DNA from: Ardenticatenaceae bacterium
GTDB taxonomy: Bacteria; Chloroflexota; Anaerolineae; Promineifilales; Promineifilaceae
Direction: 5' to 3'
Length of the DNA stretch: 64,000 nucleotides
Assembly: GCA_011525915.1 (NCBI GenBank)
Contig: WYBM01000015.1
Span: 372,001-436,000 of the forward strand
Positions 1 to 64,000 of this stretch are shown here, in pieces. The notes below the pieces were generated by a model. It was given only the letters and a program-made list of their open reading frames with translations, made no database searches and was not told the origin of the DNA. The position numbers and the translations under genes are program-made. How positions within the stretch are numbered: the first letter of the stretch is position 1; each line of letters begins with the position of its first letter.

Positions 1-3000
1 AGGGTGCTGAGATCAGGATCGGTGAATACGCCGTCGCCATCCAGGTCCCACAGAAGCGTATCCAGACCCGAAGTGGCATCATGAGAGGCTGAAGCGTCAA
101 AAGTAACTGTTTGCCCTTCATCTATGACATAAGGTCCACCGTGGTTCAATACGGGCGGTGTCATGTCCAGACTAAAGCTGAATGACTGTGGCTCCTCCGT
201 ATTCATGATCCAGTCCTGAGCCCGATAAAACACCACATATTCATCATCGCGAATGGGGGCAAAAGGCGCCACATAAGTGTGCCAGATATCATCACCCGGT
301 CCATATTGGATGCGGGTCACACCAAAGTGATCATCGGTGGCTGTCAGGGTGATGGTAGGCGGCGAAACATACCAGCCATTGGCACCATCGGGGGCAGCCG
401 GCTCCAGCGTGACGGTTGTCTGTGGGGGCAGTACATCGACAGAAATGATCTGCTCCACGGCGGGGCCAACCACAAGGCCATTACGCTGCGGGTAAGCGGT
501 CACCGTATGGGCCCCCGTCCGGCCAGAGAACGGGTTGGTATAGAGTGTTACCCCGGAATCATCATTCCATTGGTACATAATGTCGGCCGTATCAGACGCA
601 CCCAGGTAAATGGTCGGTATTTCGTTAAGGATGGGATAATGGCCATCCGGTTCCGGCACGACCACGATATTGACGGTCACCGGTACGACGGCGGCATCTA
701 ATGAGCCACCGGCCACGGCCGTGCCACCCATGATCACCTGCTGTACTACCCGGAACGGTACGTCAAAGTCAGCCACGGCGGCGGCAATGGGCCAGCTGAG
801 TGCCTCTTGGTGGGTTTGGTCGGGGGCCAGGTCTGGCAGCGGCCGTGAATCATGGAGTAACAGCGTTTCCGTCAGGGTGCCGTTCATGTGGAAGATTGTT
901 GTTTCCAGCGTCAGGTTGGTAAGCGTGTTTGCACTGCTGAGGTTCACCAGGTCAGCGGTAAATTGTGCTGTGTCGCTGCGATAATACGTTTCCTGGCTGC
1001 TGTGCAGGTTGTAGGAAAGCAGGCCAACCGTCACCGTTTGTTGGGTTTCGTTATTGGTTTCATCTGTTTCGTCCACATCACCATTGGCGTCAGCCACCAG
1101 CGTCAGCAGGTTGTTACCAGCGCGCCCGGCCGCCGTCCAAGGAACCGCTACTACGTAAGTGCGGCCGCGGTTTAATGAGGGCACAGCAAGGGCGGTGATG
1201 AGCATACCACCCGCTGATGGGTCACCGTCATACAAGGCCGCCATGCTGGCCACGGCCGTATCACGGCCACGGTTGGCAATGGTAACTTGCACCTGGGCCT
1301 GGCCATCACTCACTTGTTCATGCAGGGCGATCAGACCGACCAGATCAGGGCCACGTGTGGCATAAGCAAAGCCAGTTTCACGGGAGTTGCTAAGCCCATC
1401 CTGGCTAAGTGTAGCCCGCAGGGTATGCCCGCCACGGCCGTAGCCGCCCGGCAGTGTCAGGTTCACATGCTGGAAGCCCACGACCAGGGCCACACTTTGG
1501 TTATAGACCTCAAACCCATCCACTGCCAGTGTCAGATTGCCGCTTAATGGTTCGGCGGCGTACACCACTACGGTAGCCTGCACCGGGTCAGCGTTTGTTT
1601 CATACGTCTCCCGGTCAGTACTGACAGACACCAGGTCTGCCCGGCCTACATCAAACGTCTCGGCACCACGGCCGTGTATGATAGTGCTGTCCAGCGGGTC
1701 TACCAACCGGTAAAGGACCCGGTGCATACCCGCCTGGTCACTGCTTAAGGTCATGACGGCCGTAAGCTGGTTGGTGGGGCTGGCCGCCAGATTTACCGTC
1801 TGCTCTGGCCCATTCATCAGCGAGCCATCCGGCCGTTCTACCCAGGTCAGGAAGCGGGCGGTCACCGGTTGGTCTGAGGCCACCGTCAGGTGAAGGTGAA
1901 TGGTTTCCGCCGGCTGGTAGCTGGCCTGGTTCAGGTACGCATCGGTAATGCGTACTTCTGGCGCGGCCACGTCAAACGGGGTACGCAGGGTTTGATCTTC
2001 ATTCACGCAGCTGCAGTTGCGTGGGGTGGCGTCAATGGTATAGGTGCCGCGGGCCATGCTCCCTGGCAGCGTGAAGCTGAAGCCACTGTCCGTACCTGGC
2101 AGTGTCAGCGTCGTGGTATACCCCGGAGCTGTCACCTGCAGTTGGCCGGTGGCTGTAGTAACAATCGTAGCATTCACTGTCTCACCCGGTAAATACACCT
2201 GCTTATCGGTGAGAATGGTGACATCTGGGTATTGGCGCGGCAGGTAGACGGTATTCAGGTGGATACTGCGCTCTGAAGCCAGATCGTAGATGCCAAAGAA
2301 CACCTTGTCATCACCCAGGTAGGAGACGGGCACGTTAAAACTCACATCGGCACTGCCGGATGGCGCCAGGGTAAAGGGCTGTATCTCGCTATAATCGTTA
2401 AAGCGGGCCAGGGCATAGAGCGGTGGCGTTTCCCGGTTGGCCTGTTCGGTGATGTGCAGGGTGAGCACGGCCGTCTCGCCGGCGCTGTAAGCGTTTTTAT
2501 CTAATGAGGGGGTTACGTCAATGTCCACCCCCATCACTACCAATTCTAGGACGCCTGGTTCACCATTAAAAAGGTAACGGGCCTCATACGTCTTTGCTTC
2601 CAGCTCCGGCGGCACGAAGAAGGTAAAGGCCGCTGTGCCACTTTCGCCGCCCGGCAGCCAGATGATCTGCGTTTCATCGGCCACATCGCTGAAGACAAAG
2701 GCCAGTTCGCCCTCGCCGGCCGCGCCGCCGTTGTTGGCAATACCAAACGTCAACGTCACTGTGGTGCTTACAGGCAGGGTCAGGTTTTCGGGCAACGTGG
2801 TCAGGGAGAGGTCAGCGGCGGTGACAGTTAAGGTCACGGCCGTTTGGGCCACCGGAAGGCCACCCTGGTCGGTTAAGGTCAGGTCCGCCGGGTAAGTGCC
2901 AGCCAGCGCTGCACCTGTGTCTACCGGCAGGGGCACATCTGTACTGCTGCCCACAGGTAGGTCCGCCACGCTGACGGCAGTAGCAAAGAAGCTGGTTTGC

Positions 3001-6000
3001 AGCGACACCTGGCCGCTGAAAGGTTCCGCGCCCGTGTTGGTGACGGTAGCCGTCACCGGCACAGTGGCCCCAGTAGCCGGCCCAATGACCGCTGTCAGGT
3101 CCGCATCGATGCGTGATACGACGGCAAAGGTCACAACGCTATCGTCATAAGGGGTGACGGCCGTCAGCGTGTAGGTATCTAGTGCCAGATTATCAAAGAG
3201 CAGGCTGCCGGGTTCGCTTTCGCCTTCAGGCAGGGCCACCGGCAGGGTCAGGCTGGCCACGGCCTGGCCCTGGCTGTTTTCCAGGGTGACGGCCGTGTCA
3301 AAGGCCACCGGCAGCAAACCGGTATTATCGATGATATAAGGCACTATCACTGGCCCAGTCAGATAGGCAGCTTCGGGCATTAATTCGATTTCTGCGGCTT
3401 CACCAAAGATAACATAGGCAGTTAAGGTATCATCGACATCACCATGGATCTCGGCCATAACGTCCGTATCTGCCAGGATGCTGAGGCTGCCGTCCAACCG
3501 GGCCGCTTCGCCCGGCTGCAAGGTCAGGGAGCGGCTGGCCACATCCACAATGTCGGCATCCAGATCGACCGGCACCAGGCCAGTGTTGGTGATGGTCAGG
3601 CCAACAGCAAACGAGTCTCTGCCCGCCACTTCGGGCGCGTCTAGCGTGGCCTCGATTTGCGGCTCGGCCACCAGCGGGAACTGTTCAACACGGGCGTTGG
3701 CCGCTGTGGCCGCAAGCGCCAGTGATTCATAAGCAAAGGTGTTGGCACTGTAGGCATAGCTCTCACCTGGGGCCAGTGTCAGCGGCTGTAAGACCAACTG
3801 CTCAAAGCCAGCCGTGACGGATAGGGTCAGTGTTTGGGTCAGGTCGCTGGTATTGCTGACAATGCCGCTCACCTGCACGGTATCACCGGGCTGGTAGGCA
3901 GTCTGGTCTGTTTCCAGCGTCAGGCCGGTATCCCGGTCATGTATGTAGAAGGGGTACGTATGCTGCGTAAACGGCTGGCCGGTTTCGCTGCTGGCCTGCC
4001 CCCAGAGCAGCAGACGTCCGGTGGTGTCCAGTGTGCCCACCGTTTCCGTAATGTTTAGCGTCACGGCCGTGTCCACTGGCAGGGTAGTCTCCCATAAAAC
4101 GAAGCCGCAGCCATTATGGAACGGTGGTTCAACTGGGGGGATGGTGGGGGTTTCGCCAAAGCTCCAGAAGGCGCTGACCGTGGCGCAGCTGTTGATGTTC
4201 ACATCCCATTGTAACCCGGCGCCATTATCAATCAGGAAGGGGTTTAAGGTATCGGTGAAGCCCGTGCCGGGGAAGCCAGCGGAGCCGATGGCATTCCAGA
4301 TTTCATAGTAGCGCGCTTCCAGGTAATGGCTGGCCGGGCGAATAGGGGTGAAAATTTGGAACCAGTCCTGAGCGGCATTGTAACCACCCACGGAGCCGGT
4401 CACCGGGTCATAGTAGCCAAAGCCGCTGTCACTGCCTTGCAGATAATAGTCAGCAGCCAGGAAGGTAGAAACACTGGCCGGGTGCGGCAGGCAAATTTCC
4501 CAATCCATGCGGAAAAAATCATTGCCATCCACATAGCTGGTTTGCGAGGAGAGTGTGGCCCCACTGTCCGGATGAATGAGGTCCGTGGTGACGGCCCAGG
4601 GGTTGCCGGGGGTTCCGCCGCCGACAACCGGACTTTGGTTAACATACACCCAGGGGTCATAGCTGTTAGAAGCGGAGCCACTGGGATGGTTCATAAAGTC
4701 CGGACCGATGACGTAACCATCAAACCAGAGGAAGAGGCCAGCATCGGCGATGTCCCACCCGCTGTAATATACCTGGCCAGGTGTTTCCGATACCGAGTCA
4801 TGAATGACCTGGTAGCTGCCGTCGCTGGCCACGTTAACGGTAAGCGGTGAGCCGCTGATGGCCGTAAAACCTACTTCGTCCGGCTCTAAAAGGAGCGTGG
4901 GCTGGCTTTGCAGCGCGCTAAGGCTCTCTTCTGGGGGTGGTTCGGGGTCTGATAGGGGGCCCGGCCGGCAAATTTTCAGGTCAAGGTTGCCGCTGCTGAT
5001 GGGTGTGCCGGTGGGCATGAGCGTGGCCAGCGCCATGATATTTTCATCGGTAAAGTAATGGGCGGCATCGGTTTGCACCGTCAGCACACCGCTTATGCCG
5101 GTAATGGTGACAGCGCGGCGCAGGCCAAATGTGGCCGCCACGGCCGTATCTTGCCCCCATACGCGCAACTCGTATTCCCCGGTTACCGCACCACTGGGCA
5201 CGGTCAGGGTGAGAACACTGCTGCTGCCTGCCAGGACGGTCGTGGCGGGCTGGCTTTGCGCGATCTGCACACCGTAACGATCGGCCAGTTGCAGGGTGGC
5301 GGTCACGGGCGCGTCGACACCACCATCATTGGTCAGCGTCACGACAATCGTTTCACCAACGGCGTACGTCAAGTCTGTCAAAACAGGCTGCAGCCGGGCC
5401 GGGGGCACCAGCAGGCGCTGGGCCCGGCTGACGGTGCTGCCCAGGCTAAGAGAAGCGGTGACCTCATGGAAACCGGCGCCCAAGGTATCAGGTAAAACCA
5501 GGTTGTAACTGAAGACGGCCGTTTGCCCCACGGTTAACGTCACTGGCTGCGTCTGGCTAAAGCCAAGGTCAGGCACGGCTACGGTAAGCTGTGGGGTGAC
5601 GCCAAAGTTGCCGGTGTTACTGACCTTAACGGCCACAACGGCCGTTTCTCGGATACGGTAAGATGCTTGATCCAGGGAGACAGTTGGCGCTGCGGTTACT
5701 CGACGACTGTCAGTCCACTGACGTTCACTGAACTGGTCTTGCGCGTGGAACGCGAAGGCATAGACGCCAAACTTCGCCGGCAGGCTGCCAAGATCAAAAG
5801 GCAGCATCGTCGATTGCCCAGCCGCCAGGTTATAGGTTTGTGCGGCCAGGGTAGTGGTGATGCCATCTGGGTCAGTGATGGTCAGCGCCAGCGTGCCGTT
5901 AACGGGCAAGTAAGCGTGGGCATTGTTCACCGCCACTTGCAGCGGCGTGGCAGACGGCAAGGTGGGTGGTAAAACGGCGTTAAACGCTGCCGGAGAGCCA

Positions 6001-9000
6001 GGCAAGGTAAAGGTACGAGTATTGCCGCCAATGCGGGCCGCCCCATGCATGACATTCGCCGTGATGCGATAGAGGCCGTTGGGTACATTGGCCGGCAAGA
6101 CAAAGCTGAGGGTCTCTGTAAGCCGACCGTTGGCAGCAAGGGGCAACGGCCGTGTATCGGTGAAGATAAGGGTATTACCAGGGGCCGTGACCTGTAAATC
6201 AAGCCGGAAGTTGGCAGCCAGGCTGGCCCGGTTGGTAACAGCGGCCGTCAGCTCTACCGACTGCCCGCGCATGTATTCGGTCTGGGCCACGGCCAGGTTG
6301 GTAGTCACAGATGCTGTGCCTTTGCGCGTTTGGAACCAGGTCTGGTCTTTTTGCACGCCGCCTTCATAAAGGTAGGCAAAGAGGCGGTCATTGGTGCGCA
6401 TGGGGAACACATGGACAAATTGTGCCTGACTTTGCGGCCCCACCACAAGGGTGCGGGACAGTTCACTAAAGTTGCCATAGATGGCCCGGTTGCCCGTTTC
6501 CCAGGTATGGTGTGGCAGGCCGTAACGCACGGTGAGGGTGCGGGTGATGGATGTATTGTTCCATACGGTAAAGGTAAACTGGCCATCACTGCCGGCAATA
6601 AAACGTTCTGTGGGCGCATTCACGGTGAAGGCCACGTCTTTCAGGGGAGCAGACAGCGGGTGCGGGTTTTTGACAATGAAGCGTTCCCCTGGCGTGCGCG
6701 CCTGGACCACCCGACCGTTACTGTCCAGCAAGGTATAGTCTACCCGCCAGATACCCAGGGGGGTGTTGGCCGTGGTGTTAAAGGTAAGCGACACGGCCGT
6801 GCCTGGCGTCAGGCTTACGTTTTGTGTGGTTTCATGGATGATTTGCTTGCCAGGAGCCAGCAGGTGCAAGGTGACGGCCGTGGCTTCACGGCTGCTGTTG
6901 TTGGTCACCGGCACAGACAGCGTGACGGCATTACCGGGATCATACTCCGGCAGCAAGGCCGGGTCTACGGCCCAGGCCAGCAGGTCACGGTTTAGCACAA
7001 AAGCATCGGCCGTTGTTTGCCAGTTGGAAACCCCCCAATCATCGTAAGCGGTGGTGGCAATCACCACACCGGCGCCAAATTCATAACGTACCATGGCCGG
7101 CTGTCCATTCTTAGACCGGTGCAGCAGAATATCGCTGTTGGCCGGCAGGTCAGTGAAATAACCATCGACATTGGAGTCCAGAATGGCATCACTGAAACCG
7201 GAAAGTACCTGGTCATAGTTACGAATGTAGAGCGAAGAGAGTGTACAGGAATTGTCTTCGGCCCAGCCATAACCGCCCAGGCCGCCACCAGGCAGTACAC
7301 CGTAGTCGGCGCCATGCTGCTGGTCAAAGACAATGATGGTGCCGCCGCGATTGGCATATTCTTCCAGCCTGGCACGGAAGAAGGCAGAGTTTTCCAGGCC
7401 ATAGAGGCCGCCGGTGGGAATGACCAACAGCGGGTAATCGGTGACAATATCTGGGGAAAAGTCTGGCTTGACCAGGATATTTGGTTCGCGTAGGGCATTA
7501 ACAAAACCAGAAGCATCCGGGGCAAAGCCGTTCGACAGAATGGCCACACGGGTAGGCTCTGTGTTTAATGGCACGGTTGTACCTACCTGATATTGCGGGC
7601 TGGCTGCTGAGTAGTTGTCATCAGAATGGTCACAGCCAGGTGGTTCAGGTGGGCCGTCCACTGTACCTTCGTCGCGCTCTTTGTTACCCGCTTCGTCCTC
7701 AGCTTCTACGAAGTAATTCAGCGAGCCGCCAACACCCACTTCACCTAGTTTCACGGTGACCGTACTACCGCTGGCCGGGTTACGGCTTTCGCCGCTGGAA
7801 ATAACGCGGACAAGGCCGGAAATTTCGGCCGTATCCGGGTCGGTAACCTCGGCACTCACCTCATACTTGGGGTCACAGCGTGAACCGATGGTTTTGGTTT
7901 TGATCTCAATGTCTGGCGGTGTCGCTTCGATTTTGATTTTGTGATTCTCGTCTGTCCCAGGCTCGTACCCCTGCCAGTTATAGGGTTCGGCGCTTTGCGC
8001 TTTGGCCGGCGACGCCGGATCGGTGTCCAGTTCATCGCCGGCGAAGTTACGCCCTTCAAAATGGCGTTGGTCATCTGTAGCCGTGATCTCGATGGTTTGT
8101 TCACCGTCCAGCGAACCATCATCGGGCGGGGTAAAGGTGCCGGTCCAGATACGCTTGTCAGCATCCAGGCTACCATTGACCACCAGGCTGCCAATACGCA
8201 CCTCTACATCTTGCACTTTTTCTTTGATAGGGCCGGTGGTAGGGCCAAACTCAATGATAATTTCTACGTCACCATCTTCGCCGTTAATCCAGCGTTCGTC
8301 TTCATCGGTGTCGCAGTCATCTTCAAGTTCACGGGAGGTAAGACGGCCGTCGTCAACCTCTTCCTCCCAATGCTGATCATACATACAGGTGCCCGCCTGG
8401 GTGACGGTCACTTTCTGCACAAAGGGCGGATGGTTAACAACGTCATGAAAATGCTGGTAAAGCCCGGCAATGTACTCGATCGCCCGTGGGGGGAACCTAT
8501 CAATAAATATGTTGGCCAATGATTGTGTATTGGGCGCACCTTTATAGACGGCGGGGATACCTGTCAGGAAGAGGTCTCCCTCGACGGTGTACTCACCCCT
8601 GGCCCCAGCCATCGTCTCGTGGAAGGTCTCCCACCATTCGTCATCACTATTGATGACACGCAGGCCATAGTCGCCGTCCCAGTTTCCCAGGTGGGTACCA
8701 CGGCCGCCGGAAGCGTTATAGTTATATAAGTTCCACTGGTCAATGGTAAACCAGCCTGATGACCATTCCACAAAAAACATCTGGCCAAATTCGCTGGTAG
8801 CCGGAATAGGCGGGTTGGCCATGGCCAGCGCCCCACCGTTAAATGTACTAGAGTCATAGGTAAATTGGGCCATCGCGGTCAGGAAATCTTCCATGCGGTT
8901 GATGCCGGTGGGAATGGTGAGTGAGCTGCGTGGGGGAATGTGCGCCCCAAAATTATCACGAGCCCAGGGCTCGTAGTTTTGGAAGGGGTGGGGGTGCAAA

Positions 9001-9572
9001 TGGACGTGTTCTGGTTGGGCCATATCCCCAATGAGATGAGCTACATGGCCGACGCGTACATAGGCTTTCAGTTTGGAGGCATCAGTGTAGTCGTACTGGT
9101 CGACAGCCCCAGTCCAGGTTAGGTCACCCTCTGTGCTGTTAGGGTCACCGGCGCTGCTGCGGGCCCAGGTGACGGCATCGGTGCAGCGTGTGCTCCCTTC
9201 TATGGGCATGAGGCCATTGGTTCCCCCAATGCCTGGTTTGAAGAAATGGCGCATAAAACGGCCGTCATTACAAACGGTAGGCACCACCCAGGCATACTGT
9301 TTGTCTTCATTCCGGGCGCCGTTTACCAATTTGGCCAGGTAAGGGTCGTGGTAAATTTCAGCATAAAGGCTGTCAGGGTCATTGTCTTTTACCAGCAGCC
9401 CGCTCTCCCTGTTAAAGATTTCATGGGTTTCTTCTTTGTAGGCATAAACAGGTGCTGTGGGGGGCTGCCGTGATGCCAGGGAAAGCCCCAGCAGAACAGC
9501 AGCAATGGCTGCCAGAAACAGAAAAAAACGAAACTGACGTTTCTTGTAGAGATACAGGATGATGCTTTTCAC
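1..9572 (-). CDS. Giant secreted multidomain protein: zinc phospholipase C/S1-P1 nuclease-like head, then many Ig-like/CARDB repeats (3' end outside window)
   Basis: One frame stays open on the minus strand from a GTG at 9570-9572 to base 1, giving at least 3190 residues. A ribosome site GGAGG (9580-9584) lies 7 nt upstream and fixes the GTG start. Residues 1-35 are a basic stretch and a hydrophobic segment, so the protein is exported or membrane-anchored. Around residues 45-300 is a region with HEIFNRE and, near 174-190, HVAHLIGDMAQPEHVH. This resembles the His/Asp metal ligands of zinc-dependent phospholipase C and S1/P1 nucleases. About residues 670-850 look like a Rossmann-type ThuA/GATase-like domain. 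The remainder is beta-sandwich repeats rich in Thr and Val, including a clear CARDB domain (about 2735-2840), an OmpL47-like domain and the start of a PKD domain at the window edge. The role is probably cell-surface or adhesive; enzymatic activity is inferred only. Every plus-strand reading frame listed over this stretch is a shadow. Confidence 0.82.
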   Translation of the reverse strand, partial: MKSIILYLYKKRQFRFFLFLAAIAAVLLGLSLASRQPPTAPVYAYKEETHEIFNRESGLLVKDNDPDSLYAEIYHDPYLAKLVNGARNEDKQYAWVVPTVCNDGRFMRHFFKPGIGGTNGLMPIEGSTRCTDAVTWARSSAGDPNSTEGDLTWTGAVDQYDYTDASKLKAYVRVGHVAHLIGDMAQPEHVHLHPHPFQNYEPWARDNFGAHIPPRSSLTIPTGINRMEDFLTAMAQFTYDSSTFNGGALAMANPPIPATSEFGQMFFVEWSSGWFTIDQWNLYNYNASGGRGTHLGNWDGDYGLRVINSDDEWWETFHETMAGARGEYTVEGDLFLTGIPAVYKGAPNTQSLANIFIDRFPPRAIEYIAGLYQHFHDVVNHPPFVQKVTVTQAGTCMYDQHWEEEVDDGRLTSRELEDDCDTDEDERWINGEDGDVEIIIEFGPTTGPIKEKVQDVEVRIGSLVVNGSLDADKRIWTGTFTPPDDGSLDGEQTIEITATDDQRHFEGRNFAGDELDTDPASPAKAQSAEPYNWQGYEPGTDENHKIKIEATPPDIEIKTKTIGSRCDPKYEVSAEVTDPDTAEISGLVRVISSGESRNPASGSTVTVKLGEVGVGGSLNYFVEAEDEAGNKERDEGTVDGPPEPPGCDHSDDNYSAASPQYQVGTTVPLNTEPTRVAILSNGFAPDASGFVNALREPNILVKPDFSPDIVTDYPLLVIPTGGLYGLENSAFFRARLEEYANRGGTIIVFDQQHGADYGVLPGGGLGGYGWAEDNSCTLSSLYIRNYDQVLSGFSDAILDSNVDGYFTDLPANSDILLHRSKNGQPAMVRYEFGAGVVIATTAYDDWGVSNWQTTADAFVLNRDLLAWAVDPALLPEYDPGNAVTLSVPVTNNSSREATAVTLHLLAPGKQIIHETTQNVSLTPGTAVSLTFNTTANTPLGIWRVDYTLLDSNGRVVQARTPGERFIVKNPHPLSAPLKDVAFTVNAPTERFIAGSDGQFTFTVWNNTSITRTLTVRYGLPHHTWETGNRAIYGNFSELSRTLVVGPQSQAQFVHVFPMRTNDRLFAYLYEGGVQKDQTWFQTRKGTASVTTNLAVAQTEYMRGQSVELTAAVTNRASLAANFRLDLQVTAPGNTLIFTDTRPLPLAANGRLTETLSFVLPANVPNGLYRITANVMHGAARIGGNTRTFTLPGSPAAFNAVLPPTLPSATPLQVAVNNAHAYLPVNGTLALTITDPDGITTTLAAQTYNLAAGQSTMLPFDLGSLPAKFGVYAFAFHAQDQFSERQWTDSRRVTAAPTVSLDQASYRIRETAVVAVKVSNTGNFGVTPQLTVAVPDLGFSQTQPVTLTVGQTAVFSYNLVLPDTLGAGFHEVTASLSLGSTVSRAQRLLVPPARLQPVLTDLTYAVGETIVVTLTNDGGVDAPVTATLQLADRYGVQIAQSQPATTVLAGSSSVLTLTVPSGAVTGEYELRVWGQDTAVAATFGLRRAVTITGISGVLTVQTDAAHYFTDENIMALATLMPTGTPISSGNLDLKICRPGPLSDPEPPPEESLSALQSQPTLLLEPDEVGFTAISGSPLTVNVASDGSYQVIHDSVSETPGQVYYSGWDIADAGLFLWFDGYVIGPDFMNHPSGSASNSYDPWVYVNQSPVVGGGTPGNPWAVTTDLIHPDSGATLSSQTSYVDGNDFFRMDWEICLPHPASVSTFLAADYYLQGSDSGFGYYDPVTGSVGGYNAAQDWFQIFTPIRPASHYLEARYYEIWNAIGSAGFPGTGFTDTLNPFLIDNGAGLQWDVNINSCATVSAFWSFGETPTIPPVEPPFHNGCGFVLWETTLPVDTAVTLNITETVGTLDTTGRLLLWGQASSETGQPFTQHTYPFYIHDRDTGLTLETDQTAYQPGDTVQVSGIVSNTSDLTQTLTLSVTAGFEQLVLQPLTLAPGESYAYSANTFAYESLALAATAANARVEQFPLVAEPQIEATLDAPEVAGRDSFAVGLTITNTGLVPVDLDADIVDVASRSLTLQPGEAARLDGSLSILADTDVMAEIHGDVDDTLTAYVIFGEAAEIELMPEAAYLTGPVIVPYIIDNTGLLPVAFDTAVTLENSQGQAVASLTLPVALPEGESEPGSLLFDNLALDTYTLTAVTPYDDSVVTFAVVSRIDADLTAVIGPATGATVPVTATVTNTGAEPFSGQVSLQTSFFATAVSVADLPVGSSTDVPLPVDTGAALAGTYPADLTLTDQGGLPVAQTAVTLTVTAADLSLTTLPENLTLPVSTTVTLTFGIANNGGAAGEGELAFVFSDVADETQIIWLPGGESGTAAFTFFVPPELEAKTYEARYLFNGEPGVLELVVMGVDIDVTPSLDKNAYSAGETAVLTLHITEQANRETPPLYALARFNDYSEIQPFTLAPSGSADVSFNVPVSYLGDDKVFFGIYDLASERSIHLNTVYLPRQYPDVTILTDKQVYLPGETVNATIVTTATGQLQVTAPGYTTTLTLPGTDSGFSFTLPGSMARGTYTIDATPRNCSCVNEDQTLRTPFDVAAPEVRITDAYLNQASYQPAETIHLHLTVASDQPVTARFLTWVERPDGSLMNGPEQTVNLAASPTNQLTAVMTLSSDQAGMHRVLYRLVDPLDSTIIHGRGAETFDVGRADLVSVSTDRETYETNADPVQATVVVYAAEPLSGNLTLAVDGFEVYNQSVALVVGFQHVNLTLPGGYGRGGHTLRATLSQDGLSNSRETGFAYATRGPDLVGLIALHEQVSDGQAQVQVTIANRGRDTAVASMAALYDGDPSAGGMLITALAVPSLNRGRTYVVAVPWTAAGRAGNNLLTLVADANGDVDETDETNNETQQTVTVGLLSYNLHSSQETYYRSDTAQFTADLVNLSSANTLTNLTLETTIFHMNGTLTETLLLHDSRPLPDLAPDQTHQEALSWPIAAAVADFDVPFRVVQQVIMGGTAVAGGSLDAAVVPVTVNIVVVPEPDGHYPILNEIPTIYLGASDTADIMYQWNDDSGVTLYTNPFSGRTGAHTVTAYPQRNGLVVGPAVEQIISVDVLPPQTTVTLEPAAPDGANGWYVSPPTITLTATDDHFGVTRIQYGPGDDIWHTYVAPFAPIRDDEYVVFYRAQDWIMNTEEPQSFSFSLDMTPPVLNHGGPYVIDEGQTVTFDASASHDATSGLDTLLWDLDGDGVFTDPDLST

Positions 9573-9852
9573 TCTTTTTCCTCCAACTGCTTCAATGTTA
9601 TCAGCAACAGGTATGGAAGGAGGGTTCCCCAGGCTGCCCCCAATTTTCCATGCCATTCCTTCCTGACTCTATTCCCCTAACTGCGGAGTATAAAACACGG
9701 CCGTTGTCAAGGCGCTAAGAGATCGCTAATACCCTGTGGATAACTTGAGGGAACGGTCAAAATAGGATACAACTAATCACATTTCCAAACCATAGTTAAC
9801 AGTGCAGCCTTTATGGTTCCCTGGGCATCAACCAGGGAAGGCAAAAAGAGCC
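9573..9852. promoter_or_regulatory. Divergent intergenic region between the giant secreted protein and the BTAD regulator
   Basis: This 280-bp gap must hold promoters for two divergent genes. On the plus strand TTGAGG (9745-9750), a 17-bp spacer and TACAAC (9768-9773) form a plausible sigma70-type promoter for the regulator. One ACGGCCGT copy lies near 9700. No promoter for the minus-strand gene is convincing by eye. The arrangement suggests the regulator could control its giant neighbour, but that is inference. Confidence 0.35.
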
Positions 9853-12800
9853 ATGAACAACCATCTCAAGTTGATGTACCTGGGCAAAATGCAGGTGTGG
9901 CAGGGCAGCACCCCCCTCACGGGCTTTATCTCCCGTAAAGCCGAAGCGCTGCTCTGTTACCTGGCTACGACGGGCCAACCTCATGCCAGACAGGTACTTA
10001 CTTCCTTGTTTTGGGAAGATATGCCCGAGGCAAACGCCCGCCGCAATTTGCGGGTGACATTAACCAACTTGCGCCAACTGGTGGGCCCCCATCTTTTCAT
10101 TACAAACCAGACGGCCATGTTTAACCCACAGAGCCCCCATTGGTTAGACGTGACCCAATTTAACCAGCTTTTCCAGCCGCAGCCGCTGAGCATAGGCCCG
10201 GAAAATGCACAGCAGTTTGAACAGGCAGCCGCGCTGTACACTGGCGAGTTTCTGGCCGGGTTTCATGTGCGTCAGGCGCCGGTATGGGAAGAATGGGTGC
10301 TTACCAAACGAGAACGATTTAGTCAGCGCGCCTGGTATATCTACCACCAGCTTTCACACTACTTCATCACCCAAAGTCATTATCAAAAAGGCATTTTTTA
10401 CGCTTCGCGGTTGCTGGCGCTGGACCCTTTGCAAGAAGAAGCTCACCGGCAAATGATGTGGCTGCTGGCAGCCAGTGGTCAGCGAGGTGCGGCGCTTTTT
10501 CAGTATGAAACGTGTTGCCGTTTGTTGTCTCAAGAATTGGGGGTTGCGCCCACAGCTGAGACTGTAAAATTGTATACACAGATCCGTGAAGGGGTCTTTC
10601 CTGTAAGTTCCGCACAACCAGATAGCACCCCATTGGTAGTGAGCGGAGCCAATGAGGCTCCACGGCCGTGGCCCCATAACCTGCCTTTCTCATCAACCCC
10701 GTTTGTGGGCCGGGTCTCAGAGCTGGCCGAAATAGCCCGTTTGCTGGAAGCGGATGCTTGTCATCTAATCACATTGGCCGGACCAGGCGGTGTGGGGAAG
10801 ACCCGCCTGGCCTTACAAGCCGGGCGAGAACGGGTGACAGATGTCATACAACAGTTCCCTCATGGCATCTTTTTTATCCCCCTGGCGTCTATCAGTGCCG
10901 TAGAGCATATTGCCCCTGCTTTGTCTGATATCTTGCCTGGTGCTTCTTATGGGCAGGGCGATCCACAGACTTTGTTACTGAATTATCTGCGCAACAAGCG
11001 TATGCTGCTTATTTTGGATAACTTTGAACACCTGTTAGGGCCAGCTGCCCCGCTCCTGGGAGACATTTTACGTACAGCACCCGGTGTGAAGATGATCGTC
11101 ACTTCACGTGAGGCCTTACATCTTCCCGGAGAGTGGGCGCTGGAAATTCGGGGGCTGCCATTTCCGGAAGGGGCGTTTCCACCAGAAATGGCAGAAAAGT
11201 ACGGCGCCCTACAACTGTTTCTGATGAGTGCCCGGCGACTCAATGCCGGGTTTGCGCGGATGCCTGAAGAGCTGGTTTTTGCGGCGCGTATATGTCAGTT
11301 AGTAGACGGGCTGCCCCTGGCGTTAGAGCTGGCATCTACATGGGCTTGGGCACTTTCTAGCGCAGAGATCGCTGCTGAGATCGAACAAAATCTCGATTTT
11401 TTGAGCAGCACCTCCCTGCGAGGTGTGCCTGAAAGGCACCAAAGTTTGCGGACAGTGTTTGATCATTCCTGGAGATTGCTGACCGCAGATGAAAGAGATG
11501 TTTTGCAGCGCTTATCGGTCTTTCGCGGGGGGTTTGATCGCCAGGCAGCCCAAGCAGTGGCCGGGGCAGACATTGTCATGTTATCGAATCTGGTCAATAA
11601 ATTTATGCTGCGGCGCCACAACAGTGGCCGGTATGGTTTACACACATTATTACGCCAATATCTGTGGGCCATTCTGAATGCGGCAAAAGCCACATCTGTT
11701 GAGGCCTGTGATCATCATGCCGCGTATTACCTGACCTATTGTCAGAGCCAGGAACCCCGGCTGAAAGGGCAGGAACAGAAAAGGGCCTTGCAGGAGTTGC
11801 GGGCAGAGATTGAAAATATACGGGCAGCCTGGCAATGGGCAGCAAAACACGGCCGTGTTTCTTTGATTGCCTGCGCCTGTGAAACGCTCTATATCTTTTA
11901 TGAAATCCGTGCCTGGATGCAAGAAGGACTGCAAGCGTTTTTACTGGCGGCACAACAAGTAGCCCAGATAGCCAATGATCCAGACACCCAACTAACCTGG
12001 GGCCGGTTATGCGCCCGTCAGGGGCGTTTTACTTACCGCCTGGGCCGCTATCAGGAAGCACGCGAGTGCCTGGAAAGAAGTTTAGCCATCTTTCGCCGCT
12101 GCCAGGCCCACAATGACGTAGCTTTTGCTCTGGATCAACTGGCCACCCTCGCTTACCTGATGAGCCAGTATGAGCAGGCACAGGCGTTAGCAGATGAGAG
12201 CCTGGCCCTTTACCGCCAGACAGGTGACACGTTTGGTCTGGCTACCTGCTTAAATACATCAGGGACATTTTATTATTTGATCGGCCAACATGCCACGGCC
12301 AGGGTTTGTCTGGAGGAAAGCCTGGCTATTTGCCAGGCCAATGGTGATCAGCGTGGCGCGGCGCGTTCACGCCTGAACCTGGGTAGTATTGCCATAAAGG
12401 TGCAGGCCTATGATGAAGCCCGGCAGCATTACCAGGAAAGTCTGGTGACCTTTCGTGAATTAGGAGACCGGCGCGGCATGGCTGTTTCGTTAAATAACAT
12501 GGGCACCGTGGCTGAGATGTTGGGCGACTATGAAAATTCGCGTCGTTACCATCTGGAAAGCCTGGGGTTTCACCGCGAGGCAGGCGATCCTGGCATGATT
12601 ACGGCCCTGGAGGGATTGGGGAATGTGGCCTGTGAGCTGGGCGAGTTTGAGACGGCCTGGGAGCATTTTCACGAGGCCCTGGTGCTGGCCCGTGAGCAGA
12701 GTATTTTACCGCTTACTATCAATGTACTCACGGCCGTAGCTCGGTTACAAGGTCGCCAGGGCGATGTGCCAAAAGCAGTGGCATTGGCTGCTTTTTGTGG

Positions 12801-12951
12801 CTGCCATCCAGCCAGCCAGACGGGGAATAAAGTGAGGGCCCAAATGGTGCTGGACGAAATGAAAAGCCAGCTGCCCGCACCGGTTTATGCGGCGGCGGAA
12901 GCTGCCGGCCAGGGGAAAGAGCTCCAGGATGTTCTGGCAGAGCTGCTTTGA
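9853..12951 (+). CDS. BTAD/SARP-type transcriptional regulator with NB-ARC-like ATPase and TPR repeats
   Basis: A large (1032 aa) cytoplasmic regulator of the AfsR/BTAD type. Residues about 1-95 resemble an OmpR-like winged helix, with the diagnostic stretch LFWEDMPEANARRNLR near residue 52-67. It is followed by a helical BTAD region to about 250. A P-loop GPGGVGKT (about 310-317), then LLILDNFEHLL and a downstream SRE motif, mark a STAND/NB-ARC ATPase. From about 730 to 950 there are repeated TPR motifs of the kind YEQAQALADESLALYRQTGD. Such proteins are signal-integrating transcription factors in which the TPR part senses a partner. The ATG at 9853 is preferred because purine-rich sequence precedes it; an in-frame GTG at 9802 would add 17 residues without a visible ribosome site. 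It diverges from the giant secreted protein. Confidence 0.85.
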   Translation: MNNHLKLMYLGKMQVWQGSTPLTGFISRKAEALLCYLATTGQPHARQVLTSLFWEDMPEANARRNLRVTLTNLRQLVGPHLFITNQTAMFNPQSPHWLDVTQFNQLFQPQPLSIGPENAQQFEQAAALYTGEFLAGFHVRQAPVWEEWVLTKRERFSQRAWYIYHQLSHYFITQSHYQKGIFYASRLLALDPLQEEAHRQMMWLLAASGQRGAALFQYETCCRLLSQELGVAPTAETVKLYTQIREGVFPVSSAQPDSTPLVVSGANEAPRPWPHNLPFSSTPFVGRVSELAEIARLLEADACHLITLAGPGGVGKTRLALQAGRERVTDVIQQFPHGIFFIPLASISAVEHIAPALSDILPGASYGQGDPQTLLLNYLRNKRMLLILDNFEHLLGPAAPLLGDILRTAPGVKMIVTSREALHLPGEWALEIRGLPFPEGAFPPEMAEKYGALQLFLMSARRLNAGFARMPEELVFAARICQLVDGLPLALELASTWAWALSSAEIAAEIEQNLDFLSSTSLRGVPERHQSLRTVFDHSWRLLTADERDVLQRLSVFRGGFDRQAAQAVAGADIVMLSNLVNKFMLRRHNSGRYGLHTLLRQYLWAILNAAKATSVEACDHHAAYYLTYCQSQEPRLKGQEQKRALQELRAEIENIRAAWQWAAKHGRVSLIACACETLYIFYEIRAWMQEGLQAFLLAAQQVAQIANDPDTQLTWGRLCARQGRFTYRLGRYQEARECLERSLAIFRRCQAHNDVAFALDQLATLAYLMSQYEQAQALADESLALYRQTGDTFGLATCLNTSGTFYYLIGQHATARVCLEESLAICQANGDQRGAARSRLNLGSIAIKVQAYDEARQHYQESLVTFRELGDRRGMAVSLNNMGTVAEMLGDYENSRRYHLESLGFHREAGDPGMITALEGLGNVACELGEFETAWEHFHEALVLAREQSILPLTINVLTAVARLQGRQGDVPKAVALAAFCGCHPASQTGNKVRAQMVLDEMKSQLPAPVYAAAEAAGQGKELQDVLAELL

Positions 12952-12993
12952 CAAAGGCCTAGGGGAACCTGATGGTGCCTCAATCCCTTTTAC

Positions 12994-13003
12994 ATGTTAA
13001 CAT
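12994..13003. promoter_or_regulatory. Small palindrome before the Crp/Fnr gene
   Basis: ATGTTAACAT is a perfect 10-bp palindrome 9 bp upstream of the Crp/Fnr start codon. It could be an autoregulatory operator. The gene itself lacks an obvious ribosome site. Confidence 0.25.
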
Positions 13004-13012
13004 TGTCTTGAT

Positions 13013-13717
13013 ATGGTAGAGCAAGAAAGTGTTTTACCCATCATTTCCCACTGCGCTTTTTTAAGTGGGCTGTCACCTGATGAATGCCAGGAAGTGGCCG
13101 AAGCGGCACGGCCGTGTCATGTTAACCAGGGAGAATACTTCTTCCATCAGGGTGAACCGGCGACACATTTCTACATTTTAGTGCAGGGCCAGGTTAAGCT
13201 CACCCAAATTAACCCCGAAGGTCACCAGGTGATCATTAACTATTTTGGCCCTGGCGAGGGTCTGGGCATTATCGTGGCCCTCAGTCAGATGGATTATCCT
13301 GTGGCCGCTGAAGCCGTTGAAGCGTGTTACGCCTTGGCCTGGGACCGGCAAATCACCCGCCATCTGATGCTGCGTTTCCCCCAACTGGCTATAAACGGCA
13401 TGGAGCTTATCGCTCGGCGTTTTGCTGGCCTGCAAGAGCGCTATCACCAATTGGTTACCCATCGCGTAGAGCAGCGTGTTGCCCGCACCATCTTGCAGTT
13501 GGTGCGCCAGTTTGGCAAAAAAGTGCCCGAAGGCGTCTTGATTGATATGCCCCTCTCCCGGCAAGACCTGGCGGAAATGACGGGAACCAACCTCTATAAT
13601 GTCAGTCGTATCCTCAGCAAATGGGAGCAGAACGGCGTGGTCAGGTCTGGCCGCAAGCGCGTCGTGCTTTGTAAACCCCATGCTCTTGTTGTCATCGCCG
13701 AAGATCTGCCTTTGTGA
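13013..13717 (+). CDS. Crp/Fnr-family transcriptional regulator
   Basis: A 234-residue protein of normal Crp/Fnr length. The N-terminal half is a cyclic-nucleotide-binding-type beta barrel (GEYFFHQGEPATHFYILVQG near residue 37-56). A long dimer helix follows, then a C-terminal winged helix-turn-helix (LSRQDLAEMTGTNLYNVSRI, about 180-199). No Fnr-type N-terminal four-cysteine cluster is present, so it is not an oxygen-sensing Fnr of the classic kind. NO-responsive Dnr/NnrR-type members look like this. Its position directly before nosZ, with palindromes in the gap, makes it the likely regulator of the nos operon. That link is inference from context. Confidence 0.88.
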   Translation: MVEQESVLPIISHCAFLSGLSPDECQEVAEAARPCHVNQGEYFFHQGEPATHFYILVQGQVKLTQINPEGHQVIINYFGPGEGLGIIVALSQMDYPVAAEAVEACYALAWDRQITRHLMLRFPQLAINGMELIARRFAGLQERYHQLVTHRVEQRVARTILQLVRQFGKKVPEGVLIDMPLSRQDLAEMTGTNLYNVSRILSKWEQNGVVRSGRKRVVLCKPHALVVIAEDLPL

Positions 13718-13720
13718 TAA

Positions 13721-13736
13721 TTTGCACTTTTGCAAA
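13721..13736. promoter_or_regulatory. Inverted repeat just after the Crp/Fnr stop codon
   Basis: TTTGCA, a 4-nt spacer and TGCAAA begin 3 bp after the stop codon. The symmetry and size fit a Crp/Fnr-type operator half-site pair or a weak RNA hairpin. It is not followed by a clear T tract. Confidence 0.3.
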
Positions 13737-13784
13737 GACACCCCCCTTCTCCTCAGGTAAGCTACATCACAATTGAGCTTTACT

Positions 13785-13824
13785 GTCTGTTGCCATGGCA
13801 ACATCTATTGCTGTAACAACAGAC
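13785..13824. promoter_or_regulatory. Nested palindromes upstream of nosZ, candidate Crp/Fnr operator
   Basis: TGTTGCCATGGCAACA (13788-13803) is a perfect 16-bp palindrome. A second, longer-range inverted repeat overlaps it: GTCTGTTG at 13785-13792 and CAACAGAC at 13817-13824. They lie 95-110 bp before the nosZ start and right after a Crp/Fnr gene. This is the best candidate for the nos operon operator. Confidence 0.5.
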
Positions 13825-13897
13825 GAAATTATAACTTACCGGAAATCCAGAAACTCGGTGTAGTTTTTATGGATTTTTTCCAGTTAGGAGAAGAATG

Positions 13898-15931
13898 ATG
13901 ACAAAACAATGGGTTTACAAACACAAGTTGACGTTGGGCGGCTTGTTGGTGGTTATTCTGGCCATCGGTTTACTGGCCAGTTGTGACCGTTCCGATGAAG
14001 GCAAAACCGTTAGCGTAGATACAGCCAGCGGCCTTTCAGCGGATGCCAGCGCTATTGCTGCGGAACGCGGCCTGACCCCTGAAAACATTACGGCCGCTCT
14101 GAAGACCTACGTCCCCAGTGGGCAGCATGATGAATACATTATGTTTTCCTCCGGTGGACACTCTGGGCAATTGTTGGTAATTGGCTTGCCTTCTATGCGT
14201 TTGCTGAAGGTGGTTGGTGTTTTTACGCCGGAACCCTGGCAGGGGTGGGGGTATGGCGCTCAGGGTACAATGGACGTACTGAATGAAGGCAATGTGCGCG
14301 GCCAGGAAGTGCGCTGGGCTGATACACATCACCCCGCCCTCAGCGAAACCGGCGGCGATTATGACGGCCAGTGGGTCTTTCTTAATGATAAGGCCAACGG
14401 CCGTGTGGCTGTCATAGACCTGCGTGACTTTGAAACCAAACAAATTGTCAAAAACCCCGTGGCCCTTATTGATCACGGTGGTGCCATGGTCACGCCCGAT
14501 ACGGAGTGGGTGATTGAAGGTGGTCAATATGCCGCCCCCTTAGGGTGGGAATATAGCTCCCTGGAGAATTACGCCGAGGATTACCGCGGCATGGTGACAT
14601 TCTGGAAATTTAACCGCGAAACCGGGCGCATCGAACCGGAAAACTCCTTTGCCCTGGAGCTGCCCCCCTATTGGCAAGACCTGTGCGACGCTGGCAAGCT
14701 GGTCAGCGAGGGTTGGGTGTTTTGTAACTCCTTTAACACTGAAATGGCCACGGGCGGCATAGAGTCAGGCAACCCCCCCTTTGAAGCCGGCGCTTCGCAA
14801 CGGGATATGGATTACCTGCATATCATCAATCTGAACAAGGCGGCCGAAGTGGCCGCCGCCGGCAAGACCATGGAAGTCAACGGCTTTAATGTTATCCCCC
14901 TGGAAACATCCATTGCCGAGGGTCTGGTCTACTTTGCCCCAGAACCCAAAAGCCCACACGGTGTAGACGTAACGCCAGGTGGCGAGTATATGGTTATTTC
15001 CGGCAAGCTTGATCCGCATGTGACGGTCTACAGCTTCGACAAAATCCAAAAAGCGGTGGCAGCCGGCAACTTTGAAACCGATGATTACGGTGTGCCCGTC
15101 TTAAAATTTGAAGATGTGCTGGAAGCCCAGATAGAAGTTGGGTTGGGCCCGCTGCATACCCAGTTCGATGATAAAGGTTACGCCTATACCAGCCTCTTCC
15201 TGGATACACAGGTAGCACGGTGGGCGCTGGGCGGCGCTTACGGGGAACTGCATGAGGAAGAAGATTGGACACTGGTAGACAAACAGGACGTGCAATATAA
15301 CGTGGGCCACATTGTCGCTGCCGAAGGGGACACTGTCAGCCCCGATGGCAAATACCTGGTTTCCTTAAATAAGTGGGCGGTGGACCGTTTCCAAAATGTG
15401 GGCCCACTGCTGCCCCAAAACTTCCAGCTTATTGATATTAGCCAGCCGGGAGATTCCCTGCAGCTGTTATATGACATGCCTATTGGTGTGGGTGAACCAC
15501 ATTACGCCCAGATCATTAAAGCAGACAAGCTGGCCCCTTGGGAAGTGTATCCAGAAGTTGGCTGGAACCCCCATACACAATCAAAAGACCCTAACGGTAT
15601 TGAAGCCGGTGAGGAAAGGATCGAGCGCAACGGTAATACGGTAGAAATCTGGATGACGGCCGTGCGCAGTCACTTCACCCCTGAACACGTGGAGATCAAA
15701 CAAGGTGACCATGTTATCTGGCACATCACCAACGTAGAACGCGCCTATGACGCCACTCATGGCTTTTCGCTGCCGGGTTACAACATCAACCTCAGTCTTG
15801 AACCGGGTGAAACCGCCACATTTGAGTTTGATGCCACCGAAGATGGCGTTTACTCCTACTACTGCACCGAATTCTGCTCTGCACTGCATCTGGAAATGAC
15901 TGGCTATATGCTGGTAGAACCCTCTGAGTAA
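13898..15931 (+). CDS. nosZ: Nitrous-oxide reductase, predicted lipoprotein form
   Basis: The terminal denitrification enzyme, reducing N2O to N2 on the outer face of the membrane with CuZ and CuA centres. An N-terminal seven-bladed propeller is indicated by the conserved HHPALSETGG and NDKANGRVAVIDL stretches. A C-terminal cupredoxin carries the CuA ligand run YYCTEFCSALHLEMTGYM (about residues 653-670). The N-terminus is a Sec-type signal with lipobox LASC instead of a twin-arginine signal, as expected for clade II enzymes, and predicts a lipid-anchored protein. Two ATGs exist (13895 and 13898); GGAG at 13887-13890 is 4 nt and 7 nt away respectively, so 13898 is preferred. It is the first gene of the nos operon; nosR and nosX are absent nearby. 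Confidence 0.96.
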   Translation: MTKQWVYKHKLTLGGLLVVILAIGLLASCDRSDEGKTVSVDTASGLSADASAIAAERGLTPENITAALKTYVPSGQHDEYIMFSSGGHSGQLLVIGLPSMRLLKVVGVFTPEPWQGWGYGAQGTMDVLNEGNVRGQEVRWADTHHPALSETGGDYDGQWVFLNDKANGRVAVIDLRDFETKQIVKNPVALIDHGGAMVTPDTEWVIEGGQYAAPLGWEYSSLENYAEDYRGMVTFWKFNRETGRIEPENSFALELPPYWQDLCDAGKLVSEGWVFCNSFNTEMATGGIESGNPPFEAGASQRDMDYLHIINLNKAAEVAAAGKTMEVNGFNVIPLETSIAEGLVYFAPEPKSPHGVDVTPGGEYMVISGKLDPHVTVYSFDKIQKAVAAGNFETDDYGVPVLKFEDVLEAQIEVGLGPLHTQFDDKGYAYTSLFLDTQVARWALGGAYGELHEEEDWTLVDKQDVQYNVGHIVAAEGDTVSPDGKYLVSLNKWAVDRFQNVGPLLPQNFQLIDISQPGDSLQLLYDMPIGVGEPHYAQIIKADKLAPWEVYPEVGWNPHTQSKDPNGIEAGEERIERNGNTVEIWMTAVRSHFTPEHVEIKQGDHVIWHITNVERAYDATHGFSLPGYNINLSLEPGETATFEFDATEDGVYSYYCTEFCSALHLEMTGYMLVEPSE

Positions 15932-15941
15932 CCCTGACGAA

Positions 15942-15976
15942 GGGCGGGGTGAATGCCGCTCCGCCCTCTTCATTTT
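15942..15976 (+). terminator. Stem-loop with short T-rich tail after nosZ (attenuator-like)
   Basis: GGGCGG (15942-15947) pairs with CCGCCC (15961-15966) across a 13-nt loop, followed by the T-rich TCTTCATTTTG. It stands between the nosZ stop and the next gene's ribosome site, so it may let nosZ be made in excess of the assembly genes. Confidence 0.45.
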
Positions 15977-16003
15977 GTATCGTATTGTTGAAGGATAATG
16001 GCC

Positions 16004-16666
16004 ATGAGCGGGAAGTTCGAAGAAATTGTGGGGCCGCGTGTCCCGGCAGACATTGTTCAACGTGACCGGATGCGTTACCGGTGGCCGACTATAATGCTGG
16101 GTGCCGCCGCCGCACTGCTTATCATCAGCATGTTTCTCCCTTACTGGCAGATGACATTAAAGGCGCCACAATACCCCAAGGGTCTGACAGTGCAAGTTTA
16201 CGTCAACCGTATGACAGGTGACGTGAGCGAAATTGATGGGTTGAACCATTACATTGGGATGCGGCCGTTGGCCGAAGCAGCCCAGTTAGAACGTTCGGTG
16301 AGCATCGCCGCTATTAGCGTCCTGGTGCTGCTGGTGCTGGCCGCCATTTTTGTACATACAAAATGGGCTGCTCTGCTGGCACTGCCCGCTTTGTTTATGC
16401 CCGCCGTTTTTCTGGCCGACATGTATTATTGGATGCGGAATTTTGGCCAGAATCTGGACCCTCGTGCTCCCCTGAGCAGCTCTATTAAACCTTTTACGCC
16501 GCCTATTCTGGGGGAAGGCAAGGTGGGGCAGTTTGCCACGGTGGCCTCTTTTGATATAGGGCTGTACCTGGCATTACTGACCTCGCTGCTCATTGTGGTG
16601 GGGCTGACAATGCACCGCCGGGCGTACAAGCCCTTGGTGGATGAGGCAAAAGAAGCTCATGGGTAA
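16004..16666 (+). CDS. NosB-like multi-pass membrane protein of the nos operon
   Basis: A roughly 220-residue membrane protein with about four or five hydrophobic helices: one near residues 28-45, a pair near 105-150 and one near 185-205. A conserved-looking extracellular stretch LNHYIGMRPL lies between the first and second. Genes of this size and topology follow nosZ in clade II operons (called nosB in Wolinella); their exact role in NosZ maturation or electron delivery is unknown. AAGGA at 15991-15995 is only 2 nt from the upstream ATG (15998) but 8 nt from the ATG at 16004, which I therefore chose. It overlaps nosD. Confidence 0.65.
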   Translation: MSGKFEEIVGPRVPADIVQRDRMRYRWPTIMLGAAAALLIISMFLPYWQMTLKAPQYPKGLTVQVYVNRMTGDVSEIDGLNHYIGMRPLAEAAQLERSVSIAAISVLVLLVLAAIFVHTKWAALLALPALFMPAVFLADMYYWMRNFGQNLDPRAPLSSSIKPFTPPILGEGKVGQFATVASFDIGLYLALLTSLLIVVGLTMHRRAYKPLVDEAKEAHG

Positions 16667-18092
16667 ACATGTCTATGGCAGATGGGTGTTGGCTTTGCTG
16701 ATTATCGGTTATTGGTTACTGATGACCAGAGCGAGCACGGCCGTGGCCCAAACCACGCACACCGTGACGGCCGCCGATGGCCCCCTGAGCCTGGCAACGG
16801 CCGTCACCCAGGCCCAGGCCGGTGATGTTATTGAAGTACATGCCGGCGTTTACCATGGCCCTATCACAGTAGACCGCCCTCTGACGCTGGTAGGCATTGG
16901 CTGGCCGGTGGTTGACGGCCGTGATACAGGCAATGTGATCCTCATCACGGCGGCCAACGTTACTGTCACCGGTTTTGAAATCCGCAACAGCGGCAGTTCG
17001 TTGGATGAAGAGAACGCCGGACTGGCCGTAGCCGCTGAGAGTGCCACCCTGGCCCATAATCGGCTGGTAGATACCTTGTTTGGCATTTACTTAAAGAATG
17101 CCCACGGCAGTGTCATTCGTGACAACACCATCCACGGCAAAGACGTGGCCATCGCGCTGCGCGGCGACCCCATCCGCGTTTGGTACAGCAATGATGTGAC
17201 CGTAACGGACAATGCTATTAGCCAGGGGCGAGACGTGGTATTGTGGTATTCAGAACGGCTGACTATTCGTGGGAACCAGGTAAGCAACGGCCGTTACGGG
17301 CTGCACTTCATGTACTGCGATGATGCCCTCATCGCCCAAAATCGGCTGTTGGACAACTCTGTTGGCGCCTTTCTTATGTACAGCCGTCGCATGACCCTGC
17401 ACAACAACACCATTGCCGGCAATCGTGGCCCCAGTGGGTATGGGCTGGGTATGAAGGATATGGATGATGCCATCGTGCGTGACAACCTGTTTCTGGATAA
17501 CCGCATTGGCATCCACCTGGACAATTCACCACGGGAAGTAGACAGCATCGGCCACATTGAGGGCAATGTGTTTGGGTATAATGACATTGGCGTAAACCTG
17601 CTGCCCTCTGTGAGGCACAACCAATTTACTCAAAACAGCTTTGTGGAAAACCAACAACAGGTGTCCATCACCGGCGGCGGCGTCATGCCAGATAATACCT
17701 GGGCTACCGCCGACGCCGGTAACTATTGGAGTGATTATGCCGGGTATGATGCCGCGGGCGACGGCCGTGGCGACCTGGCATACCGTTCTGAAAAACTATT
17801 TGAAAACCTGATGGATGCCCGCCCGGAACTGCGCCTGTTCCTGTTTAGCCCGGCGGCCAATGCTGTCGATTTTGCTGCCAAAGCGTTCCCCCTGGTGCGG
17901 CCGCAGGCCAAACTGGTAGACGACAACCCGTTGATGGTCCCGTCTGTGCCTGCCAATGTACCGGCACTGCCTCAGCCATCACGTGTTGGTGGGTTGTGGA
18001 GCGGGTTAATGCTGCTGGCGCTGGCTCTGGGTATTACGCTGCTGCCCAGGCTGCGGCTGCAATTTTACCATATTAGCGATAAGAGATTTTGA
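16659..18092 (+). CDS. nosD: NosD, copper-site maturation protein (periplasmic/extracellular beta-helix)
   Basis: A secreted right-handed beta-helix protein needed with NosF and NosY to assemble the CuZ centre of NosZ. After a signal peptide (hydrophobic residues to about 30, ending near VAQ) the sequence is a chain of short N-rich turns typical of NosD/CASH repeats (NTIHGKDVAI, NRLLDNSVGAFLM, NTIAGNRGPSGYGLGMKDMD). A final hydrophobic helix near the C-terminus (GLMLLALALGITLL) probably anchors it. The ATG at 16659 overlaps the stop of the preceding gene, implying translational coupling; an in-frame ATG at 16641 is the alternative. Confidence 0.92.
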   Translation: MGKHVYGRWVLALLIIGYWLLMTRASTAVAQTTHTVTAADGPLSLATAVTQAQAGDVIEVHAGVYHGPITVDRPLTLVGIGWPVVDGRDTGNVILITAANVTVTGFEIRNSGSSLDEENAGLAVAAESATLAHNRLVDTLFGIYLKNAHGSVIRDNTIHGKDVAIALRGDPIRVWYSNDVTVTDNAISQGRDVVLWYSERLTIRGNQVSNGRYGLHFMYCDDALIAQNRLLDNSVGAFLMYSRRMTLHNNTIAGNRGPSGYGLGMKDMDDAIVRDNLFLDNRIGIHLDNSPREVDSIGHIEGNVFGYNDIGVNLLPSVRHNQFTQNSFVENQQQVSITGGGVMPDNTWATADAGNYWSDYAGYDAAGDGRGDLAYRSEKLFENLMDARPELRLFLFSPAANAVDFAAKAFPLVRPQAKLVDDNPLMVPSVPANVPALPQPSRVGGLWSGLMLLALALGITLLPRLRLQFYHISDKRF

Positions 18093-18128
18093 GAAGCACT
18101 ACGCTCTGATCTCCATGATCACGGAAAG

Positions 18129-18989
18129 ATGATGATTCACGTTTCACACCTCACAAAAAAATTTGGCGGGTTGACGGCCGTCGATGATCTTACGTTTACT
18201 GTAGGCCAGGGCGAAGTGGTTGCCCTATGGGGGGCCAACGGCGCCGGCAAGACCACCGTGCTGCGCTGCCTGCTCAACCTGACGCCTTACCAGGGCGACA
18301 TCACTATCGCCGGTATGAACGCGGCCACACAAGGCAAAGCCATTCGCCAACGTATTGGGTTTGTGCCGCAAGAACTTACCTTCCACGATGACATGACCGT
18401 GCAGGAGACCATGCAGTTTTACGCCCTGCTGCGCAAGTTAGGGTATGACTACAACTTCATGCCACTGTTGGCGTCCCTGGCGTTGGCACCCCATCAAAAC
18501 AAACGCGTGCGTGATCTGTCTGGTGGGCTGAAGCAGCGCCTGGCATTGGCCCTGGCTTTGCTGTCTGACCCGCCCATCCTTTTTCTGGATGAGCCCACTG
18601 CCAGCCTGGATGTAAACGCCCGCCATGACTTCCTGGCGCTGCTGCTAGAACTTAAACAAGCCGGCAAGACGATGATTTTTTCTTCGCACCGGCTGGAAGA
18701 GATGCTCGCCCTGGCTGACCGGGTGTTGATGATGGCTCAAGGGCGGGTACAGGCTGACTGCCCGCCCTCACAGCTTACGCGCAGTCTGGGGCGAGCCACC
18801 ACGCTTTACCTCTACGTGCCCACAGAGGGCATTGAACCGGCTGTTTCCCTGCTGCACGCGCACGGCCTGAACGTCAGTCGTAATGGACACGGTGTGCGGG
18901 TGCAGGTGCAGCCAGGGGCCAAAGGTGAGCCGTTGAACATGCTGTGTGCGGCCGGTATTCCGGTGGAAGACTTTGAATTAGATGCATAA
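18129..18989 (+). CDS. nosF: NosF, ABC-transporter ATPase of the nos system
   Basis: The cytoplasmic ATPase partner of NosY. It shows Walker A GANGAGKT (about residues 36-43), ABC signature LSGGLKQR, Walker B ILFLDEP and the switch His in SSHRLEE. About 286 residues, the usual NosF length. With NosD and NosY it is thought to supply a sulfur species for the CuZ cluster. A second ATG three bases downstream (18132) is equally possible. A stem-loop separates it from nosY. Confidence 0.93.
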   Translation: MMIHVSHLTKKFGGLTAVDDLTFTVGQGEVVALWGANGAGKTTVLRCLLNLTPYQGDITIAGMNAATQGKAIRQRIGFVPQELTFHDDMTVQETMQFYALLRKLGYDYNFMPLLASLALAPHQNKRVRDLSGGLKQRLALALALLSDPPILFLDEPTASLDVNARHDFLALLLELKQAGKTMIFSSHRLEEMLALADRVLMMAQGRVQADCPPSQLTRSLGRATTLYLYVPTEGIEPAVSLLHAHGLNVSRNGHGVRVQVQPGAKGEPLNMLCAAGIPVEDFELDA

Positions 18990-18997
18990 CCCTTAGG

Positions 18998-19029
18998 TGT
19001 CGGTGAAAGATTGCACTCCTTCACCGACA
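18998..19029 (+). other. Stem-loop between nosF and nosY
   Basis: TGTCGGTGAA (18998-19007) pairs perfectly with TTCACCGACA (19020-19029) around a 12-nt loop. There is no T tract, and the nosY start follows within 15 nt. It is more likely an mRNA processing or translation-control element than a terminator. Confidence 0.5.
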
Positions 19030-19043
19030 ACCCATGACCAGAC

Positions 19044-19877
19044 ATGATAGATATAGACAATGTTTTTATTATCACGCAAAAAGAAATTAAAGATGCCCGG
19101 CGCAACCGCTGGTTATTGTTATATGCTTTGGCGTTTGCCGGGTTGTCACTGGCGTTGGCCTGGTTGGCCCTGGTAGGTATGGGTAACTATGGTCTGGCCG
19201 GGTTCGGCCGTACCGGGGCCAGCCTTATTAACCTGGTGCTGCTGATTGTGCCGCTCATGGGGTTGACATTAGGCGCCCTCAGTCTGGCGGCAGAACGGGA
19301 AAAAGGCACGCTCATTTACTTGCTGGCGCAGCCGGTGAGCAAGGGAGAATTATTATTAGGTAAGTTTATTGGTTTGTCACTGGCCCTGTTAGCCGCGTTG
19401 GGGTTGGGCTTTGGCCTGACCGGGCTGCTTATTGCCATCAGTGCCGGCGGCACCGATGCGCCCACTTTTTTGACACTGGTGGGGCTCACCTTTTTGCTGG
19501 CTATCGCCAGTTTGAGCCTGGGCTTTTTGATCTCGGCGGCGGTGCAGCGCAGCGCCACGGCCGTAGGCATTGCCCTTTTCCTCTGGCTGCTGTTGGTCTT
19601 TTTTGGTGACCTGGGGGTCATGGGCACGGCCGTTATCTTGCGACTGAGTGTGCATGAACTGTTTGCCCTGGCACTGACCAACCCCCTGCAAATTTTTAAG
19701 ATAGCGGCTATCTGGAACATTCAAAACAACCTGGAGCTGCTGGGACCGGCAGGCGTCTACGCCATGCGTACCTACGGCGATGGGCTGCTGCCGGTGTTGG
19801 GGGCCCTGCTGCTGGCCTGGACGGCCGTACCACTGGCCATCACGCAGCAAGTGTTTAAACGGAGAGGTGTATTATGA
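19044..19877 (+). CDS. nosY: NosY, ABC-transporter permease of the nos system
   Basis: An integral membrane protein (277 aa) with six predicted helices, beginning after the cytoplasmic KEIKDARRNRW segment typical of NosY/ABC-2 permeases. The motif LAAEREKGTLIYLLAQPVSK matches the ABC-2 coupling region. It pairs with NosF and passes material to NosD. Its stop codon overlaps the nosL start as ATGA, so the two are translationally coupled. Confidence 0.92.
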   Translation: MIDIDNVFIITQKEIKDARRNRWLLLYALAFAGLSLALAWLALVGMGNYGLAGFGRTGASLINLVLLIVPLMGLTLGALSLAAEREKGTLIYLLAQPVSKGELLLGKFIGLSLALLAALGLGFGLTGLLIAISAGGTDAPTFLTLVGLTFLLAIASLSLGFLISAAVQRSATAVGIALFLWLLLVFFGDLGVMGTAVILRLSVHELFALALTNPLQIFKIAAIWNIQNNLELLGPAGVYAMRTYGDGLLPVLGALLLAWTAVPLAITQQVFKRRGVL

Positions 19878-20422
19878 AACGGGTATGCATCTGGCTGGTG
19901 ACGGCCGTGCTGCTGCTGGCCGCTTGCGGCGGAGGGCAAAACCTGGCAGAGCCGCCAGACATTCGCTACGGTGAAGACATATGTGACGAATGCAGCATGA
20001 TCATCAGCGAACCGCGTTACGCGGCCTCGTATGTAACCACCACAGGTGAGGTACACCGCTTTGATGACATCGGCAACATGCTGGCGTATGACGCCAAACA
20101 TCACCAAGACGTTCACGTCTACTGGGTGCATGACCACGTGACTGCCGAATGGATCAAAGCCGAAGATGCCATCTTTGTGCTCAACCCGGCGTTGACAACG
20201 CCTATGGGTTGGGGGCTGGCTGCCTTTGCCCAAAAGGCAGCCGCTGACCAATTTATAACTGACCATGGCGGCACAGTGGTCGCCTGGGGCACGCTGCAAG
20301 AAGCTGTGGTTGCTGGAGAGTTAGACCCCGGCAAACTAAACGCGCATATTCACCAGTCTCATGACGAAGATCACCCAGATGATAGGGATCATGACATGGG
20401 GCATCATGGGGCCGGTGGCTAA
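19874..20422 (+). CDS. nosL: NosL, copper chaperone lipoprotein
   Basis: A membrane-anchored Cu(I) chaperone delivering copper to NosZ. The signal peptide ends in lipobox LAAC (Cys18). The metal-binding stretch ICDECSMIIS (Cys37, Cys40, Met42) is the NosL signature. The C-terminus is unusually rich in His and Asp (repeated HDEDHPDD-type residues over the last 25 aa). This could be a further metal-binding tail and is not a general feature of the family. It overlaps nosY by 4 bp. Confidence 0.92.
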   Translation: MKRVCIWLVTAVLLLAACGGGQNLAEPPDIRYGEDICDECSMIISEPRYAASYVTTTGEVHRFDDIGNMLAYDAKHHQDVHVYWVHDHVTAEWIKAEDAIFVLNPALTTPMGWGLAAFAQKAAADQFITDHGGTVVAWGTLQEAVVAGELDPGKLNAHIHQSHDEDHPDDRDHDMGHHGAGG

Positions 20423-20433
20423 AATAAGTTAAC

Positions 20434-20532
20434 ACCAGTCATCAGAAGTCCGTCATCAATTTTCAGCAGCCTATTTCCAGAGGTAGGCCAGCATTGAAAA
20501 CTGACCACTGATTACTGAAGACTGATACTAGT
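20434..20532 (+). repeat. Dispersed ~100-bp inverted-repeat element, family A copy 1
   Basis: Carries the family core TATTTCCAGAGGTAGGCCAG flanked by TTTTCAG and TGAAAAC arms, and ends in CTGATACTAGT. Other copies are at 31860-31957 (inverted), 42055-42159 and 55959-56061. It lies between nosL and the cytochrome gene. Confidence 0.8.
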
Positions 20533-20562
20533 CTAAAATACACTAACACAGAGAGAGGTACT

Positions 20563-20991
20563 ATGAATAACAAAAAGATAATCATGTTCGCCTGGGTCGC
20601 GTTGTTGACCGTTTTGTTGATGGGGTGTGGTGGAGGTAGTCCCAGTGCCTCTACTGGTGGTGACACGGCCGTAAAACCGCGTGATCAGGTAGCGGCAGAA
20701 GCACACACTGGAGATGCGGCCAAAGGGGAGACAATGTATCAACAAGCCTGCCTGGCCTGCCACGGGGCTGACGCCAAGGGAGTGCCGAACCTGGGCAAAG
20801 ACCTGACCGCCAGCGAATTTGTAAAGGGCAATAGTGACACAGAGCTGCTGGCGTTTGTGAAAACAGGTCGGCCAGTGAGTGACCCCAACAACACCACCGG
20901 CATCGATATGCCACCAAAAGGGGGGAACCCGGCCCTGACCGATGAGCAGATTACAGACATTATTGCTTTTATCCGTACGCTGGAAGAGTAG
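20563..20991 (+). CDS. Monohaem c-type cytochrome, lipoprotein
   Basis: A 142-residue protein with a lipobox LMGC (Cys22), a flexible linker and a single class I cytochrome c domain. The haem motif is CLACH (Cys63, Cys66, His67) and the likely distal ligand is Met116 in DMPPKGG. It is tethered to the outer face of the membrane next to nosL, and is the natural candidate for the electron donor to NosZ, as small cytochromes are in other clade II nos clusters. That function is inferred from position. Ribosome site GAGAGAGG precedes the ATG. Confidence 0.88.
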   Translation: MNNKKIIMFAWVALLTVLLMGCGGGSPSASTGGDTAVKPRDQVAAEAHTGDAAKGETMYQQACLACHGADAKGVPNLGKDLTASEFVKGNSDTELLAFVKTGRPVSDPNNTTGIDMPPKGGNPALTDEQITDIIAFIRTLEE

Positions 20992-21000
20992 GTAAAGGGA

Positions 21001-21040
21001 GTGGCTGGCGATAGGGGGATGTCCCCGCATCGCCAGCCAC
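21001..21040 (+). terminator. Strong 12-bp stem-loop after the cytochrome gene
   Basis: GTGGCTGGCGAT (21001-21012) pairs perfectly with ATCGCCAGCCAC (21029-21040). Inside the loop GGGGA and TCCCC (21015-21026) pair again. The stem is very stable but lacks a T tract, so it may be an mRNA 3'-end stabiliser or a factor-dependent terminator closing the nos transcript. Confidence 0.55.
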
Positions 21041-21085
21041 CATTGTGGTGTTATGCACGCGGCGCCGGTGGAGGGATTAGAAAAG

Positions 21086-21313
21086 ATGACCGTAGACGAC
21101 GTTTTACGTCGCTGGCCGCAAACGGCCGTCATCTTCCGCCGCTATGGGTTAGCCTGCCTGGGCTGTGCTGTAGCGCCGTTTTGCGAAATCAAAGCCGTGG
21201 CCGACATTTATGATCTACCCCAAGAGCAGTTTATGGCTGACTTGTACACTGCCATAGCGTCAGATCAGGACCAGGCTGTTTCTGGTCGTGCTTCCAGTTC
21301 ACCATCCACGTAA
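21086..21313 (+). CDS. DUF1858-family small protein
   Basis: A 75-residue protein matching the DUF1858 pattern: MTVDDVLRRWPQTAVIFRRY followed by a CLGC motif and a helix. Such domains occur alone or with hybrid-cluster and iron-sulfur proteins and are thought to be redox or NO-related; no biochemical role is established. GGAGGG at 21068-21073 sits 12 nt before the ATG at 21086. The earlier in-frame ATG at 21053 has no ribosome site. Position after the nos operon fits a nitrogen-oxide stress role, by inference. Confidence 0.7.
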   Translation: MTVDDVLRRWPQTAVIFRRYGLACLGCAVAPFCEIKAVADIYDLPQEQFMADLYTAIASDQDQAVSGRASSSPST

Positions 21314-21360
21314 ATAACCACCTTGGGCTTGGTTCCCATCACAGCAGGTGGTTGTTACGT

Positions 21361-23946
21361 TTATTCATGTTGTGCCTCTCTGGTTATGCGCCGCTTTTTA
21401 GGCAGATCCATGGGCAGCCTGGTGCGGCGAACGCCGTCAAACTGGTAGAGGGCATTGGCCACAGCGCCGGCCGTGGGCACCAGGCCAATTTCACCAACGC
21501 CTTTGGCGCCGTAAGGCCCGTAAGGATCAGGCACCTCCACACCAATGACTTCCATGTCTGGCATCTCTTTAGCCCGTAAAATGCCACATTTGCGTAACAT
21601 GGTGCTTTTGGGGCGGCCGTCTACCAGCACCACCTCCTCGCTAATGGCATACCCCAGCCCCATGTGGATAGAGCCTTCTAACTGTCCTTCAAACAATGTA
21701 GGGTTAAAGATTTTACCGGCGTCGTGGGCAGCCGTGATCTTGGCAATTTGCCCATCCTCATCCAGCGTCACTAACTGGGTGGCGTAACTGTACGAATAAT
21801 GCGTGTATACTTTTTCGGCCATCGACCCCAATTTGGTCGTCCAATCCACCACCCATTCGCCCGTGTATTCACGCCCGACCAGGTCAGCCAGGGTGTGGGC
21901 TTGTAAATCAGCCCGCAGCTGTTTACAGGCATCGATCAAGGCATTGCCTACCAGTGAGGTGGCTCGTGAAGCGGTTGTCATCCCCGCTTCTTGTTCAAAA
22001 GCGGTGTCTACTCGCACTTCAATGATGGCCGGGTCCAGCCCCGTTTCACTGCACAGCACCTGTACGGCCATCGTATGTACCCCCTGCCCCATTTCCGTCC
22101 AGCCATGATCGATAATGACTTTATCTGGGGCGGCAATGGTCACTTTTACCTGGGAAGCATCAGGCATGCCATTGCCGATGCCCGTATTTTTGATGCCACA
22201 GGCCAGCCCGGCATACTTTGCCTTGTAAAATTCATCTTTTACAGCCAGTAGGGTGGCCTGTACGCCGGCGCCGCCTTCAATCACCTGGCCGGTAGCGGTC
22301 ATGTCCCCATCTTTTAAGGCATTGTCATAGCGGAACTGCCAGCGATCAAAGCCGCCTTTCTGGCACAAGGCGTCTATGAGGCTCTCCAGGCCAAAAGCTG
22401 CCTGGTTAACACCAAAGCCACGCATCGCGCCGCAGGGGATATTGTTGGTGTACACGGCCGTGGCCTGTACATCGGTCACCGGGAAATGATAAGCGCCCGT
22501 GGCGTGCCCGGCCGAACGTTCTAGCACTTTCATGCCCACTGATGCATACGCCCCCGTGTCGCCCACAAACGCCACCTTGACAAAAGTCAATTTGCCAGCG
22601 GCGTCACAGCCGATCTCATAATCCATCCAGATGGGATGCCGCTTCGGGTGCCACAAAATAGATTCATCGCGGGTCAGGCGCACCTTGACCGGCACACCCA
22701 AATAGTAGGCCGCCAGCGCAGCCTGCCCTTGGGGCCCTAAATCTTCCTTGCCGCCAAAACCGCCGCCGTTAGGCACCAGGATCACCCGCACCTGGTCCTT
22801 TGGCAGTGCCAGCAATTTGGCAATCTGTGTCCGGTCTTCATACACCCCTTGACCCTGTGACAATACTTCCACACCCTTATCTGCAGGATAAGCAATGGCG
22901 CATTCCGGCTCCATAAAACCGTGTTCAATCATCTGTGTCTGAAACTGCCCACTGGCAGTGTAGGCAGAATGGGCACGGGCGGTAGTAACATCCCCCCGGC
23001 TGGTGACGGTACGTGACAGAATATTGCCGCCTTCGTGGACCGCGGGGGCGTCTGGCTGCATGGCAATGTGAGGATCTGTAATCGGTTTGAGAGCTTCATA
23101 CGTTACCTGGATGTTGGCTGCCGCTTCACGGGCAATAGCGTCGCTTTCGGCCACCACCAGCGCCAGCACATCACCTACATAACGAGTGATTTCACCTTCA
23201 GCCACCATCAACGGCCAATCTTGTTTGATGAGGCCGATGAAGCGGTCGCCAGGGATGTCTACGGCCGTAAACACCCGTATGACCCCGGCCATATGGGCGG
23301 CCTTGCTGGTGTCGATCTGTAAAACCTTTGCCCGGGGATGGTCACTGAATTTGAGAGCGCCGTACACCATGCCCGGCAGCTTAATGTCATCTACGTACTG
23401 ATGTTGGCCCAACACCAACTGCTGCGCCTGGTATTTGGGCTGGCGCGAACCAATACGGCCGTCGCCCTTTGGCTCTGGTATCTCTTCTTCCTTGCGGATA
23501 GCTTCGGCCGCATATAATACAGCGTCCACAATCTTTTTGTACCCGGTACAGCGGCAGAGGTGGGGCGTCAGCGCTTTAGTTACATCTTCCCGGTTTGGCT
23601 CCGCGTTTTTGTTAATCAGTGCATTTGATTGCATCACGATCCCCGGAATGCAAAAGCCGCACTGCACCCCGCCCTTCTCCACAAAAGCCCGCGCAAACAC
23701 ATTCTGACGATAGGTGCCCAATCCTTCTGTTGTCATCAGCGTGCCGCCATCTACTTTTTTCATGGGTGTCACACAAGAGAGCACGGCTTTACCGTTTAAG
23801 TCTACGGCACAACAACCACAGGCGGCCTGGGGTGCACAGCCATCCTTGGGTGATATGATGCCGGCCATATCACGCAGGTAATTCAGCAAAGGCAGTTCAG
23901 GGTCACCTTCAAAACTTTTTAATTGTCCGTTAAGTTGGAATTGCAT
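21361..23946 (-). CDS. Fused xanthine dehydrogenase-family molybdoenzyme ([2Fe-2S] subunit plus molybdopterin subunit)
   Basis: An 861-residue hydroxylase of the xanthine oxidase family. Residues 1-150 hold the two [2Fe-2S] clusters: Cys37, Cys43, Cys46 and Cys58 (plant-ferredoxin type), then Cys96, Cys99, Cys131 and Cys133 in CGFC and CRCTGY. From about 170 onward is the molybdopterin domain, with GGGFGGKE, CGAMRGFG and the catalytic Glu819 in GAKGVGE. The FAD subunit is missing, and the iron-sulfur and Mo parts are one chain. That layout matches the family labelled selenium-dependent xanthine dehydrogenase. No internal TGA is needed; selenium in those enzymes is a labile ligand. Substrate is unproven. 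GAGGA precedes the ATG. Confidence 0.85.
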   Translation of the reverse strand: MQFQLNGQLKSFEGDPELPLLNYLRDMAGIISPKDGCAPQAACGCCAVDLNGKAVLSCVTPMKKVDGGTLMTTEGLGTYRQNVFARAFVEKGGVQCGFCIPGIVMQSNALINKNAEPNREDVTKALTPHLCRCTGYKKIVDAVLYAAEAIRKEEEIPEPKGDGRIGSRQPKYQAQQLVLGQHQYVDDIKLPGMVYGALKFSDHPRAKVLQIDTSKAAHMAGVIRVFTAVDIPGDRFIGLIKQDWPLMVAEGEITRYVGDVLALVVAESDAIAREAAANIQVTYEALKPITDPHIAMQPDAPAVHEGGNILSRTVTSRGDVTTARAHSAYTASGQFQTQMIEHGFMEPECAIAYPADKGVEVLSQGQGVYEDRTQIAKLLALPKDQVRVILVPNGGGFGGKEDLGPQGQAALAAYYLGVPVKVRLTRDESILWHPKRHPIWMDYEIGCDAAGKLTFVKVAFVGDTGAYASVGMKVLERSAGHATGAYHFPVTDVQATAVYTNNIPCGAMRGFGVNQAAFGLESLIDALCQKGGFDRWQFRYDNALKDGDMTATGQVIEGGAGVQATLLAVKDEFYKAKYAGLACGIKNTGIGNGMPDASQVKVTIAAPDKVIIDHGWTEMGQGVHTMAVQVLCSETGLDPAIIEVRVDTAFEQEAGMTTASRATSLVGNALIDACKQLRADLQAHTLADLVGREYTGEWVVDWTTKLGSMAEKVYTHYSYSYATQLVTLDEDGQIAKITAAHDAGKIFNPTLFEGQLEGSIHMGLGYAISEEVVLVDGRPKSTMLRKCGILRAKEMPDMEVIGVEVPDPYGPYGAKGVGEIGLVPTAGAVANALYQFDGVRRTRLPMDLPKKRRITREAQHE

Positions 23947-24200
23947 AAGGAGTTCCTCAATTTAGTCACGGGCCTTCTGCCAGAAAAGGCCCATCACGTG
24001 AGATAGTTGCCCAGGGTATGCCTGTTATTATAACCCCTTTGTCCGCCTGGCGTACCCCGGCACATCATAAATAGTGAGGTTTAGAGATTGGAAATTGCTA
24101 ATCAAAGGCCATCAGGTATCGTCCGTTTAAAGTTTACGTGGCAAAATAGGGGGTTGGTGAATGAAGGGTTCACCAATCACATACTACTTAAGACGAGGTA

Positions 24201-24554
24201 ATGATGAGTTTCTGGAAAAATCTGTTTGGCAATGTACCCGCCGTCACTGTCACCGAACTGCAAGATAAACTAAATGAAAAGCCCGGCCCCATTCTGTTAG
24301 ATGTACGGACGACCAATGAGTACCGTACCAGCCACATCCCCGGCGCCACTTCCATTCCGTTGGACAAACTGGATGAGCGGCTGAATAAGCTGGCAAAGAA
24401 TCGGGAAATCGTTTGCATTTGCCGGTCTGGCAGCCGCAGCAAGCGTGCTGCCCGCCAGTTACAAAACGCTGGCTTCACGGCCGTTAATATGAAGGGCGGT
24501 ATGAATGCCTGGACAAAACAAGGCATGTCTACCAAAACTGGCAAAATAAAGTAA
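24201..24554 (+). CDS. Single-domain rhodanese (sulfurtransferase)
   Basis: A 117-residue rhodanese-like protein. The active loop CRSGSRS contains Cys74, and the N-terminal DVRTTNEYRTSHIPGA is the family's conserved first motif. It would carry persulfide sulfur in the cytoplasm or at the membrane. It could serve the sulfuration of the nearby molybdoenzyme or general sulfide handling; neither is shown by the sequence. A second ATG at 24204 is an equal start candidate. Confidence 0.88.
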   Translation: MMSFWKNLFGNVPAVTVTELQDKLNEKPGPILLDVRTTNEYRTSHIPGATSIPLDKLDERLNKLAKNREIVCICRSGSRSKRAARQLQNAGFTAVNMKGGMNAWTKQGMSTKTGKIK

Positions 24555-24571
24555 GTGTGCCCGCCTGTCTG

Positions 24572-24614
24572 TGGCGTATTCCGTGTGCTGGGTCATGGGG
24601 CACGGAATACGCCA
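24572..24614. repeat. 14-bp inverted repeat before the DUF302 gene
   Basis: TGGCGTATTCCGTG (24572-24585) is the exact reverse complement of CACGGAATACGCCA (24601-24614), with a 15-nt loop. It lies just upstream of the ribosome site (TGAGGAG) of the next gene, so it could end the rhodanese transcript or control the DUF302 gene. Confidence 0.55.
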
Positions 24615-24631
24615 TATGAGGAGTATAAACG

Positions 24632-25027
24632 ATGAGTGATTTAGGCATGAACGTCTATTTGCAGAGTGAGTACGCCGCCGCTTTAGAGCGGGTCACGGCC
24701 GAACTGCAAAAAGAAGGCTTTGGCATCTTAACCGAGATTGACGTTACGGCTACGCTAAAGAAAAAGCTGGATGTGGACTTCCGACCATACAAGATTTTAG
24801 GGGCATGCAACCCGCCTTTGGCCCACAAAGCGCTTACGGCCGCGCCCGAAGTAGGCCTGTTATTACCATGCAACGTCACGGTATCACAAGAGGATAACGG
24901 CCGTGTCCTGGTGAGCCTCATTAACCCGGAAATCATGCTCGGTGTCGTAGATAACCCCGCGCTGGAAGCCATTGCCTGTGACGCCAAAGAGCGTTTGCAG
25001 CGTGTAGCCCACGCCCTGGCGGCCTGA
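24632..25027 (+). CDS. DUF302-family protein
   Basis: A 131-residue cytoplasmic protein. It carries the DUF302 hallmarks: EGFGILTEIDV near the start, FRPYKILGACNP and a central LLPCNVTV with a conserved Cys. DUF302 proteins are widespread in bacteria with sulfur or metal metabolism but have no firm function. The neighbouring rhodanese suggests a shared redox or sulfur role. It converges on the following minus-strand gene with only 12 bp between. Confidence 0.82.
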   Translation: MSDLGMNVYLQSEYAAALERVTAELQKEGFGILTEIDVTATLKKKLDVDFRPYKILGACNPPLAHKALTAAPEVGLLLPCNVTVSQEDNGRVLVSLINPEIMLGVVDNPALEAIACDAKERLQRVAHALAA

Positions 25028-25039
25028 AAAGTTACGGCT

Positions 25040-26953
25040 TTACGGCCGTACCACTTCAACCATCCCTAATATAAGTGCATCTGTTGGCGGTTGTCCGCCA
25101 ACCGGCAGTCTGACGCCTGTATCAGCCATATACAGACCAGTGAAGAGGGTGTATGTGCCCGGTGGGGTGTCATGGTCTATGGTGATAGTGTGGGTATCTG
25201 CAATCATTTCGCCGGGTCGCCAGCAGGTCGTGGGCCACGTGTTGTTAAGCGGCATGCCATCTTGTTGGGCGGCCAGCTCCCCCTCTGCATTGATCAGGTG
25301 ATTAAAAACAGTATACATGGTGTCCAGACGGCCGTTGGTTTGCCAGTAGAGTGTCACGCTAACTGCGCCGCCGGGGGAAATGGCCGTGGGAAAGACATTG
25401 TACCCTCTTAGGTAAATGTGATCACCAAACGCCGTCGTTATTTTTTGCTCTGCCGCCAACGGAAGTGAGCCAGTGATTTCTATGGTGGGAACGTTGGCTA
25501 AACCTGTATTGACTACGCGAAGAAATGCGTTGAAGGTTAATAACTGCAGCCCCAACAACCCTATACACAATCCATAAGGCCAACGCCCGGCTGCCAGGCG
25601 CGTCAAACCCCATGCAGCGCCTATGACCGCAAATGGCGTCAGGAAAAGCCATACCCGCGCTACCTCACCTCGGGCCGTACCGGAAAGGTCCAACAGGCAC
25701 ACGCCTAGACCAAAAGCAATAGGCAATGCCATCCGTTCATGGCGAACCGTTAAGAGCGCATAGAAAAAAGCAAACAGGCATAACAGGGCAACAGGCAGCC
25801 CCAGAAAAACGCCAAAATCATAGAGATGGTAACCTAACCATGTCCAGTAGCTGCGCGCCAACCCCAGATGATAGCCCATGGAGACGCGCCAGACATCCAG
25901 CAAGCCGGGGGCGGCCAGCGCCTGGTAGGCGCCCCATACCAACGCCAGCCCCGCACCAAAGAAGCCGCCCGCGATGACCACTTGCGGCCATGGCTGGCCA
26001 CGGCCGTGGCCAGCCAACCATAACAGCGCCCACAGGCCCATAGGGGCCAGCATCACCAATAAGCCAAAGGAGAGCATGGTGGCCAGTGCCAGTGTTACCC
26101 CGGCCAGCAGCAGCGCCCAATGCCGCCGTTCTGTCAACCCAAGTACCAACAGATACCAGGCCGTCACCGTCAATACAGGGAAGAATTGATCCCATCGCCC
26201 TGCCCACAAAGCAAAGGAGGGGATGAGCGGGTAGAGGGCGGCTGACCACACGGCCGTCTGCCACCCCATGGTGCGCCGCGCCAGCCCAAACAAAGGGAAT
26301 ATGACCAGGGCACTGAACAAAGGCAGCAACATTTGCCATAGGGCCGTGCCTATGACGTGGTTAGACAGCCGCATGAGGGTAAGGTCTGTACATTGGTACG
26401 GCCGTAAATATGCCCCAATGGCCGCCCCTACCCCATCAACGGCCAGCGGCGCCCGACCAGCATAAAATAACAGTGGAATGCCCGGCGGATACCGCTGCGG
26501 ATGCACCGGAAAGGTAGGCATGAGCTCAGGGTAGCGAGCCACAAAATCAGCCGGATCGTCAATGATGCTGCCCACAGAGAAGAAACCGCTGCTGCCCGCC
26601 GACACCGTGCGGAAATACAACTGCTCAATGACATCTGGCGACTCTCCGGCCAACAGGCTAATTTGCAAAACAGGTACAGAGGCAGCACAAAACAACAAAT
26701 AGGCCAAAATGGCTGGCCGTCGTGCGCCACCAGCCAATGTCCCACCCCACCGCCAGATAATGAAGCCGTAAACGGCCGTCGTGACTACACCAATCAGATG
26801 GCGGGCCGGCCGACCAGGAATGGCATACACCCAGCGCCAATCAACCGGGCCACGCAGCGCCGGGTGAGCGTTGACCGCAATGGCCACAGTCAAGAACAAG
26901 GTGACGGCCGTGAGCAGTGCCCAGACCAACCAATGCTTTTTGCGTGTCACCAT
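25040..26953 (-). CDS. GT-C-type multi-pass membrane protein with C-terminal beta-sandwich domain
   Basis: A 637-residue protein with about ten to twelve hydrophobic helices up to residue 485, then a soluble domain of about 150 residues. The external loop RYPPGIPLLFYAGRAP is like the PPG loop of GT-C/GT39 lipid-linked sugar transferases. The C-terminal part has FGDHIYLRGYNV and SPGGAVSVTLYWQTNG, and is the same beta-sandwich type seen twice in the 36150-38513 gene. A role in transferring sugars from a polyprenyl carrier outside the cell is likely, but catalytic residues cannot be assigned by eye. It diverges from the 27037 gene. Confidence 0.65.
   Translation of the reverse strand: MVTRKKHWLVWALLTAVTLFLTVAIAVNAHPALRGPVDWRWVYAIPGRPARHLIGVVTTAVYGFIIWRWGGTLAGGARRPAILAYLLFCAASVPVLQISLLAGESPDVIEQLYFRTVSAGSSGFFSVGSIIDDPADFVARYPELMPTFPVHPQRYPPGIPLLFYAGRAPLAVDGVGAAIGAYLRPYQCTDLTLMRLSNHVIGTALWQMLLPLFSALVIFPLFGLARRTMGWQTAVWSAALYPLIPSFALWAGRWDQFFPVLTVTAWYLLVLGLTERRHWALLLAGVTLALATMLSFGLLVMLAPMGLWALLWLAGHGRGQPWPQVVIAGGFFGAGLALVWGAYQALAAPGLLDVWRVSMGYHLGLARSYWTWLGYHLYDFGVFLGLPVALLCLFAFFYALLTVRHERMALPIAFGLGVCLLDLSGTARGEVARVWLFLTPFAVIGAAWGLTRLAAGRWPYGLCIGLLGLQLLTFNAFLRVVNTGLANVPTIEITGSLPLAAEQKITTAFGDHIYLRGYNVFPTAISPGGAVSVTLYWQTNGRLDTMYTVFNHLINAEGELAAQQDGMPLNNTWPTTCWRPGEMIADTHTITIDHDTPPGTYTLFTGLYMADTGVRLPVGGQPPTDALILGMVEVVRP
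25992..26015. repeat. 24-bp perfect palindrome centred on ACGGCCGT
   Basis: The left half is GGCTGGCCACGG and the right half its exact reverse complement. It lies within the GT-C coding region. A 26-bp relative is at 28188-28213 in the neighbouring gene. Confidence 0.85.
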
Positions 26954-27019
26954 TGCCTCATATCCATCGTCCTCATCACTTCAGCCAGCGATTGATTATA
27001 GAGCGAGTGCGCTTTCTGA

Positions 27020-27025
27020 TACAAT
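27020..27025 (+). promoter_or_regulatory. -10-like TACAAT close to the start of the 27037 gene
   Basis: TACAAT ends only 11 bp before the ATG at 27037 (8 bp before the GTG at 27034), so transcription would start at or next to the start codon. No good -35 match is seen at 17 bp. Confidence 0.35.
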
Positions 27026-27036
27026 TCTCGCCTGTG

Positions 27037-28677
27037 ATGAATCGTGCAGTTTACCTTTTTGCCCTGGCCGCAGCTGGCTTCTTTTTTCTTCTTGGCCTGC
27101 GCACCCTGCCCCAATATGGCCTGACATGGGATGCGCCAGAAAACCTGCTGTCGGGCACACATTATGCCCGCTTCTTTGCCAGCGGGCACCCCGCCTGGCT
27201 AGATTTTGCCGCCCATGATGACCTATACAGGCAGGCTGGCGATGCCCGCCCGCTGCTTTACAACCGGGAATTTAATGCTCCCTTCCGCTACCCGCCGGTG
27301 GCCAATATCACGGCCGTAGTCACCCACACCCTCTTCACCACCCACCTCGGCTGGCTGGCGAGTATAGATGGGTATCATCTGGCCGTTCTCTTTTTTGCCA
27401 GTCTGACCATTTTTGTACTGGCCTGTTTTACCTGGCAGGCGTTTGGGCCAGTGGCCAGTTTTGCCGCTACACTGGCGCTGAGCACCTACCCACTCTTTGT
27501 TGAACACGCCCATAACAATTTAAAGGATGTGCCTTTTGCAGCCCTGGTGATGCTGGCATTGTGGGCATATTGGCGCGGGTGGCAGCACGGCCGTTGGCGC
27601 TGGTTCGTTTTATCTGCGCTGGCCGCCGGGTTGGGCATGGGAGTGCGGGTGCTGGCCGTGGAAGTGTGGCCGATTGCAGCCATAGCCTTTCTACCGTGGG
27701 CGTGGGCTAACCGCCGTCAGGGGTGGGCTTTACGGCCGTACGTCCCCCTGTTCGTCTGCATCCCTCTGGCGCTGCTGCTCTTTCTGGCCGTCTGGCCCTG
27801 GCTCTGGCCGGACCCGTCTGGCCACCTGAGTCAACATCTGGCCTTTGGCCGGGATGTGTCTCGTGGGCTGCGTGTGTTATACAACGGGCAGTTGTACGCA
27901 TCGGGGATGACCCTGCCCTGGCATTACACGGCCGTTATCTTTAGCCTGACCACCCCCCTCGTCGTCTTAGGTGGTGGGCTGGTAGGGAGTGCCACAATTG
28001 TTACACGAAGCCGATGGCCAGACCCGGCGGCCCTCATGCTGCTGGCGTTGTTCCTGCTGGCGCTCATACGTACCAGCTGGCCGGGCATCCCCCAATACGA
28101 TGGCACCCGCCATATGCTAGATGGCATCGTGGCCCTGGCCGGGTTGTTTGGGGTGGGGTTTCAAGCCGGGTGGGCCTGGGTGCAAAAGCGCTGGCCACGG
28201 CCGTGGCCAGCGCGCCTGCCCTATATCATTGCTATCTTCTTACTGCTGCCTACCATGGTCAGTGATATACGCCTGCACCCCTACCAGGGCATTTACTACA
28301 ACATGCTGGCCGGCGGCCCGGCGGGGGCGTTTGACCGCTTCCCACAAGAGTATTGGGGTAGTTCCTTTCGCCTGGGCATGGCCTGGGCCAGCCAAAACGC
28401 AGACCCTGAGGCGCTCATTTTGCCGCGGGTGGGTGGTCACCTGGCCCGGTTCTACATCAAACCAGGCCACCAGATCATCCCCGATGAAGCGATTGGCGCC
28501 TTACCCCCTGACCAACCCATTCTCATCATCTATATGACCCGCCGCGACAAGTATGATTGGATTGCTGATTTTGCAGATGCTCATTTGACGGCCGTATATA
28601 CGCTGGAACGCGGCGGAGTGCCTGTGTTGAAAATTGTGTCTACTGACGCCGGCAGGCTGCAGCAAGCCAGACCATAG
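27037..28677 (+). CDS. PMT/GT39-like glycosyltransferase, multi-pass membrane protein
   Basis: About 546 residues with an N-terminal helix, then a luminal-type loop LTWDAPENLLSGTHYARFF. The acidic Asp after TW corresponds to the DE/DD motif of GT39 enzymes. HNNLKDVPFAALVML is the conserved HN.KD.PF segment of PMT_2-type transferases. About ten further helices follow and a short soluble tail (about 460-546). It should transfer a sugar from a polyprenyl-phosphate donor to protein or glycan outside the cell. The ATG at 27037 is chosen because longer starts would run into the divergent neighbour; GTG at 27034 is nearly equivalent. Confidence 0.75.
   Translation: MNRAVYLFALAAAGFFFLLGLRTLPQYGLTWDAPENLLSGTHYARFFASGHPAWLDFAAHDDLYRQAGDARPLLYNREFNAPFRYPPVANITAVVTHTLFTTHLGWLASIDGYHLAVLFFASLTIFVLACFTWQAFGPVASFAATLALSTYPLFVEHAHNNLKDVPFAALVMLALWAYWRGWQHGRWRWFVLSALAAGLGMGVRVLAVEVWPIAAIAFLPWAWANRRQGWALRPYVPLFVCIPLALLLFLAVWPWLWPDPSGHLSQHLAFGRDVSRGLRVLYNGQLYASGMTLPWHYTAVIFSLTTPLVVLGGGLVGSATIVTRSRWPDPAALMLLALFLLALIRTSWPGIPQYDGTRHMLDGIVALAGLFGVGFQAGWAWVQKRWPRPWPARLPYIIAIFLLLPTMVSDIRLHPYQGIYYNMLAGGPAGAFDRFPQEYWGSSFRLGMAWASQNADPEALILPRVGGHLARFYIKPGHQIIPDEAIGALPPDQPILIIYMTRRDKYDWIADFADAHLTAVYTLERGGVPVLKIVSTDAGRLQQARP
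28188..28213. repeat. 26-bp perfect palindrome centred on ACGGCCGT
   Basis: GCGCTGGCCACGG is followed directly by its reverse complement. It lies within the GT39-like coding region; the core 20 bp match the palindrome at 25992-26015. Confidence 0.85.
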
Positions 28678-28713
28678 GGTTCGTTCAAAAACAACTTTGG
28701 ACTTTTGCCAGGT

Positions 28714-28797
28714 AATCAGTCATCAGTGTCCAGTCATCAGTTCAGAAGAACACTCAACTGATCACTGCCAACTGGCTGCTGATCACTGTAAAACACC
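28714..28797 (+). repeat. Dispersed repeat family B, copy 1
   Basis: Contains a 37-bp block (28731-28767) that matches 33775-33811 with three differences, embedded in CAGTCATCAGT/ACTGATCACTG simple repeats. It lies between the GT39-like gene and the convergent sensor kinase gene. Confidence 0.75.
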
Positions 28798-28838
28798 AAG
28801 TTAGCCCTTAGATCTAAGCTGCCACCCCTAGACTGCCC

Positions 28839-31763
28839 CTACCCGGCATTTAGCGGCAGCCTGATCTGAAAGGTGGTTACCCGGCCTTCTATACTTTTTG
28901 CCTCAATCTTTCCTCCGTGCCGTTCGACAATTTCTTTGCAGATGGCCAGGCCTAAACCTGAACCAGCCTCGCCCGATCCCTGGCCAGTTTGTCCCCGGTA
29001 GAAGCGATCAAAGATATGGGGTAGGTCTTCCTGGGGAATGGGAGGCCCCGTGTTGGAGAAGGTAACAACCATCTCGGCCGGCAGAATAAGGCTGGCCACA
29101 CACCTGATTTGCCCTCCTTCGGGCGTGTAAGCGATGGCATTCGCCATCAAATTGGTAAAAACTTCCATCATCTGGGTATAGTCTACGGGAACGGCCGGCG
29201 TCTCCGGGTTTGGTTCATGTATAAGGTGGACACCCTTTTTGGCCGCCCAAACCGCATGGGCCTGGCACACCTCGTCCAACAAACTGTCAAGAATTTGAGG
29301 CTCAAGCGTAAAGGCAAGATTGCCCTGTTCCAGGCGAGAAAGGGTTAACAAATCTTCAATCAAGTGGGTCAGTCGTTTTGCTTCACGCTCCAAAATGGGC
29401 ACATTGCGCTCCAATCCAGCAGCCCCTTGCCTCCTAAGTAAACCCAGGTAGAGCCTGATATTGGACAAGGGGGTGCGCAAGTCATGACTGACGTTGGCCA
29501 CAAACTGGTCTTTAAGCCGATCCAGTTCTTGTAACCGCTCATTGGCTTCAGTCAGCTTGCGGGTTCGTTCGGCAACCCGTTGTTCCAGTTCATCGAGCAG
29601 CCTGGCTTTGGCCAATGCCAGAGCAATTAATCCGGCAGTCTGTTCCCCACGAGCGATCTGGTTGGGAGTAAACGCACGCGGCTGGGAAAACTGAATCAGG
29701 ACGGCACCCAATTTTTGATTACCGGCGATAAGCGGCAAGCCAAGGATAGCCCGATAGGGGCCAGTTTCCCCGTGCAGGGAGGCATAAGGTGAGCAGAGCA
29801 AGTCGTGAATCGCTAACGCCCGACCGGTGTTCTGCAGGTCAGCGATGATGGACGATTCCCCCCGCTCTATCTGAGCAGCGAAAAAGGCAGCAGGCTCTTT
29901 AACAGCTGAGTTTGTCACCGGAACCATTGTCTGGGCAACCCTATCCCAAAGCGTAATGATAACCGCGTCGGCCACAAAAAGTTTGGTCAGCCGTTCTACC
30001 AGGGTTTGCAGCATTGTCTGCAAATCATCGGTTTCCAGGGCGGCGCGGGTGATGTCATTTAGCGAAGCCAGGAAACGCTGCTGCGCCCGGCGGTTATCAT
30101 CCAACCGTTTACGTTCCGTAATATCTTCACAAACAATGAGCACCTGGGTAGTTTCTTGGGCATCCTGGATGGCGCGGGCATGTTCTTGTACCCAGATCAC
30201 ACGGCCGCCTTGGCAAACTTTGCGGAACTGCCAGGTGAAGGTCTGGCCGGTATTCTGCAAGCATTTCTCTAACTGAGCGGCTACGGCCGTTTTGTCATCA
30301 GGGTGGAAAACGTTCAAGACAGGCTGCCCTTCTAATTCGCTAACGGAATACCCCAGTTGGCTGGCGCCAAAATCGTTGACAGAAACAACCGTCCCTTCCC
30401 TGTTTACGGTGAAAAACATAGAAGGATTGTCCTGGTAAAAGGTGCGGTATTTTTCCTCGTTGACCTGCAAGGTGGCAAAAGTTTTCTGTAACTGCCTGGC
30501 CATATGGTTAAAAGAAGCTGCCAACTCGCCCACTTCGTCTGTGCGGTTCAACTGGACTTGTTGGTCCCAGTCGCCCTGGGTAAGGGCCTTCGCCGACTGG
30601 TTCAGGTGCAGAATGGGCTGGGTTATCCATCTGCTAACCAGGACGGCCGTTCCCATTGCCACCGTCAGAGAGAGGAAAATCAGGACCACTGTCGTACGGC
30701 TGTGAGCAGTGATCTGGGCCATTAAATCAGCTTCGGCCAGGGCGATAATGATCAGCCAGTCCAGCCCATTCGCGTCATGGAAGGGTGTGACTGAAAGCAA
30801 ATAAGGCTTTTCGTCTATCTCCAAAGACAGCCGTTGAGGCCCGTCTATTTCAACCATGCCATTGGTGCCGTCTGCCAGGTAACTGGCTGTCTGTTGGATG
30901 AGCGGAACCTGGCTGTCTAACGCCGACAGCCGGCGGACTTCTCCTCCTTCTTCGACATAAACTGCCTCGGTTGTAGAAGAAGCAACCAACATGCCGGAGT
31001 GATCGATAATGAATATTTCTCCGGCGCTGCCTACCTCTAATTCGGCCAGGAAGCTGCTAATCCCTCCCAGGGTCAGAGAAACGTCTAACACACCTTTTAA
31101 TTCACCGTCGGCACCATAAACAGGCACTACGGCATCGGTGCCTATCTCGCCGGTTGTCCAGACAAAAATGGGAGTCCAGGCTGGCTGGCCTTTGCTTACA
31201 GCAGCCTGGTACCACGGCCGTACACGGGGATCATAGTCGGGGTAAGCATTGGTTAAACCGGTATGGTTTCCCTGCTCATCAAGCGCATGGGTCTCAAACA
31301 CATAATCTGTAGACGCCCCTGAAACTGCCAGTTCAATCGCCCCACCGGGACTGGTGCGAAAAGGGCCGATATACCCTGCCTCTTCATTGGCATAGGCAAT
31401 GGAACTGACCTGTTCGAATCGCTGTAACTGGTTCCAGAAATGATGCTCAAGGCTGTTGAAATCCTGCAGATCTACCTGCCTCAGGGCGATACTGTCCAGG
31501 TTGAATTGGTTGATCAGATGAGGCAGTGCCAGGTAATTCTCTAAATGCTGTTGAATGCGGGCAGCAATTTCATCCTGCAGTTGGCCGGCAAGCTCATTGA
31601 TGGCAAGCTGCCCGTTGCGGAAAGAGAGGTAACCTGTGAGACCAACCGTTCCGGTGATGATAACAATGAAGGCGATGATGAGAAGTGCTTGCAGGGAAAA
31701 TGACCGAAGGGTGGTGGTAATTCTCCGGTAAAATGAGCCATCCTGCTGTGAAAATTGCTCCAT
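28839..31763 (-). CDS. Membrane sensor histidine kinase (dCache-HAMP-PAS-GAF-HisKA-HATPase)
   Basis: A 974-residue hybrid-free sensor kinase. Order: first membrane helix (about 26-48); an extracellular double-Cache sensor to about 345, with PRVRPWYQAAVSKGQPAWTP typical of Cache ligand pockets; second helix (about 355-378); HAMP; PAS (about 440-555); GAF (about 575-720); a coiled coil. Then comes HisKA with the phosphorylated His in FVANVSHDLRTPLS, and HATPase with NLMANAIAYTPEGG and GSGLGLAICKEIVERHGG. No receiver domain or response regulator gene is adjacent, so it is an orphan whose partner lies elsewhere. The Cache domain suggests a small-molecule signal such as an organic or amino acid. 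Confidence 0.9.
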   Translation of the reverse strand: MEQFSQQDGSFYRRITTTLRSFSLQALLIIAFIVIITGTVGLTGYLSFRNGQLAINELAGQLQDEIAARIQQHLENYLALPHLINQFNLDSIALRQVDLQDFNSLEHHFWNQLQRFEQVSSIAYANEEAGYIGPFRTSPGGAIELAVSGASTDYVFETHALDEQGNHTGLTNAYPDYDPRVRPWYQAAVSKGQPAWTPIFVWTTGEIGTDAVVPVYGADGELKGVLDVSLTLGGISSFLAELEVGSAGEIFIIDHSGMLVASSTTEAVYVEEGGEVRRLSALDSQVPLIQQTASYLADGTNGMVEIDGPQRLSLEIDEKPYLLSVTPFHDANGLDWLIIIALAEADLMAQITAHSRTTVVLIFLSLTVAMGTAVLVSRWITQPILHLNQSAKALTQGDWDQQVQLNRTDEVGELAASFNHMARQLQKTFATLQVNEEKYRTFYQDNPSMFFTVNREGTVVSVNDFGASQLGYSVSELEGQPVLNVFHPDDKTAVAAQLEKCLQNTGQTFTWQFRKVCQGGRVIWVQEHARAIQDAQETTQVLIVCEDITERKRLDDNRRAQQRFLASLNDITRAALETDDLQTMLQTLVERLTKLFVADAVIITLWDRVAQTMVPVTNSAVKEPAAFFAAQIERGESSIIADLQNTGRALAIHDLLCSPYASLHGETGPYRAILGLPLIAGNQKLGAVLIQFSQPRAFTPNQIARGEQTAGLIALALAKARLLDELEQRVAERTRKLTEANERLQELDRLKDQFVANVSHDLRTPLSNIRLYLGLLRRQGAAGLERNVPILEREAKRLTHLIEDLLTLSRLEQGNLAFTLEPQILDSLLDEVCQAHAVWAAKKGVHLIHEPNPETPAVPVDYTQMMEVFTNLMANAIAYTPEGGQIRCVASLILPAEMVVTFSNTGPPIPQEDLPHIFDRFYRGQTGQGSGEAGSGLGLAICKEIVERHGGKIEAKSIEGRVTTFQIRLPLNAG

Positions 31764-32063
31764 TTTCCCTCAGAGCTTAGGGGTTTTCAAGAATCAGAGA
31801 TTCTAACAAGTTGTTATAAGAAAGTATAACATATTTTGGCCGGTGATATTCAATACGCTGGTACAGTTTTCAGTCATCAGCAACCAGTTTTCAGTGCTGG
31901 CCTACCTCTGGAAATAGTCTGCTGAAAACGGATGACGGCCTTCTGATGGCTGGTACCGGTGGAATCGCATATTGACATTCACCGCTGGGTTGTTTACAGT
32001 GGGCGCTGTTGATACCAGCACACTTGGGCAGGGATGCCCTATTTACACAGGAGAACACAACTT
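31764..32063. other. 300-bp gene-free stretch with small hairpins and repeat A copy 2
   Basis: Upstream of the sensor kinase are two small inverted repeats: AGAATC-AGA-GATTCT (31790-31804) and GTTATA-AGAAAG-TATAAC (31813-31830). The second could be an operator or the AT-rich -10 part of the kinase promoter. The rest is the family A repeat and a short leader for the HU-like gene. I find no RNA gene here. Confidence 0.4.
31860..31957 (-). repeat. Dispersed inverted-repeat element, family A copy 2 (reverse orientation)
   Basis: Read on the minus strand it matches the other copies, with core TATTTCCAGAGGTAGGCCAG and ends related to GGTACCAG. It is more diverged at the tips than the 42055 copy. 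Confidence 0.75.
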
Positions 32064-32444
32064 ATGCCTGTCAAATATACGGTTATTACCAGACCCAACC
32101 CCCAAGATCCACAAAGCCCCCGCAAGTATTATCCCTCGTATGCCAGCAGCGGCCGTGTGAGCCAGCGCCAACTGGCCCGCCGCGCTGCCGAAATCTCTAC
32201 CCTTAGCCCGGCCGACCTGGCCGCAGCCACTGAGGCGCTGCTATCGCTTATTCCACAGCTATTGACTGAAGGCAATATCGTAGACCTGGGTGACTTTGGC
32301 ACCTTTCGCCTGACCATCCAGGCTGCTGGAGCAGACACGGCCGAGGCGGTTAACGCTCACCAGATCAAAAAAGTTAATGTGCGCTTTACACCTGGCAAAG
32401 AGTTTAAACAATCCTTGAGCCAGGTGACATTTGAAAAGGCTTAA
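32064..32444 (+). CDS. HU-related DNA-binding protein
   Basis: A 126-residue protein of the HU-related (histone-like, Bacteroidetes-style) family rather than canonical 90-residue HU. The N-terminus KYTVITRPNPQDPQSPRKYY is typical of that subfamily. It is followed by an HU-like helix pair (QLARRAAEISTLSPADLAAA) and the beta arm entry GNIVDLGDFGTFRLTI. It should bend or coat DNA. AGGAG before the ATG at 32064 supports this start over the ATG at 32034, which would add ten unlike residues. A four-unit 22-bp array lies just downstream. Confidence 0.8.
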   Translation: MPVKYTVITRPNPQDPQSPRKYYPSYASSGRVSQRQLARRAAEISTLSPADLAAATEALLSLIPQLLTEGNIVDLGDFGTFRLTIQAAGADTAEAVNAHQIKKVNVRFTPGKEFKQSLSQVTFEKA

Positions 32445-32498
32445 AGGGCATGGAGGCCACGGCCGTGGCCATGTGCCCAAACCATCCCTGATCCACCC

Positions 32499-32586
32499 TG
32501 ATAAAAGTACGTATTTGTGGCATGAAAAGTACGTACTTTGGGGCTAACAAATACGTACTTTTTGGCTGACAAATGCGTACTTTTTA
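32499..32586. repeat. Four-unit 22-bp array of TACGTA-centred sites
   Basis: Four 16-bp sites are spaced exactly 22 bp centre to centre: AAAAGTACGTATTTGT (32503-32518), AAAAGTACGTACTTTG (32525-32540), ACAAATACGTACTTTT (32547-32562) and ACAAATGCGTACTTTT (32569-32584). Units 1 and 3 are exact reverse complements, so sites face both ways. The regular two-helical-turn spacing suggests cooperative binding of a dimeric protein. It lies between the HU-like and VOC genes. Confidence 0.7.
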
Positions 32587-32642
32587 CGGCCGTAGACAGG
32601 GCACCTTGCTGCCCGACAGCGTATTAACAGACAAAGGCTGCC

Positions 32643-33062
32643 ATGAAACAGTCAATTATTCATGTGGCGCTGGTGGTGCGTGACTATGATGAAGCCATCG
32701 CCTTTTACTGCCAAAAGCTCCATTTTCGGCTGGTGGAAGACACCTACCAGCCAGAACAAGACAAACGTTGGGTAGTGGTAGCGCCGCCCGGCACCAGCGG
32801 CACCACCTTGCTGCTGGCGCGGGCAGCCACACCGGCCCAAGAAGCGTTCATCGGCAACCAGAGCGGCGGCCGTGTCTTTCTTTTCCTGCAAACCGATGAC
32901 TTCTGGCGTGACTACCATCATATGGTGGCCGTCGGCGTCGAGTTCGTCCGGGAACCCAAAGAGGCTCCCTACGGCACCGTCGCCGTTTTTGCCGATTTGT
33001 ATGGGAATTTGTGGGATTTGATCGAACCCAAAACACCAGCGGCACCTCCACAGCACACCTGA
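32643..33062 (+). CDS. VOC/glyoxalase-superfamily protein
   Basis: A 139-residue single VOC domain pair: HVALVVRDYDEAIAFYCQKL at the N-terminus and AVFADLYGNLWDLIEP at the C-terminus are the two beta-alpha-beta-beta-beta halves. Candidate metal ligands are His8 and the C-terminal Glu of DLIEP. Members include glyoxalase I, extradiol dioxygenases and antibiotic-resistance proteins; the substrate cannot be told from sequence. Upstream sequence includes the 22-bp array, which may be its control region. Confidence 0.85.
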   Translation: MKQSIIHVALVVRDYDEAIAFYCQKLHFRLVEDTYQPEQDKRWVVVAPPGTSGTTLLLARAATPAQEAFIGNQSGGRVFLFLQTDDFWRDYHHMVAVGVEFVREPKEAPYGTVAVFADLYGNLWDLIEPKTPAAPPQHT

Positions 33063-33120
33063 CAGAACTATATTACTGCCGACTTTTCATAAAAATAAGA
33101 TCAAAAACCAGCGAAGATGG

Positions 33121-33126
33121 TATAAT
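33121..33126 (+). promoter_or_regulatory. TATAAT -10 element for the LURP-one-like gene
   Basis: A perfect TATAAT 40 bp before the start codon, followed by ribosome site GGAGG. No good -35 hexamer is visible. Confidence 0.4.
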
Positions 33127-33165
33127 CTACAGGCTGAATACTTTACTTAATCTGGAGGATTCTCA

Positions 33166-33750
33166 ATGCAATTTCCCTTAACACTCACCTTTAAGAAGCT
33201 CGCACTTGCCCCCCAAATCTCTGTCACCGATGCCAACGGGCAGCTCTTGTTCTATGTCAAACAGAAATTGTTTAAGCTCAAAGAGGCCGTAACCGTGTTT
33301 GAAGACCGGGAACAAACAAGGCCGCTGTACACCATTGGCGCCGACCGGATCATCGACTTTTCGGCGCGCTACCGTTTCCGTGACCAAAATGGCAGTGAGC
33401 TTGGCTCCGTCAAACGGCAGGGACGTAAATCGCTCTGGAAGGCGCATTATGACATTTATGATGGCGATCAGGTGGTGGCTAACATTCAGGAGGAAAATGC
33501 GTGGGTAAAAGTAGGGGACGCACTCTTTAGCGAAATTCCGATCATTGGCATGTTGGGCGGGTATGTCTTTAACCCCACATACCTTGTTTCCCGGCCAGAC
33601 GGCACGGTGGTCGTCAAGGTAAAGAAGCAGCCTTCCTTTTTCGAAAGCAGTTTTACCATTGAAGAAGCGGTGGATATTGATGAAGCGGCCGAGATCCGTA
33701 CCATTTTGAGTATTTTAATGATGACATTGTTAGAGCGGGCCCGCGGGTAA
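33166..33750 (+). CDS. LURP-one-related/tubby-like beta-barrel protein
   Basis: A 194-residue soluble protein made of short beta strands. It has the LURP-one-type pattern: ISVTDANGQLLFYVKQKLFK at the start, then TRPLYTIGADRIIDFSARYR, and a closing hydrophobic helix TILSILMMTLLERARG. Bacterial members are of unknown function and are structurally related to tubby and phospholipid scramblases. GGAGG lies upstream of the ATG. No ACGGCCGT site occurs in it. Confidence 0.65.
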   Translation: MQFPLTLTFKKLALAPQISVTDANGQLLFYVKQKLFKLKEAVTVFEDREQTRPLYTIGADRIIDFSARYRFRDQNGSELGSVKRQGRKSLWKAHYDIYDGDQVVANIQEENAWVKVGDALFSEIPIIGMLGGYVFNPTYLVSRPDGTVVVKVKKQPSFFESSFTIEEAVDIDEAAEIRTILSILMMTLLERARG

Positions 33751-33754
33751 ATAT

Positions 33755-33855
33755 AGTGATCAGTGATCAGTGCCCAGTCACCAGTCCAGAAGAACACCCA
33801 ACTGATCACTGATTACTGATCACCGATTACTGATCACCGTTCACTTTAACACACC
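33755..33855 (+). repeat. Dispersed repeat family B, copy 2
   Basis: Shares the 37-bp block (33775-33811) with the 28714 copy at 34 of 37 positions, surrounded by repeats of CTGATCACTGATTACTGATCACCG. It fills most of the gap before the DDAH-like gene. Confidence 0.75.
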
Positions 33856-33907
33856 GGGTAAATTGTAAACGAGCCCCTAACCCTAAACCACATTGTGACA
33901 TCTGCCC

Positions 33908-34672
33908 ATGTTAACGGCTATCACGCACACACCATCACCCGCCTTAAACCAGGGCGAGCTTACTTTTTTACCACGCCAGCCCATTGATTTTGCTCAAGCC
34001 TTACTTCAGCATACGGCTTACTGTGACCTGCTCCGTCGGTGCGGCGTCCGCGTCATTACTTATGATAAAAACCATGTTTTACCCGACAGCGTATTTGTTG
34101 AAGATACCGCTTTTGTTTTGGATGAAATAGGGGTTATCATGCCAATGGGTGTGGCATCCCGGCAAGAAGAAACCAGATTGATCCAAACCGAATTGGCTAA
34201 ATTCCGAGAGATTAAACAGATAAAGCACCCGGCAAGGCTGGAGGGGGGAGACATTCTGCGTATTGGCAAACATCTTTATGTAGGAGTTACCTCGCGAACA
34301 AACACCAGCGGAGTAATGGCTTTAGCGCAGATGGTCAAACCGTATGGTTACGATGTCATGGGTGTCAACGTGACGGGGTGTTTGCATCTAAAGACAGGCT
34401 GTACCGCGCTGGATGACCAGACTATTTTGATAAATCCGGCATGGGTTGATCCTGAACCGTTTGCCCGGTTTAGGTTAATGTCTGTGCCAGAGGGTGAACC
34501 GTTCGCGGCGAACGTTTTACGAATTGGAAATACCATCTGCATGCATTCGGGGTTTGCCAAAACAAGAGAAATGGTTGAGCAACATGGGTATGATGTACAG
34601 GTTACTAACATCTCTGAATTTCAGAAAGCCGAAGCCGGGTTAACCTGTATGAGTTTGATTTTTACCCATTAG
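33908..34672 (+). CDS. DDAH-type dimethylargininase/amidinohydrolase
   Basis: A 254-residue pentein-fold enzyme of the dimethylarginine dimethylaminohydrolase type. Visible catalytic elements are the acidic pair Glu65-Asp66 (SVFVED), His160 in GCLHLKTG and the nucleophile Cys247 in GLTCMSLIF. Length fits DDAH (about 255) and not arginine deiminase (about 400). It would hydrolyse methylated arginines or a related guanidino compound to citrulline. Its base composition looks more AT-rich than its neighbours, and it lies in a stretch of over 2 kb without ACGGCCGT, possible signs of recent arrival. Confidence 0.85.
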   Translation: MLTAITHTPSPALNQGELTFLPRQPIDFAQALLQHTAYCDLLRRCGVRVITYDKNHVLPDSVFVEDTAFVLDEIGVIMPMGVASRQEETRLIQTELAKFREIKQIKHPARLEGGDILRIGKHLYVGVTSRTNTSGVMALAQMVKPYGYDVMGVNVTGCLHLKTGCTALDDQTILINPAWVDPEPFARFRLMSVPEGEPFAANVLRIGNTICMHSGFAKTREMVEQHGYDVQVTNISEFQKAEAGLTCMSLIFTH

Positions 34673-34684
34673 TTTGGTGAAACG

Positions 34685-36118
34685 TCAACGATTGGGAACG
34701 CTGTTTGTGTCAGGGTTTAGAGCCAGGCGCGTCACGGCCGTGGCCAGCCCCACAAACAACCAGAAGGCGGTAACAGCGTGGTGAAATTCCAGGTTAAACA
34801 GATAGTGGTCAAAGACGCCGGCCACTAAACCGCCAATAAGTGCGGCATGCAGCCCCAGCCAAACCGGGTCTTTGTTCATATCTGCCTTAAAGAGTTGCCG
34901 GCTGAAGAAAGCATAACCAAATAACGTGCCCAACACAGCCAGGAAGGCCAACAACCCCACCAACCCCATGGTTTGGGCAATGGTCAGGTAAACGTTGGCC
35001 ACCCCCAGATAAATATCAATGTCCGGCGTCCCGGCAAAACCAACACCAAAAAATGGGTAACGTTGTACCAAAATAAGCGCATCTTTATACTCGCCAAAGC
35101 GCATTTGTGTGGCCAGGTCTTGCCCCTGCACGCCCTCCACAAAACGAGCCATATAACCCTGGGCCACCGGCAGCAGTAAAAAGAGCAGCCCAATGACCAC
35201 CATGTAGGGAATAAGCCGGCGGTAGCGGGCCAAAGCCACAAAGGCCAGCCCGGCGGCCAGCCCGGCCATAGCCCCGCGGGAAAAGGTGAGCACCAGCGCC
35301 AGAAAGATGACACCCACCATGCCCACGGTAAACCAGCGAGGGAACAACGGCCGTTTGGCCACCAACTGCGGCCCCGCCAAGGCCCCCAACATGAGCAGCA
35401 GCCCACCCAAAACATTTGGGTCTACTGACGTACCAATAGCCCGTTCAGACAGCGCCGGGTTCTCCTCAATATAACGAATGACCCAGCCGCCAGGATAGCC
35501 CAACCGCACCAGCATGTTCAACAGATCATTGGCCGTATTATCGGGCAGCAGCCACAGCCCAATGGCCAGCAGCGCCGCCCCCGCCCCGGCCAGCAGCAGC
35601 ACCTTTACCAGCCGCTCCAACTGCACCCAGGTACGGCCGTAATCAATAATGACAAAAACAAAAAGCAGGCTCAAAATCAGTTCAGCAAACTTGCGCAGCA
35701 GCGTGGGTGTCAATGGCCCGTTGCCCAGACCAAAAATAAAGGCAAAGATGGCCACAATAATAAAGATGAGCAGCGGCAGGGTGATGGGCGCGGTGATCAC
35801 GCGGCGCTGTTTGCCTGTTACCAACCCCAAGGCCCACACACCCACTACGGCGGCCAGGGCCAGGTCCAGAAAGGTGGGGGTCAGGCCAATGTCTATGGGC
35901 AAGGTGGCAAAAGGCAGCAGACAAATCACGGCAATGCCCCCCCAAAACCCTATCTCGATATCCCGCAGCACAATGATGGCGGCCGCCCCGGCCAACAGCA
36001 CTGCCAGCGCCGCCAATGGCCCGCCGTAAGCCAATAACAGCCCGGCCACCACGGCCGTGCCTCCTACCATCACCGCCAACGCCAGCGGCGAACGGGTGGG
36101 GTTTATCATTCGTTCCAT
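34685..36118 (-). CDS. O-antigen ligase/Wzy_C-family membrane protein
   Basis: A 477-residue protein with about eleven to twelve hydrophobic helices. The Wzy_C signature lies in LALVLTFSRGAMAGLAAGLAF (about residues 273-293), and the large outer loop follows with FGEYKDALILVQRYPFFGVG. Such proteins join or polymerise undecaprenyl-linked glycans at the outer face of the membrane. It is the last gene of the minus-strand glycan cluster and converges with the DDAH gene 12 bp away. Confidence 0.85.
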   Translation of the reverse strand: MERMINPTRSPLALAVMVGGTAVVAGLLLAYGGPLAALAVLLAGAAAIIVLRDIEIGFWGGIAVICLLPFATLPIDIGLTPTFLDLALAAVVGVWALGLVTGKQRRVITAPITLPLLIFIIVAIFAFIFGLGNGPLTPTLLRKFAELILSLLFVFVIIDYGRTWVQLERLVKVLLLAGAGAALLAIGLWLLPDNTANDLLNMLVRLGYPGGWVIRYIEENPALSERAIGTSVDPNVLGGLLLMLGALAGPQLVAKRPLFPRWFTVGMVGVIFLALVLTFSRGAMAGLAAGLAFVALARYRRLIPYMVVIGLLFLLLPVAQGYMARFVEGVQGQDLATQMRFGEYKDALILVQRYPFFGVGFAGTPDIDIYLGVANVYLTIAQTMGLVGLLAFLAVLGTLFGYAFFSRQLFKADMNKDPVWLGLHAALIGGLVAGVFDHYLFNLEFHHAVTAFWLFVGLATAVTRLALNPDTNSVPNR

Positions 36119-36149
36119 TTCCCCTCCAGGGTAACCGTTTCCTGAGGCA

Positions 36150-38513
36150 TTAATCCACCCGCAGCAGCGTCAATTCCAGGAAATCATCGGTGGGACGGCC
36201 GTCGGCCGTGATGCGTTGTAACCGCTGAAAGTCACCGCCGGCAGAAAGCGTATAAAGGCCAATAATCACCGGATACACCTCTGGCGGCGTATCGGTTTGT
36301 AAGGTCAGGGCCAACGGCACCGGCTGCGGGCGGCCCACCGGCCATTGAGAGGTGGGCACAGGTAAATCCATACTGGCCCAGCGGGTTGTCTCTTTGTCAA
36401 CCACCTGGGCGAAGAACGTATAATCTTCGTTGAGTACCCCATGCAGCTGCCAGTAAAGTGTCAGATCCACCGCCGCACCAGGCGGCGCCCGGCGCGGCGA
36501 CAGCGTGTAACCCACCAGTTCAAATCCTTTTTCAAATTGTATCGATAGGGGATTGGGGGTATTGCCGGGCACGGCCGTCAGTGGCAATGTGGCCAACGTC
36601 ACCGCAGCTTGCTGTACAGGCAGGTCACTCTCGGTCACGGGCAGGCGCTCGTCGGTGACAAAGTCATACAAACCTACAGTTAAAGCCAGGTCAGCGGGGG
36701 CTACGGCCGTGGCCGGCACGGTGAGCACATGGCGGGTTACCACGCGCTCACCGGGCAATAAAAGCGATGTAGGGCGCAGCCCCTGGCCAGGGTACATATC
36801 GCGCTGGGCAATAGGGCGTTCCAACACCGGGTCATTGAGGTGCACAAAGATGCTCCACGGGCGATCCATAGGCTGCATCACCTGCCAGGCCAACGTCACC
36901 CAGAGGGTATCACCGGGCTGCACGGCCGTAGGTGTGACCTCATACCCCACCAGCATCAATGCATCCCCAAAGAACGCCGCCATACGTTCTGGAGGCGCAT
37001 CAAACTGGGGCGGTTGGTAAGACGGCCGTATCCACAAAAACGGCGCCATCAGGGCCACCCCAAACAGAAAAGTACTGGCGCCAGCCACCAGCCAACTGGC
37101 CGGCCGACGTGGCAGCCAGCCGACCAGCCCCACTACCAGCAGCACTGTCAGCGACGAGAGCGCCGTAAACACCAGCCGCCCCTGAGAAGACCATGTCGTC
37201 GTGGCCCATTGGATCAGCCCTACCACCACGGCCGTGGCAAAGAGCAGGCAAACGATGAGGGCAAAATAACGTTCTACCAAATTCAAAAGAGCGGGGAACA
37301 AAGATCGGACAGTAAAGGGCATTTCTTTAACCTCCAATCTCCAATCTCTAACTTTCTTGGCCGCGTAAACTACAAAACCGGCCACACTGGCCAGCAGAAG
37401 GCTGTTTAACACCGTATAAATCCAGGCGGCCATAGGCACATTTACGCCGCCGAACAGCCCCCAGTAAGCCATCATAAAACCGCGGCGTTCGCTCCACAAT
37501 TGGGCCAATGAGGCCGGGTGCGCTCGCTGCCCCAACACGGCAATAAAAGCATTCCAGCCCAGAAAATCACCATAAAGCTGAAGGTTGCGCCCATACCACC
37601 AGCCAGCAATCATCACCACAGGCACCATCATCCCCAGAAAGACGAGGATGGTTTTGGCGAACGTGATGAGGTACGGCCGTACGCGGTAAGCGGTCATTGG
37701 GCCTGGTTGATGACGCCGGACATCTGACGCCTGCCACTGCGATACAAACGCCGTGCCCAGGGCAATGGGAAAGAGGCCAAACGTGCCCTCCTTTGTCAAC
37801 ACGGCCAGGCCAATGACCACACCAATCAGCAGCCAATACAGCCCGTAAACGGTAAGCGGCAATCGGTGAACGATATAGCCATTACCGACAACCGATAACC
37901 GACGGTTAACCATACGGATCATCAGCAGGAGAGCCAATGAGGCTAAGGGAATGGCCAGATTATCATTATTAACCGAGGCACTGATGAAGATGAACATGGG
38001 CAAGAAGGCATTGACGGCCGTTGCTCCCAGACGTATCTCCGGGCGATGCGGCTCTACCTCGCGGGCAATGAGGTAAGTAAGGGTCACCGTAACCGCCCCC
38101 AACAACACGGAGAAGAGGCGCACCAGCCGCACCGCCAATAACGTACCCTGCCACGGATTCCAGGCGGGATCATGGATGGTCAGGTTAATGTTGCCATCGA
38201 CGGTGATGATACCATTATCGACATGAGGGTTTTCCCAGCGCACCCATGACATGTCTGAGGTATCAATCCAGAAGGTAAGGGCTGCCGCCAGAGCGTAGTA
38301 AAGCGGCGGCTGGCTGGCTTCCTGTTTCCATGGCCCGGCCAGCGCCGGGTCAAAGACCTGTACCGGCAGCGGGTTGCCGTCAGCCAGGTGTTGCACCATA
38401 GGATAATGCCACAATTCATCAGAAGCTTCAAAAACGGGGGTGATCATGGTATACGCCGCGCCAAGCAGCATAAAAAGGCTGAGGATCAGCACAAGCCAGC
38501 GTTTTTCGGTCAT
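36150..38513 (-). CDS. DUF2142/GT-C-like membrane protein with two C-terminal beta-sandwich domains
   Basis: A 787-residue protein with about ten helices in the first 480 residues. Near the N-terminus, FEASDELWHYPMVQHLADG matches the acidic loop of DUF2142/GT-C transferases; WKQEASQPPLYYAL is the following PPLYY loop. The tail has two copies of the sandwich domain also present in the 25040 gene (MLVGYEVTPTAVQPGDTLWV and FELVGYTLSPRRAPPGAAVD). Two hydrophilic loops (about residues 201-222 and 390-402) are encoded by short simple repeats like those seen between genes, an apparent in-frame repeat invasion. It is likely a polyprenyl-sugar-dependent transferase. Confidence 0.68.
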   Translation of the reverse strand: MTEKRWLVLILSLFMLLGAAYTMITPVFEASDELWHYPMVQHLADGNPLPVQVFDPALAGPWKQEASQPPLYYALAAALTFWIDTSDMSWVRWENPHVDNGIITVDGNINLTIHDPAWNPWQGTLLAVRLVRLFSVLLGAVTVTLTYLIAREVEPHRPEIRLGATAVNAFLPMFIFISASVNNDNLAIPLASLALLLMIRMVNRRLSVVGNGYIVHRLPLTVYGLYWLLIGVVIGLAVLTKEGTFGLFPIALGTAFVSQWQASDVRRHQPGPMTAYRVRPYLITFAKTILVFLGMMVPVVMIAGWWYGRNLQLYGDFLGWNAFIAVLGQRAHPASLAQLWSERRGFMMAYWGLFGGVNVPMAAWIYTVLNSLLLASVAGFVVYAAKKVRDWRLEVKEMPFTVRSLFPALLNLVERYFALIVCLLFATAVVVGLIQWATTTWSSQGRLVFTALSSLTVLLVVGLVGWLPRRPASWLVAGASTFLFGVALMAPFLWIRPSYQPPQFDAPPERMAAFFGDALMLVGYEVTPTAVQPGDTLWVTLAWQVMQPMDRPWSIFVHLNDPVLERPIAQRDMYPGQGLRPTSLLLPGERVVTRHVLTVPATAVAPADLALTVGLYDFVTDERLPVTESDLPVQQAAVTLATLPLTAVPGNTPNPLSIQFEKGFELVGYTLSPRRAPPGAAVDLTLYWQLHGVLNEDYTFFAQVVDKETTRWASMDLPVPTSQWPVGRPQPVPLALTLQTDTPPEVYPVIIGLYTLSAGGDFQRLQRITADGRPTDDFLELTLLRVD

Positions 38514-38568
38514 AGGCGGCTGATTGTACCTCTCTCAAAAAGGGCTGACACCTATGTTCAAAAAACGT

Positions 38569-39759
38569 TTAGGGTACGGTTTGCAGTTGCTGGAAAAAAG
38601 TGGCGGTACGGGCAGCGATCTTGTCCCAGGTAAACTGGCCGGCCAGCCGGGCGGCGGCCGTTTCCAGCCGGGCCCGCTGTGCAGGTTCGGTCAATAACAC
38701 CTGAACAGCCTGAGCCAACGCGGCGCTGTCATCTACGGGCACAAACCAGACGTTTTCGCCGGGCACCAGTTCGGGTATGGGGGCTGCCGGTTGGGTGGTG
38801 ACAAGGGCACGGCCGTGGGCCAGTGCGGCCATTAACGTCCCTCGCCGCAAAGAGACGCCGTCCCGGTAGGGCATCACCATCAAGTCTACCGCCTTTAAGT
38901 AAGCCGAAACGTGATGTTCAGGCACAAAGCCCGTCCAATGCACCCGTTCCGCCAATTGCAAATCAGCGATCAGCCCGTCTAAGCGGGCAAAAAAAGCCTG
39001 ATTGTTGGCTTCATCACTGCTGCCGGTGCGCCCACCAATAAAAACAAGATGTACATTGGTGGGCAGGCTGGCCAGCGCCCGCAGCAAGACATCGGCACCT
39101 TTGCTGGTATGTAAAAACCCAAAGTAACCCAGGAGGCAGTCACCTTCTACCAGGCCTAATTCCCGGCGTACGGCCGTGATTTCGGCAGGGTCTACCTCTC
39201 GGGCTTGAATATTGCTGCCGATAGGAATTTGGACAACAGAGCGTGAGCGCAAAGAGACAAGTGATTGATAATCTTCAGGGTTGGTGGCAATGACACCGTG
39301 AGCCTGTCTGGCCATAAAGCTTACGGCCGTGCGCCGCAGCCGCCCCGCTTTGGGGAAAAGATAGGGCACGCGCAAATCATGGAAGGTGACAACAGTGCGG
39401 GTGATATGATGAAGCCGCCAGGGCAGCAGGTTGATGGCGGCACTGTTCATGTTATACGCGGCTGCCTGGTATTGGATATTAACGACGTCAAAGTCGTAGC
39501 GCAGCGCCCAATCAGCAATTTTAGCAACAGAAGGCCAGCGCCAGCGATGAATGACGGGGTAAAGTTGGGCAAATGGCAAAGTAAATGGTTCCCCAGCTTT
39601 GTGTTTTTGGGTTGGGTCTGGTGACGGCCGTGCTCCCCGCCCTGTCATGACGTGAATTTCATGCCCTTGTGTTGTGAGCGCTTTTGCCAGTTCCCAGGTA
39701 AAGGCACCTACACCACCCGCTAGGGGCGGAAACTCACCGGTAACAATGCCAATCTTCAT
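38569..39759 (-). CDS. Glycosyltransferase family 4 (GT-B fold)
   Basis: A 396-residue cytoplasmic sugar transferase. The N-terminal glycine-rich GEFPPLAGGVGAFTWELAKA loop and the C-terminal nucleotide-sugar-binding domain (LLGYFGFLHTSKGADVLLRA, then VMPYRDGVSLRRGTLMAALA) are typical of GT4. In GT4 the second Glu of the EX7E motif is often conserved; here the corresponding stretch has SLRRGTL, so that motif looks altered. It belongs to the surface-glycan operon; sugar and acceptor are unknown. Confidence 0.88.
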   Translation of the reverse strand: MKIGIVTGEFPPLAGGVGAFTWELAKALTTQGHEIHVMTGRGARPSPDPTQKHKAGEPFTLPFAQLYPVIHRWRWPSVAKIADWALRYDFDVVNIQYQAAAYNMNSAAINLLPWRLHHITRTVVTFHDLRVPYLFPKAGRLRRTAVSFMARQAHGVIATNPEDYQSLVSLRSRSVVQIPIGSNIQAREVDPAEITAVRRELGLVEGDCLLGYFGFLHTSKGADVLLRALASLPTNVHLVFIGGRTGSSDEANNQAFFARLDGLIADLQLAERVHWTGFVPEHHVSAYLKAVDLMVMPYRDGVSLRRGTLMAALAHGRALVTTQPAAPIPELVPGENVWFVPVDDSAALAQAVQVLLTEPAQRARLETAAARLAGQFTWDKIAARTATFFQQLQTVP

Positions 39760-39762
39760 AAA

Positions 39763-39829
39763 AAGTTGCCCATGGTAGGCTGCAGGTGGTAAGCCTATGG
39801 GTTAACTTGCCACCTGCCGCTGGCAACTT
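39763..39829. repeat. Nested inverted repeat between glycosyltransferase and RHH-like gene
   Basis: AAGTTGCC (39763-39770) pairs with GGCAACTT (39822-39829), and GCAGGTGG (39782-39789) with CCACCTGC (39810-39817). CCCATGGTAGGC and GCCTATGGG provide an alternative inner pairing. It may end or regulate the upstream part of the glycan transcript. Confidence 0.6.
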
Positions 39830-39834
39830 GCCAT

Positions 39835-40185
39835 CTATAACATGGCATCTTCAGGACTGATGGGGTGACCGCGCCACTTAAGCAGCGAGAGGGCATAGGT
39901 ACGGCGCAAATAGGAAAAATCAGCCTTACGGTGAAGCTCTGTCTGATTCTTCGGCTCCGGCCAATTACCATCGGCGATTTTCATCAAATCCTTGTCGCTG
40001 AGGCTGTTTAAGAAGATCAGGTCGTCGTGGAACGCTTCAGGCACTTTACTGAGTGTTGGTGGCATACCAGATTGAATGCACTGCATAATGACTTCTTGGA
40101 GGGGCCACTTGGAGGCATCGGCCATTTCCTTCAGTAGCATGTAATCGGTAGCGGACAACTCAATGGTGACTTTGTGGGTTTTCAT
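39835..40185 (-). CDS. Small protein, possible ribbon-helix-helix DNA-binding fold
   Basis: A 116-residue protein I do not recognise. The N-terminus KTHKVTIELSATDYMLLKEM, with alternating residues then a helix, and the following helix WPLQEVIMQCIQSG resemble a ribbon-helix-helix or CopG-type dimerisation region. The C-terminal half (DLIFLNSLSDKDLMKIADG to DFSYLRRTYALSLLKWRG) is helical. A good ribosome site GAGGTGAG precedes the ATG, and it starts 12 bp after the GT2 gene, so it is a real member of the operon. No toxin-like partner is adjacent. Confidence 0.6.
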   Translation of the reverse strand: MKTHKVTIELSATDYMLLKEMADASKWPLQEVIMQCIQSGMPPTLSKVPEAFHDDLIFLNSLSDKDLMKIADGNWPEPKNQTELHRKADFSYLRRTYALSLLKWRGHPISPEDAML

Positions 40186-40197
40186 GGTCTCACCTCT

Positions 40198-41151
40198 TTA
40201 ATATCCGGCCGGGCGTAAGCCAGACCGTAGAACTAACCAATAGGCCCTGACGCGCTGCCAGCGCAACGGCCGTTTATGACCCAATATACCTTTTATCCCT
40301 TCCAGGCCCAGCTGCCATAAGTAGTTAACCAGCAGAAAAAGGCGCAAGAGCATGGCCGGGGCCCGACCGTGATACGAACGAAAGTACCGTAACTTGGCCT
40401 GATTAAAATAGATATGACGCTGCGCCACCACCTGCTCACTGCTTTTGCCCTGGTAATGGGTGACACGTGCTGCCGGTAGATAAACCACCCGCCAGCCTGC
40501 ATCTTTGATACGGCGGCACCAATCCAGCTCTTCCGAGTACATAAAATAAGCCTCATCCAGGCCACCAAGGTGGTCAGCAAGCGCACGCCGTGTCATCAGG
40601 CACGCCCCCATCACCCAATCGACGTCCGCCGTCTGATCATCCGGCAAATCCTGGGCGTAATAATGCTTCAACACATGCTGGGGTGCCCAAGGCTGCAGCC
40701 AGGTACTTTCAAAAAATGCGGTTGTTAAATTCGGGAATCGTCGCCGTGACGATTGTACCGTTCCATCTCCGTTTAGCAATTGCGCACCCACCACACCTAC
40801 ATCTTGGTGATTGTCCAGATAATCCACCATAATCTTCAAAGCATGATCATGAATGACGGTATCAGGATTAAGGAGTAGTATATAACGGCCGTGCGCTTTG
40901 GCAATCCCCATATTATTCCCACGGGGAAAGCCTACATTCTCATCACAGGCCAGCAGTGTCACCCAGGGGAACTCGGCGGCCACCATTGCCGGGCTGCCAT
41001 CGGTGGAAGCGCTGTCTACCACAATGAGTTCCACAGCCAGCCCTCCCTGCTCACGGGCGACAGAATGCAAACAATCGCGCAGCAAATCTTTCACATTCCA
41101 ACTGACAATCACAACAGATAACTCGTAGGTGACTGTTGGCTGCTCAGTCAT
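40198..41151 (-). CDS. Glycosyltransferase family 2, rhamnosyltransferase-like
   Basis: A 317-residue GT-A enzyme. LSVVIVSWNVKDLLRDCLHS and VDSASTDGSPAMV form the nucleotide-sugar site, LLNPDTVIHDHAL contains the metal-binding DXD-like element, and DWVMGACLMTRRALADHLGG with DEAYFMYSEELDWCRRIKDA is the acceptor-side ED motif typical of rhamnosyl and galactofuranosyl transferases. It overlaps the tatD gene by 8 bp, which suggests coupled translation. It acts in the cytoplasm on the growing surface glycan. Confidence 0.9.
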   Translation of the reverse strand: MTEQPTVTYELSVVIVSWNVKDLLRDCLHSVAREQGGLAVELIVVDSASTDGSPAMVAAEFPWVTLLACDENVGFPRGNNMGIAKAHGRYILLLNPDTVIHDHALKIMVDYLDNHQDVGVVGAQLLNGDGTVQSSRRRFPNLTTAFFESTWLQPWAPQHVLKHYYAQDLPDDQTADVDWVMGACLMTRRALADHLGGLDEAYFMYSEELDWCRRIKDAGWRVVYLPAARVTHYQGKSSEQVVAQRHIYFNQAKLRYFRSYHGRAPAMLLRLFLLVNYLWQLGLEGIKGILGHKRPLRWQRVRAYWLVLRSGLRPAGY

Positions 41152-41950
41152 TCCACGTCACCTTCGCAAATAAGCGCCGTGCGTTTTGGGTGGTGTGGTG
41201 AGCAAAGACGGCCGACTCCATCTCCCTTTCCTGGGCAATCCGTGCCGCCACATGAGCTACAAAAGCGGGTTCATTGCGTGACGGCCGTTTGCCCCGCCCC
41301 CCCTGACCGTTTATTTCCGGCGCTAAAAACGGCGCATCTGTTTCTACCACGATCCTATCCAGCGGTACACGGGCGGCAATCTGGCGCAGTTCGTCCGCTT
41401 TTTTATACGTCACCGGTCCGGTAAACCCCAGATAAAAGCCCATCACCAGTACCTGTTGTGCCGTCTGCCAATCGGCGGCAAAAGAATGCAGTACGCCGGG
41501 TTGGGCAGTGCCGTTTAGAGGCGATGCCGCCAACAGACGCACCACATCTGCGCTTGCCTGCCGGTTGTGGACAATCACCGGCAGGCCCAACGCTGCCGCC
41601 AGGTCTAGCTGCAGGGCAAAGGCATGGTGCTGTGTAGACTTTGGCGACTTGTCCCAATAATAATCCAGGCCAATTTCACCAATAGCCACCACCTTCTCAT
41701 GCTGAGCCAGGTCACGCAGCTCAGCCAACCAGTTATGTTGCCACGCGGCCGTGGCGTTAGGATGTACCCCCACGGCCGCAAAGAGCTGTGAATGCCGCTC
41801 GGCCAGCTGTAGTATCCCCCGGCAGTTTTCTAAATCAATGGCCGGTATGATGATGCGCCGTACACCGGCTGCGGCGGCCCGCGCCAGCACCGCGTCCCGG
41901 TCATTGTCAAAACGCGCAAAATCCAGATGGCAGTGGGTGTCTATAAGCAT
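41144..41950 (-). CDS. tatD: TatD-family metal-dependent deoxyribonuclease
   Basis: A 268-residue TIM-barrel hydrolase. Metal ligands are seen in DTHCHLDF (residues 4-11), GEIGLDYYWD, VIVHNR, HSFAA and VETDAPFLAP. TatD proteins are 3'-5' DNases or D-aminoacyl-tRNA-deacylase-like housekeeping enzymes. Its placement in the glycan cluster is probably incidental. A tandem 15-bp repeat array lies directly upstream of its start. Confidence 0.92.
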   Translation of the reverse strand: MLIDTHCHLDFARFDNDRDAVLARAAAAGVRRIIIPAIDLENCRGILQLAERHSQLFAAVGVHPNATAAWQHNWLAELRDLAQHEKVVAIGEIGLDYYWDKSPKSTQHHAFALQLDLAAALGLPVIVHNRQASADVVRLLAASPLNGTAQPGVLHSFAADWQTAQQVLVMGFYLGFTGPVTYKKADELRQIAARVPLDRIVVETDAPFLAPEINGQGGRGKRPSRNEPAFVAHVAARIAQEREMESAVFAHHTTQNARRLFAKVTWND

Positions 41951-41957
41951 CTGTATT

Positions 41958-42042
41958 CAGTGTTCAGTAAGTCAGTGTTCAGTAAGTCAGTGTTCAGTAA
42001 GTCAGTGTTCAGTAAGTCAGTGTTCAGTAGGGCGGTGTTCAG
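41958..42042 (+). repeat. Tandem repeat, 15-bp unit, about five and a half copies
   Basis: CAGTGTTCAGTAAGT is repeated perfectly four times from 41958 to 42017, followed by a variant copy ending in AGGG and a partial one. Unit length is a multiple of three, so the array stays open in one frame, but I see no gene. It is immediately upstream of tatD. Confidence 0.9.
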
Positions 42043-42054
42043 AGAGAGCAGCTG

Positions 42055-42159
42055 ACTAGTACCAGTAACCAGAAGTCCGTCATCAGTTTTCAGTAGACTA
42101 TTTCCAGAGGTAGGCCAGCACTGAAAACTGGTCACTGATGACTGAAAACTGATACTAGT
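42055..42159 (+). repeat. Dispersed inverted-repeat element, family A copy 3 (best preserved)
   Basis: Ends are imperfect terminal inverted repeats: ACTAGTACCAGT at the left and ACTGATACTAGT at the right. Internal arms TTTTCAGT and ACTGAAAA flank the core TATTTCCAGAGGTAGGCCAG. About 105 bp in all, with no coding capacity, so MITE-like. Confidence 0.8.
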
Positions 42160-42182
42160 GACCTGCGGCATACTTCCTTTCT

Positions 42183-43601
42183 TTATTGCAAACCAGCCAG
42201 ACGCAGGCCGTCCTCTAAAATCGGCTGCACCTTATCCTCGTGGGTTGTTTCGCAGTAGACACGAATGATCGGCTCTGTGCCGCTGAAACGCACCAGCAGC
42301 CAGCCGCCGTCCTCCATCACAAACTGGTGGCCATCAATGGTGACAATGTCTGTCACCTTTAAGCCGCCAATGGTCGCCGGTTTAGCCGAGGCCACGTTGT
42401 GTAAAATTTCAGCCCGCTGCTCCTGGTCAAACGTGGAATCTACCCGATTGTAATAATGCGGCCCCACCAGGGCGAACAGTGCCGCCAGTAATTCTGAGGG
42501 CTTCTTGCCTGTCAGCCGCATCATGTCCAGCATGTACAACCCGGCCAGAATGCCATCACGCTCTGGCACATGCCCACGAAAAGCATAGCCGCCGCTCTCT
42601 TCCCCGCCAATTAGGCCATCCACTTCTACCATCTTAGGGGCGATGTACTTAAAACCCACACCGGTTTCGTACACTGGCACATCATAAATTTTAGCCAGCT
42701 TGTTCAGCATTTTAGTGGTGGACACAGTCTTGACAATGGGGCCACGCAGACCACGCACCTCTAACAAGTAATAGCCCATCAGCCCATAAATACGCAGCTG
42801 ATCCATAAAGTCACCGTTTTCATCACCAAACCCCACTCGATCGGCGTCACCATCGTTGATGATGGCCACATCTGCCCCCATCTGGCTGACAAAACTAAGG
42901 CCGTGGTCGACGTTTGGCGGAATGGGTTCAGGGCGTATCATGTGAGGGTAGATCGGGTTGCGCTCGTTGTGGACTTCGGTGATGCGGGTATCGCCGCCAG
43001 CCAGCAAACGGGGAAACCAACCGGCGCCATTGCCCCACATACAATCCACCAGCACGTTAAAGCCGGCCTTTTTAATAGGGTCGATGTCAATGAGACGGTG
43101 TAGTTGGGCGATATACGCGGGGGCAGCGTCAAATTTTTGCACACGGCCGTCGTGCAGCGCATCCTCTAATTTCATCCGCTTCACACCAGAACTATCTGGA
43201 ATAGCCGCCTCAATCTTCTTCAAATCTGCCGGGGGAATAGCCCCGCCGCGGGGATCACGCACTTTAAAGCCGCAATCCCAATACGGGTTATGACTGGCCG
43301 TGATATTAATGGCGCCACCGGCCTGCTTGTCTACGGCCGCATAGGAGATTGTCGGCGTGGGGGTAGCCTCTTCTGTCAGCCAGACACGAATACCGTTGGC
43401 CGCCAGCACTTCGGCCGCCGCCGCCGCAAAAAATTCCGCCTGAAAACGTTTATCATGCCCCACCACAATGCCTTTCTCCGCCAGCCCCTGCTGGTGTAGA
43501 AAGTGGGCAAATCCCTGGGTGCAGCGGCGCACATTATCAAAAGTATAATCATCACCAATACGGCCGCGCCAGCCGTCGGTACCAAATTTAATATCGCTCA
43601 T
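42183..43601 (-). CDS. Phosphoglucomutase/phosphomannomutase (alpha-D-phosphohexomutase)
   Basis: A 472-residue four-domain mutase interconverting hexose-1- and hexose-6-phosphates. The phosphoserine loop is [14 protein letters not shown] with Ser103; the metal loop is [11 protein letters not shown]; the sugar loop is [10 protein letters not shown]; the phosphate loop near the end is [14 protein letters not shown]. It likely supplies mannose-1-phosphate or glucose-1-phosphate for nucleotide sugars used by this glycan cluster. Specificity between glucose and mannose cannot be settled from sequence alone. Confidence 0.92.
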
Positions 43602-43618
43602 CTGTCCTTCCTGTGCAG

Positions 43619-43684
43619 TAACCAGTGTTCAGTATTCAGTAATCAGTGAACACTGGCCTACTGAATACTGGCCTACTGAATACT
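43619..43684 (+). repeat. Hairpin-forming CAGTGTTCAGTATTCAGT-type repeat
   Basis: CCAGTGTTCA (43622-43631) and TGAACACTGG (43647-43656) form a perfect 10-bp stem; CTACTGAATACTGGC is then tandemly repeated. It belongs to the same sequence family as the 41958 array and the repeats inside uvrA. It lies between gmd and the mutase gene. Confidence 0.7.
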
Positions 43685-43685
43685 C

Positions 43686-44675
<990 letters not shown>

Positions 44676-44682
44676 TTATCAT

Positions 44683-44777
44683 TGTCACGCTGAACCGCAG
44701 GTGAAAATCTTGGCTTGCTCCTCCGGGATGCTTCACTTCAGTCTACCCTGAGTGCAGCCAAAGGGTTCAGCATGACA
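44683..44777. repeat. REP-like intergenic element with inverted ends
   Basis: TGTCACGCTGAACC (44683-44696) is the near-exact reverse complement of GGTTCAGCATGACA (44764-44777), with one difference. The middle includes GGGATGCTTCACTTCAG. Elements of the TGTCATGCTGAACC type are common between genes in Chloroflexota and other phyla. Confidence 0.6.
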
Positions 44778-44880
44778 CATTTGCAAGATTTTAGTTTACA
44801 AAGCACTTAGTTATTTGTCTGGAGATTATAACGTAGGCGGGAAGTAACGGGTAATCGGCAACCAGCCATTGGTCTGATGA

Positions 44881-45648
44881 TTAGCTATGGATGAGGGCAT
44901 AGATAATGTGGGACTTCTGGCGGCGCACGGCCGTGGGCAGCCAGTGCTCCATACGCGCAAAGTACCCTAACCCCCACATGACACTTGCTTCAAAGCGGCC
45001 GCTTTCTGCCTGGGCGCGCTGGGCTTCGCTGCGAGTGACGCCGGTGGGGAATGGCGGCATATCTATATAACCAGATGAGGCGATGTGGGCAGAAAAGGGG
45101 AGAAGGAGGGAGAGGGCAGAAAGAGGAAGAGTGGCCAGGCCGCTGTGGGCGGCGTGGTCAGGGTTGGCGGCGTTGGGGCAGAAAAGGGCTACAGCCGCCG
45201 CCAATTCACATTGCCTTTGTGCGTAAACCGGGCGATCTGCCGCCGGCAGCCGCTGCAATACCTCATTGGCAATAGCCAGGTCAAACACCCCCTGCACGTC
45301 AGCCAACGACGACAAGTTGGGCACCAGGATGGTTTCTATGTGCCCGCCCGTGAACCAACCCATTTGCCGCGCCTTGGCCAATGTGTCGTTAAACTTTCCC
45401 AAGGATTCTGGGCGATCATCGGCCACAACGGCCGTAGCCCCCAGCTCTTCCGCCAACAAGATATAGTCCAGGCTGACGCCATATTTTTCGGGCAGCCCGG
45501 CAATCAATACCCGCTTAACAGGTGGTAGGGTTTTTAACCACGGCCGTAACACCAACCGCTTGGCAAAATATTCATACGCGGTGCCTACTCCCTCACCTTC
45601 AGCCAGCGCCAGGGAATACAAAGTCTTAATCGAATGTAACTGCATCAT
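44881..45648 (-). CDS. SAM-dependent methyltransferase-like protein
   Basis: A 255-residue protein not firmly recognised. It begins after a helical lead with KRVLIAGLPEKYGVSLDYIL, then GATAVVADDRPESLGKF, resembling the first two strands of a Rossmann methyltransferase, and VFDLAIANEVLQRLP matches the class I post-II/motif IV region. The glycine-rich SAM loop is degenerate (AGLPEKYG), so binding is uncertain. It sits with glycan genes and may modify a sugar or lipid. A second in-frame ATG at 45645 is possible. Confidence 0.5.
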   Translation of the reverse strand: MMQLHSIKTLYSLALAEGEGVGTAYEYFAKRLVLRPWLKTLPPVKRVLIAGLPEKYGVSLDYILLAEELGATAVVADDRPESLGKFNDTLAKARQMGWFTGGHIETILVPNLSSLADVQGVFDLAIANEVLQRLPAADRPVYAQRQCELAAAVALFCPNAANPDHAAHSGLATLPLSALSLLLPFSAHIASSGYIDMPPFPTGVTRSEAQRAQAESGRFEASVMWGLGYFARMEHWLPTAVRRQKSHIIYALIHS

Positions 45649-45674
45649 CTACCCTTATCCAGCAGCCCTGCTGG

Positions 45675-46658
45675 TTAATCCAGCAGCCCTTGCTGCCGGT
45701 ACCAAGCCACCGTTTTATGAACGCCCGTTGGCAGATCAAAATGTGGTGTATACCCCAATTCGCGGTGGGCTTTTTGCCAGCTAAAGCAGCGGTTCTCAGT
45801 AAAAAAGGCCACACCAGACCGGCTGAGCGGCGGCCTGAATTTGAACAGGGCACCGGCCATCTCCAGGATCGCCGCACCGGCCAGGGTCAGGCTGTGCGGC
45901 AGGTTGCGGGTGGGCGAGGGCACACCCAGGGCGGCGGCAATCGTGTCTGCCAGGTGGCGGAAAGTGACAGGGGCCGGCCCAGCGACATGGTAAATCTGGC
46001 CAGGGCGCCCCTGCTTTAAGCAGCGCAGCATCCCGTCTACAGCGTCATCAATGTATGTGGGATGGCAGGTGTAACGGCCGTGATCAATGGTGAAGAAACG
46101 GCCGTTTTGAATCGCCTGAAACAACCCCAACACGTGCCTGTCGCCAGGACCATAAATAAATTCAGGCCGGGCGACCACCACCGGCAGACCCTGACCGGCA
46201 TAAATATTGACCACCATCTCGGCCGCCGCTTTGCTGCGCTCATAAACGTTAGAAGGCGCATATGGGGCGCTTTCATCAGCCACTTCGTCACCTACCGGGC
46301 CTAATACACCGGGGCTGCTCACGTACAACACCCGGGGCGGATCGTCTAGCTTCTCCATTTCCGCCAGCACGTTGTTGGTGCCCTCTACATGCAGGTGATG
46401 GTAAGCCAACTCAGGCACACCCGCCTGCCCCAACATGCCAGCGGCATGGATAACCCAATCGGCCCAATCAAACACACCATGCAGCGATTCACGGATGGTG
46501 ACGTCTGCTTCCAGGTAGGTGACGTTTAGCCCGTCCAGGCGTGCGCGGTTGGCAGACGGCCGTACCAGGCCAAACAGATCTACACCCTCAGCCGCCAATG
46601 CCCGCGCCAACGCGCTGCCCACAAAACCGGTAATACCCGTTATCAAAACTTTTGTCAT
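45675..46658 (-). CDS. NAD-dependent epimerase/dehydratase (extended SDR)
   Basis: A 327-residue extended short-chain dehydrogenase. NAD loop TGITGFVGSALARAL (residues 7-21); LYVSSPGVLGP provides the catalytic Ser/Thr; the active-site YERSKAAAE supplies Tyr and Lys; VARPEFIYGPGD follows. Relatives act on nucleotide sugars or on sterol-like and flavonoid substrates (3-beta-HSD branch). Location in the glycan cluster favours a sugar nucleotide, but the specificity is open. Confidence 0.85.
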   Translation of the reverse strand: MTKVLITGITGFVGSALARALAAEGVDLFGLVRPSANRARLDGLNVTYLEADVTIRESLHGVFDWADWVIHAAGMLGQAGVPELAYHHLHVEGTNNVLAEMEKLDDPPRVLYVSSPGVLGPVGDEVADESAPYAPSNVYERSKAAAEMVVNIYAGQGLPVVVARPEFIYGPGDRHVLGLFQAIQNGRFFTIDHGRYTCHPTYIDDAVDGMLRCLKQGRPGQIYHVAGPAPVTFRHLADTIAAALGVPSPTRNLPHSLTLAGAAILEMAGALFKFRPPLSRSGVAFFTENRCFSWQKAHRELGYTPHFDLPTGVHKTVAWYRQQGLLD

Positions 46659-46684
46659 CGTCTAGTCACCAATGATCCCACCCA

Positions 46685-48415
46685 TCAGCGGCAAATTAAG
46701 ATAGGGTGTGGGAAGCGGCGCAAAATTTCGTCAACAGTGCTGCCCAACATCAGGTGCATCATCGGCTGAAAGCCAAAGCCACCCATAATAAGAAAGTTAA
46801 TATCGTGCGTGACGGCCGTGTCTAGAACCGCCGCAGCGATTGGTTTTTGGCGCAAGACAAACGCAGCGTCGGTTACACCGTAGGCCGCCAGGTACGCCCT
46901 GGCTTTATCCAGGGCTTCCGGGGGCGTATGTTCGGTGACCACGGTGACCACCGTCAGTGAAATGGGACGGCGTAAACGCAGATAGGTGGCCACAAACAAC
47001 GCTTCATCTGCTTTGGGGCTGCCATCATACGCCAGCAAGACACGGCCCAACGGCCGCTTTGCGCCTGCGGGTATCACCAGCACCGGGCGCGGGCAGCGCT
47101 GGATAACCTGGCTGGTGCGGTTACCAAGACGGCGCAACGGCCGTCCACTGGGGGGGTGTTCCAGGCCCAATACCACCAGATCCGCCCACACAGACCGTTT
47201 TACGATGGTCTCCACCACATTCCCAGCTTCTACAGCCAGTTCACCCGCCACACCAGCCGCCGCACACTGCTGCCGGAAGCGCACCTGCACGGCCTGTGCC
47301 ATCTCCCCTTCAACGGCTTCCAGGCTGGAAACAACATGCAGCCCCAACAAACGATCATTGTCTAATGTTGCCAACTGAATCACCTGATCTAGCATTTGCC
47401 AGTCACTTTTACGGTTTCCCATCGCCACCAGATAATCGGCAAACAGGCGATCCAGGTTACGCCCGGTCTGAAACTTACGCCATTGACCCGGTTCGGGACC
47501 GTCGGCCAGTTCAGGGGGTACAATGGCTTGCAGCAAGCGGCCGCCAAGGCCACGCGGCCGCCTGGCTTCGGTGGCCGCCAGCGCGGCCGCCGCCTCGTCC
47601 AGGTCTACCTCCCACCCCAAAGAGCGCTCAATTTCTTCACGCCGTTCAGAGAGCAGCACGTACAGGTCTGCTGCTGTACGCTCTGGGAACTGGCGCATCA
47701 TGCCCTGAGCCTCAATCATCTCTACCACGGGGGTATAGACTTCATCGTACCAACGAACCACCGCCACTTCATGCGTTATTTCCTGGTCGGTTTCTGCCGC
47801 TACCTGCTGTTTATACGCCTCAATTTGGGCCAACAAATGGCGAAAATGGCCACAAAACGTCATATACAGGTCTGCCTCAGGGCGTAACACATCCAGGTTA
47901 GTCTGCTCTAAAAATTCTGCGTAGCGGGCTTTGCAAATGATCTCATCAGGATCGTCATCGGGGGAGAGCGGGACCCGCGTTTTAACTTCCGTCACCCGGG
48001 CTGAGATAGTTTTGCCGCCCAATTCGCGGGCCACAGAGACCCTATGGTTACCATCAATGACAAAGTAAACATCACCAACCTTGTAGACATCAATAGGCGG
48101 CATGCCTACCATGTCCATCACGGCCGTTTTTACCCTGGCCCAACGCTCAGCATCACTATCATGTTTAGGCAAAAAGTCACGGGTAAAATCTTTATAGCGT
48201 CCCACACTGCCTACAATCGCATCCAGAGAGATCTCCTGCACGCCCATCCTCACCGCCTCGTCTGCTTTCAGGTGGCGGCAGACATCTTCATAGGCCAGCA
48301 GATCAGACGGCCTGCCCCGCAAGCGGGCCATCACCTGCTGGAAAGCGGCTTTTTTGCGGGCGCGCCGGAAGTCGGCCACGGCCGTGTTGTAAACCAAAGG
48401 ATGTGGTGCAGGCAT
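46685..48415 (-). CDS. ParB-like nuclease domain fused to two universal stress protein domains
   Basis: A 576-residue fusion. Residues about 60-150 hold a ParB/sulfiredoxin-type fold with VIDGNHRVSVARELGG (120-135), which matches the catalytic-type motif of ParB-like domains. A helical region with a long acidic linker follows (150-300). Two UspA domains come next: about 330-450, with VVLGLEHPPSGRPLRRLGNR, and about 455-576, with VLLAYDGSPKADEAL and FLIMGGFGFQPMMHLMLGST. The GX2GX9GS ATP-binding pattern is only partly kept, so nucleotide binding is unsure. No phage or plasmid context is present. The role is unknown, possibly a stress-responsive nucleotide sensor. Confidence 0.78.
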   Translation of the reverse strand: MPAPHPLVYNTAVADFRRARKKAAFQQVMARLRGRPSDLLAYEDVCRHLKADEAVRMGVQEISLDAIVGSVGRYKDFTRDFLPKHDSDAERWARVKTAVMDMVGMPPIDVYKVGDVYFVIDGNHRVSVARELGGKTISARVTEVKTRVPLSPDDDPDEIICKARYAEFLEQTNLDVLRPEADLYMTFCGHFRHLLAQIEAYKQQVAAETDQEITHEVAVVRWYDEVYTPVVEMIEAQGMMRQFPERTAADLYVLLSERREEIERSLGWEVDLDEAAAALAATEARRPRGLGGRLLQAIVPPELADGPEPGQWRKFQTGRNLDRLFADYLVAMGNRKSDWQMLDQVIQLATLDNDRLLGLHVVSSLEAVEGEMAQAVQVRFRQQCAAAGVAGELAVEAGNVVETIVKRSVWADLVVLGLEHPPSGRPLRRLGNRTSQVIQRCPRPVLVIPAGAKRPLGRVLLAYDGSPKADEALFVATYLRLRRPISLTVVTVVTEHTPPEALDKARAYLAAYGVTDAAFVLRQKPIAAAVLDTAVTHDINFLIMGGFGFQPMMHLMLGSTVDEILRRFPHPILICR

Positions 48416-48512
48416 AATTTGTAATCAGTAAGCAGTCATCTGCAATCTGTGCATTAACGATTAGGCGCATTATACCCCGCCCGCATACGCTACCCAAAAG
48501 AACAATTCGGGC

Positions 48513-48518
48513 TACAAT
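48513..48518 (+). promoter_or_regulatory. -10-like TACAAT immediately before lipB
   Basis: TACAAT ends 6 bp before the lipB ATG, which places the expected transcript start at the start codon; no ribosome site is visible. This would make a leaderless mRNA. No good -35 is seen. Confidence 0.4.
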
Positions 48519-48524
48519 ACCATT

Positions 48525-49226
48525 ATGAACACCATCGATGCAACATGGATGGGCAGGTTGGATTACGACACCGCCTGGGAGTGGCAAAAAGAAGCAGTTG
48601 CTGCCCTAACGGCTTCTGCTGACTTACCAGACAAACTCTTTTTACTGGAACATCCCCCCACGTACACGCTGGGGCGGCGGGGCACGCTGGATCACCTGCT
48701 GCTGAGCCAGGCAGACCTGGATGCCGCCGGTTTTGCGCTGCGCTGGGTAGACCGCGGCGGCGACATTACCTACCATGGCCCCGGTCAACTGGTGGGCTAC
48801 CCGATCATCAACCTCAAACGGCTGTTTGCCTGGCGTGGTGCACCCCGGCCAGATTTACACCGATACCTGCGTGACATAGAAGAGGTGATCATTCGCACGC
48901 TGGCCGTTTTTGGCATTAACGGCTGGCGCTATGAAGGGTATACGGGGGTGTGGGTAGACAGCCAAACCGGGCCGGCCAAGATTGCAGCCATTGGCATCAA
49001 GGTCAGTGGGCGGGGTATTAGCAGCCACGGTTTTGCCTTAAACGTGAACCCAGACTTAAGCCACTTTGCGCACATTATTCCTTGCGGCATTCGCGAACAT
49101 GGGGTAACGAGTATAAGCCAGGTGTTGGCCCAGCCATTGCCCACGGCTGACCTTTGTCAGCCCCTTACTGACGCCTTTTGCCAGGTATTTGCGGTAGAGA
49201 CGCGGCCTTGCAACGTCTCGCCTTGA
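48525..49226 (+). CDS. lipB: Octanoyl-[acyl-carrier-protein]:protein N-octanoyltransferase
   Basis: First step of lipoate synthesis: moves octanoate from acyl carrier protein to the lipoyl domains of 2-oxoacid dehydrogenases and GcvH. A 233-residue protein with GRRG (50-53), the signature [12 protein letters not shown] (77-88), Lys152 in [10 protein letters not shown] and the acyl-thioester Cys187 in IIPCGI. It is followed 7 bp later by lipA, forming a lipBA operon. No obvious ribosome site precedes the ATG. Confidence 0.96.
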
Positions 49227-49233
49227 TAAACCC

Positions 49234-50157
49234 ATGACTTTCATAAAACTTGATTCCGTAACCACAACTGAAGAACAAACCTCACCGGCCCCGCGACCAG
49301 ATTGGCTGAAAGTGCGGCTGCCGGCCGGCGAAAATTATAATCGCCTGAAAGGGTTAATGCGGGCCAAAGCGCTGCACACTGTCTGTGAAGAAGCCAGGTG
49401 CCCAAATATTGGCGAATGCTGGGGAGCAGGCACGGCCACGTTTCTTATCATGGGAGACATTTGCACACGCAGTTGTGCTTTCTGTGATATTAAAACCGGA
49501 CGGCCGTTGCCCCTGGATTGGGATGAACCACAGCGTGTAGCTGAGGCGGTGCGGGCCATGAATCTGCGCCACGTGGTGATCACCTCTGTCAACCGTGATG
49601 AACGGAAAGATGGCGGCGCGCCTATTTTTGCCCAATGCATTCAGAAAATCCGGGCATTGCAGCCGGGATGTTCCATTGAGGTGCTGATCCCTGACTTTAA
49701 AGGGGACCGGGAGGCGCTTCAGATCGTACTGGATGCCCGGCCAGAAATTCTGAACCATAACGTGGAAACAGTGCCTCGCCTTTTTAAGGCAGTCCAGCCC
49801 CAGGATAAATACGAATGGGCCATGGCCACGCTGGCCAATGCCAAACAGATGGCCCCAGAGGTGCTGACCAAATCGGGCATCATGTTGGGTTTGGGTGAAG
49901 AAGTGGCAGAAGTCACGGCCGTGATGCAAGACCTAGCCGACCGTGGCGTAGATATCCTTACGCTGGGCCAATATCTGCAACCCAACCGGCAAAAACACCT
50001 GCCCGTGGCCCGCTTTTACCACCCGAATGAATTCGCCGAACTGAGAGAGCGCGGCCTGGCGATGGGCTTTCGCTGGGTAGAAGCCGGCCCCCTGGTGCGC
50101 AGCAGTTACCGGGCAGAACAGCAGGTGCGGGTGTTGTCCAGCTTATACGTAGAATAA
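49234..50157 (+). CDS. lipA: Lipoyl synthase (radical SAM)
   Basis: Inserts two sulfur atoms into protein-bound octanoate. The auxiliary [4Fe-4S] cluster Cys51, Cys56 and Cys62 lies in [12 protein letters not shown]; the radical-SAM cluster Cys77, Cys81 and Cys84 in CTRSCAFC. The C-terminal RSSYRAE carries the Ser ligand of the auxiliary cluster. Length of 307 is normal. Partner of lipB immediately upstream. Confidence 0.97.
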
Positions 50158-50257
50158 ACGGCCGCGGGCGAGCCATCGGAACCAACAGCGGCACGAGCAT
50201 CCTTCATCAATTGCTGTAGAAACCCCATTGGCAGTATAAGATTGCCGCTTCATGGCT

Positions 50258-50286
50258 GGATACCTGACAAAAGATGTCAGGTATCC
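50258..50286 (+). terminator. 12-bp stem-loop downstream of lipA
   Basis: GGATACCTGACA pairs perfectly with TGTCAGGTATCC around a 5-nt loop (AAAGA). A TTTT run follows only about 20 nt later, so it is not a canonical intrinsic terminator, but it probably ends the lipBA message. Confidence 0.5.
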
Positions 50287-50343
50287 ACCGTATGCTGGGC
50301 ATTGTTTTAAGGTCAAGAAGTAGCGACCGGTATAGGGTCGTGG

Positions 50344-50376
50344 TACAATCACGCCCACTAATCAGAACATATGTTC
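50344..50376 (+). promoter_or_regulatory. uvrA promoter (-10 TACAAT) with LexA/SOS box
   Basis: GAACATATGTTC (50365-50376) is a perfect match to the GAAC-N4-GTTC SOS box used by LexA in Bacillus-type bacteria. It lies 15 bp after TACAAT (50344-50349) and 17 bp before the uvrA start, where repressor binding would block transcription. Ribosome site AAAGGAAG follows. Confidence 0.72.
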
Positions 50377-50393
50377 ATACAAGGTAAAGGAAG

Positions 50394-53390
50394 ATGGAAC
50401 CCCAACACATAATCATTCGCGGCGCCCAGCAACACAATTTGAAGCATATTGATGTCTCCATTCCCCGTAACAAACTGGTGGTGCTCACTGGCGTCAGCGG
50501 CAGCGGTAAATCCTCTCTGGCCTTCGACACTATCTATGCCGAAGGGCAGCGGCGTTATGTGGAAAGCCTATCTGCCTACGCTCGCCAGTTCCTGGGGCAG
50601 ATGGAAAAGCCCAAAGTAGACGCCATCATCGGCCTCAGCCCGGCTATTGCCATTGAGCAGAAGGCGGTCAGCAAAAACCCACGCTCCACGGTGGGCACGG
50701 TCACGGAAGTAATGGATTATCTGCGGGTGCTTTTTGCCCGCGTGGGTACGCCTCACTGCCCGGAATGCGGCACGGCCGTGACCCCCCAATCGGCCCACTC
50801 CATTGCCCACCAGTTAGCCAAACTGCCGCCGGGCACAAAGTTCCAACTGCTGGCACCGCTGGCCCGTAACCGCAAGGGGACACACATCGACGCCTTGGCC
50901 CAAGCCCGGCAAGATGGCTTTGTCCGCGCCCGGGTCAATGGACAGCTGGTAGATTTGTCCGCTGACTTACCAGAACTGGACAAAAAGCGCAAACACAACA
51001 TTGAGATCATCGTAGACCGTCTGATGGTGCCAGACGGCCGTGATGATGCGTTTAAGTCACGGCTGGTGGACTCTGTAGAGACCACCCTGAAGGCCGGTGA
51101 TGGGCTGTTGATAGCCGACCTTGGTGACGAAGAGCTGCTTTTAAGTGAGCATAACGCTTGCCCCAGCTGCGGCTTTAGTTTCCCTGAGTTGTCGCCCCAA
51201 CTGTTTAGCTTTAACTCTCCTTTGGGCATGTGCCCAGATTGCCACGGCATTGGCACACAAATGCAGGTTGACCCGGACCTGATTGTGGAAGATGAAACCG
51301 TGTCACTGCTAGATGGGGCGCTGCGCTGGTATGGTAATGTGCGCAAAAAGAAGAATAAGTGGACCACCGCCCAGCTTAAAGCGATTGCTGAGCATTACCA
51401 GATCGACCTGGACACGCCCTGGCAGGCGCTGCCAGCGTCCTTTCGTCAGGCGCTGCTTTATGGGTCCGGCGATGAGGTTATCCACTTTAAGTATGGCCAT
51501 GACAATGAAGACAGCACCTGGACCGGCGAGGTCAAACGGCCGTTAAAAGGCATCATCTACCACATCAACCGCCTCTTCCACCAGACCAGTTCTGAGGCCA
51601 CACGCAAATGGTATGCCAGCTTTATGAACCAACGGCCGTGCCCTACCTGCGCTGGCACACGCCTGCGCCCCGAAGCCCGTGCCGTGAAAGTGGGCAGTAA
51701 AACCATTACGGACATCGGCAGTCTGGCCATTGATGAGGCGCACCAGTGGATTGTGGGATTGCACGGTCACTCGTATGCGGTAAACAGTGAGCAGTATTCA
51801 GTGAACAGTGAGCAGTATTCAGTAAACGGAAATGGACACGGCCGTAACGGCCGCACACCCCATGCGCCCCTGTCCTCGTCTTTATCTGAGGAGCAGTTTG
51901 AAATTGCGGCTGAAGTACTGAAAGAGATTCGTGACCGGCTGCAATTTATGCTTAACGTGGGTTTACATTACCTGACATTGGACAGGCCTGCCCCCTCTCT
52001 TAGCGGCGGTGAGGCGCAGCGCATTCGCCTGGCCAGCCAGATCGGCTGTGGATTGGTGGGTGTGCTGTACATTTTGGACGAGCCTTCCATTGGCCTGCAT
52101 GCCCGTGATAATCGCGCCCTGCTGGACACCCTGCACCAACTGCGTGATATGGGAAACACGGTGCTGGTGGTGGAACATGATGAAGAAACCATGCGTGAGT
52201 CAGATTGGCTGGTGGACCTGGGGCCAGGCGCAGGTGTGAAGGGGGGCCACATCATCGCTGCCGGCCCCCCTCAAGAGGTGGCCGCCCACCCGGAGTCATT
52301 GACCGGCCGCTATTTACGGGGTGAACTGGCCATTACAGCGCCTAACGGCTACGGCCGTCGTGTATCAGAGCTGCACATGCACCTTTCTGGCGCACGCTTG
52401 CATAACCTGCAAAGTGTCTCGGCGCGTTTCCCTCTGGGCACCATGATTTGTGTCACGGGCGTCAGCGGCAGCGGCAAAAGCAGCCTGATCTCGGAAACGC
52501 TAGAGCCGGCCCTGGCGCGGGCACTGAACAACGCTCAAAGCACCCCTGGCCCTTACGGCAGTCTTAGCGGTCTGGAACATCTGGATAAGGTGATCAACAT
52601 CACCCAAGACCCTATCGGCCGTACACCACGCTCCAACCCGGCCACCTACGTTAAACTGTTTGACCAGATTCGCCAGGTATTTGCCCTAACACCAGCGGCC
52701 AAAGCACGGGGGTATAAATCGGGGCGCTTCAGCTTTAATGTAAAGGGGGGCCGGTGTGAAGCATGCCAGGGGTATGGACTGCGCAAAGTGGAGATGCACT
52801 TTCTGGCCGATGTGTGGGTAATGTGCCGTGAGTGCAACGGCCGTCGCTTCAATCGGGAAACACTACAAATCACCTACAAAGGCAAAAACATCGCCGACGT
52901 ACTGGATATGGACGTGCAGGAGGCGCTGGAATTCTTCGAGAATCATCCCAAGATTCACCGCCAACTGCAAACTCTCCATGACGTGGGGCTAGACTACCTT
53001 AAGCTAGGGCAGAGCGCGCTTACCCTCAGCGGCGGCGAGGCGCAGCGCATCAAGCTGGCCAAAGAACTCAGCCGCGTGGCCACCGGCCGTACCGTCTATA
53101 TTTTGGATGAACCAACCACCGGCCTGCACTTTGCCGATGTGCAAAAGCTGCTGGATGTACTCCACCAACTGGTAGATGCAGGCAACACCGTCATTGTCAT
53201 TGAGCACAACCTGGACGTGATTAAAACGGCAGATTGGTTAATTGACCTGGGCCCGGAAGGTGGTGATGGTGGTGGGCAAATCATTACCCAGGGCACGCCA
53301 GAGGAAGTGGCTCAGGTGGAAGCCAGTTATACGGGGCACTTCTTAAAAACGGCGCTGGCATCACCGGCGGTAGCCGTAACGACCAGGTAG
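50394..53390 (+). CDS. uvrA: Excinuclease ABC subunit UvrA with repeat-derived insertion
   Basis: DNA-damage recognition ATPase of nucleotide excision repair. Two ABC ATPase modules: Walker A GVSGSGKSS at 33-41 and again near 689; signature LSGGEAQRI in both halves. Zinc sites CPECG, CPSCGFSFPELSPQLFSFNS...CPDC and CEACQGYGLRKVEMHFLADV...CREC are intact. At 998 residues it is about 40 longer than usual. The excess sits around residues 455-498, where VNSEQYS is tandemly repeated and followed by a low-complexity GNGHGRNGRTPHAP stretch. That insert precedes EEQFEIAAEVLKEIRDRLQF, so the domains on both sides are normal. SOS control is predicted from the upstream box. Confidence 0.97.
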   Translation: MEPQHIIIRGAQQHNLKHIDVSIPRNKLVVLTGVSGSGKSSLAFDTIYAEGQRRYVESLSAYARQFLGQMEKPKVDAIIGLSPAIAIEQKAVSKNPRSTVGTVTEVMDYLRVLFARVGTPHCPECGTAVTPQSAHSIAHQLAKLPPGTKFQLLAPLARNRKGTHIDALAQARQDGFVRARVNGQLVDLSADLPELDKKRKHNIEIIVDRLMVPDGRDDAFKSRLVDSVETTLKAGDGLLIADLGDEELLLSEHNACPSCGFSFPELSPQLFSFNSPLGMCPDCHGIGTQMQVDPDLIVEDETVSLLDGALRWYGNVRKKKNKWTTAQLKAIAEHYQIDLDTPWQALPASFRQALLYGSGDEVIHFKYGHDNEDSTWTGEVKRPLKGIIYHINRLFHQTSSEATRKWYASFMNQRPCPTCAGTRLRPEARAVKVGSKTITDIGSLAIDEAHQWIVGLHGHSYAVNSEQYSVNSEQYSVNGNGHGRNGRTPHAPLSSSLSEEQFEIAAEVLKEIRDRLQFMLNVGLHYLTLDRPAPSLSGGEAQRIRLASQIGCGLVGVLYILDEPSIGLHARDNRALLDTLHQLRDMGNTVLVVEHDEETMRESDWLVDLGPGAGVKGGHIIAAGPPQEVAAHPESLTGRYLRGELAITAPNGYGRRVSELHMHLSGARLHNLQSVSARFPLGTMICVTGVSGSGKSSLISETLEPALARALNNAQSTPGPYGSLSGLEHLDKVINITQDPIGRTPRSNPATYVKLFDQIRQVFALTPAAKARGYKSGRFSFNVKGGRCEACQGYGLRKVEMHFLADVWVMCRECNGRRFNRETLQITYKGKNIADVLDMDVQEALEFFENHPKIHRQLQTLHDVGLDYLKLGQSALTLSGGEAQRIKLAKELSRVATGRTVYILDEPTTGLHFADVQKLLDVLHQLVDAGNTVIVIEHNLDVIKTADWLIDLGPEGGDGGGQIITQGTPEEVAQVEASYTGHFLKTALASPAVAVTTR
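51780..51829 (+). repeat. 21-bp tandem repeat inside uvrA
   Basis: GTAAACAGTGAGCAGTATTC(A) and GTGAACAGTGAGCAGTATTC(A) are two consecutive 21-bp units, followed by a partial third. They belong to the CAGTGTTCAGTATTCAGT repeat family otherwise found between genes. The frame is kept. Confidence 0.85.
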
Positions 53391-53423
53391 TAAAAGTTGG
53401 TTGGGGCAGGCCTTGGACTAACA

Positions 53424-53972
53424 ATGACACAATACATCGCTTTTTTACGCGCTATCAATGTAGGCGGCCATACAGTTAAAATGGCTGATCTGCGTCAGCT
53501 TTTTGCGGCCGTGGGCTTTGCCAATGTCCAGACCTACATTCAGACCGGTAATGTTGTATTTAACGCCCCCAATAGTCACCGTGACACCCTGGAACAGCAC
53601 ATAGAGGACCATTTGCAAAACACACTGGGATACCCGGTGACCACTTTCTTACGCACACCGCCTGAACTGGCCGTCGTGGCCCACTACAACGCTTTTCCAG
53701 AGTCAGAATTTGTGGCCGGCGCCAAGCTTTACATGGCTTTCTTAAAAGAGGTACCAGGCAAAGAGGCGCAGCATCGCGTGCAGGCCTACCAAAACGAGGT
53801 TGATGAGTTCCACATTCATCAACGTGAGCTGTATTGGCTTTGCCGCAAGTCACAAAGTACCTCTACTTTTTCTGGGGCGCTTTTGGAAAGGGCGCTGGGC
53901 AGCCCGGCCACCCTGCGCAGCATCACTACAGTACGGAAAATGGTTCTCAAATATGTAACGGCCGGCGCTTAG
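53424..53972 (+). CDS. DUF1697 family protein
   Basis: A 182-residue protein of the DUF1697 family, recognised by YIAFLRAINVGGHTVKMADL at the N-terminus and VQTYIQTGNVVFNAPNS shortly after. These proteins are small, soluble, with an alpha/beta fold and unknown function. The ATG at 53424 starts the conserved family N-terminus; a TTG at 53397 would add nine unlike residues. It starts 33 bp after uvrA and may be co-transcribed with it. Confidence 0.85.
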   Translation: MTQYIAFLRAINVGGHTVKMADLRQLFAAVGFANVQTYIQTGNVVFNAPNSHRDTLEQHIEDHLQNTLGYPVTTFLRTPPELAVVAHYNAFPESEFVAGAKLYMAFLKEVPGKEAQHRVQAYQNEVDEFHIHQRELYWLCRKSQSTSTFSGALLERALGSPATLRSITTVRKMVLKYVTAGA

Positions 53973-54024
53973 TGACCGTCTGAAAAAACTTACCAACTGC
54001 CAGTCATGCCTTTAGTGTCAGATG

Positions 54025-54054
54025 TTCAGAAAGCTAACCACGGTATGTTATAAT
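54025..54054 (+). promoter_or_regulatory. Candidate promoter for the TPR histidine kinase
   Basis: TTCAGA (54025-54030), an 18-bp spacer and a perfect TATAAT (54049-54054), 69 bp before the start codon. Confidence 0.4.
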
Positions 54055-54123
54055 TTGGAAGATCACTGCTGCTCTATGGTAATCTCTCCATATAAATCAG
54101 GAAATGTGCTATAAACATCAGAT

Positions 54124-55953
54124 ATGCCTGTTAATATTACCCAGTATCAGGAAGAAATAGATGCTCTTAACCAACAGGCTGCGGCGCTCAGAAGCGAAAA
54201 ACCGCAGGAAGCCTTACCCTTTGCGCTAGAAGCCCTGAAATTATCACAAGGTGGGCCTTTTGCAGCCACCTCTTATACCCAGGGTGTGGCCGAAAGCCTG
54301 ACAAATCTGGCTTTTGCTTATAATCGTTTGGGCAAGCGGGAACAGGCATTTTCTTGGGCAATGGATGCCCTGGATCTCTATGAAAGTCACAAAGAGTTGG
54401 CAGTACCCCCCACTGTCTACCTTACATTGGGCAGCATCTACATGGCGTTGTCTGAATACGCTGAAGCCCTCACCTATTATTATCGGGCGCTATATCAGGC
54501 ACAGCAGCAAGCAGATCGTTATCATGAAGCCAGCGTCCTCAACCATATCGGCATCATTTATAATCGTCTGGGGGATTTTTCCCAGGTCATTGAGGTTTCT
54601 AACCAGGCATTAGCTCTGTATCGTCAGCTTGGTGACCGTGGTGGTCAGGCAACAATTTATAACAACCAGGCCATGGCCTATTTTGCCCTGAAAGCATATG
54701 ATAACGCCCTGGAGCATGCCCAGCGGGCCTTAAAAGTGGCCGAGGAAATTGGCCACATACGCCTGACAACCAGCATCCATGCAACGATTGGCGAAATCTA
54801 TAGTGAAGTGGAGACTTTTGACAAAGCAGAGCATCACCTGCAAATTAGCCGGGTATTAGCCCAAGAAAACCAGATCGCCTATATTGAGATGTACAGCCAG
54901 TTGATGTTAGGGAAAGTGCGAAACCAGCAACAACAACCAGAAGAGGCCCTACCATTTTTGCATGCGGCCTTAGCCAAAGCCAAAGAGATATCAGTGCGTG
55001 AGGACACGGCCGTGTGTTATGAAGTTATCGCTCAATCTTACAAGCTGTTGGGCGACTTTGAGCAGGCGCTGGTCCACTTTGAAGCATACCACCACATTCA
55101 ACATGAAATTTTTAATGAAGAGTCTGATCAGCGGCTGCGGAACTTACAAGTCGTTCATCAGACCAGAACCGCGCAGCAAGAAGCTGAAATTTACCAGCTT
55201 CGCAACGTAGCCTTACACCAAGAAATAGCTGACCGCCAACGGGTGGAAGAGGCACTGCAAGAAGCGAATGCGCAGTTGCAGCGGCAAAACGAAGAACTGG
55301 ATGCTTATGCCCACACCGTAGCCCATGATCTAAAACAGCCGTTAACGGCCGTGGCTATGTACGCTGACATGATCACCCAATACGGTGACCAGCTTGAGGA
55401 AAACCAACGTCGGCAGACCTTGCTGCAAATGAAACGAGCCAGTGAGCGCGCCGTGCGCATTGTGGATGAACTTTTGTTATTGGCGACCATACGGCATAAA
55501 GAGATCGAGTTACGGCCGTTAGACATGCCAGCCATCCTGCAAAACGTACAGCAGCGGCTGGCGCCCTTGTTCATGGAACACAATGTTTCCCTGACACTAT
55601 CCACGCATTGGCCTTCAGCCTTGGGGTACGCTCCCTGGATCGAAGAAGTATGGGCGAACTATCTAACCAACGCCGTCAAATACGGCGGCCAGCCGCCCAC
55701 CATCATCTGCGGCGCCGAAACGCTGACCAATCGTAACGTTAAGTTCTGGGTAAAAGACAATGGCCAGGGCCTGAGTGAAAGCACCCAAAACAGGCTATTT
55801 ACCCCTTTTAACCAGCTGGATAAGGAAGGTTCTGAAGGTTACGGCCTGGGTCTCTCTATTGTCAAGCGCATTATTACCAGGCTGGGAGGTAATGTGGGCA
55901 TGGAGAGTACCCCAGGTGCAGGCAGTCGTTTTTACTTCACCCTTCCTACCTAA
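54124..55953 (+). CDS. Soluble TPR histidine kinase
   Basis: A 609-residue cytosolic kinase: no signal or membrane segment. Residues 1-340 are TPR repeats (for example EALTYYYRALYQAQQQADRY and NALEHAQRALKVAEEIGHIR). A coiled coil follows (about 350-395), then HisKA with the phosphorylated His in YAHTVAHDLKQPLTA, and a HATPase domain with ANYLTNAVKYGG, DNGQGLS and GYGLGLSIVKRIITRLGG. The TPR part probably senses a protein partner. No response regulator is adjacent. The gene has its own promoter and is followed by repeat A copy 4. Confidence 0.88.
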   Translation: MPVNITQYQEEIDALNQQAAALRSEKPQEALPFALEALKLSQGGPFAATSYTQGVAESLTNLAFAYNRLGKREQAFSWAMDALDLYESHKELAVPPTVYLTLGSIYMALSEYAEALTYYYRALYQAQQQADRYHEASVLNHIGIIYNRLGDFSQVIEVSNQALALYRQLGDRGGQATIYNNQAMAYFALKAYDNALEHAQRALKVAEEIGHIRLTTSIHATIGEIYSEVETFDKAEHHLQISRVLAQENQIAYIEMYSQLMLGKVRNQQQQPEEALPFLHAALAKAKEISVREDTAVCYEVIAQSYKLLGDFEQALVHFEAYHHIQHEIFNEESDQRLRNLQVVHQTRTAQQEAEIYQLRNVALHQEIADRQRVEEALQEANAQLQRQNEELDAYAHTVAHDLKQPLTAVAMYADMITQYGDQLEENQRRQTLLQMKRASERAVRIVDELLLLATIRHKEIELRPLDMPAILQNVQQRLAPLFMEHNVSLTLSTHWPSALGYAPWIEEVWANYLTNAVKYGGQPPTIICGAETLTNRNVKFWVKDNGQGLSESTQNRLFTPFNQLDKEGSEGYGLGLSIVKRIITRLGGNVGMESTPGAGSRFYFTLPT

Positions 55954-55958
55954 AGATA

Positions 55959-56061
55959 GTAGTACCAGTCATCAGAAGTGCGTTATCAACTTTCAGTAGA
56001 CTATTTCCACAGATAGGCCCGCACTGAAAACTGGTCACTGATGACTGAAAACTGATAGTAG
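55959..56061 (+). repeat. Dispersed inverted-repeat element, family A copy 4
   Basis: Same order of blocks as the 42055 copy, with core TATTTCCACAGATAGGCCCG (more diverged) and right end CTGGTCACTGATGACTGAAA. It fills the gap between the TPR kinase and the GTPase-like gene. Confidence 0.8.
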
Positions 56062-56173
56062 GCTCCACGAATCCCCTGACAAAATGCACCAATTCCCATG
56101 ACAATCTGGCGCGTTCCTAGTATGCACTTATGGTAGAGTGTGAGAAAATAGAGCATCCCACATTCCAAAGGAG

Positions 56174-57517
56174 GTGCCTGACATGAGTCAGCCCAATCGC
56201 CAACGAGTTATTATTGCCGGAGCAGCCGGCCGAGACTTTCACGACTTTAACACCGCCCTGCGTGACAACGAGCAAATCCAGGTGGTGGCTTTTACGGCCA
56301 CCCAGATCCCCAATATTGAAGGGCGGCGCTATCCCCCCGAATTGGCCGGAAATCTGTACCCTGACGGCATTCCCGTCTACCCAGAGAGCGAGCTGGAAGA
56401 GCTCATTCGTACCCGACACGTTGACGACGTGTTTTTCTCTTACTCAGACGTTTCACATGAATATGTGATGCATCTGGCGTCACGGGTGCTGGCAGCGGGC
56501 GCTGGCTTCCGTTTTATGAATCCGCGGCTCACCATGCTTAAATCGAGCAAGCCAATTGTCTCTATCTGCGCTGTCCGTACCGGCTGTGGCAAAAGCCAGA
56601 CATCACGCCATGTCTTACGTACGCTGCAAAACCAACTGGGTTACAAACGTGTGGTTGCCGTACGTCACCCTATGCCTTATGGCAACCTGGTAGCTCAGGC
56701 TGTGCAGCGGTTTGCCACGTATGAAGACATGGACCAGCATGAGTGTACCATCGAAGAACGTGAAGAATACGAGCCCTATGTGGAACGAGGGGCAGTTATT
56801 TATGCCGGGGTAGACTATGAACGCATCCTGCGTGAAGCTGAACAAGAAGCGGATATTATTATTTGGGACGGTGGCAACAACGACCTGCCTTTTTTCCACT
56901 CCAACTTTCACATTGTGGTCACTGACCCTCACAGAGCCGGGCATGAAGTGCGCTACCACCCCGGCGAAGCCAATCTACGGCTGGCGGCAGCGGTCGTGAT
57001 CAACAAGGTGGATACGGCCGATTATCAGAATGTGCTGACCGTGCAGCAAAACATTCGCCAGGCAAACCCCAGCGCCATTATTCTTAAAGCCGCCTCTCCT
57101 ATCTTTGTAGACGACCCGGCGGCGATCCGTGGGCGGCGGGTACTGGTGGTAGAAGATGGCCCCACCCTTACACATGGTGAAATGGCCTATGGCGCGGGCG
57201 TGGTAGCTGCCCAAAATTTTGGCGCAAAAGAGATCATCGATCCACGGCCGTTTGCCGTTCGGTCTATTGCCGCTACTTACCAGAAGTACCCCACCACCGG
57301 CGCCGTGTTGCCGGCTATGGGATATGGTGGCGACCAGATTGCAGACCTGGAAGAAACGATCAACCGTGCCAACGCAGATTTGGTCATCATCGCCACACCT
57401 ATTGACCTGGGAAAACTTGTCAACATCAACGCACCCCATCAGCGGGTGCGTTATGAATATCAGGACATTGGCGCCCCTACCCTGACTGATTTGCTGCGTG
57501 AGCGTTTTAGCCGTTAA
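56174..57517 (+). CDS. Cyclic 2,3-diphosphoglycerate synthetase-like P-loop protein
   Basis: A 447-residue protein with an N-terminal Rossmann-like part (QRVIIAGAAGRDFHDFNTAL) and a central P-loop domain with Walker A CAVRTGCGKSQTSR (about 132-145). IIIWDGGNNDLPF acts as a Walker B-like region and INKVD is a GTPase-type NKXD motif. The whole layout matches proteins annotated as cyclic 2,3-diphosphoglycerate synthetase-related GTPases, present in many bacteria that do not make that osmolyte, so the true reaction here is unknown. Ribosome site GGAGGTG precedes the ATG. Confidence 0.72.
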   Translation: MPDMSQPNRQRVIIAGAAGRDFHDFNTALRDNEQIQVVAFTATQIPNIEGRRYPPELAGNLYPDGIPVYPESELEELIRTRHVDDVFFSYSDVSHEYVMHLASRVLAAGAGFRFMNPRLTMLKSSKPIVSICAVRTGCGKSQTSRHVLRTLQNQLGYKRVVAVRHPMPYGNLVAQAVQRFATYEDMDQHECTIEEREEYEPYVERGAVIYAGVDYERILREAEQEADIIIWDGGNNDLPFFHSNFHIVVTDPHRAGHEVRYHPGEANLRLAAAVVINKVDTADYQNVLTVQQNIRQANPSAIILKAASPIFVDDPAAIRGRRVLVVEDGPTLTHGEMAYGAGVVAAQNFGAKEIIDPRPFAVRSIAATYQKYPTTGAVLPAMGYGGDQIADLEETINRANADLVIIATPIDLGKLVNINAPHQRVRYEYQDIGAPTLTDLLRERFSR

Positions 57518-57688
57518 TTTGTAAGCGTTGGGTGAGTGACGGGTGCGATTAGTTTTGGTGTATGGATCGAGAGCAGTTCCCAGACTGACGAGTTCATTCA
57601 GTCAGGTTTACACACCGATTTTAATCGTACCCGTGAGTGACATGGCCAGTCACTTGCCCCTACCTCCCCACCCCTCCATTGCCTACCA

Positions 57689-57717
57689 TTGATAAGGTGC
57701 AGGTCATACTCTATAAT
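57689..57717 (+). promoter_or_regulatory. Strong sigma70-type promoter
   Basis: TTGATA (57689-57694), a 17-bp spacer and TATAAT (57712-57717); the ribosome site GAGGAGAGG and the start codon of the lipoprotein gene follow. This is the best promoter match in the window. Confidence 0.65.
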
Positions 57718-57740
57718 CCCCCCATGCTGAGGAGAGGATT

Positions 57741-59525
57741 ATGAAACAATGTAAAAGCTTGTTGATCACCGTTCTTTTACTTTTTCTACTGACCGCCTGT
57801 AGTGATTTGGCAAACCAAATTTTGGGTAATACACCCACGCCAGAATTAGCCACCGCTACCCCAGAATCGGCTGTGGCGACACCTGAACCCACCGCAACCA
57901 CGGCCATAGCCGCCGAGACTGTCACCGGTCTGGCTACTGTCGACAGTATTGAGATCCAGATGCTGGCGTCGTTTCCCGTACAGGTAAACGTAAGAGCCCG
58001 CGGCGACCTGCCTGATGGATGCACCCTCATTGCCCAGAGCAACGCGACCAGGCAAGGCACTACCTATACCGTGGCAATCTCTACCATTCGCCCGGCCGGG
58101 TCTGTTTGCACCCAGGCCCTGGTCCCCTTTGAAGAGCTTATCCCCCTGGATGTTGTTGACCTGCCGGCCGGAACCTATACCGTTGACGTCAATGGTATTA
58201 CCGGCTCCTTTACCCTGGACACAGCCAACACCCTGGCCGCCGAGCCTACGGCTACCGCACCAACCGACGCAAATAACGCCATTATCAACGGCCGCATCTG
58301 GCACGATCTATGTACTGTCATTGGCGGCGAGGGTGAAGAACAGGTGGCCTTATCTGCTGGCTGTGTGGCGGCAGGGGACGGCATCGGTTTTGAGGCCAAC
58401 GGCAAACTGGAAGATGGCGAGCCAGGTTTGGCAAGTGTGCTGGTTAGCCTGGGTGAAGGTGACTGCCCTTCTGTGGGCCTGGCCACCACGCTCACCGATG
58501 CTGACGGCGACTATGTGTTTGATGGGTTGGCCGCTGGTGACTACTGTGTGTCTATTGATGAGGAAGCGGCAGACAACGTCTTTCTGCTGCCTGGTAACTG
58601 GACATTTCCCGGCATTGGGCAAACGGCCGTGACCCTGACGGAGAGCGAAATTAGAACAGCTGTCAACTTTGGTTGGGATTATCAGTTTTTACCTGAATCA
58701 GATATAGACCTGGAAAATTGCACCAACAGCATGGCCTTTGTGGCCGATTTGAGCATTCCTGATGACACCGTGCTCGCCCCCGGCGCTAACTTTGAAAAGG
58801 GATGGCGGTTACGCAACAGCGGTACCTGCCCCTGGACTACCGGCTACAGTCTGGTCTTTGCCGGCGGCGATCAGATGGGCACGTCTACGGCCGTGTCCCT
58901 GACCAGCCCGGTAGCGCCCGGTCAGGAAGTTACCCTGTCTGTCACCTTGACCGCGCCTGAAACCATAGGCACGTACCGCAGTGACTGGTTACTGGCCAAC
59001 AGCAGCGGACAGCTCTTTGGCGTAGATGGCTTCCCCGATGAAGTTATCTGGGTACAAATTGTGGTTGGTGTACCAGAGTCAACCCCAGAACCAAACTCTG
59101 CCGTCATTGGCGGTGTTGTCTGGGAAGACATTTGCTTTATTAGAGCCGATGGCACGCCTTCCGTGGGCTGTGCAGAAATTAATGGCACAGGCTTCTACCG
59201 CGGTGACGGCACACTGATCAATGAGCCTCGGCTGGCCGGTATTACCGTCATCCTGGCCACCGGTCCCTGCCCAGACGTAGGCGCTCCCGCTCCAGGCACT
59301 ATTTTACAAACAGCATTGACTGATAGGAATGGCCTCTACCGCTTTCCTAATCTGGATGAAGGATTATATTGTGTCGCTATAGATGCCCTCAGTCCGGCTA
59401 ACGTGAATTTTCTCATACCGGGCAACTGGACGTGGCCTGCCCCAGGGACAGGCGCCCAAGGGATCAATCTGGCCGCTGGTGAAGAACGGTTAGAGGTTGA
59501 TTTTGGCTGGGATTACCAGGAATAA
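57741..59525 (+). CDS. Lipoprotein with SdrD-B-like and NBR1-type Ig-like domains
   Basis: A 594-residue surface lipoprotein. The signal peptide ends in lipobox LTAC. A Thr/Pro/Ala linker (TPTPELATATPESAVATPEP) is typical of a cell-wall spacer. Two SdrD B-like repeats have ADGDYVFDGLAAGDYCVSID and RNGLYRFPNLDEGLYCVAID. Between them is an NBR1/FW-type Ig-like domain (LAPGANFEKGWRLRNSGTCP and SDWLLANSSGQLFGVDG). Cysteines are paired in the SdrD modules. Binding to other surface proteins or glycans is likely; no enzymatic motif is visible. It has its own strong promoter. Confidence 0.82.
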   Translation: MKQCKSLLITVLLLFLLTACSDLANQILGNTPTPELATATPESAVATPEPTATTAIAAETVTGLATVDSIEIQMLASFPVQVNVRARGDLPDGCTLIAQSNATRQGTTYTVAISTIRPAGSVCTQALVPFEELIPLDVVDLPAGTYTVDVNGITGSFTLDTANTLAAEPTATAPTDANNAIINGRIWHDLCTVIGGEGEEQVALSAGCVAAGDGIGFEANGKLEDGEPGLASVLVSLGEGDCPSVGLATTLTDADGDYVFDGLAAGDYCVSIDEEAADNVFLLPGNWTFPGIGQTAVTLTESEIRTAVNFGWDYQFLPESDIDLENCTNSMAFVADLSIPDDTVLAPGANFEKGWRLRNSGTCPWTTGYSLVFAGGDQMGTSTAVSLTSPVAPGQEVTLSVTLTAPETIGTYRSDWLLANSSGQLFGVDGFPDEVIWVQIVVGVPESTPEPNSAVIGGVVWEDICFIRADGTPSVGCAEINGTGFYRGDGTLINEPRLAGITVILATGPCPDVGAPAPGTILQTALTDRNGLYRFPNLDEGLYCVAIDALSPANVNFLIPGNWTWPAPGTGAQGINLAAGEERLEVDFGWDYQE

Positions 59526-59539
59526 TAAAAAGGATTTCA

Positions 59540-59571
59540 GGCAGGGTTTACCAGAGTTAGTAAACCCTGCC
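59540..59571 (+). terminator. 12-bp stem-loop after the lipoprotein gene
   Basis: GGCAGGGTTTAC (59540-59551) pairs with GTAAACCCTGCC (59560-59571) around an 8-nt loop. There is no T tract. It ends 10 bp before the PP2C start codon, so it may also affect that gene's translation. Confidence 0.5.
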
Positions 59572-59581
59572 AAATCATCTG

Positions 59582-60355
59582 ATGCTTATGACCGGGTTGC
59601 AAATCATCGCCGCCGCCAAAACGGAAGCCAAGTTCCCTGAGAAGTCAGACAACCAGGATGCTGTGCACATGTACATCACCACCAATGAGCAGCAGATGTG
59701 CTGTGGTTTGTTTATAGTGGCTGATGGTGTGGGTGGGCATAAAGAGGGCAGCCAGGCTAGCAAAACAGCCGTGGCCACGATTCACGAAGCCATCGAACCC
59801 ATATGGAATCAGACCCCTGACCAACCTACCCAGGCTGTTCAATTTCTGCAATCCCATTTATATCAGGCCATTGTAGCCGCCAACGACAAGATTTACACCT
59901 ATGCCAAAGAGCAAAACATCCGCACAGCCAGCACACTGACATGTGCGCTGGTCTATGGTTCTTTAGCCATCATCGCCAACATTGGCGACAGCCGTACTTA
60001 CCTCTACCGGGGCGACCATCTGGAACAGATAACCGTAGACCATTCCGTGGTCGACTGGCTGGTACGCCAGGGGCATCTCTCCCCCAAAGAAGCCCTTACC
60101 CACCCCTACCGCAATGTGATCATGCATGCCCTGGGTTCCCATGAAACGCCAGAGGCCGACATCTTCTTGCGCTGGCTGCAACCCAATGACCGGTTGCTGT
60201 TGTGCAGCGACGGTGTGTGGGACACCCTGTCAAACGAAATGATCTTGTCTTATTTGCAAACGGCCGTCTCTCTAGATGATATGGTGTCTGCTATCCTCAG
60301 CAGCGCCCAAGATCACTCCGACGACATCTCCCTGATCATTGCCCAAACGACTTAG
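59582..60355 (+). CDS. PP2C-family Ser/Thr protein phosphatase
   Basis: A 257-residue metal-dependent phosphatase. Conserved motifs are SDNQDAV (22-28), VADGVGGHKEGSQAS with metal-ligand Asp48, NIGDSRTYLYRG and LLCSDGVWDTLSNE. It reverses Ser/Thr phosphorylation by Hanks-type kinases; none is in this window. There is no membrane segment. The second ATG at 59588 is a possible alternative start. It may be co-transcribed with the upstream lipoprotein. Confidence 0.92.
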   Translation: MLMTGLQIIAAAKTEAKFPEKSDNQDAVHMYITTNEQQMCCGLFIVADGVGGHKEGSQASKTAVATIHEAIEPIWNQTPDQPTQAVQFLQSHLYQAIVAANDKIYTYAKEQNIRTASTLTCALVYGSLAIIANIGDSRTYLYRGDHLEQITVDHSVVDWLVRQGHLSPKEALTHPYRNVIMHALGSHETPEADIFLRWLQPNDRLLLCSDGVWDTLSNEMILSYLQTAVSLDDMVSAILSSAQDHSDDISLIIAQTT

Positions 60356-60370
60356 GTGGCAGCCACCTAA
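60352..60370. terminator. 19-bp palindrome over the PP2C stop codon
   Basis: TTAGGTGGC-A-GCCACCTAA is perfectly symmetrical and includes the stop codon (TAG at 60353-60355). It is a hairpin on both strands and suits the convergent gene pair. Confidence 0.5.
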
Positions 60371-60399
60371 GTACACTGTTTCACAAAAAATCACACTTT

Positions 60400-60457
60400 G
60401 GTAGGGGTGACCCTTGTGGTCGCCCTGAGCAGGGCAGGCATAAGACCCGCCCCTACC
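60400..60457. repeat. Palindromic intergenic repeat between convergent genes
   Basis: GGTAGGGG (60400-60407) pairs with CCCCTACC (60450-60457), and GCCCTG pairs with CAGGGC (60422-60435) at the centre. The GACCCTTGTGGTCGCCC block is characteristic of REP-like elements often seen in Chloroflexota. Confidence 0.6.
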
Positions 60458-60520
60458 ATAAGTCATAAAACTTCTGGAACGGTGTACTCAAAGATGACAG
60501 CCACCTGAGTAGCTAATGAT

Positions 60521-62311
60521 TTAATTAACCACGGGCAGGCTGCTAATGGGCACACTACCCGTCAGATAACTGGCGCTCATCCAGCCAACCGTGCCATCTG
60601 GGAGCCGAACGTTGGCCCAGGTGGATGTGCTATTGCGGCCCAGCAGCGCCACCACCGTGCCAGAAGGCGCTGCCTTGATGATGATGTAAGTAACTCCTGG
60701 CCCAGAGCGGACATTGAGGTAGTAAACACCCGTCACTGTGGCTGTGGGGCCTGTGGTGGGCGGGCTGGGGTTGCCAACCGGTCCCTGCCACACGGGAAGG
60801 CTGTTAACCGGGACGCTTGTCCACAGGTAGCCAGGCCGGGCGCTCACCCAGGCCGTGCCGCTCCCCCAGTTGATCATGACCCAGTTGCCATCGGCGCTGC
60901 GATAACCGGCCAGGGTCACACTCTGGGTTTGTACCAGTTGCGTGATAACCCCATATTGCAGACCGGGGCCATAACGAACATTCAGACGGGCACTTTGCAC
61001 GACCCCCGTCCCTGAAGTAGGGGCGGGAACAGGTGTAGGTTGCGGTACGGCCGTGATCTGGGCCCAGGAAAGCTGTATCTGAGCGCCGCCAGTGTTATCA
61101 TAATACTCCACACGTACCGGTAGCGTGCCCCCAGAAAGATCAATGTCCCCCGTAAAGGTTTGCCACGGATGGTCATACCAGCCGTCAATGATTTGCTGGT
61201 TGTTTACCCACACCCGCACACCATCATCTGACGAAACAGTAAAACGGTAACGGCCGGCGTTAAAGGGCAATGAACGTGTCCAGCGCACAGAAAAGGCATC
61301 GGCAGCCACCACGCCAGAAACCGGAGAACCGGTACCCCAGTTAAAATTGATCTGGGCATCATCGCGTGTGAGAGCCGGGGTGCCGCTCAGGGTTTTGTTG
61401 TTAAAGTATTCGCCACGCCAATTGTTGAAGCCGCTGCCGCTGAGCTTTTCCCAACTTAGCCGGGCCACCGCTCCCCCAAGATTTTCATAATACTCCATTT
61501 GCAAGGGGATGGAGCCGCCGGGCAGGTCAACTTCCGCAAAGTATGTGCCGGCGTTACTATCTTGCCATTGGTTAACCAACAGCTGCCCATTAACCCATAA
61601 CCGCACGCCGTCGTCCACAATGACCGTAAAGCGGTAGCGGCCCGGTTCAAACGTCATCGTGCGCGTCCAGCGTACCGAAAACTGGTCAGCGGCCACTACG
61701 TTCCACGCTGGTGAGCCAACGCCCCATTCAAAGTTGATGTTGGCGTCATCCCGTACCAGCACAGGTGTGCCGCTTAGGGTTTTGTTGTTGTAATACTCGC
61801 CTTTCCAGTTGGCAATGGGCACCGGGGCTGGCCCGCCAATGGGTGCCCAGGACAATTTAGCAATGGCATCGCCGCCAGCATCGTAATACCTCACTTTCAC
61901 TTCATGGTCGCCGGCGTTCAGGTAAATGTCTTTACTGATAGAATGTACCTGGCTATCCCACCAGGAATCAATGATGAGCACATCATCCACCCAGACACGC
62001 ATCCCGTCGTCCATGGTGGCTGTAAAACGGTAACTACCGGCCGGGAAATTAATCACACGTTTCCAGCGAACGGAAAAGTTATCATGATTCACAACGCCGG
62101 GGACCGGGCTGCCGGTGCCCCAATCATAATTGATGTCGGATTCGGTGCGGTGCACCACCGGGTTGCCAGATTGGTCTTTATTGTTCCAATATTTGACATC
62201 CCACACGGGATCAGCGGCCTGTGATTCTGGGGCTGTACGCCCCCAGGCCAGGGTAAACAATAAAATGGTAGTAAACATTAGTAGAATTCTGTATGTAGGT
62301 TTTATCTTCAT
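60521..62311 (-). CDS. Secreted protein with three PA14-like domains and two SH3b domains
   Basis: A 596-residue exported protein. A signal peptide (residues 1-32) is followed by three repeats of about 120 residues, each with WGTGSPV, FSVRWTR, RYRFTV and DDGVRVWV. This is the PA14-type pattern of carbohydrate-binding modules. The C-terminus has two bacterial SH3 domains (ARLNVRYGPGLQYGVITQLV and YYLNVRSGPGVTYIIIKAAP), which usually bind cell-wall peptides. Together they suggest a wall-attached glycan-binding protein. The ribosome site AAGGAGG is displayed in the loop of a 7-bp hairpin directly before the ATG. Confidence 0.85.
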   Translation of the reverse strand: MKIKPTYRILLMFTTILLFTLAWGRTAPESQAADPVWDVKYWNNKDQSGNPVVHRTESDINYDWGTGSPVPGVVNHDNFSVRWKRVINFPAGSYRFTATMDDGMRVWVDDVLIIDSWWDSQVHSISKDIYLNAGDHEVKVRYYDAGGDAIAKLSWAPIGGPAPVPIANWKGEYYNNKTLSGTPVLVRDDANINFEWGVGSPAWNVVAADQFSVRWTRTMTFEPGRYRFTVIVDDGVRLWVNGQLLVNQWQDSNAGTYFAEVDLPGGSIPLQMEYYENLGGAVARLSWEKLSGSGFNNWRGEYFNNKTLSGTPALTRDDAQINFNWGTGSPVSGVVAADAFSVRWTRSLPFNAGRYRFTVSSDDGVRVWVNNQQIIDGWYDHPWQTFTGDIDLSGGTLPVRVEYYDNTGGAQIQLSWAQITAVPQPTPVPAPTSGTGVVQSARLNVRYGPGLQYGVITQLVQTQSVTLAGYRSADGNWVMINWGSGTAWVSARPGYLWTSVPVNSLPVWQGPVGNPSPPTTGPTATVTGVYYLNVRSGPGVTYIIIKAAPSGTVVALLGRNSTSTWANVRLPDGTVGWMSASYLTGSVPISSLPVVN

Positions 62312-62331
62312 GGCACACCTCCTTGTGTGCC
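62312..62331 (-). promoter_or_regulatory. Hairpin with the Shine-Dalgarno in its loop
   Basis: On the minus strand GGCACAC, the loop AAGGAG and GTGTGCC form a perfect 7-bp stem that ends directly at the ATG of the PA14/SH3b gene. The ribosome-binding site is therefore in the loop and the stem blocks the start. This could be a translational switch or a stabiliser. Confidence 0.6.
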
Positions 62332-62695
62332 GGAATCCGGCTCCGCTCTACACACAACGTTATGATTTGGGTGAGGTGCGGATAATAAATTGCCAACATG
62401 TTATTGGTGGTGCAGTGTCAAGAATGTCTGTCCAGCACCACATTTATTCATGTTCACATAGTAAGCCAGATGCAGCAGAATACTCTACGGAAAACCACCG
62501 CCAAGCCTGACATAGATAACGATTACCTGACGATTGTCAACCAGCTACGCTGTTTGATGACCTGATCTGGAATGTTAAAGACAAAGGGAGCATTTCTGCA
62601 CATCCTTTTGTATGTGCACTGCACACCGTTTAGAATAAGGTAAAGGCATGACAAAAACCGTGATCTGACTGTGATAAATCTGTGACAAGGGCACC
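62312..62695. other. 384-bp intergenic region between divergent genes
   Basis: Apart from the hairpin at its left end I see no gene, repeat or convincing promoter hexamers. The base composition is more AT-rich than the coding parts, as expected for a divergent promoter region serving the PA14/SH3b and sensor kinase genes. Confidence 0.4.
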
Positions 62696-64000
62696 ATGAA
62701 CAAACGGCCGAATTTGCGCCAGGGGTCGACTACACTGGCATACATATGGCAACATCTGAACCAGCGTAGTCTTACCACACAAATCATTTTAAATTTTGTG
62801 GTGCTGGTTGTTATAACGGCCATCGTCGCCGGCTTACCTGCCGTTTTGCTCATTCGCAATCAGAGTGAAAACCAGGCCTGGGCACAGGTAGAACAAGGAA
62901 GCCGGGCCACACGCGCGCTCCTGCTTGCTTTGCAAAAAGAGGTAGATGGGTTGGCCCTTCTGACAGCGCAACGGCCGTCTGTGTTGGAACTGCTGGCCCA
63001 AGGGAAAAAGGTGGAACTTCAACAGTTTCTCCTCACCCTGCAAGAGGGCACAGGGCTTGGCTTGCTGGTCGTATGTGACCACGCCCGGCAGACGGTGGCC
63101 TTCGTCGGCGACCTGACCGTAGGTGATTTGTGCCACCTGGAGAGCGCCCACGGCTATTACGTAGCCCCGGCCAACGCCAGCAGTCGTTTGTGGCTGTTGG
63201 CGGCGGAACCCATTGGCGGTACCAGAAATACCCCCGGGTTTGTCATTGTAGGTGTCGCCCTGAACAATTCATTTGCCAGCGAGATACATGGTCAAACGGG
63301 CCTGGAACACATCTTCTTAATAGATGAGGAGCTTGTGGCCAGCAGCCTGCCCCCAGAAGCAGCGCGCACAGCTTCACGTTTGCTGGCCCAACAAGACAAC
63401 GAGACATTTACCCGCAGCACCCTGTCGCTCAATGGCTTTCCCTACTATGCCGCCCGCCTTACGCTTGGCCAGCCAGGCGTGGTAGATGAAGTAGCGCTGG
63501 AAGTGACCGATATTACCCTCACCCAACGGCGACTGATCAGCATTATGACCAGCAGCATTTTCCTGGTAGCCGTTGTTGGTTCGATGCTGGGCGTGTTGCT
63601 AGCCCGGCGTATTGGCCGGCCGTTACGCGCACTGACCCAAACAGCCACCACCTTAAGTACCGGACAGCTAGATACGGCCGTTACCGTGCAGTCTCAGGTA
63701 CAAGAAGTCACCATGGTAGCCCAGGCATTGGAAAAAGCCCGGGCAGATTTACAACGCACCCTACACGAGCTGCGCCAGACCAATGCCTGGAATGACCACT
63801 TATTGGAATCTATATCAGAAGGGATTGTGGTGTTGGATGAAAACGGCCGTGTATCCTTCTTCAGCCCTGGCGCGGAACGTATTACCGGGTGGGCTCAAGC
63901 TCATGTTTACGGCCGTGCCTGCGACGAAGTATTTCACTTAGTGGACATTGACGAGCCCTTCAGCCGGCTTTTGCCGCAGTCAGGCCAGCCATATAAAGTC
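62696..64000 (+). CDS. Sensor histidine kinase-like protein, N-terminal 435 residues (cut by window edge)
   Basis: The frame from the ATG at 62696 is open to the last base. A cytoplasmic lead is followed by a membrane helix (about 29-50, IILNFVVLVVITAIVAGLPA), an extracellular Cache-like sensor region to about 275, and a second helix (about 280-305). Next come HAMP (RRIGRPLRALTQTATTLSTG), a coiled coil and a PAS domain (LLESISEGIVVLDENGRVSF). The kinase or cyclase output domain lies beyond the window, so the exact class is unproven. An ACAAGG sequence is the only weak ribosome site. Confidence 0.75.
   Translation, partial: MNKRPNLRQGSTTLAYIWQHLNQRSLTTQIILNFVVLVVITAIVAGLPAVLLIRNQSENQAWAQVEQGSRATRALLLALQKEVDGLALLTAQRPSVLELLAQGKKVELQQFLLTLQEGTGLGLLVVCDHARQTVAFVGDLTVGDLCHLESAHGYYVAPANASSRLWLLAAEPIGGTRNTPGFVIVGVALNNSFASEIHGQTGLEHIFLIDEELVASSLPPEAARTASRLLAQQDNETFTRSTLSLNGFPYYAARLTLGQPGVVDEVALEVTDITLTQRRLISIMTSSIFLVAVVGSMLGVLLARRIGRPLRALTQTATTLSTGQLDTAVTVQSQVQEVTMVAQALEKARADLQRTLHELRQTNAWNDHLLESISEGIVVLDENGRVSFFSPGAERITGWAQAHVYGRACDEVFHLVDIDEPFSRLLPQSGQPYKV

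Follow-up and report, generated by a model that had tools for sequence, protein, structure and literature searches.

A recurring Chloroflexota unit of an HU-HIG gene and a 22-bp site array, often beside anti-phage genes, suggests a previously undescribed gene-control switch

A four-site array between two genes

The locus considered here raises the question of what an evenly spaced array of short palindromes does in the gap between two genes, and to which protein it belongs. It lies in a 64,000-nucleotide stretch of DNA from an Ardenticatenaceae bacterium ('the window', by which the whole stretch analysed is meant). Four near-palindromes of 16 bp each, separated by 6-bp spacers, span positions 32503 to 32584: unit 1, AAAAGTACGTATTTGT (32503-32518, + strand), unit 2, AAAAGTACGTACTTTG (32525-32540, +), unit 3, ACAAATACGTACTTTT (32547-32562, -) and unit 4, ACAAATGCGTACTTTT (32569-32584, -). 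An earlier, sequence-only reading had placed the unit centres exactly 22 bp apart, and the same centres were recovered (32510.5, 32532.5, 32554.5 and 32576.5). That reading had also described all four sites as centred on TACGTA, which held for the cores at 32508, 32530 and 32552 but not for the fourth, TGCGTA at 32574; with this one mismatch, the array consists of three TACGTA cores and one TGCGTA core. Over its 16 nt, unit 3 is the exact reverse complement of unit 1, and the sites thus do face both ways, as had been claimed. The pattern TACGTA-N16-TACGTA-N16-TACGTA, with at most three mismatches, occurred twice in the window against 0.01 expected from shuffles, and exact 22-bp TACGTA pairs or triples were found in none of 300 shuffles; the array is far beyond chance. 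It differs from a CRISPR array, where the direct repeats are identical and the spacers unrelated but similarly long, in its short near-palindromic and partly inverted units and its 6-bp spacers, and from a simple tandem repeat, in which all units share one orientation and core and flanks drift equally.

The array starts approximately 58 bp past the stop codon of the upstream gene and ends approximately 58 bp ahead of the ATG of the downstream one. The upstream gene (32064-32444, + strand, 126 aa), whose product is the proposed array binder, had been recognised as HU-related, and its family could now be given as HU-HIG (PF18291, E=1.3e-31; PF00216, E=5.7e-8); the PF18291 match scored 109.7 bits against a curated cut-off of 26.2 and covered positions 1-125 of 125, that is, the full length of the family. 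The protein matched solved HU structures weakly in sequence, and a single-chain structure model built from two sequences (mean pLDDT 39) was too poor for use. A sigma-70-like promoter, TTGACA-17-TACAGT (31972-32000, +; 10/12 in a consensus scan), is from its position likely to serve this gene. Between the gene and the array lies a 33-bp G+C-rich inverted repeat, GGGCATGGAGGCCACGGCCGTGGCCATGTGCCC (32446-32478), possibly the end of the hu transcript; no T tract follows it, and it is therefore not a consensus terminator. The first gene beyond the array (32643-33062, +) encodes a protein of the VOC/glyoxalase superfamily (PF00903, E=1.4e-22) and is a possible target, and a consensus scan detected no good promoter between it and the array. 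As a conserved partner of the array the VOC gene was rejected, since it was not present beside the other HU-HIG genes checked; the conserved partner is the HU gene. Other short tandem repeats occur in the window at 33801-33845, 41957-42042 and 51773-51827, with units such as TCAGTGTTCAGTAAG and ACTGATCACCGATT; they seem to be based on heptamer-like ACTGATC/CAGTNNN motifs, and similar tracts lie behind the second HU-HIG gene of the genome.

Linkage of arrays to HU-HIG genes in Chloroflexota

The other HU-HIG gene of the source genome (contig C12) and the HU-HIG genes of related genomes were also followed by arrays with a period of approximately 22 bp, the cores of which were quite different (for example AAGTTCCCTTGAGAACTT, GAGATGTACATCT, AAATGCGCATTT, AATCACGGCGGTGATT, TCTAGCGCTAGA and ATGTGGTCTAAACCACAT). 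When the 300 bp downstream of HU-HIG genes were scored for all periods from 15 to 35, the periods obtained were 21 or 22, while upstream flanks were at background. Out of 31 Chloroflexota HU-HIG loci, 28 had a downstream 21-22-bp array by an automated threshold, and in the remaining three (L130, L131 and L169) an array was seen by eye. The 31 loci include a prospective set of 14 found by a class-wide search, 13 of which carried an array within 300 bp that scored above all 200 shuffles, every period being 21-22; at the fourteenth, three to four 22-bp units were seen by eye approximately 640 bp downstream, immediately ahead of a type I-C CRISPR-Cas operon. Among control genes 26 of 333 passed, mostly by way of the HU arrays or a known distal array themselves, and with these removed about 8 of 315 (approximately 2.5%, a hand count) passed. 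The window locus carries the module as defined here, a 21-22-bp-period array flanking an HU-HIG gene, and its array is one copy of a recurring Chloroflexota unit, in which an unusual HU-type gene has behind it an array of its own, with dyad sites approximately 22 bp apart.

Unit consensuses were mostly 60-100% dyad-symmetric, and many arrays contained units in both orientations. We regard it as very improbable that the arrays are functionless, neutral tandem repeats generated by slippage of a palindromic unit. The genome does contain other tandem repeats, and palindromes favour slippage, but slippage would not account for both orientations inside arrays, for cores that are conserved while spacers drift, for the retention of cores where HU proteins have diverged by 30-40% and flanks are no longer recognisable, or for a fixed 21-22-bp period across unrelated cores and its enrichment behind one gene family; this explanation is already largely refuted. 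Equally little probability is given to an RNA element, with the units forming hairpins in the hu 3' UTR as, for example, a terminator or decay element. The array is near the hu stop codon at many loci and its palindromes could pair; however, in approximately 13 of the 31 loci a separate inverted repeat or hairpin parts the array from the hu stop, which together with the occurrence of units in either orientation indicates that the element probably acts as DNA. Moreover, distal arrays occur without an intact hu, the units are short perfect palindromes without loops, the exact 21-22-bp spacing suggests helical phasing of DNA, and an Rfam search returned no family at or above its cut-off.

Core sequences and distal sites

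HU identity was correlated with motif similarity (Mantel r=0.26, p=0.0002); taken as a whole the correlation is modest, and it comes from a few clusters. In the clearest comparison, four loci (L170, L172, L178 and L179) with HU proteins 60-71% identical had a common core, ACATTTAGAAGT; the arrays were the only DNA that aligned in the ±600-bp flanks, and their distance and orientation relative to hu varied. The two HU-HIG paralogues of the source genome had different array cores. By these sequence comparisons array cores appear to follow the HU protein, although linkage alone would yield some of the correlation.

Within the source genome, which comprises 7.46 Mb in 106 contigs, AAARTACGTAYTTTT was found at only three loci when up to one mismatch was allowed, so that the array was present elsewhere, as the sequence-only reading had proposed to check: besides the window array there was a second four-unit array with the same 22-bp spacing on contig C69, ending just before a gene for a cNMP-binding/SpoIIE phosphatase, and a solo palindrome of the same type on C43. 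Over all nine units, core columns were mostly identical in 9/9 and flank columns typically in 3-5/9, which bears out the earlier observation that flanks vary while cores are kept. Both distal sites (L001, L002; G000) adjoin a dispersed intergenic repeat of the GTAGGGGC type. The core of the second HU-HIG gene recurred as a 22-bp-spaced pair on C37. Likewise, the L170 core was also found at two distal loci in genome G163, one with a truncated HU remnant beside a DNA methyltransferase gene, and the L178 core at two distal loci in G149, one upstream of a type I restriction-modification (R-M) hsdM gene (gene identities at the C37, G163 and G149 sites were taken from reading translations). Distal cognate-core arrays at 22-bp spacing were thus found for both paralogues of the source genome and in G163 and G149, and each HU-HIG apparently has an address beside its gene and a few more at distal positions. 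The G163 remnant (L223/L194; G163:C8:94172-94252) belongs to a duplicated segment that comprises the 3' end of hu, the array and DNA downstream of it, and in this copy hu is reduced to its last codons, the four array units are intact and the methyltransferase gene adjoins.

The TACGTA array of the window was not found in five other genomes of the genus or in 396 genomes of the class. Read literally, this is the absence from related strains that the earlier reading had set against itself; however, three of the five genus genomes also lack an HU-HIG gene and the other two carry HU-HIG genes with arrays of other cores, and the absence becomes intelligible only once the HU gene is recognised as the linked partner. 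TACGTA as a general signal was rejected: a search for 22-bp-spaced TACGTA matched loci in Bacteroidota, Zixibacteria and Anaerolineales that had no gene in common, so what is invariant is the period and the HU linkage, not the core.

These comparisons bear on whether the array might be recognised by a different, unlinked DNA-binding protein, the HU-HIG gene being merely a common neighbour or a target. Arrays or sites without an HU gene alongside, on C69 and C43, in G163 and G149 and at a solo site in G003, would fit this, but HU-HIG was the sole gene common to all array loci compared, and the core goes with HU similarity, differing even between the two paralogues of one genome; we consider an unlinked binder distinctly unlikely. 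That the array has the HU-like gene as its partner, as the sequence-only reading had hinted, is well supported by the recurrence of arrays at Chloroflexota HU-HIG genes, the tracking of the HU protein by the core, and the distal cognate sites.

Neighbouring genes

The first gene downstream of the module was an R-M or CRISPR-Cas gene at 8 of 30 HU-HIG loci (GmrSD, type III, C5 methylase, Mrr, Cas3/I-C, type ISP, MmeI-like and Cmr1), compared with 1 of 57 genes further away (Fisher p=0.0007), an enrichment that is suggestive, given the small table, the classification of genes after they had been seen, and scoring libraries that differed in part between near and far genes. The first neighbour beyond the window array, the VOC gene, is not of this kind, and the neighbours in the Anaerolineales genome G418 were mostly housekeeping genes. 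The next gene was convergent in 8 of 30 loci, and the local array is therefore not always in a promoter. Downstream of one module, a gene (L138:10141-13056) encodes a candidate NLR-like defence protein, in which a trypsin-like protease is joined to NB-ARC and TPR domains.

Such neighbours could also mean that the arrays serve for landing or recombination, the HU-HIG gene and array marking an integration hotspot at which defence and other cargo accumulates, with HU as an IHF-like accessory factor. The cargo adjacent to modules is diverse and often consists of mobile defence genes, a tyrosine recombinase adjoins the array at L137, a Y1-type transposase occurs at L208, and the G163 duplicate places a truncated HU 3' end and an array beside a methyltransferase. 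Recombinases are not consistently near modules, however, many G418 arrays lie between housekeeping genes, and cargo is not bracketed by arrays, which leaves integration an unlikely explanation.

Proposed function

The reading we favour, and hold to be moderately probable, is that the array serves the HU-HIG protein encoded beside it as a multi-site operator or as an assembly site for a nucleoprotein complex, and regulates neighbouring genes; the binder, its cooperativity and the regulatory output are inferred. HU-family proteins are usually low-specificity DNA benders with little preference for sequence, which counts against this reading. The array would be a double-stranded DNA element belonging to the HU-HIG gene just upstream, each dyad-symmetric unit most likely being occupied by an HU-HIG dimer. 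A spacing of 21-22 bp, approximately two helical turns, would place the units on the same face of the DNA, so that neighbouring dimers could cooperate and form a compact nucleoprotein complex. Both the local array and distal arrays of the same core may carry such complexes, which would then control transcription of nearby genes, most likely by repression; in the source genome the distal complex would sit in front of the cNMP-binding/SpoIIE phosphatase gene on C69, and in other genomes the controlled neighbours would often be R-M or CRISPR-Cas operons. The sequence-only reading had suggested either an operator with several sites or a point of nucleoprotein assembly, and called it iteron-like. 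The first part gains support from the HU-HIG linkage, the tracking of HU by the core and the distal cognates, but the iteron comparison, which implies a replication or partition origin, does not: no replication or partition genes were seen among the neighbouring genes examined, and the several unlinked copies per genome lie in unrelated intergenic regions.

More tentatively, and with rather less than even confidence, HU-HIG proteins may be sequence-specific, fast-diversifying relatives of HU, each with a private multi-site DNA address beside its own gene, through which anti-phage systems of various kinds and some distal genes would be silenced or switched; they would be an HU-fold counterpart of defence regulators such as BrxR and RptR. 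If the pairing is true, an HU-HIG protein is expected to bind the array of its own module but not the arrays of others. An HU branch with many cognate arrays would be natural material for studying how the HU/IHF fold gains and changes sequence specificity, and would point to a new layer of control over R-M and CRISPR-Cas loci beyond model bacteria.

Comparison with known systems

A matched site array is not known to us from any account of the HU-HIG family, nor is a matched multi-unit array behind the gene of a BrxR or CapW regulator. No description of the HU-HIG/array pairing was found in the largely open-access literature searched, and novelty is accordingly likely rather than proven. The closest functional analogue is RptR, which binds TAGCTA direct repeats cooperatively in type I R-M defence islands (PMC12255303). 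Like the HU-HIG module, it combines a small regulator at a defence locus with several short palindrome-centred repeats, but RptR is an all-alpha protein of 79 aa whose direct repeats are 9 bp long, keep to one core, TAGCTA, and overlap the promoter of its own gene, whereas the HU-HIG module has an HU-family protein, 21-22-bp spacing, module-specific cores and an array behind the gene (in the window, 22 bp, TACGTA and downstream). The WYL-family regulators BrxR and CapW resemble it in that one regulator family accompanies many unrelated defence systems, but they are HTH-WYL proteins and not HU-family members (PMC9122601, PMC9122588). The nearest HU precedent is PG0121 of Porphyromonas gingivalis, which prefers a nearby 77-bp inverted repeat of the capsule locus over unrelated DNA (PMC3969353); there, too, an HU-type gene lies at a locus affected by its product, although PG0121 is a conventional HU of approximately 10 kDa, its site is one large inverted repeat and not a 22-bp array, and it binds distorted DNA most strongly.

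Arrays in other genomes

Among nine HU-HIG genes sampled from Bacteroidota, 22-23-bp arrays lay upstream of hu, clearly in three cases and as a borderline case in a fourth. HU-smalltalk-amidase loci of Bacteroides had no arrays and were rejected as members of the module. None of the viral contigs searched carried a TACGTA array, and only one held an HU-HIG relative; on this Mu-like contig the HU-HIG gene is followed by a 22-bp array, the last unit of which apparently lies between Bacteroidota-type promoter motifs of the next gene. No other locus hints so directly at an operator.

Two further genomes contained 22-bp arrays next to which no HU gene was seen. In the Bacteroidota genome of Porphyromonadaceae bacterium UBA7332 (G417; L062, L068, L085-L102), 147 RTACGTAY pairs were exactly 22 bp apart (control pattern, 0), with no HU-HIG gene found near them; in 355 kb sampled around the pairs, TACGTA spacings peaked at 22, 44, 66 and 88, and the sites lay in long intergenic regions, apparently more commonly between convergent genes. 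Anaerolineales UBA5796 (G418; L064/L103, L104) had a six-unit 22-bp array in which the core passes from TACGTA to TAGCTA, both halves of the palindrome changing together.
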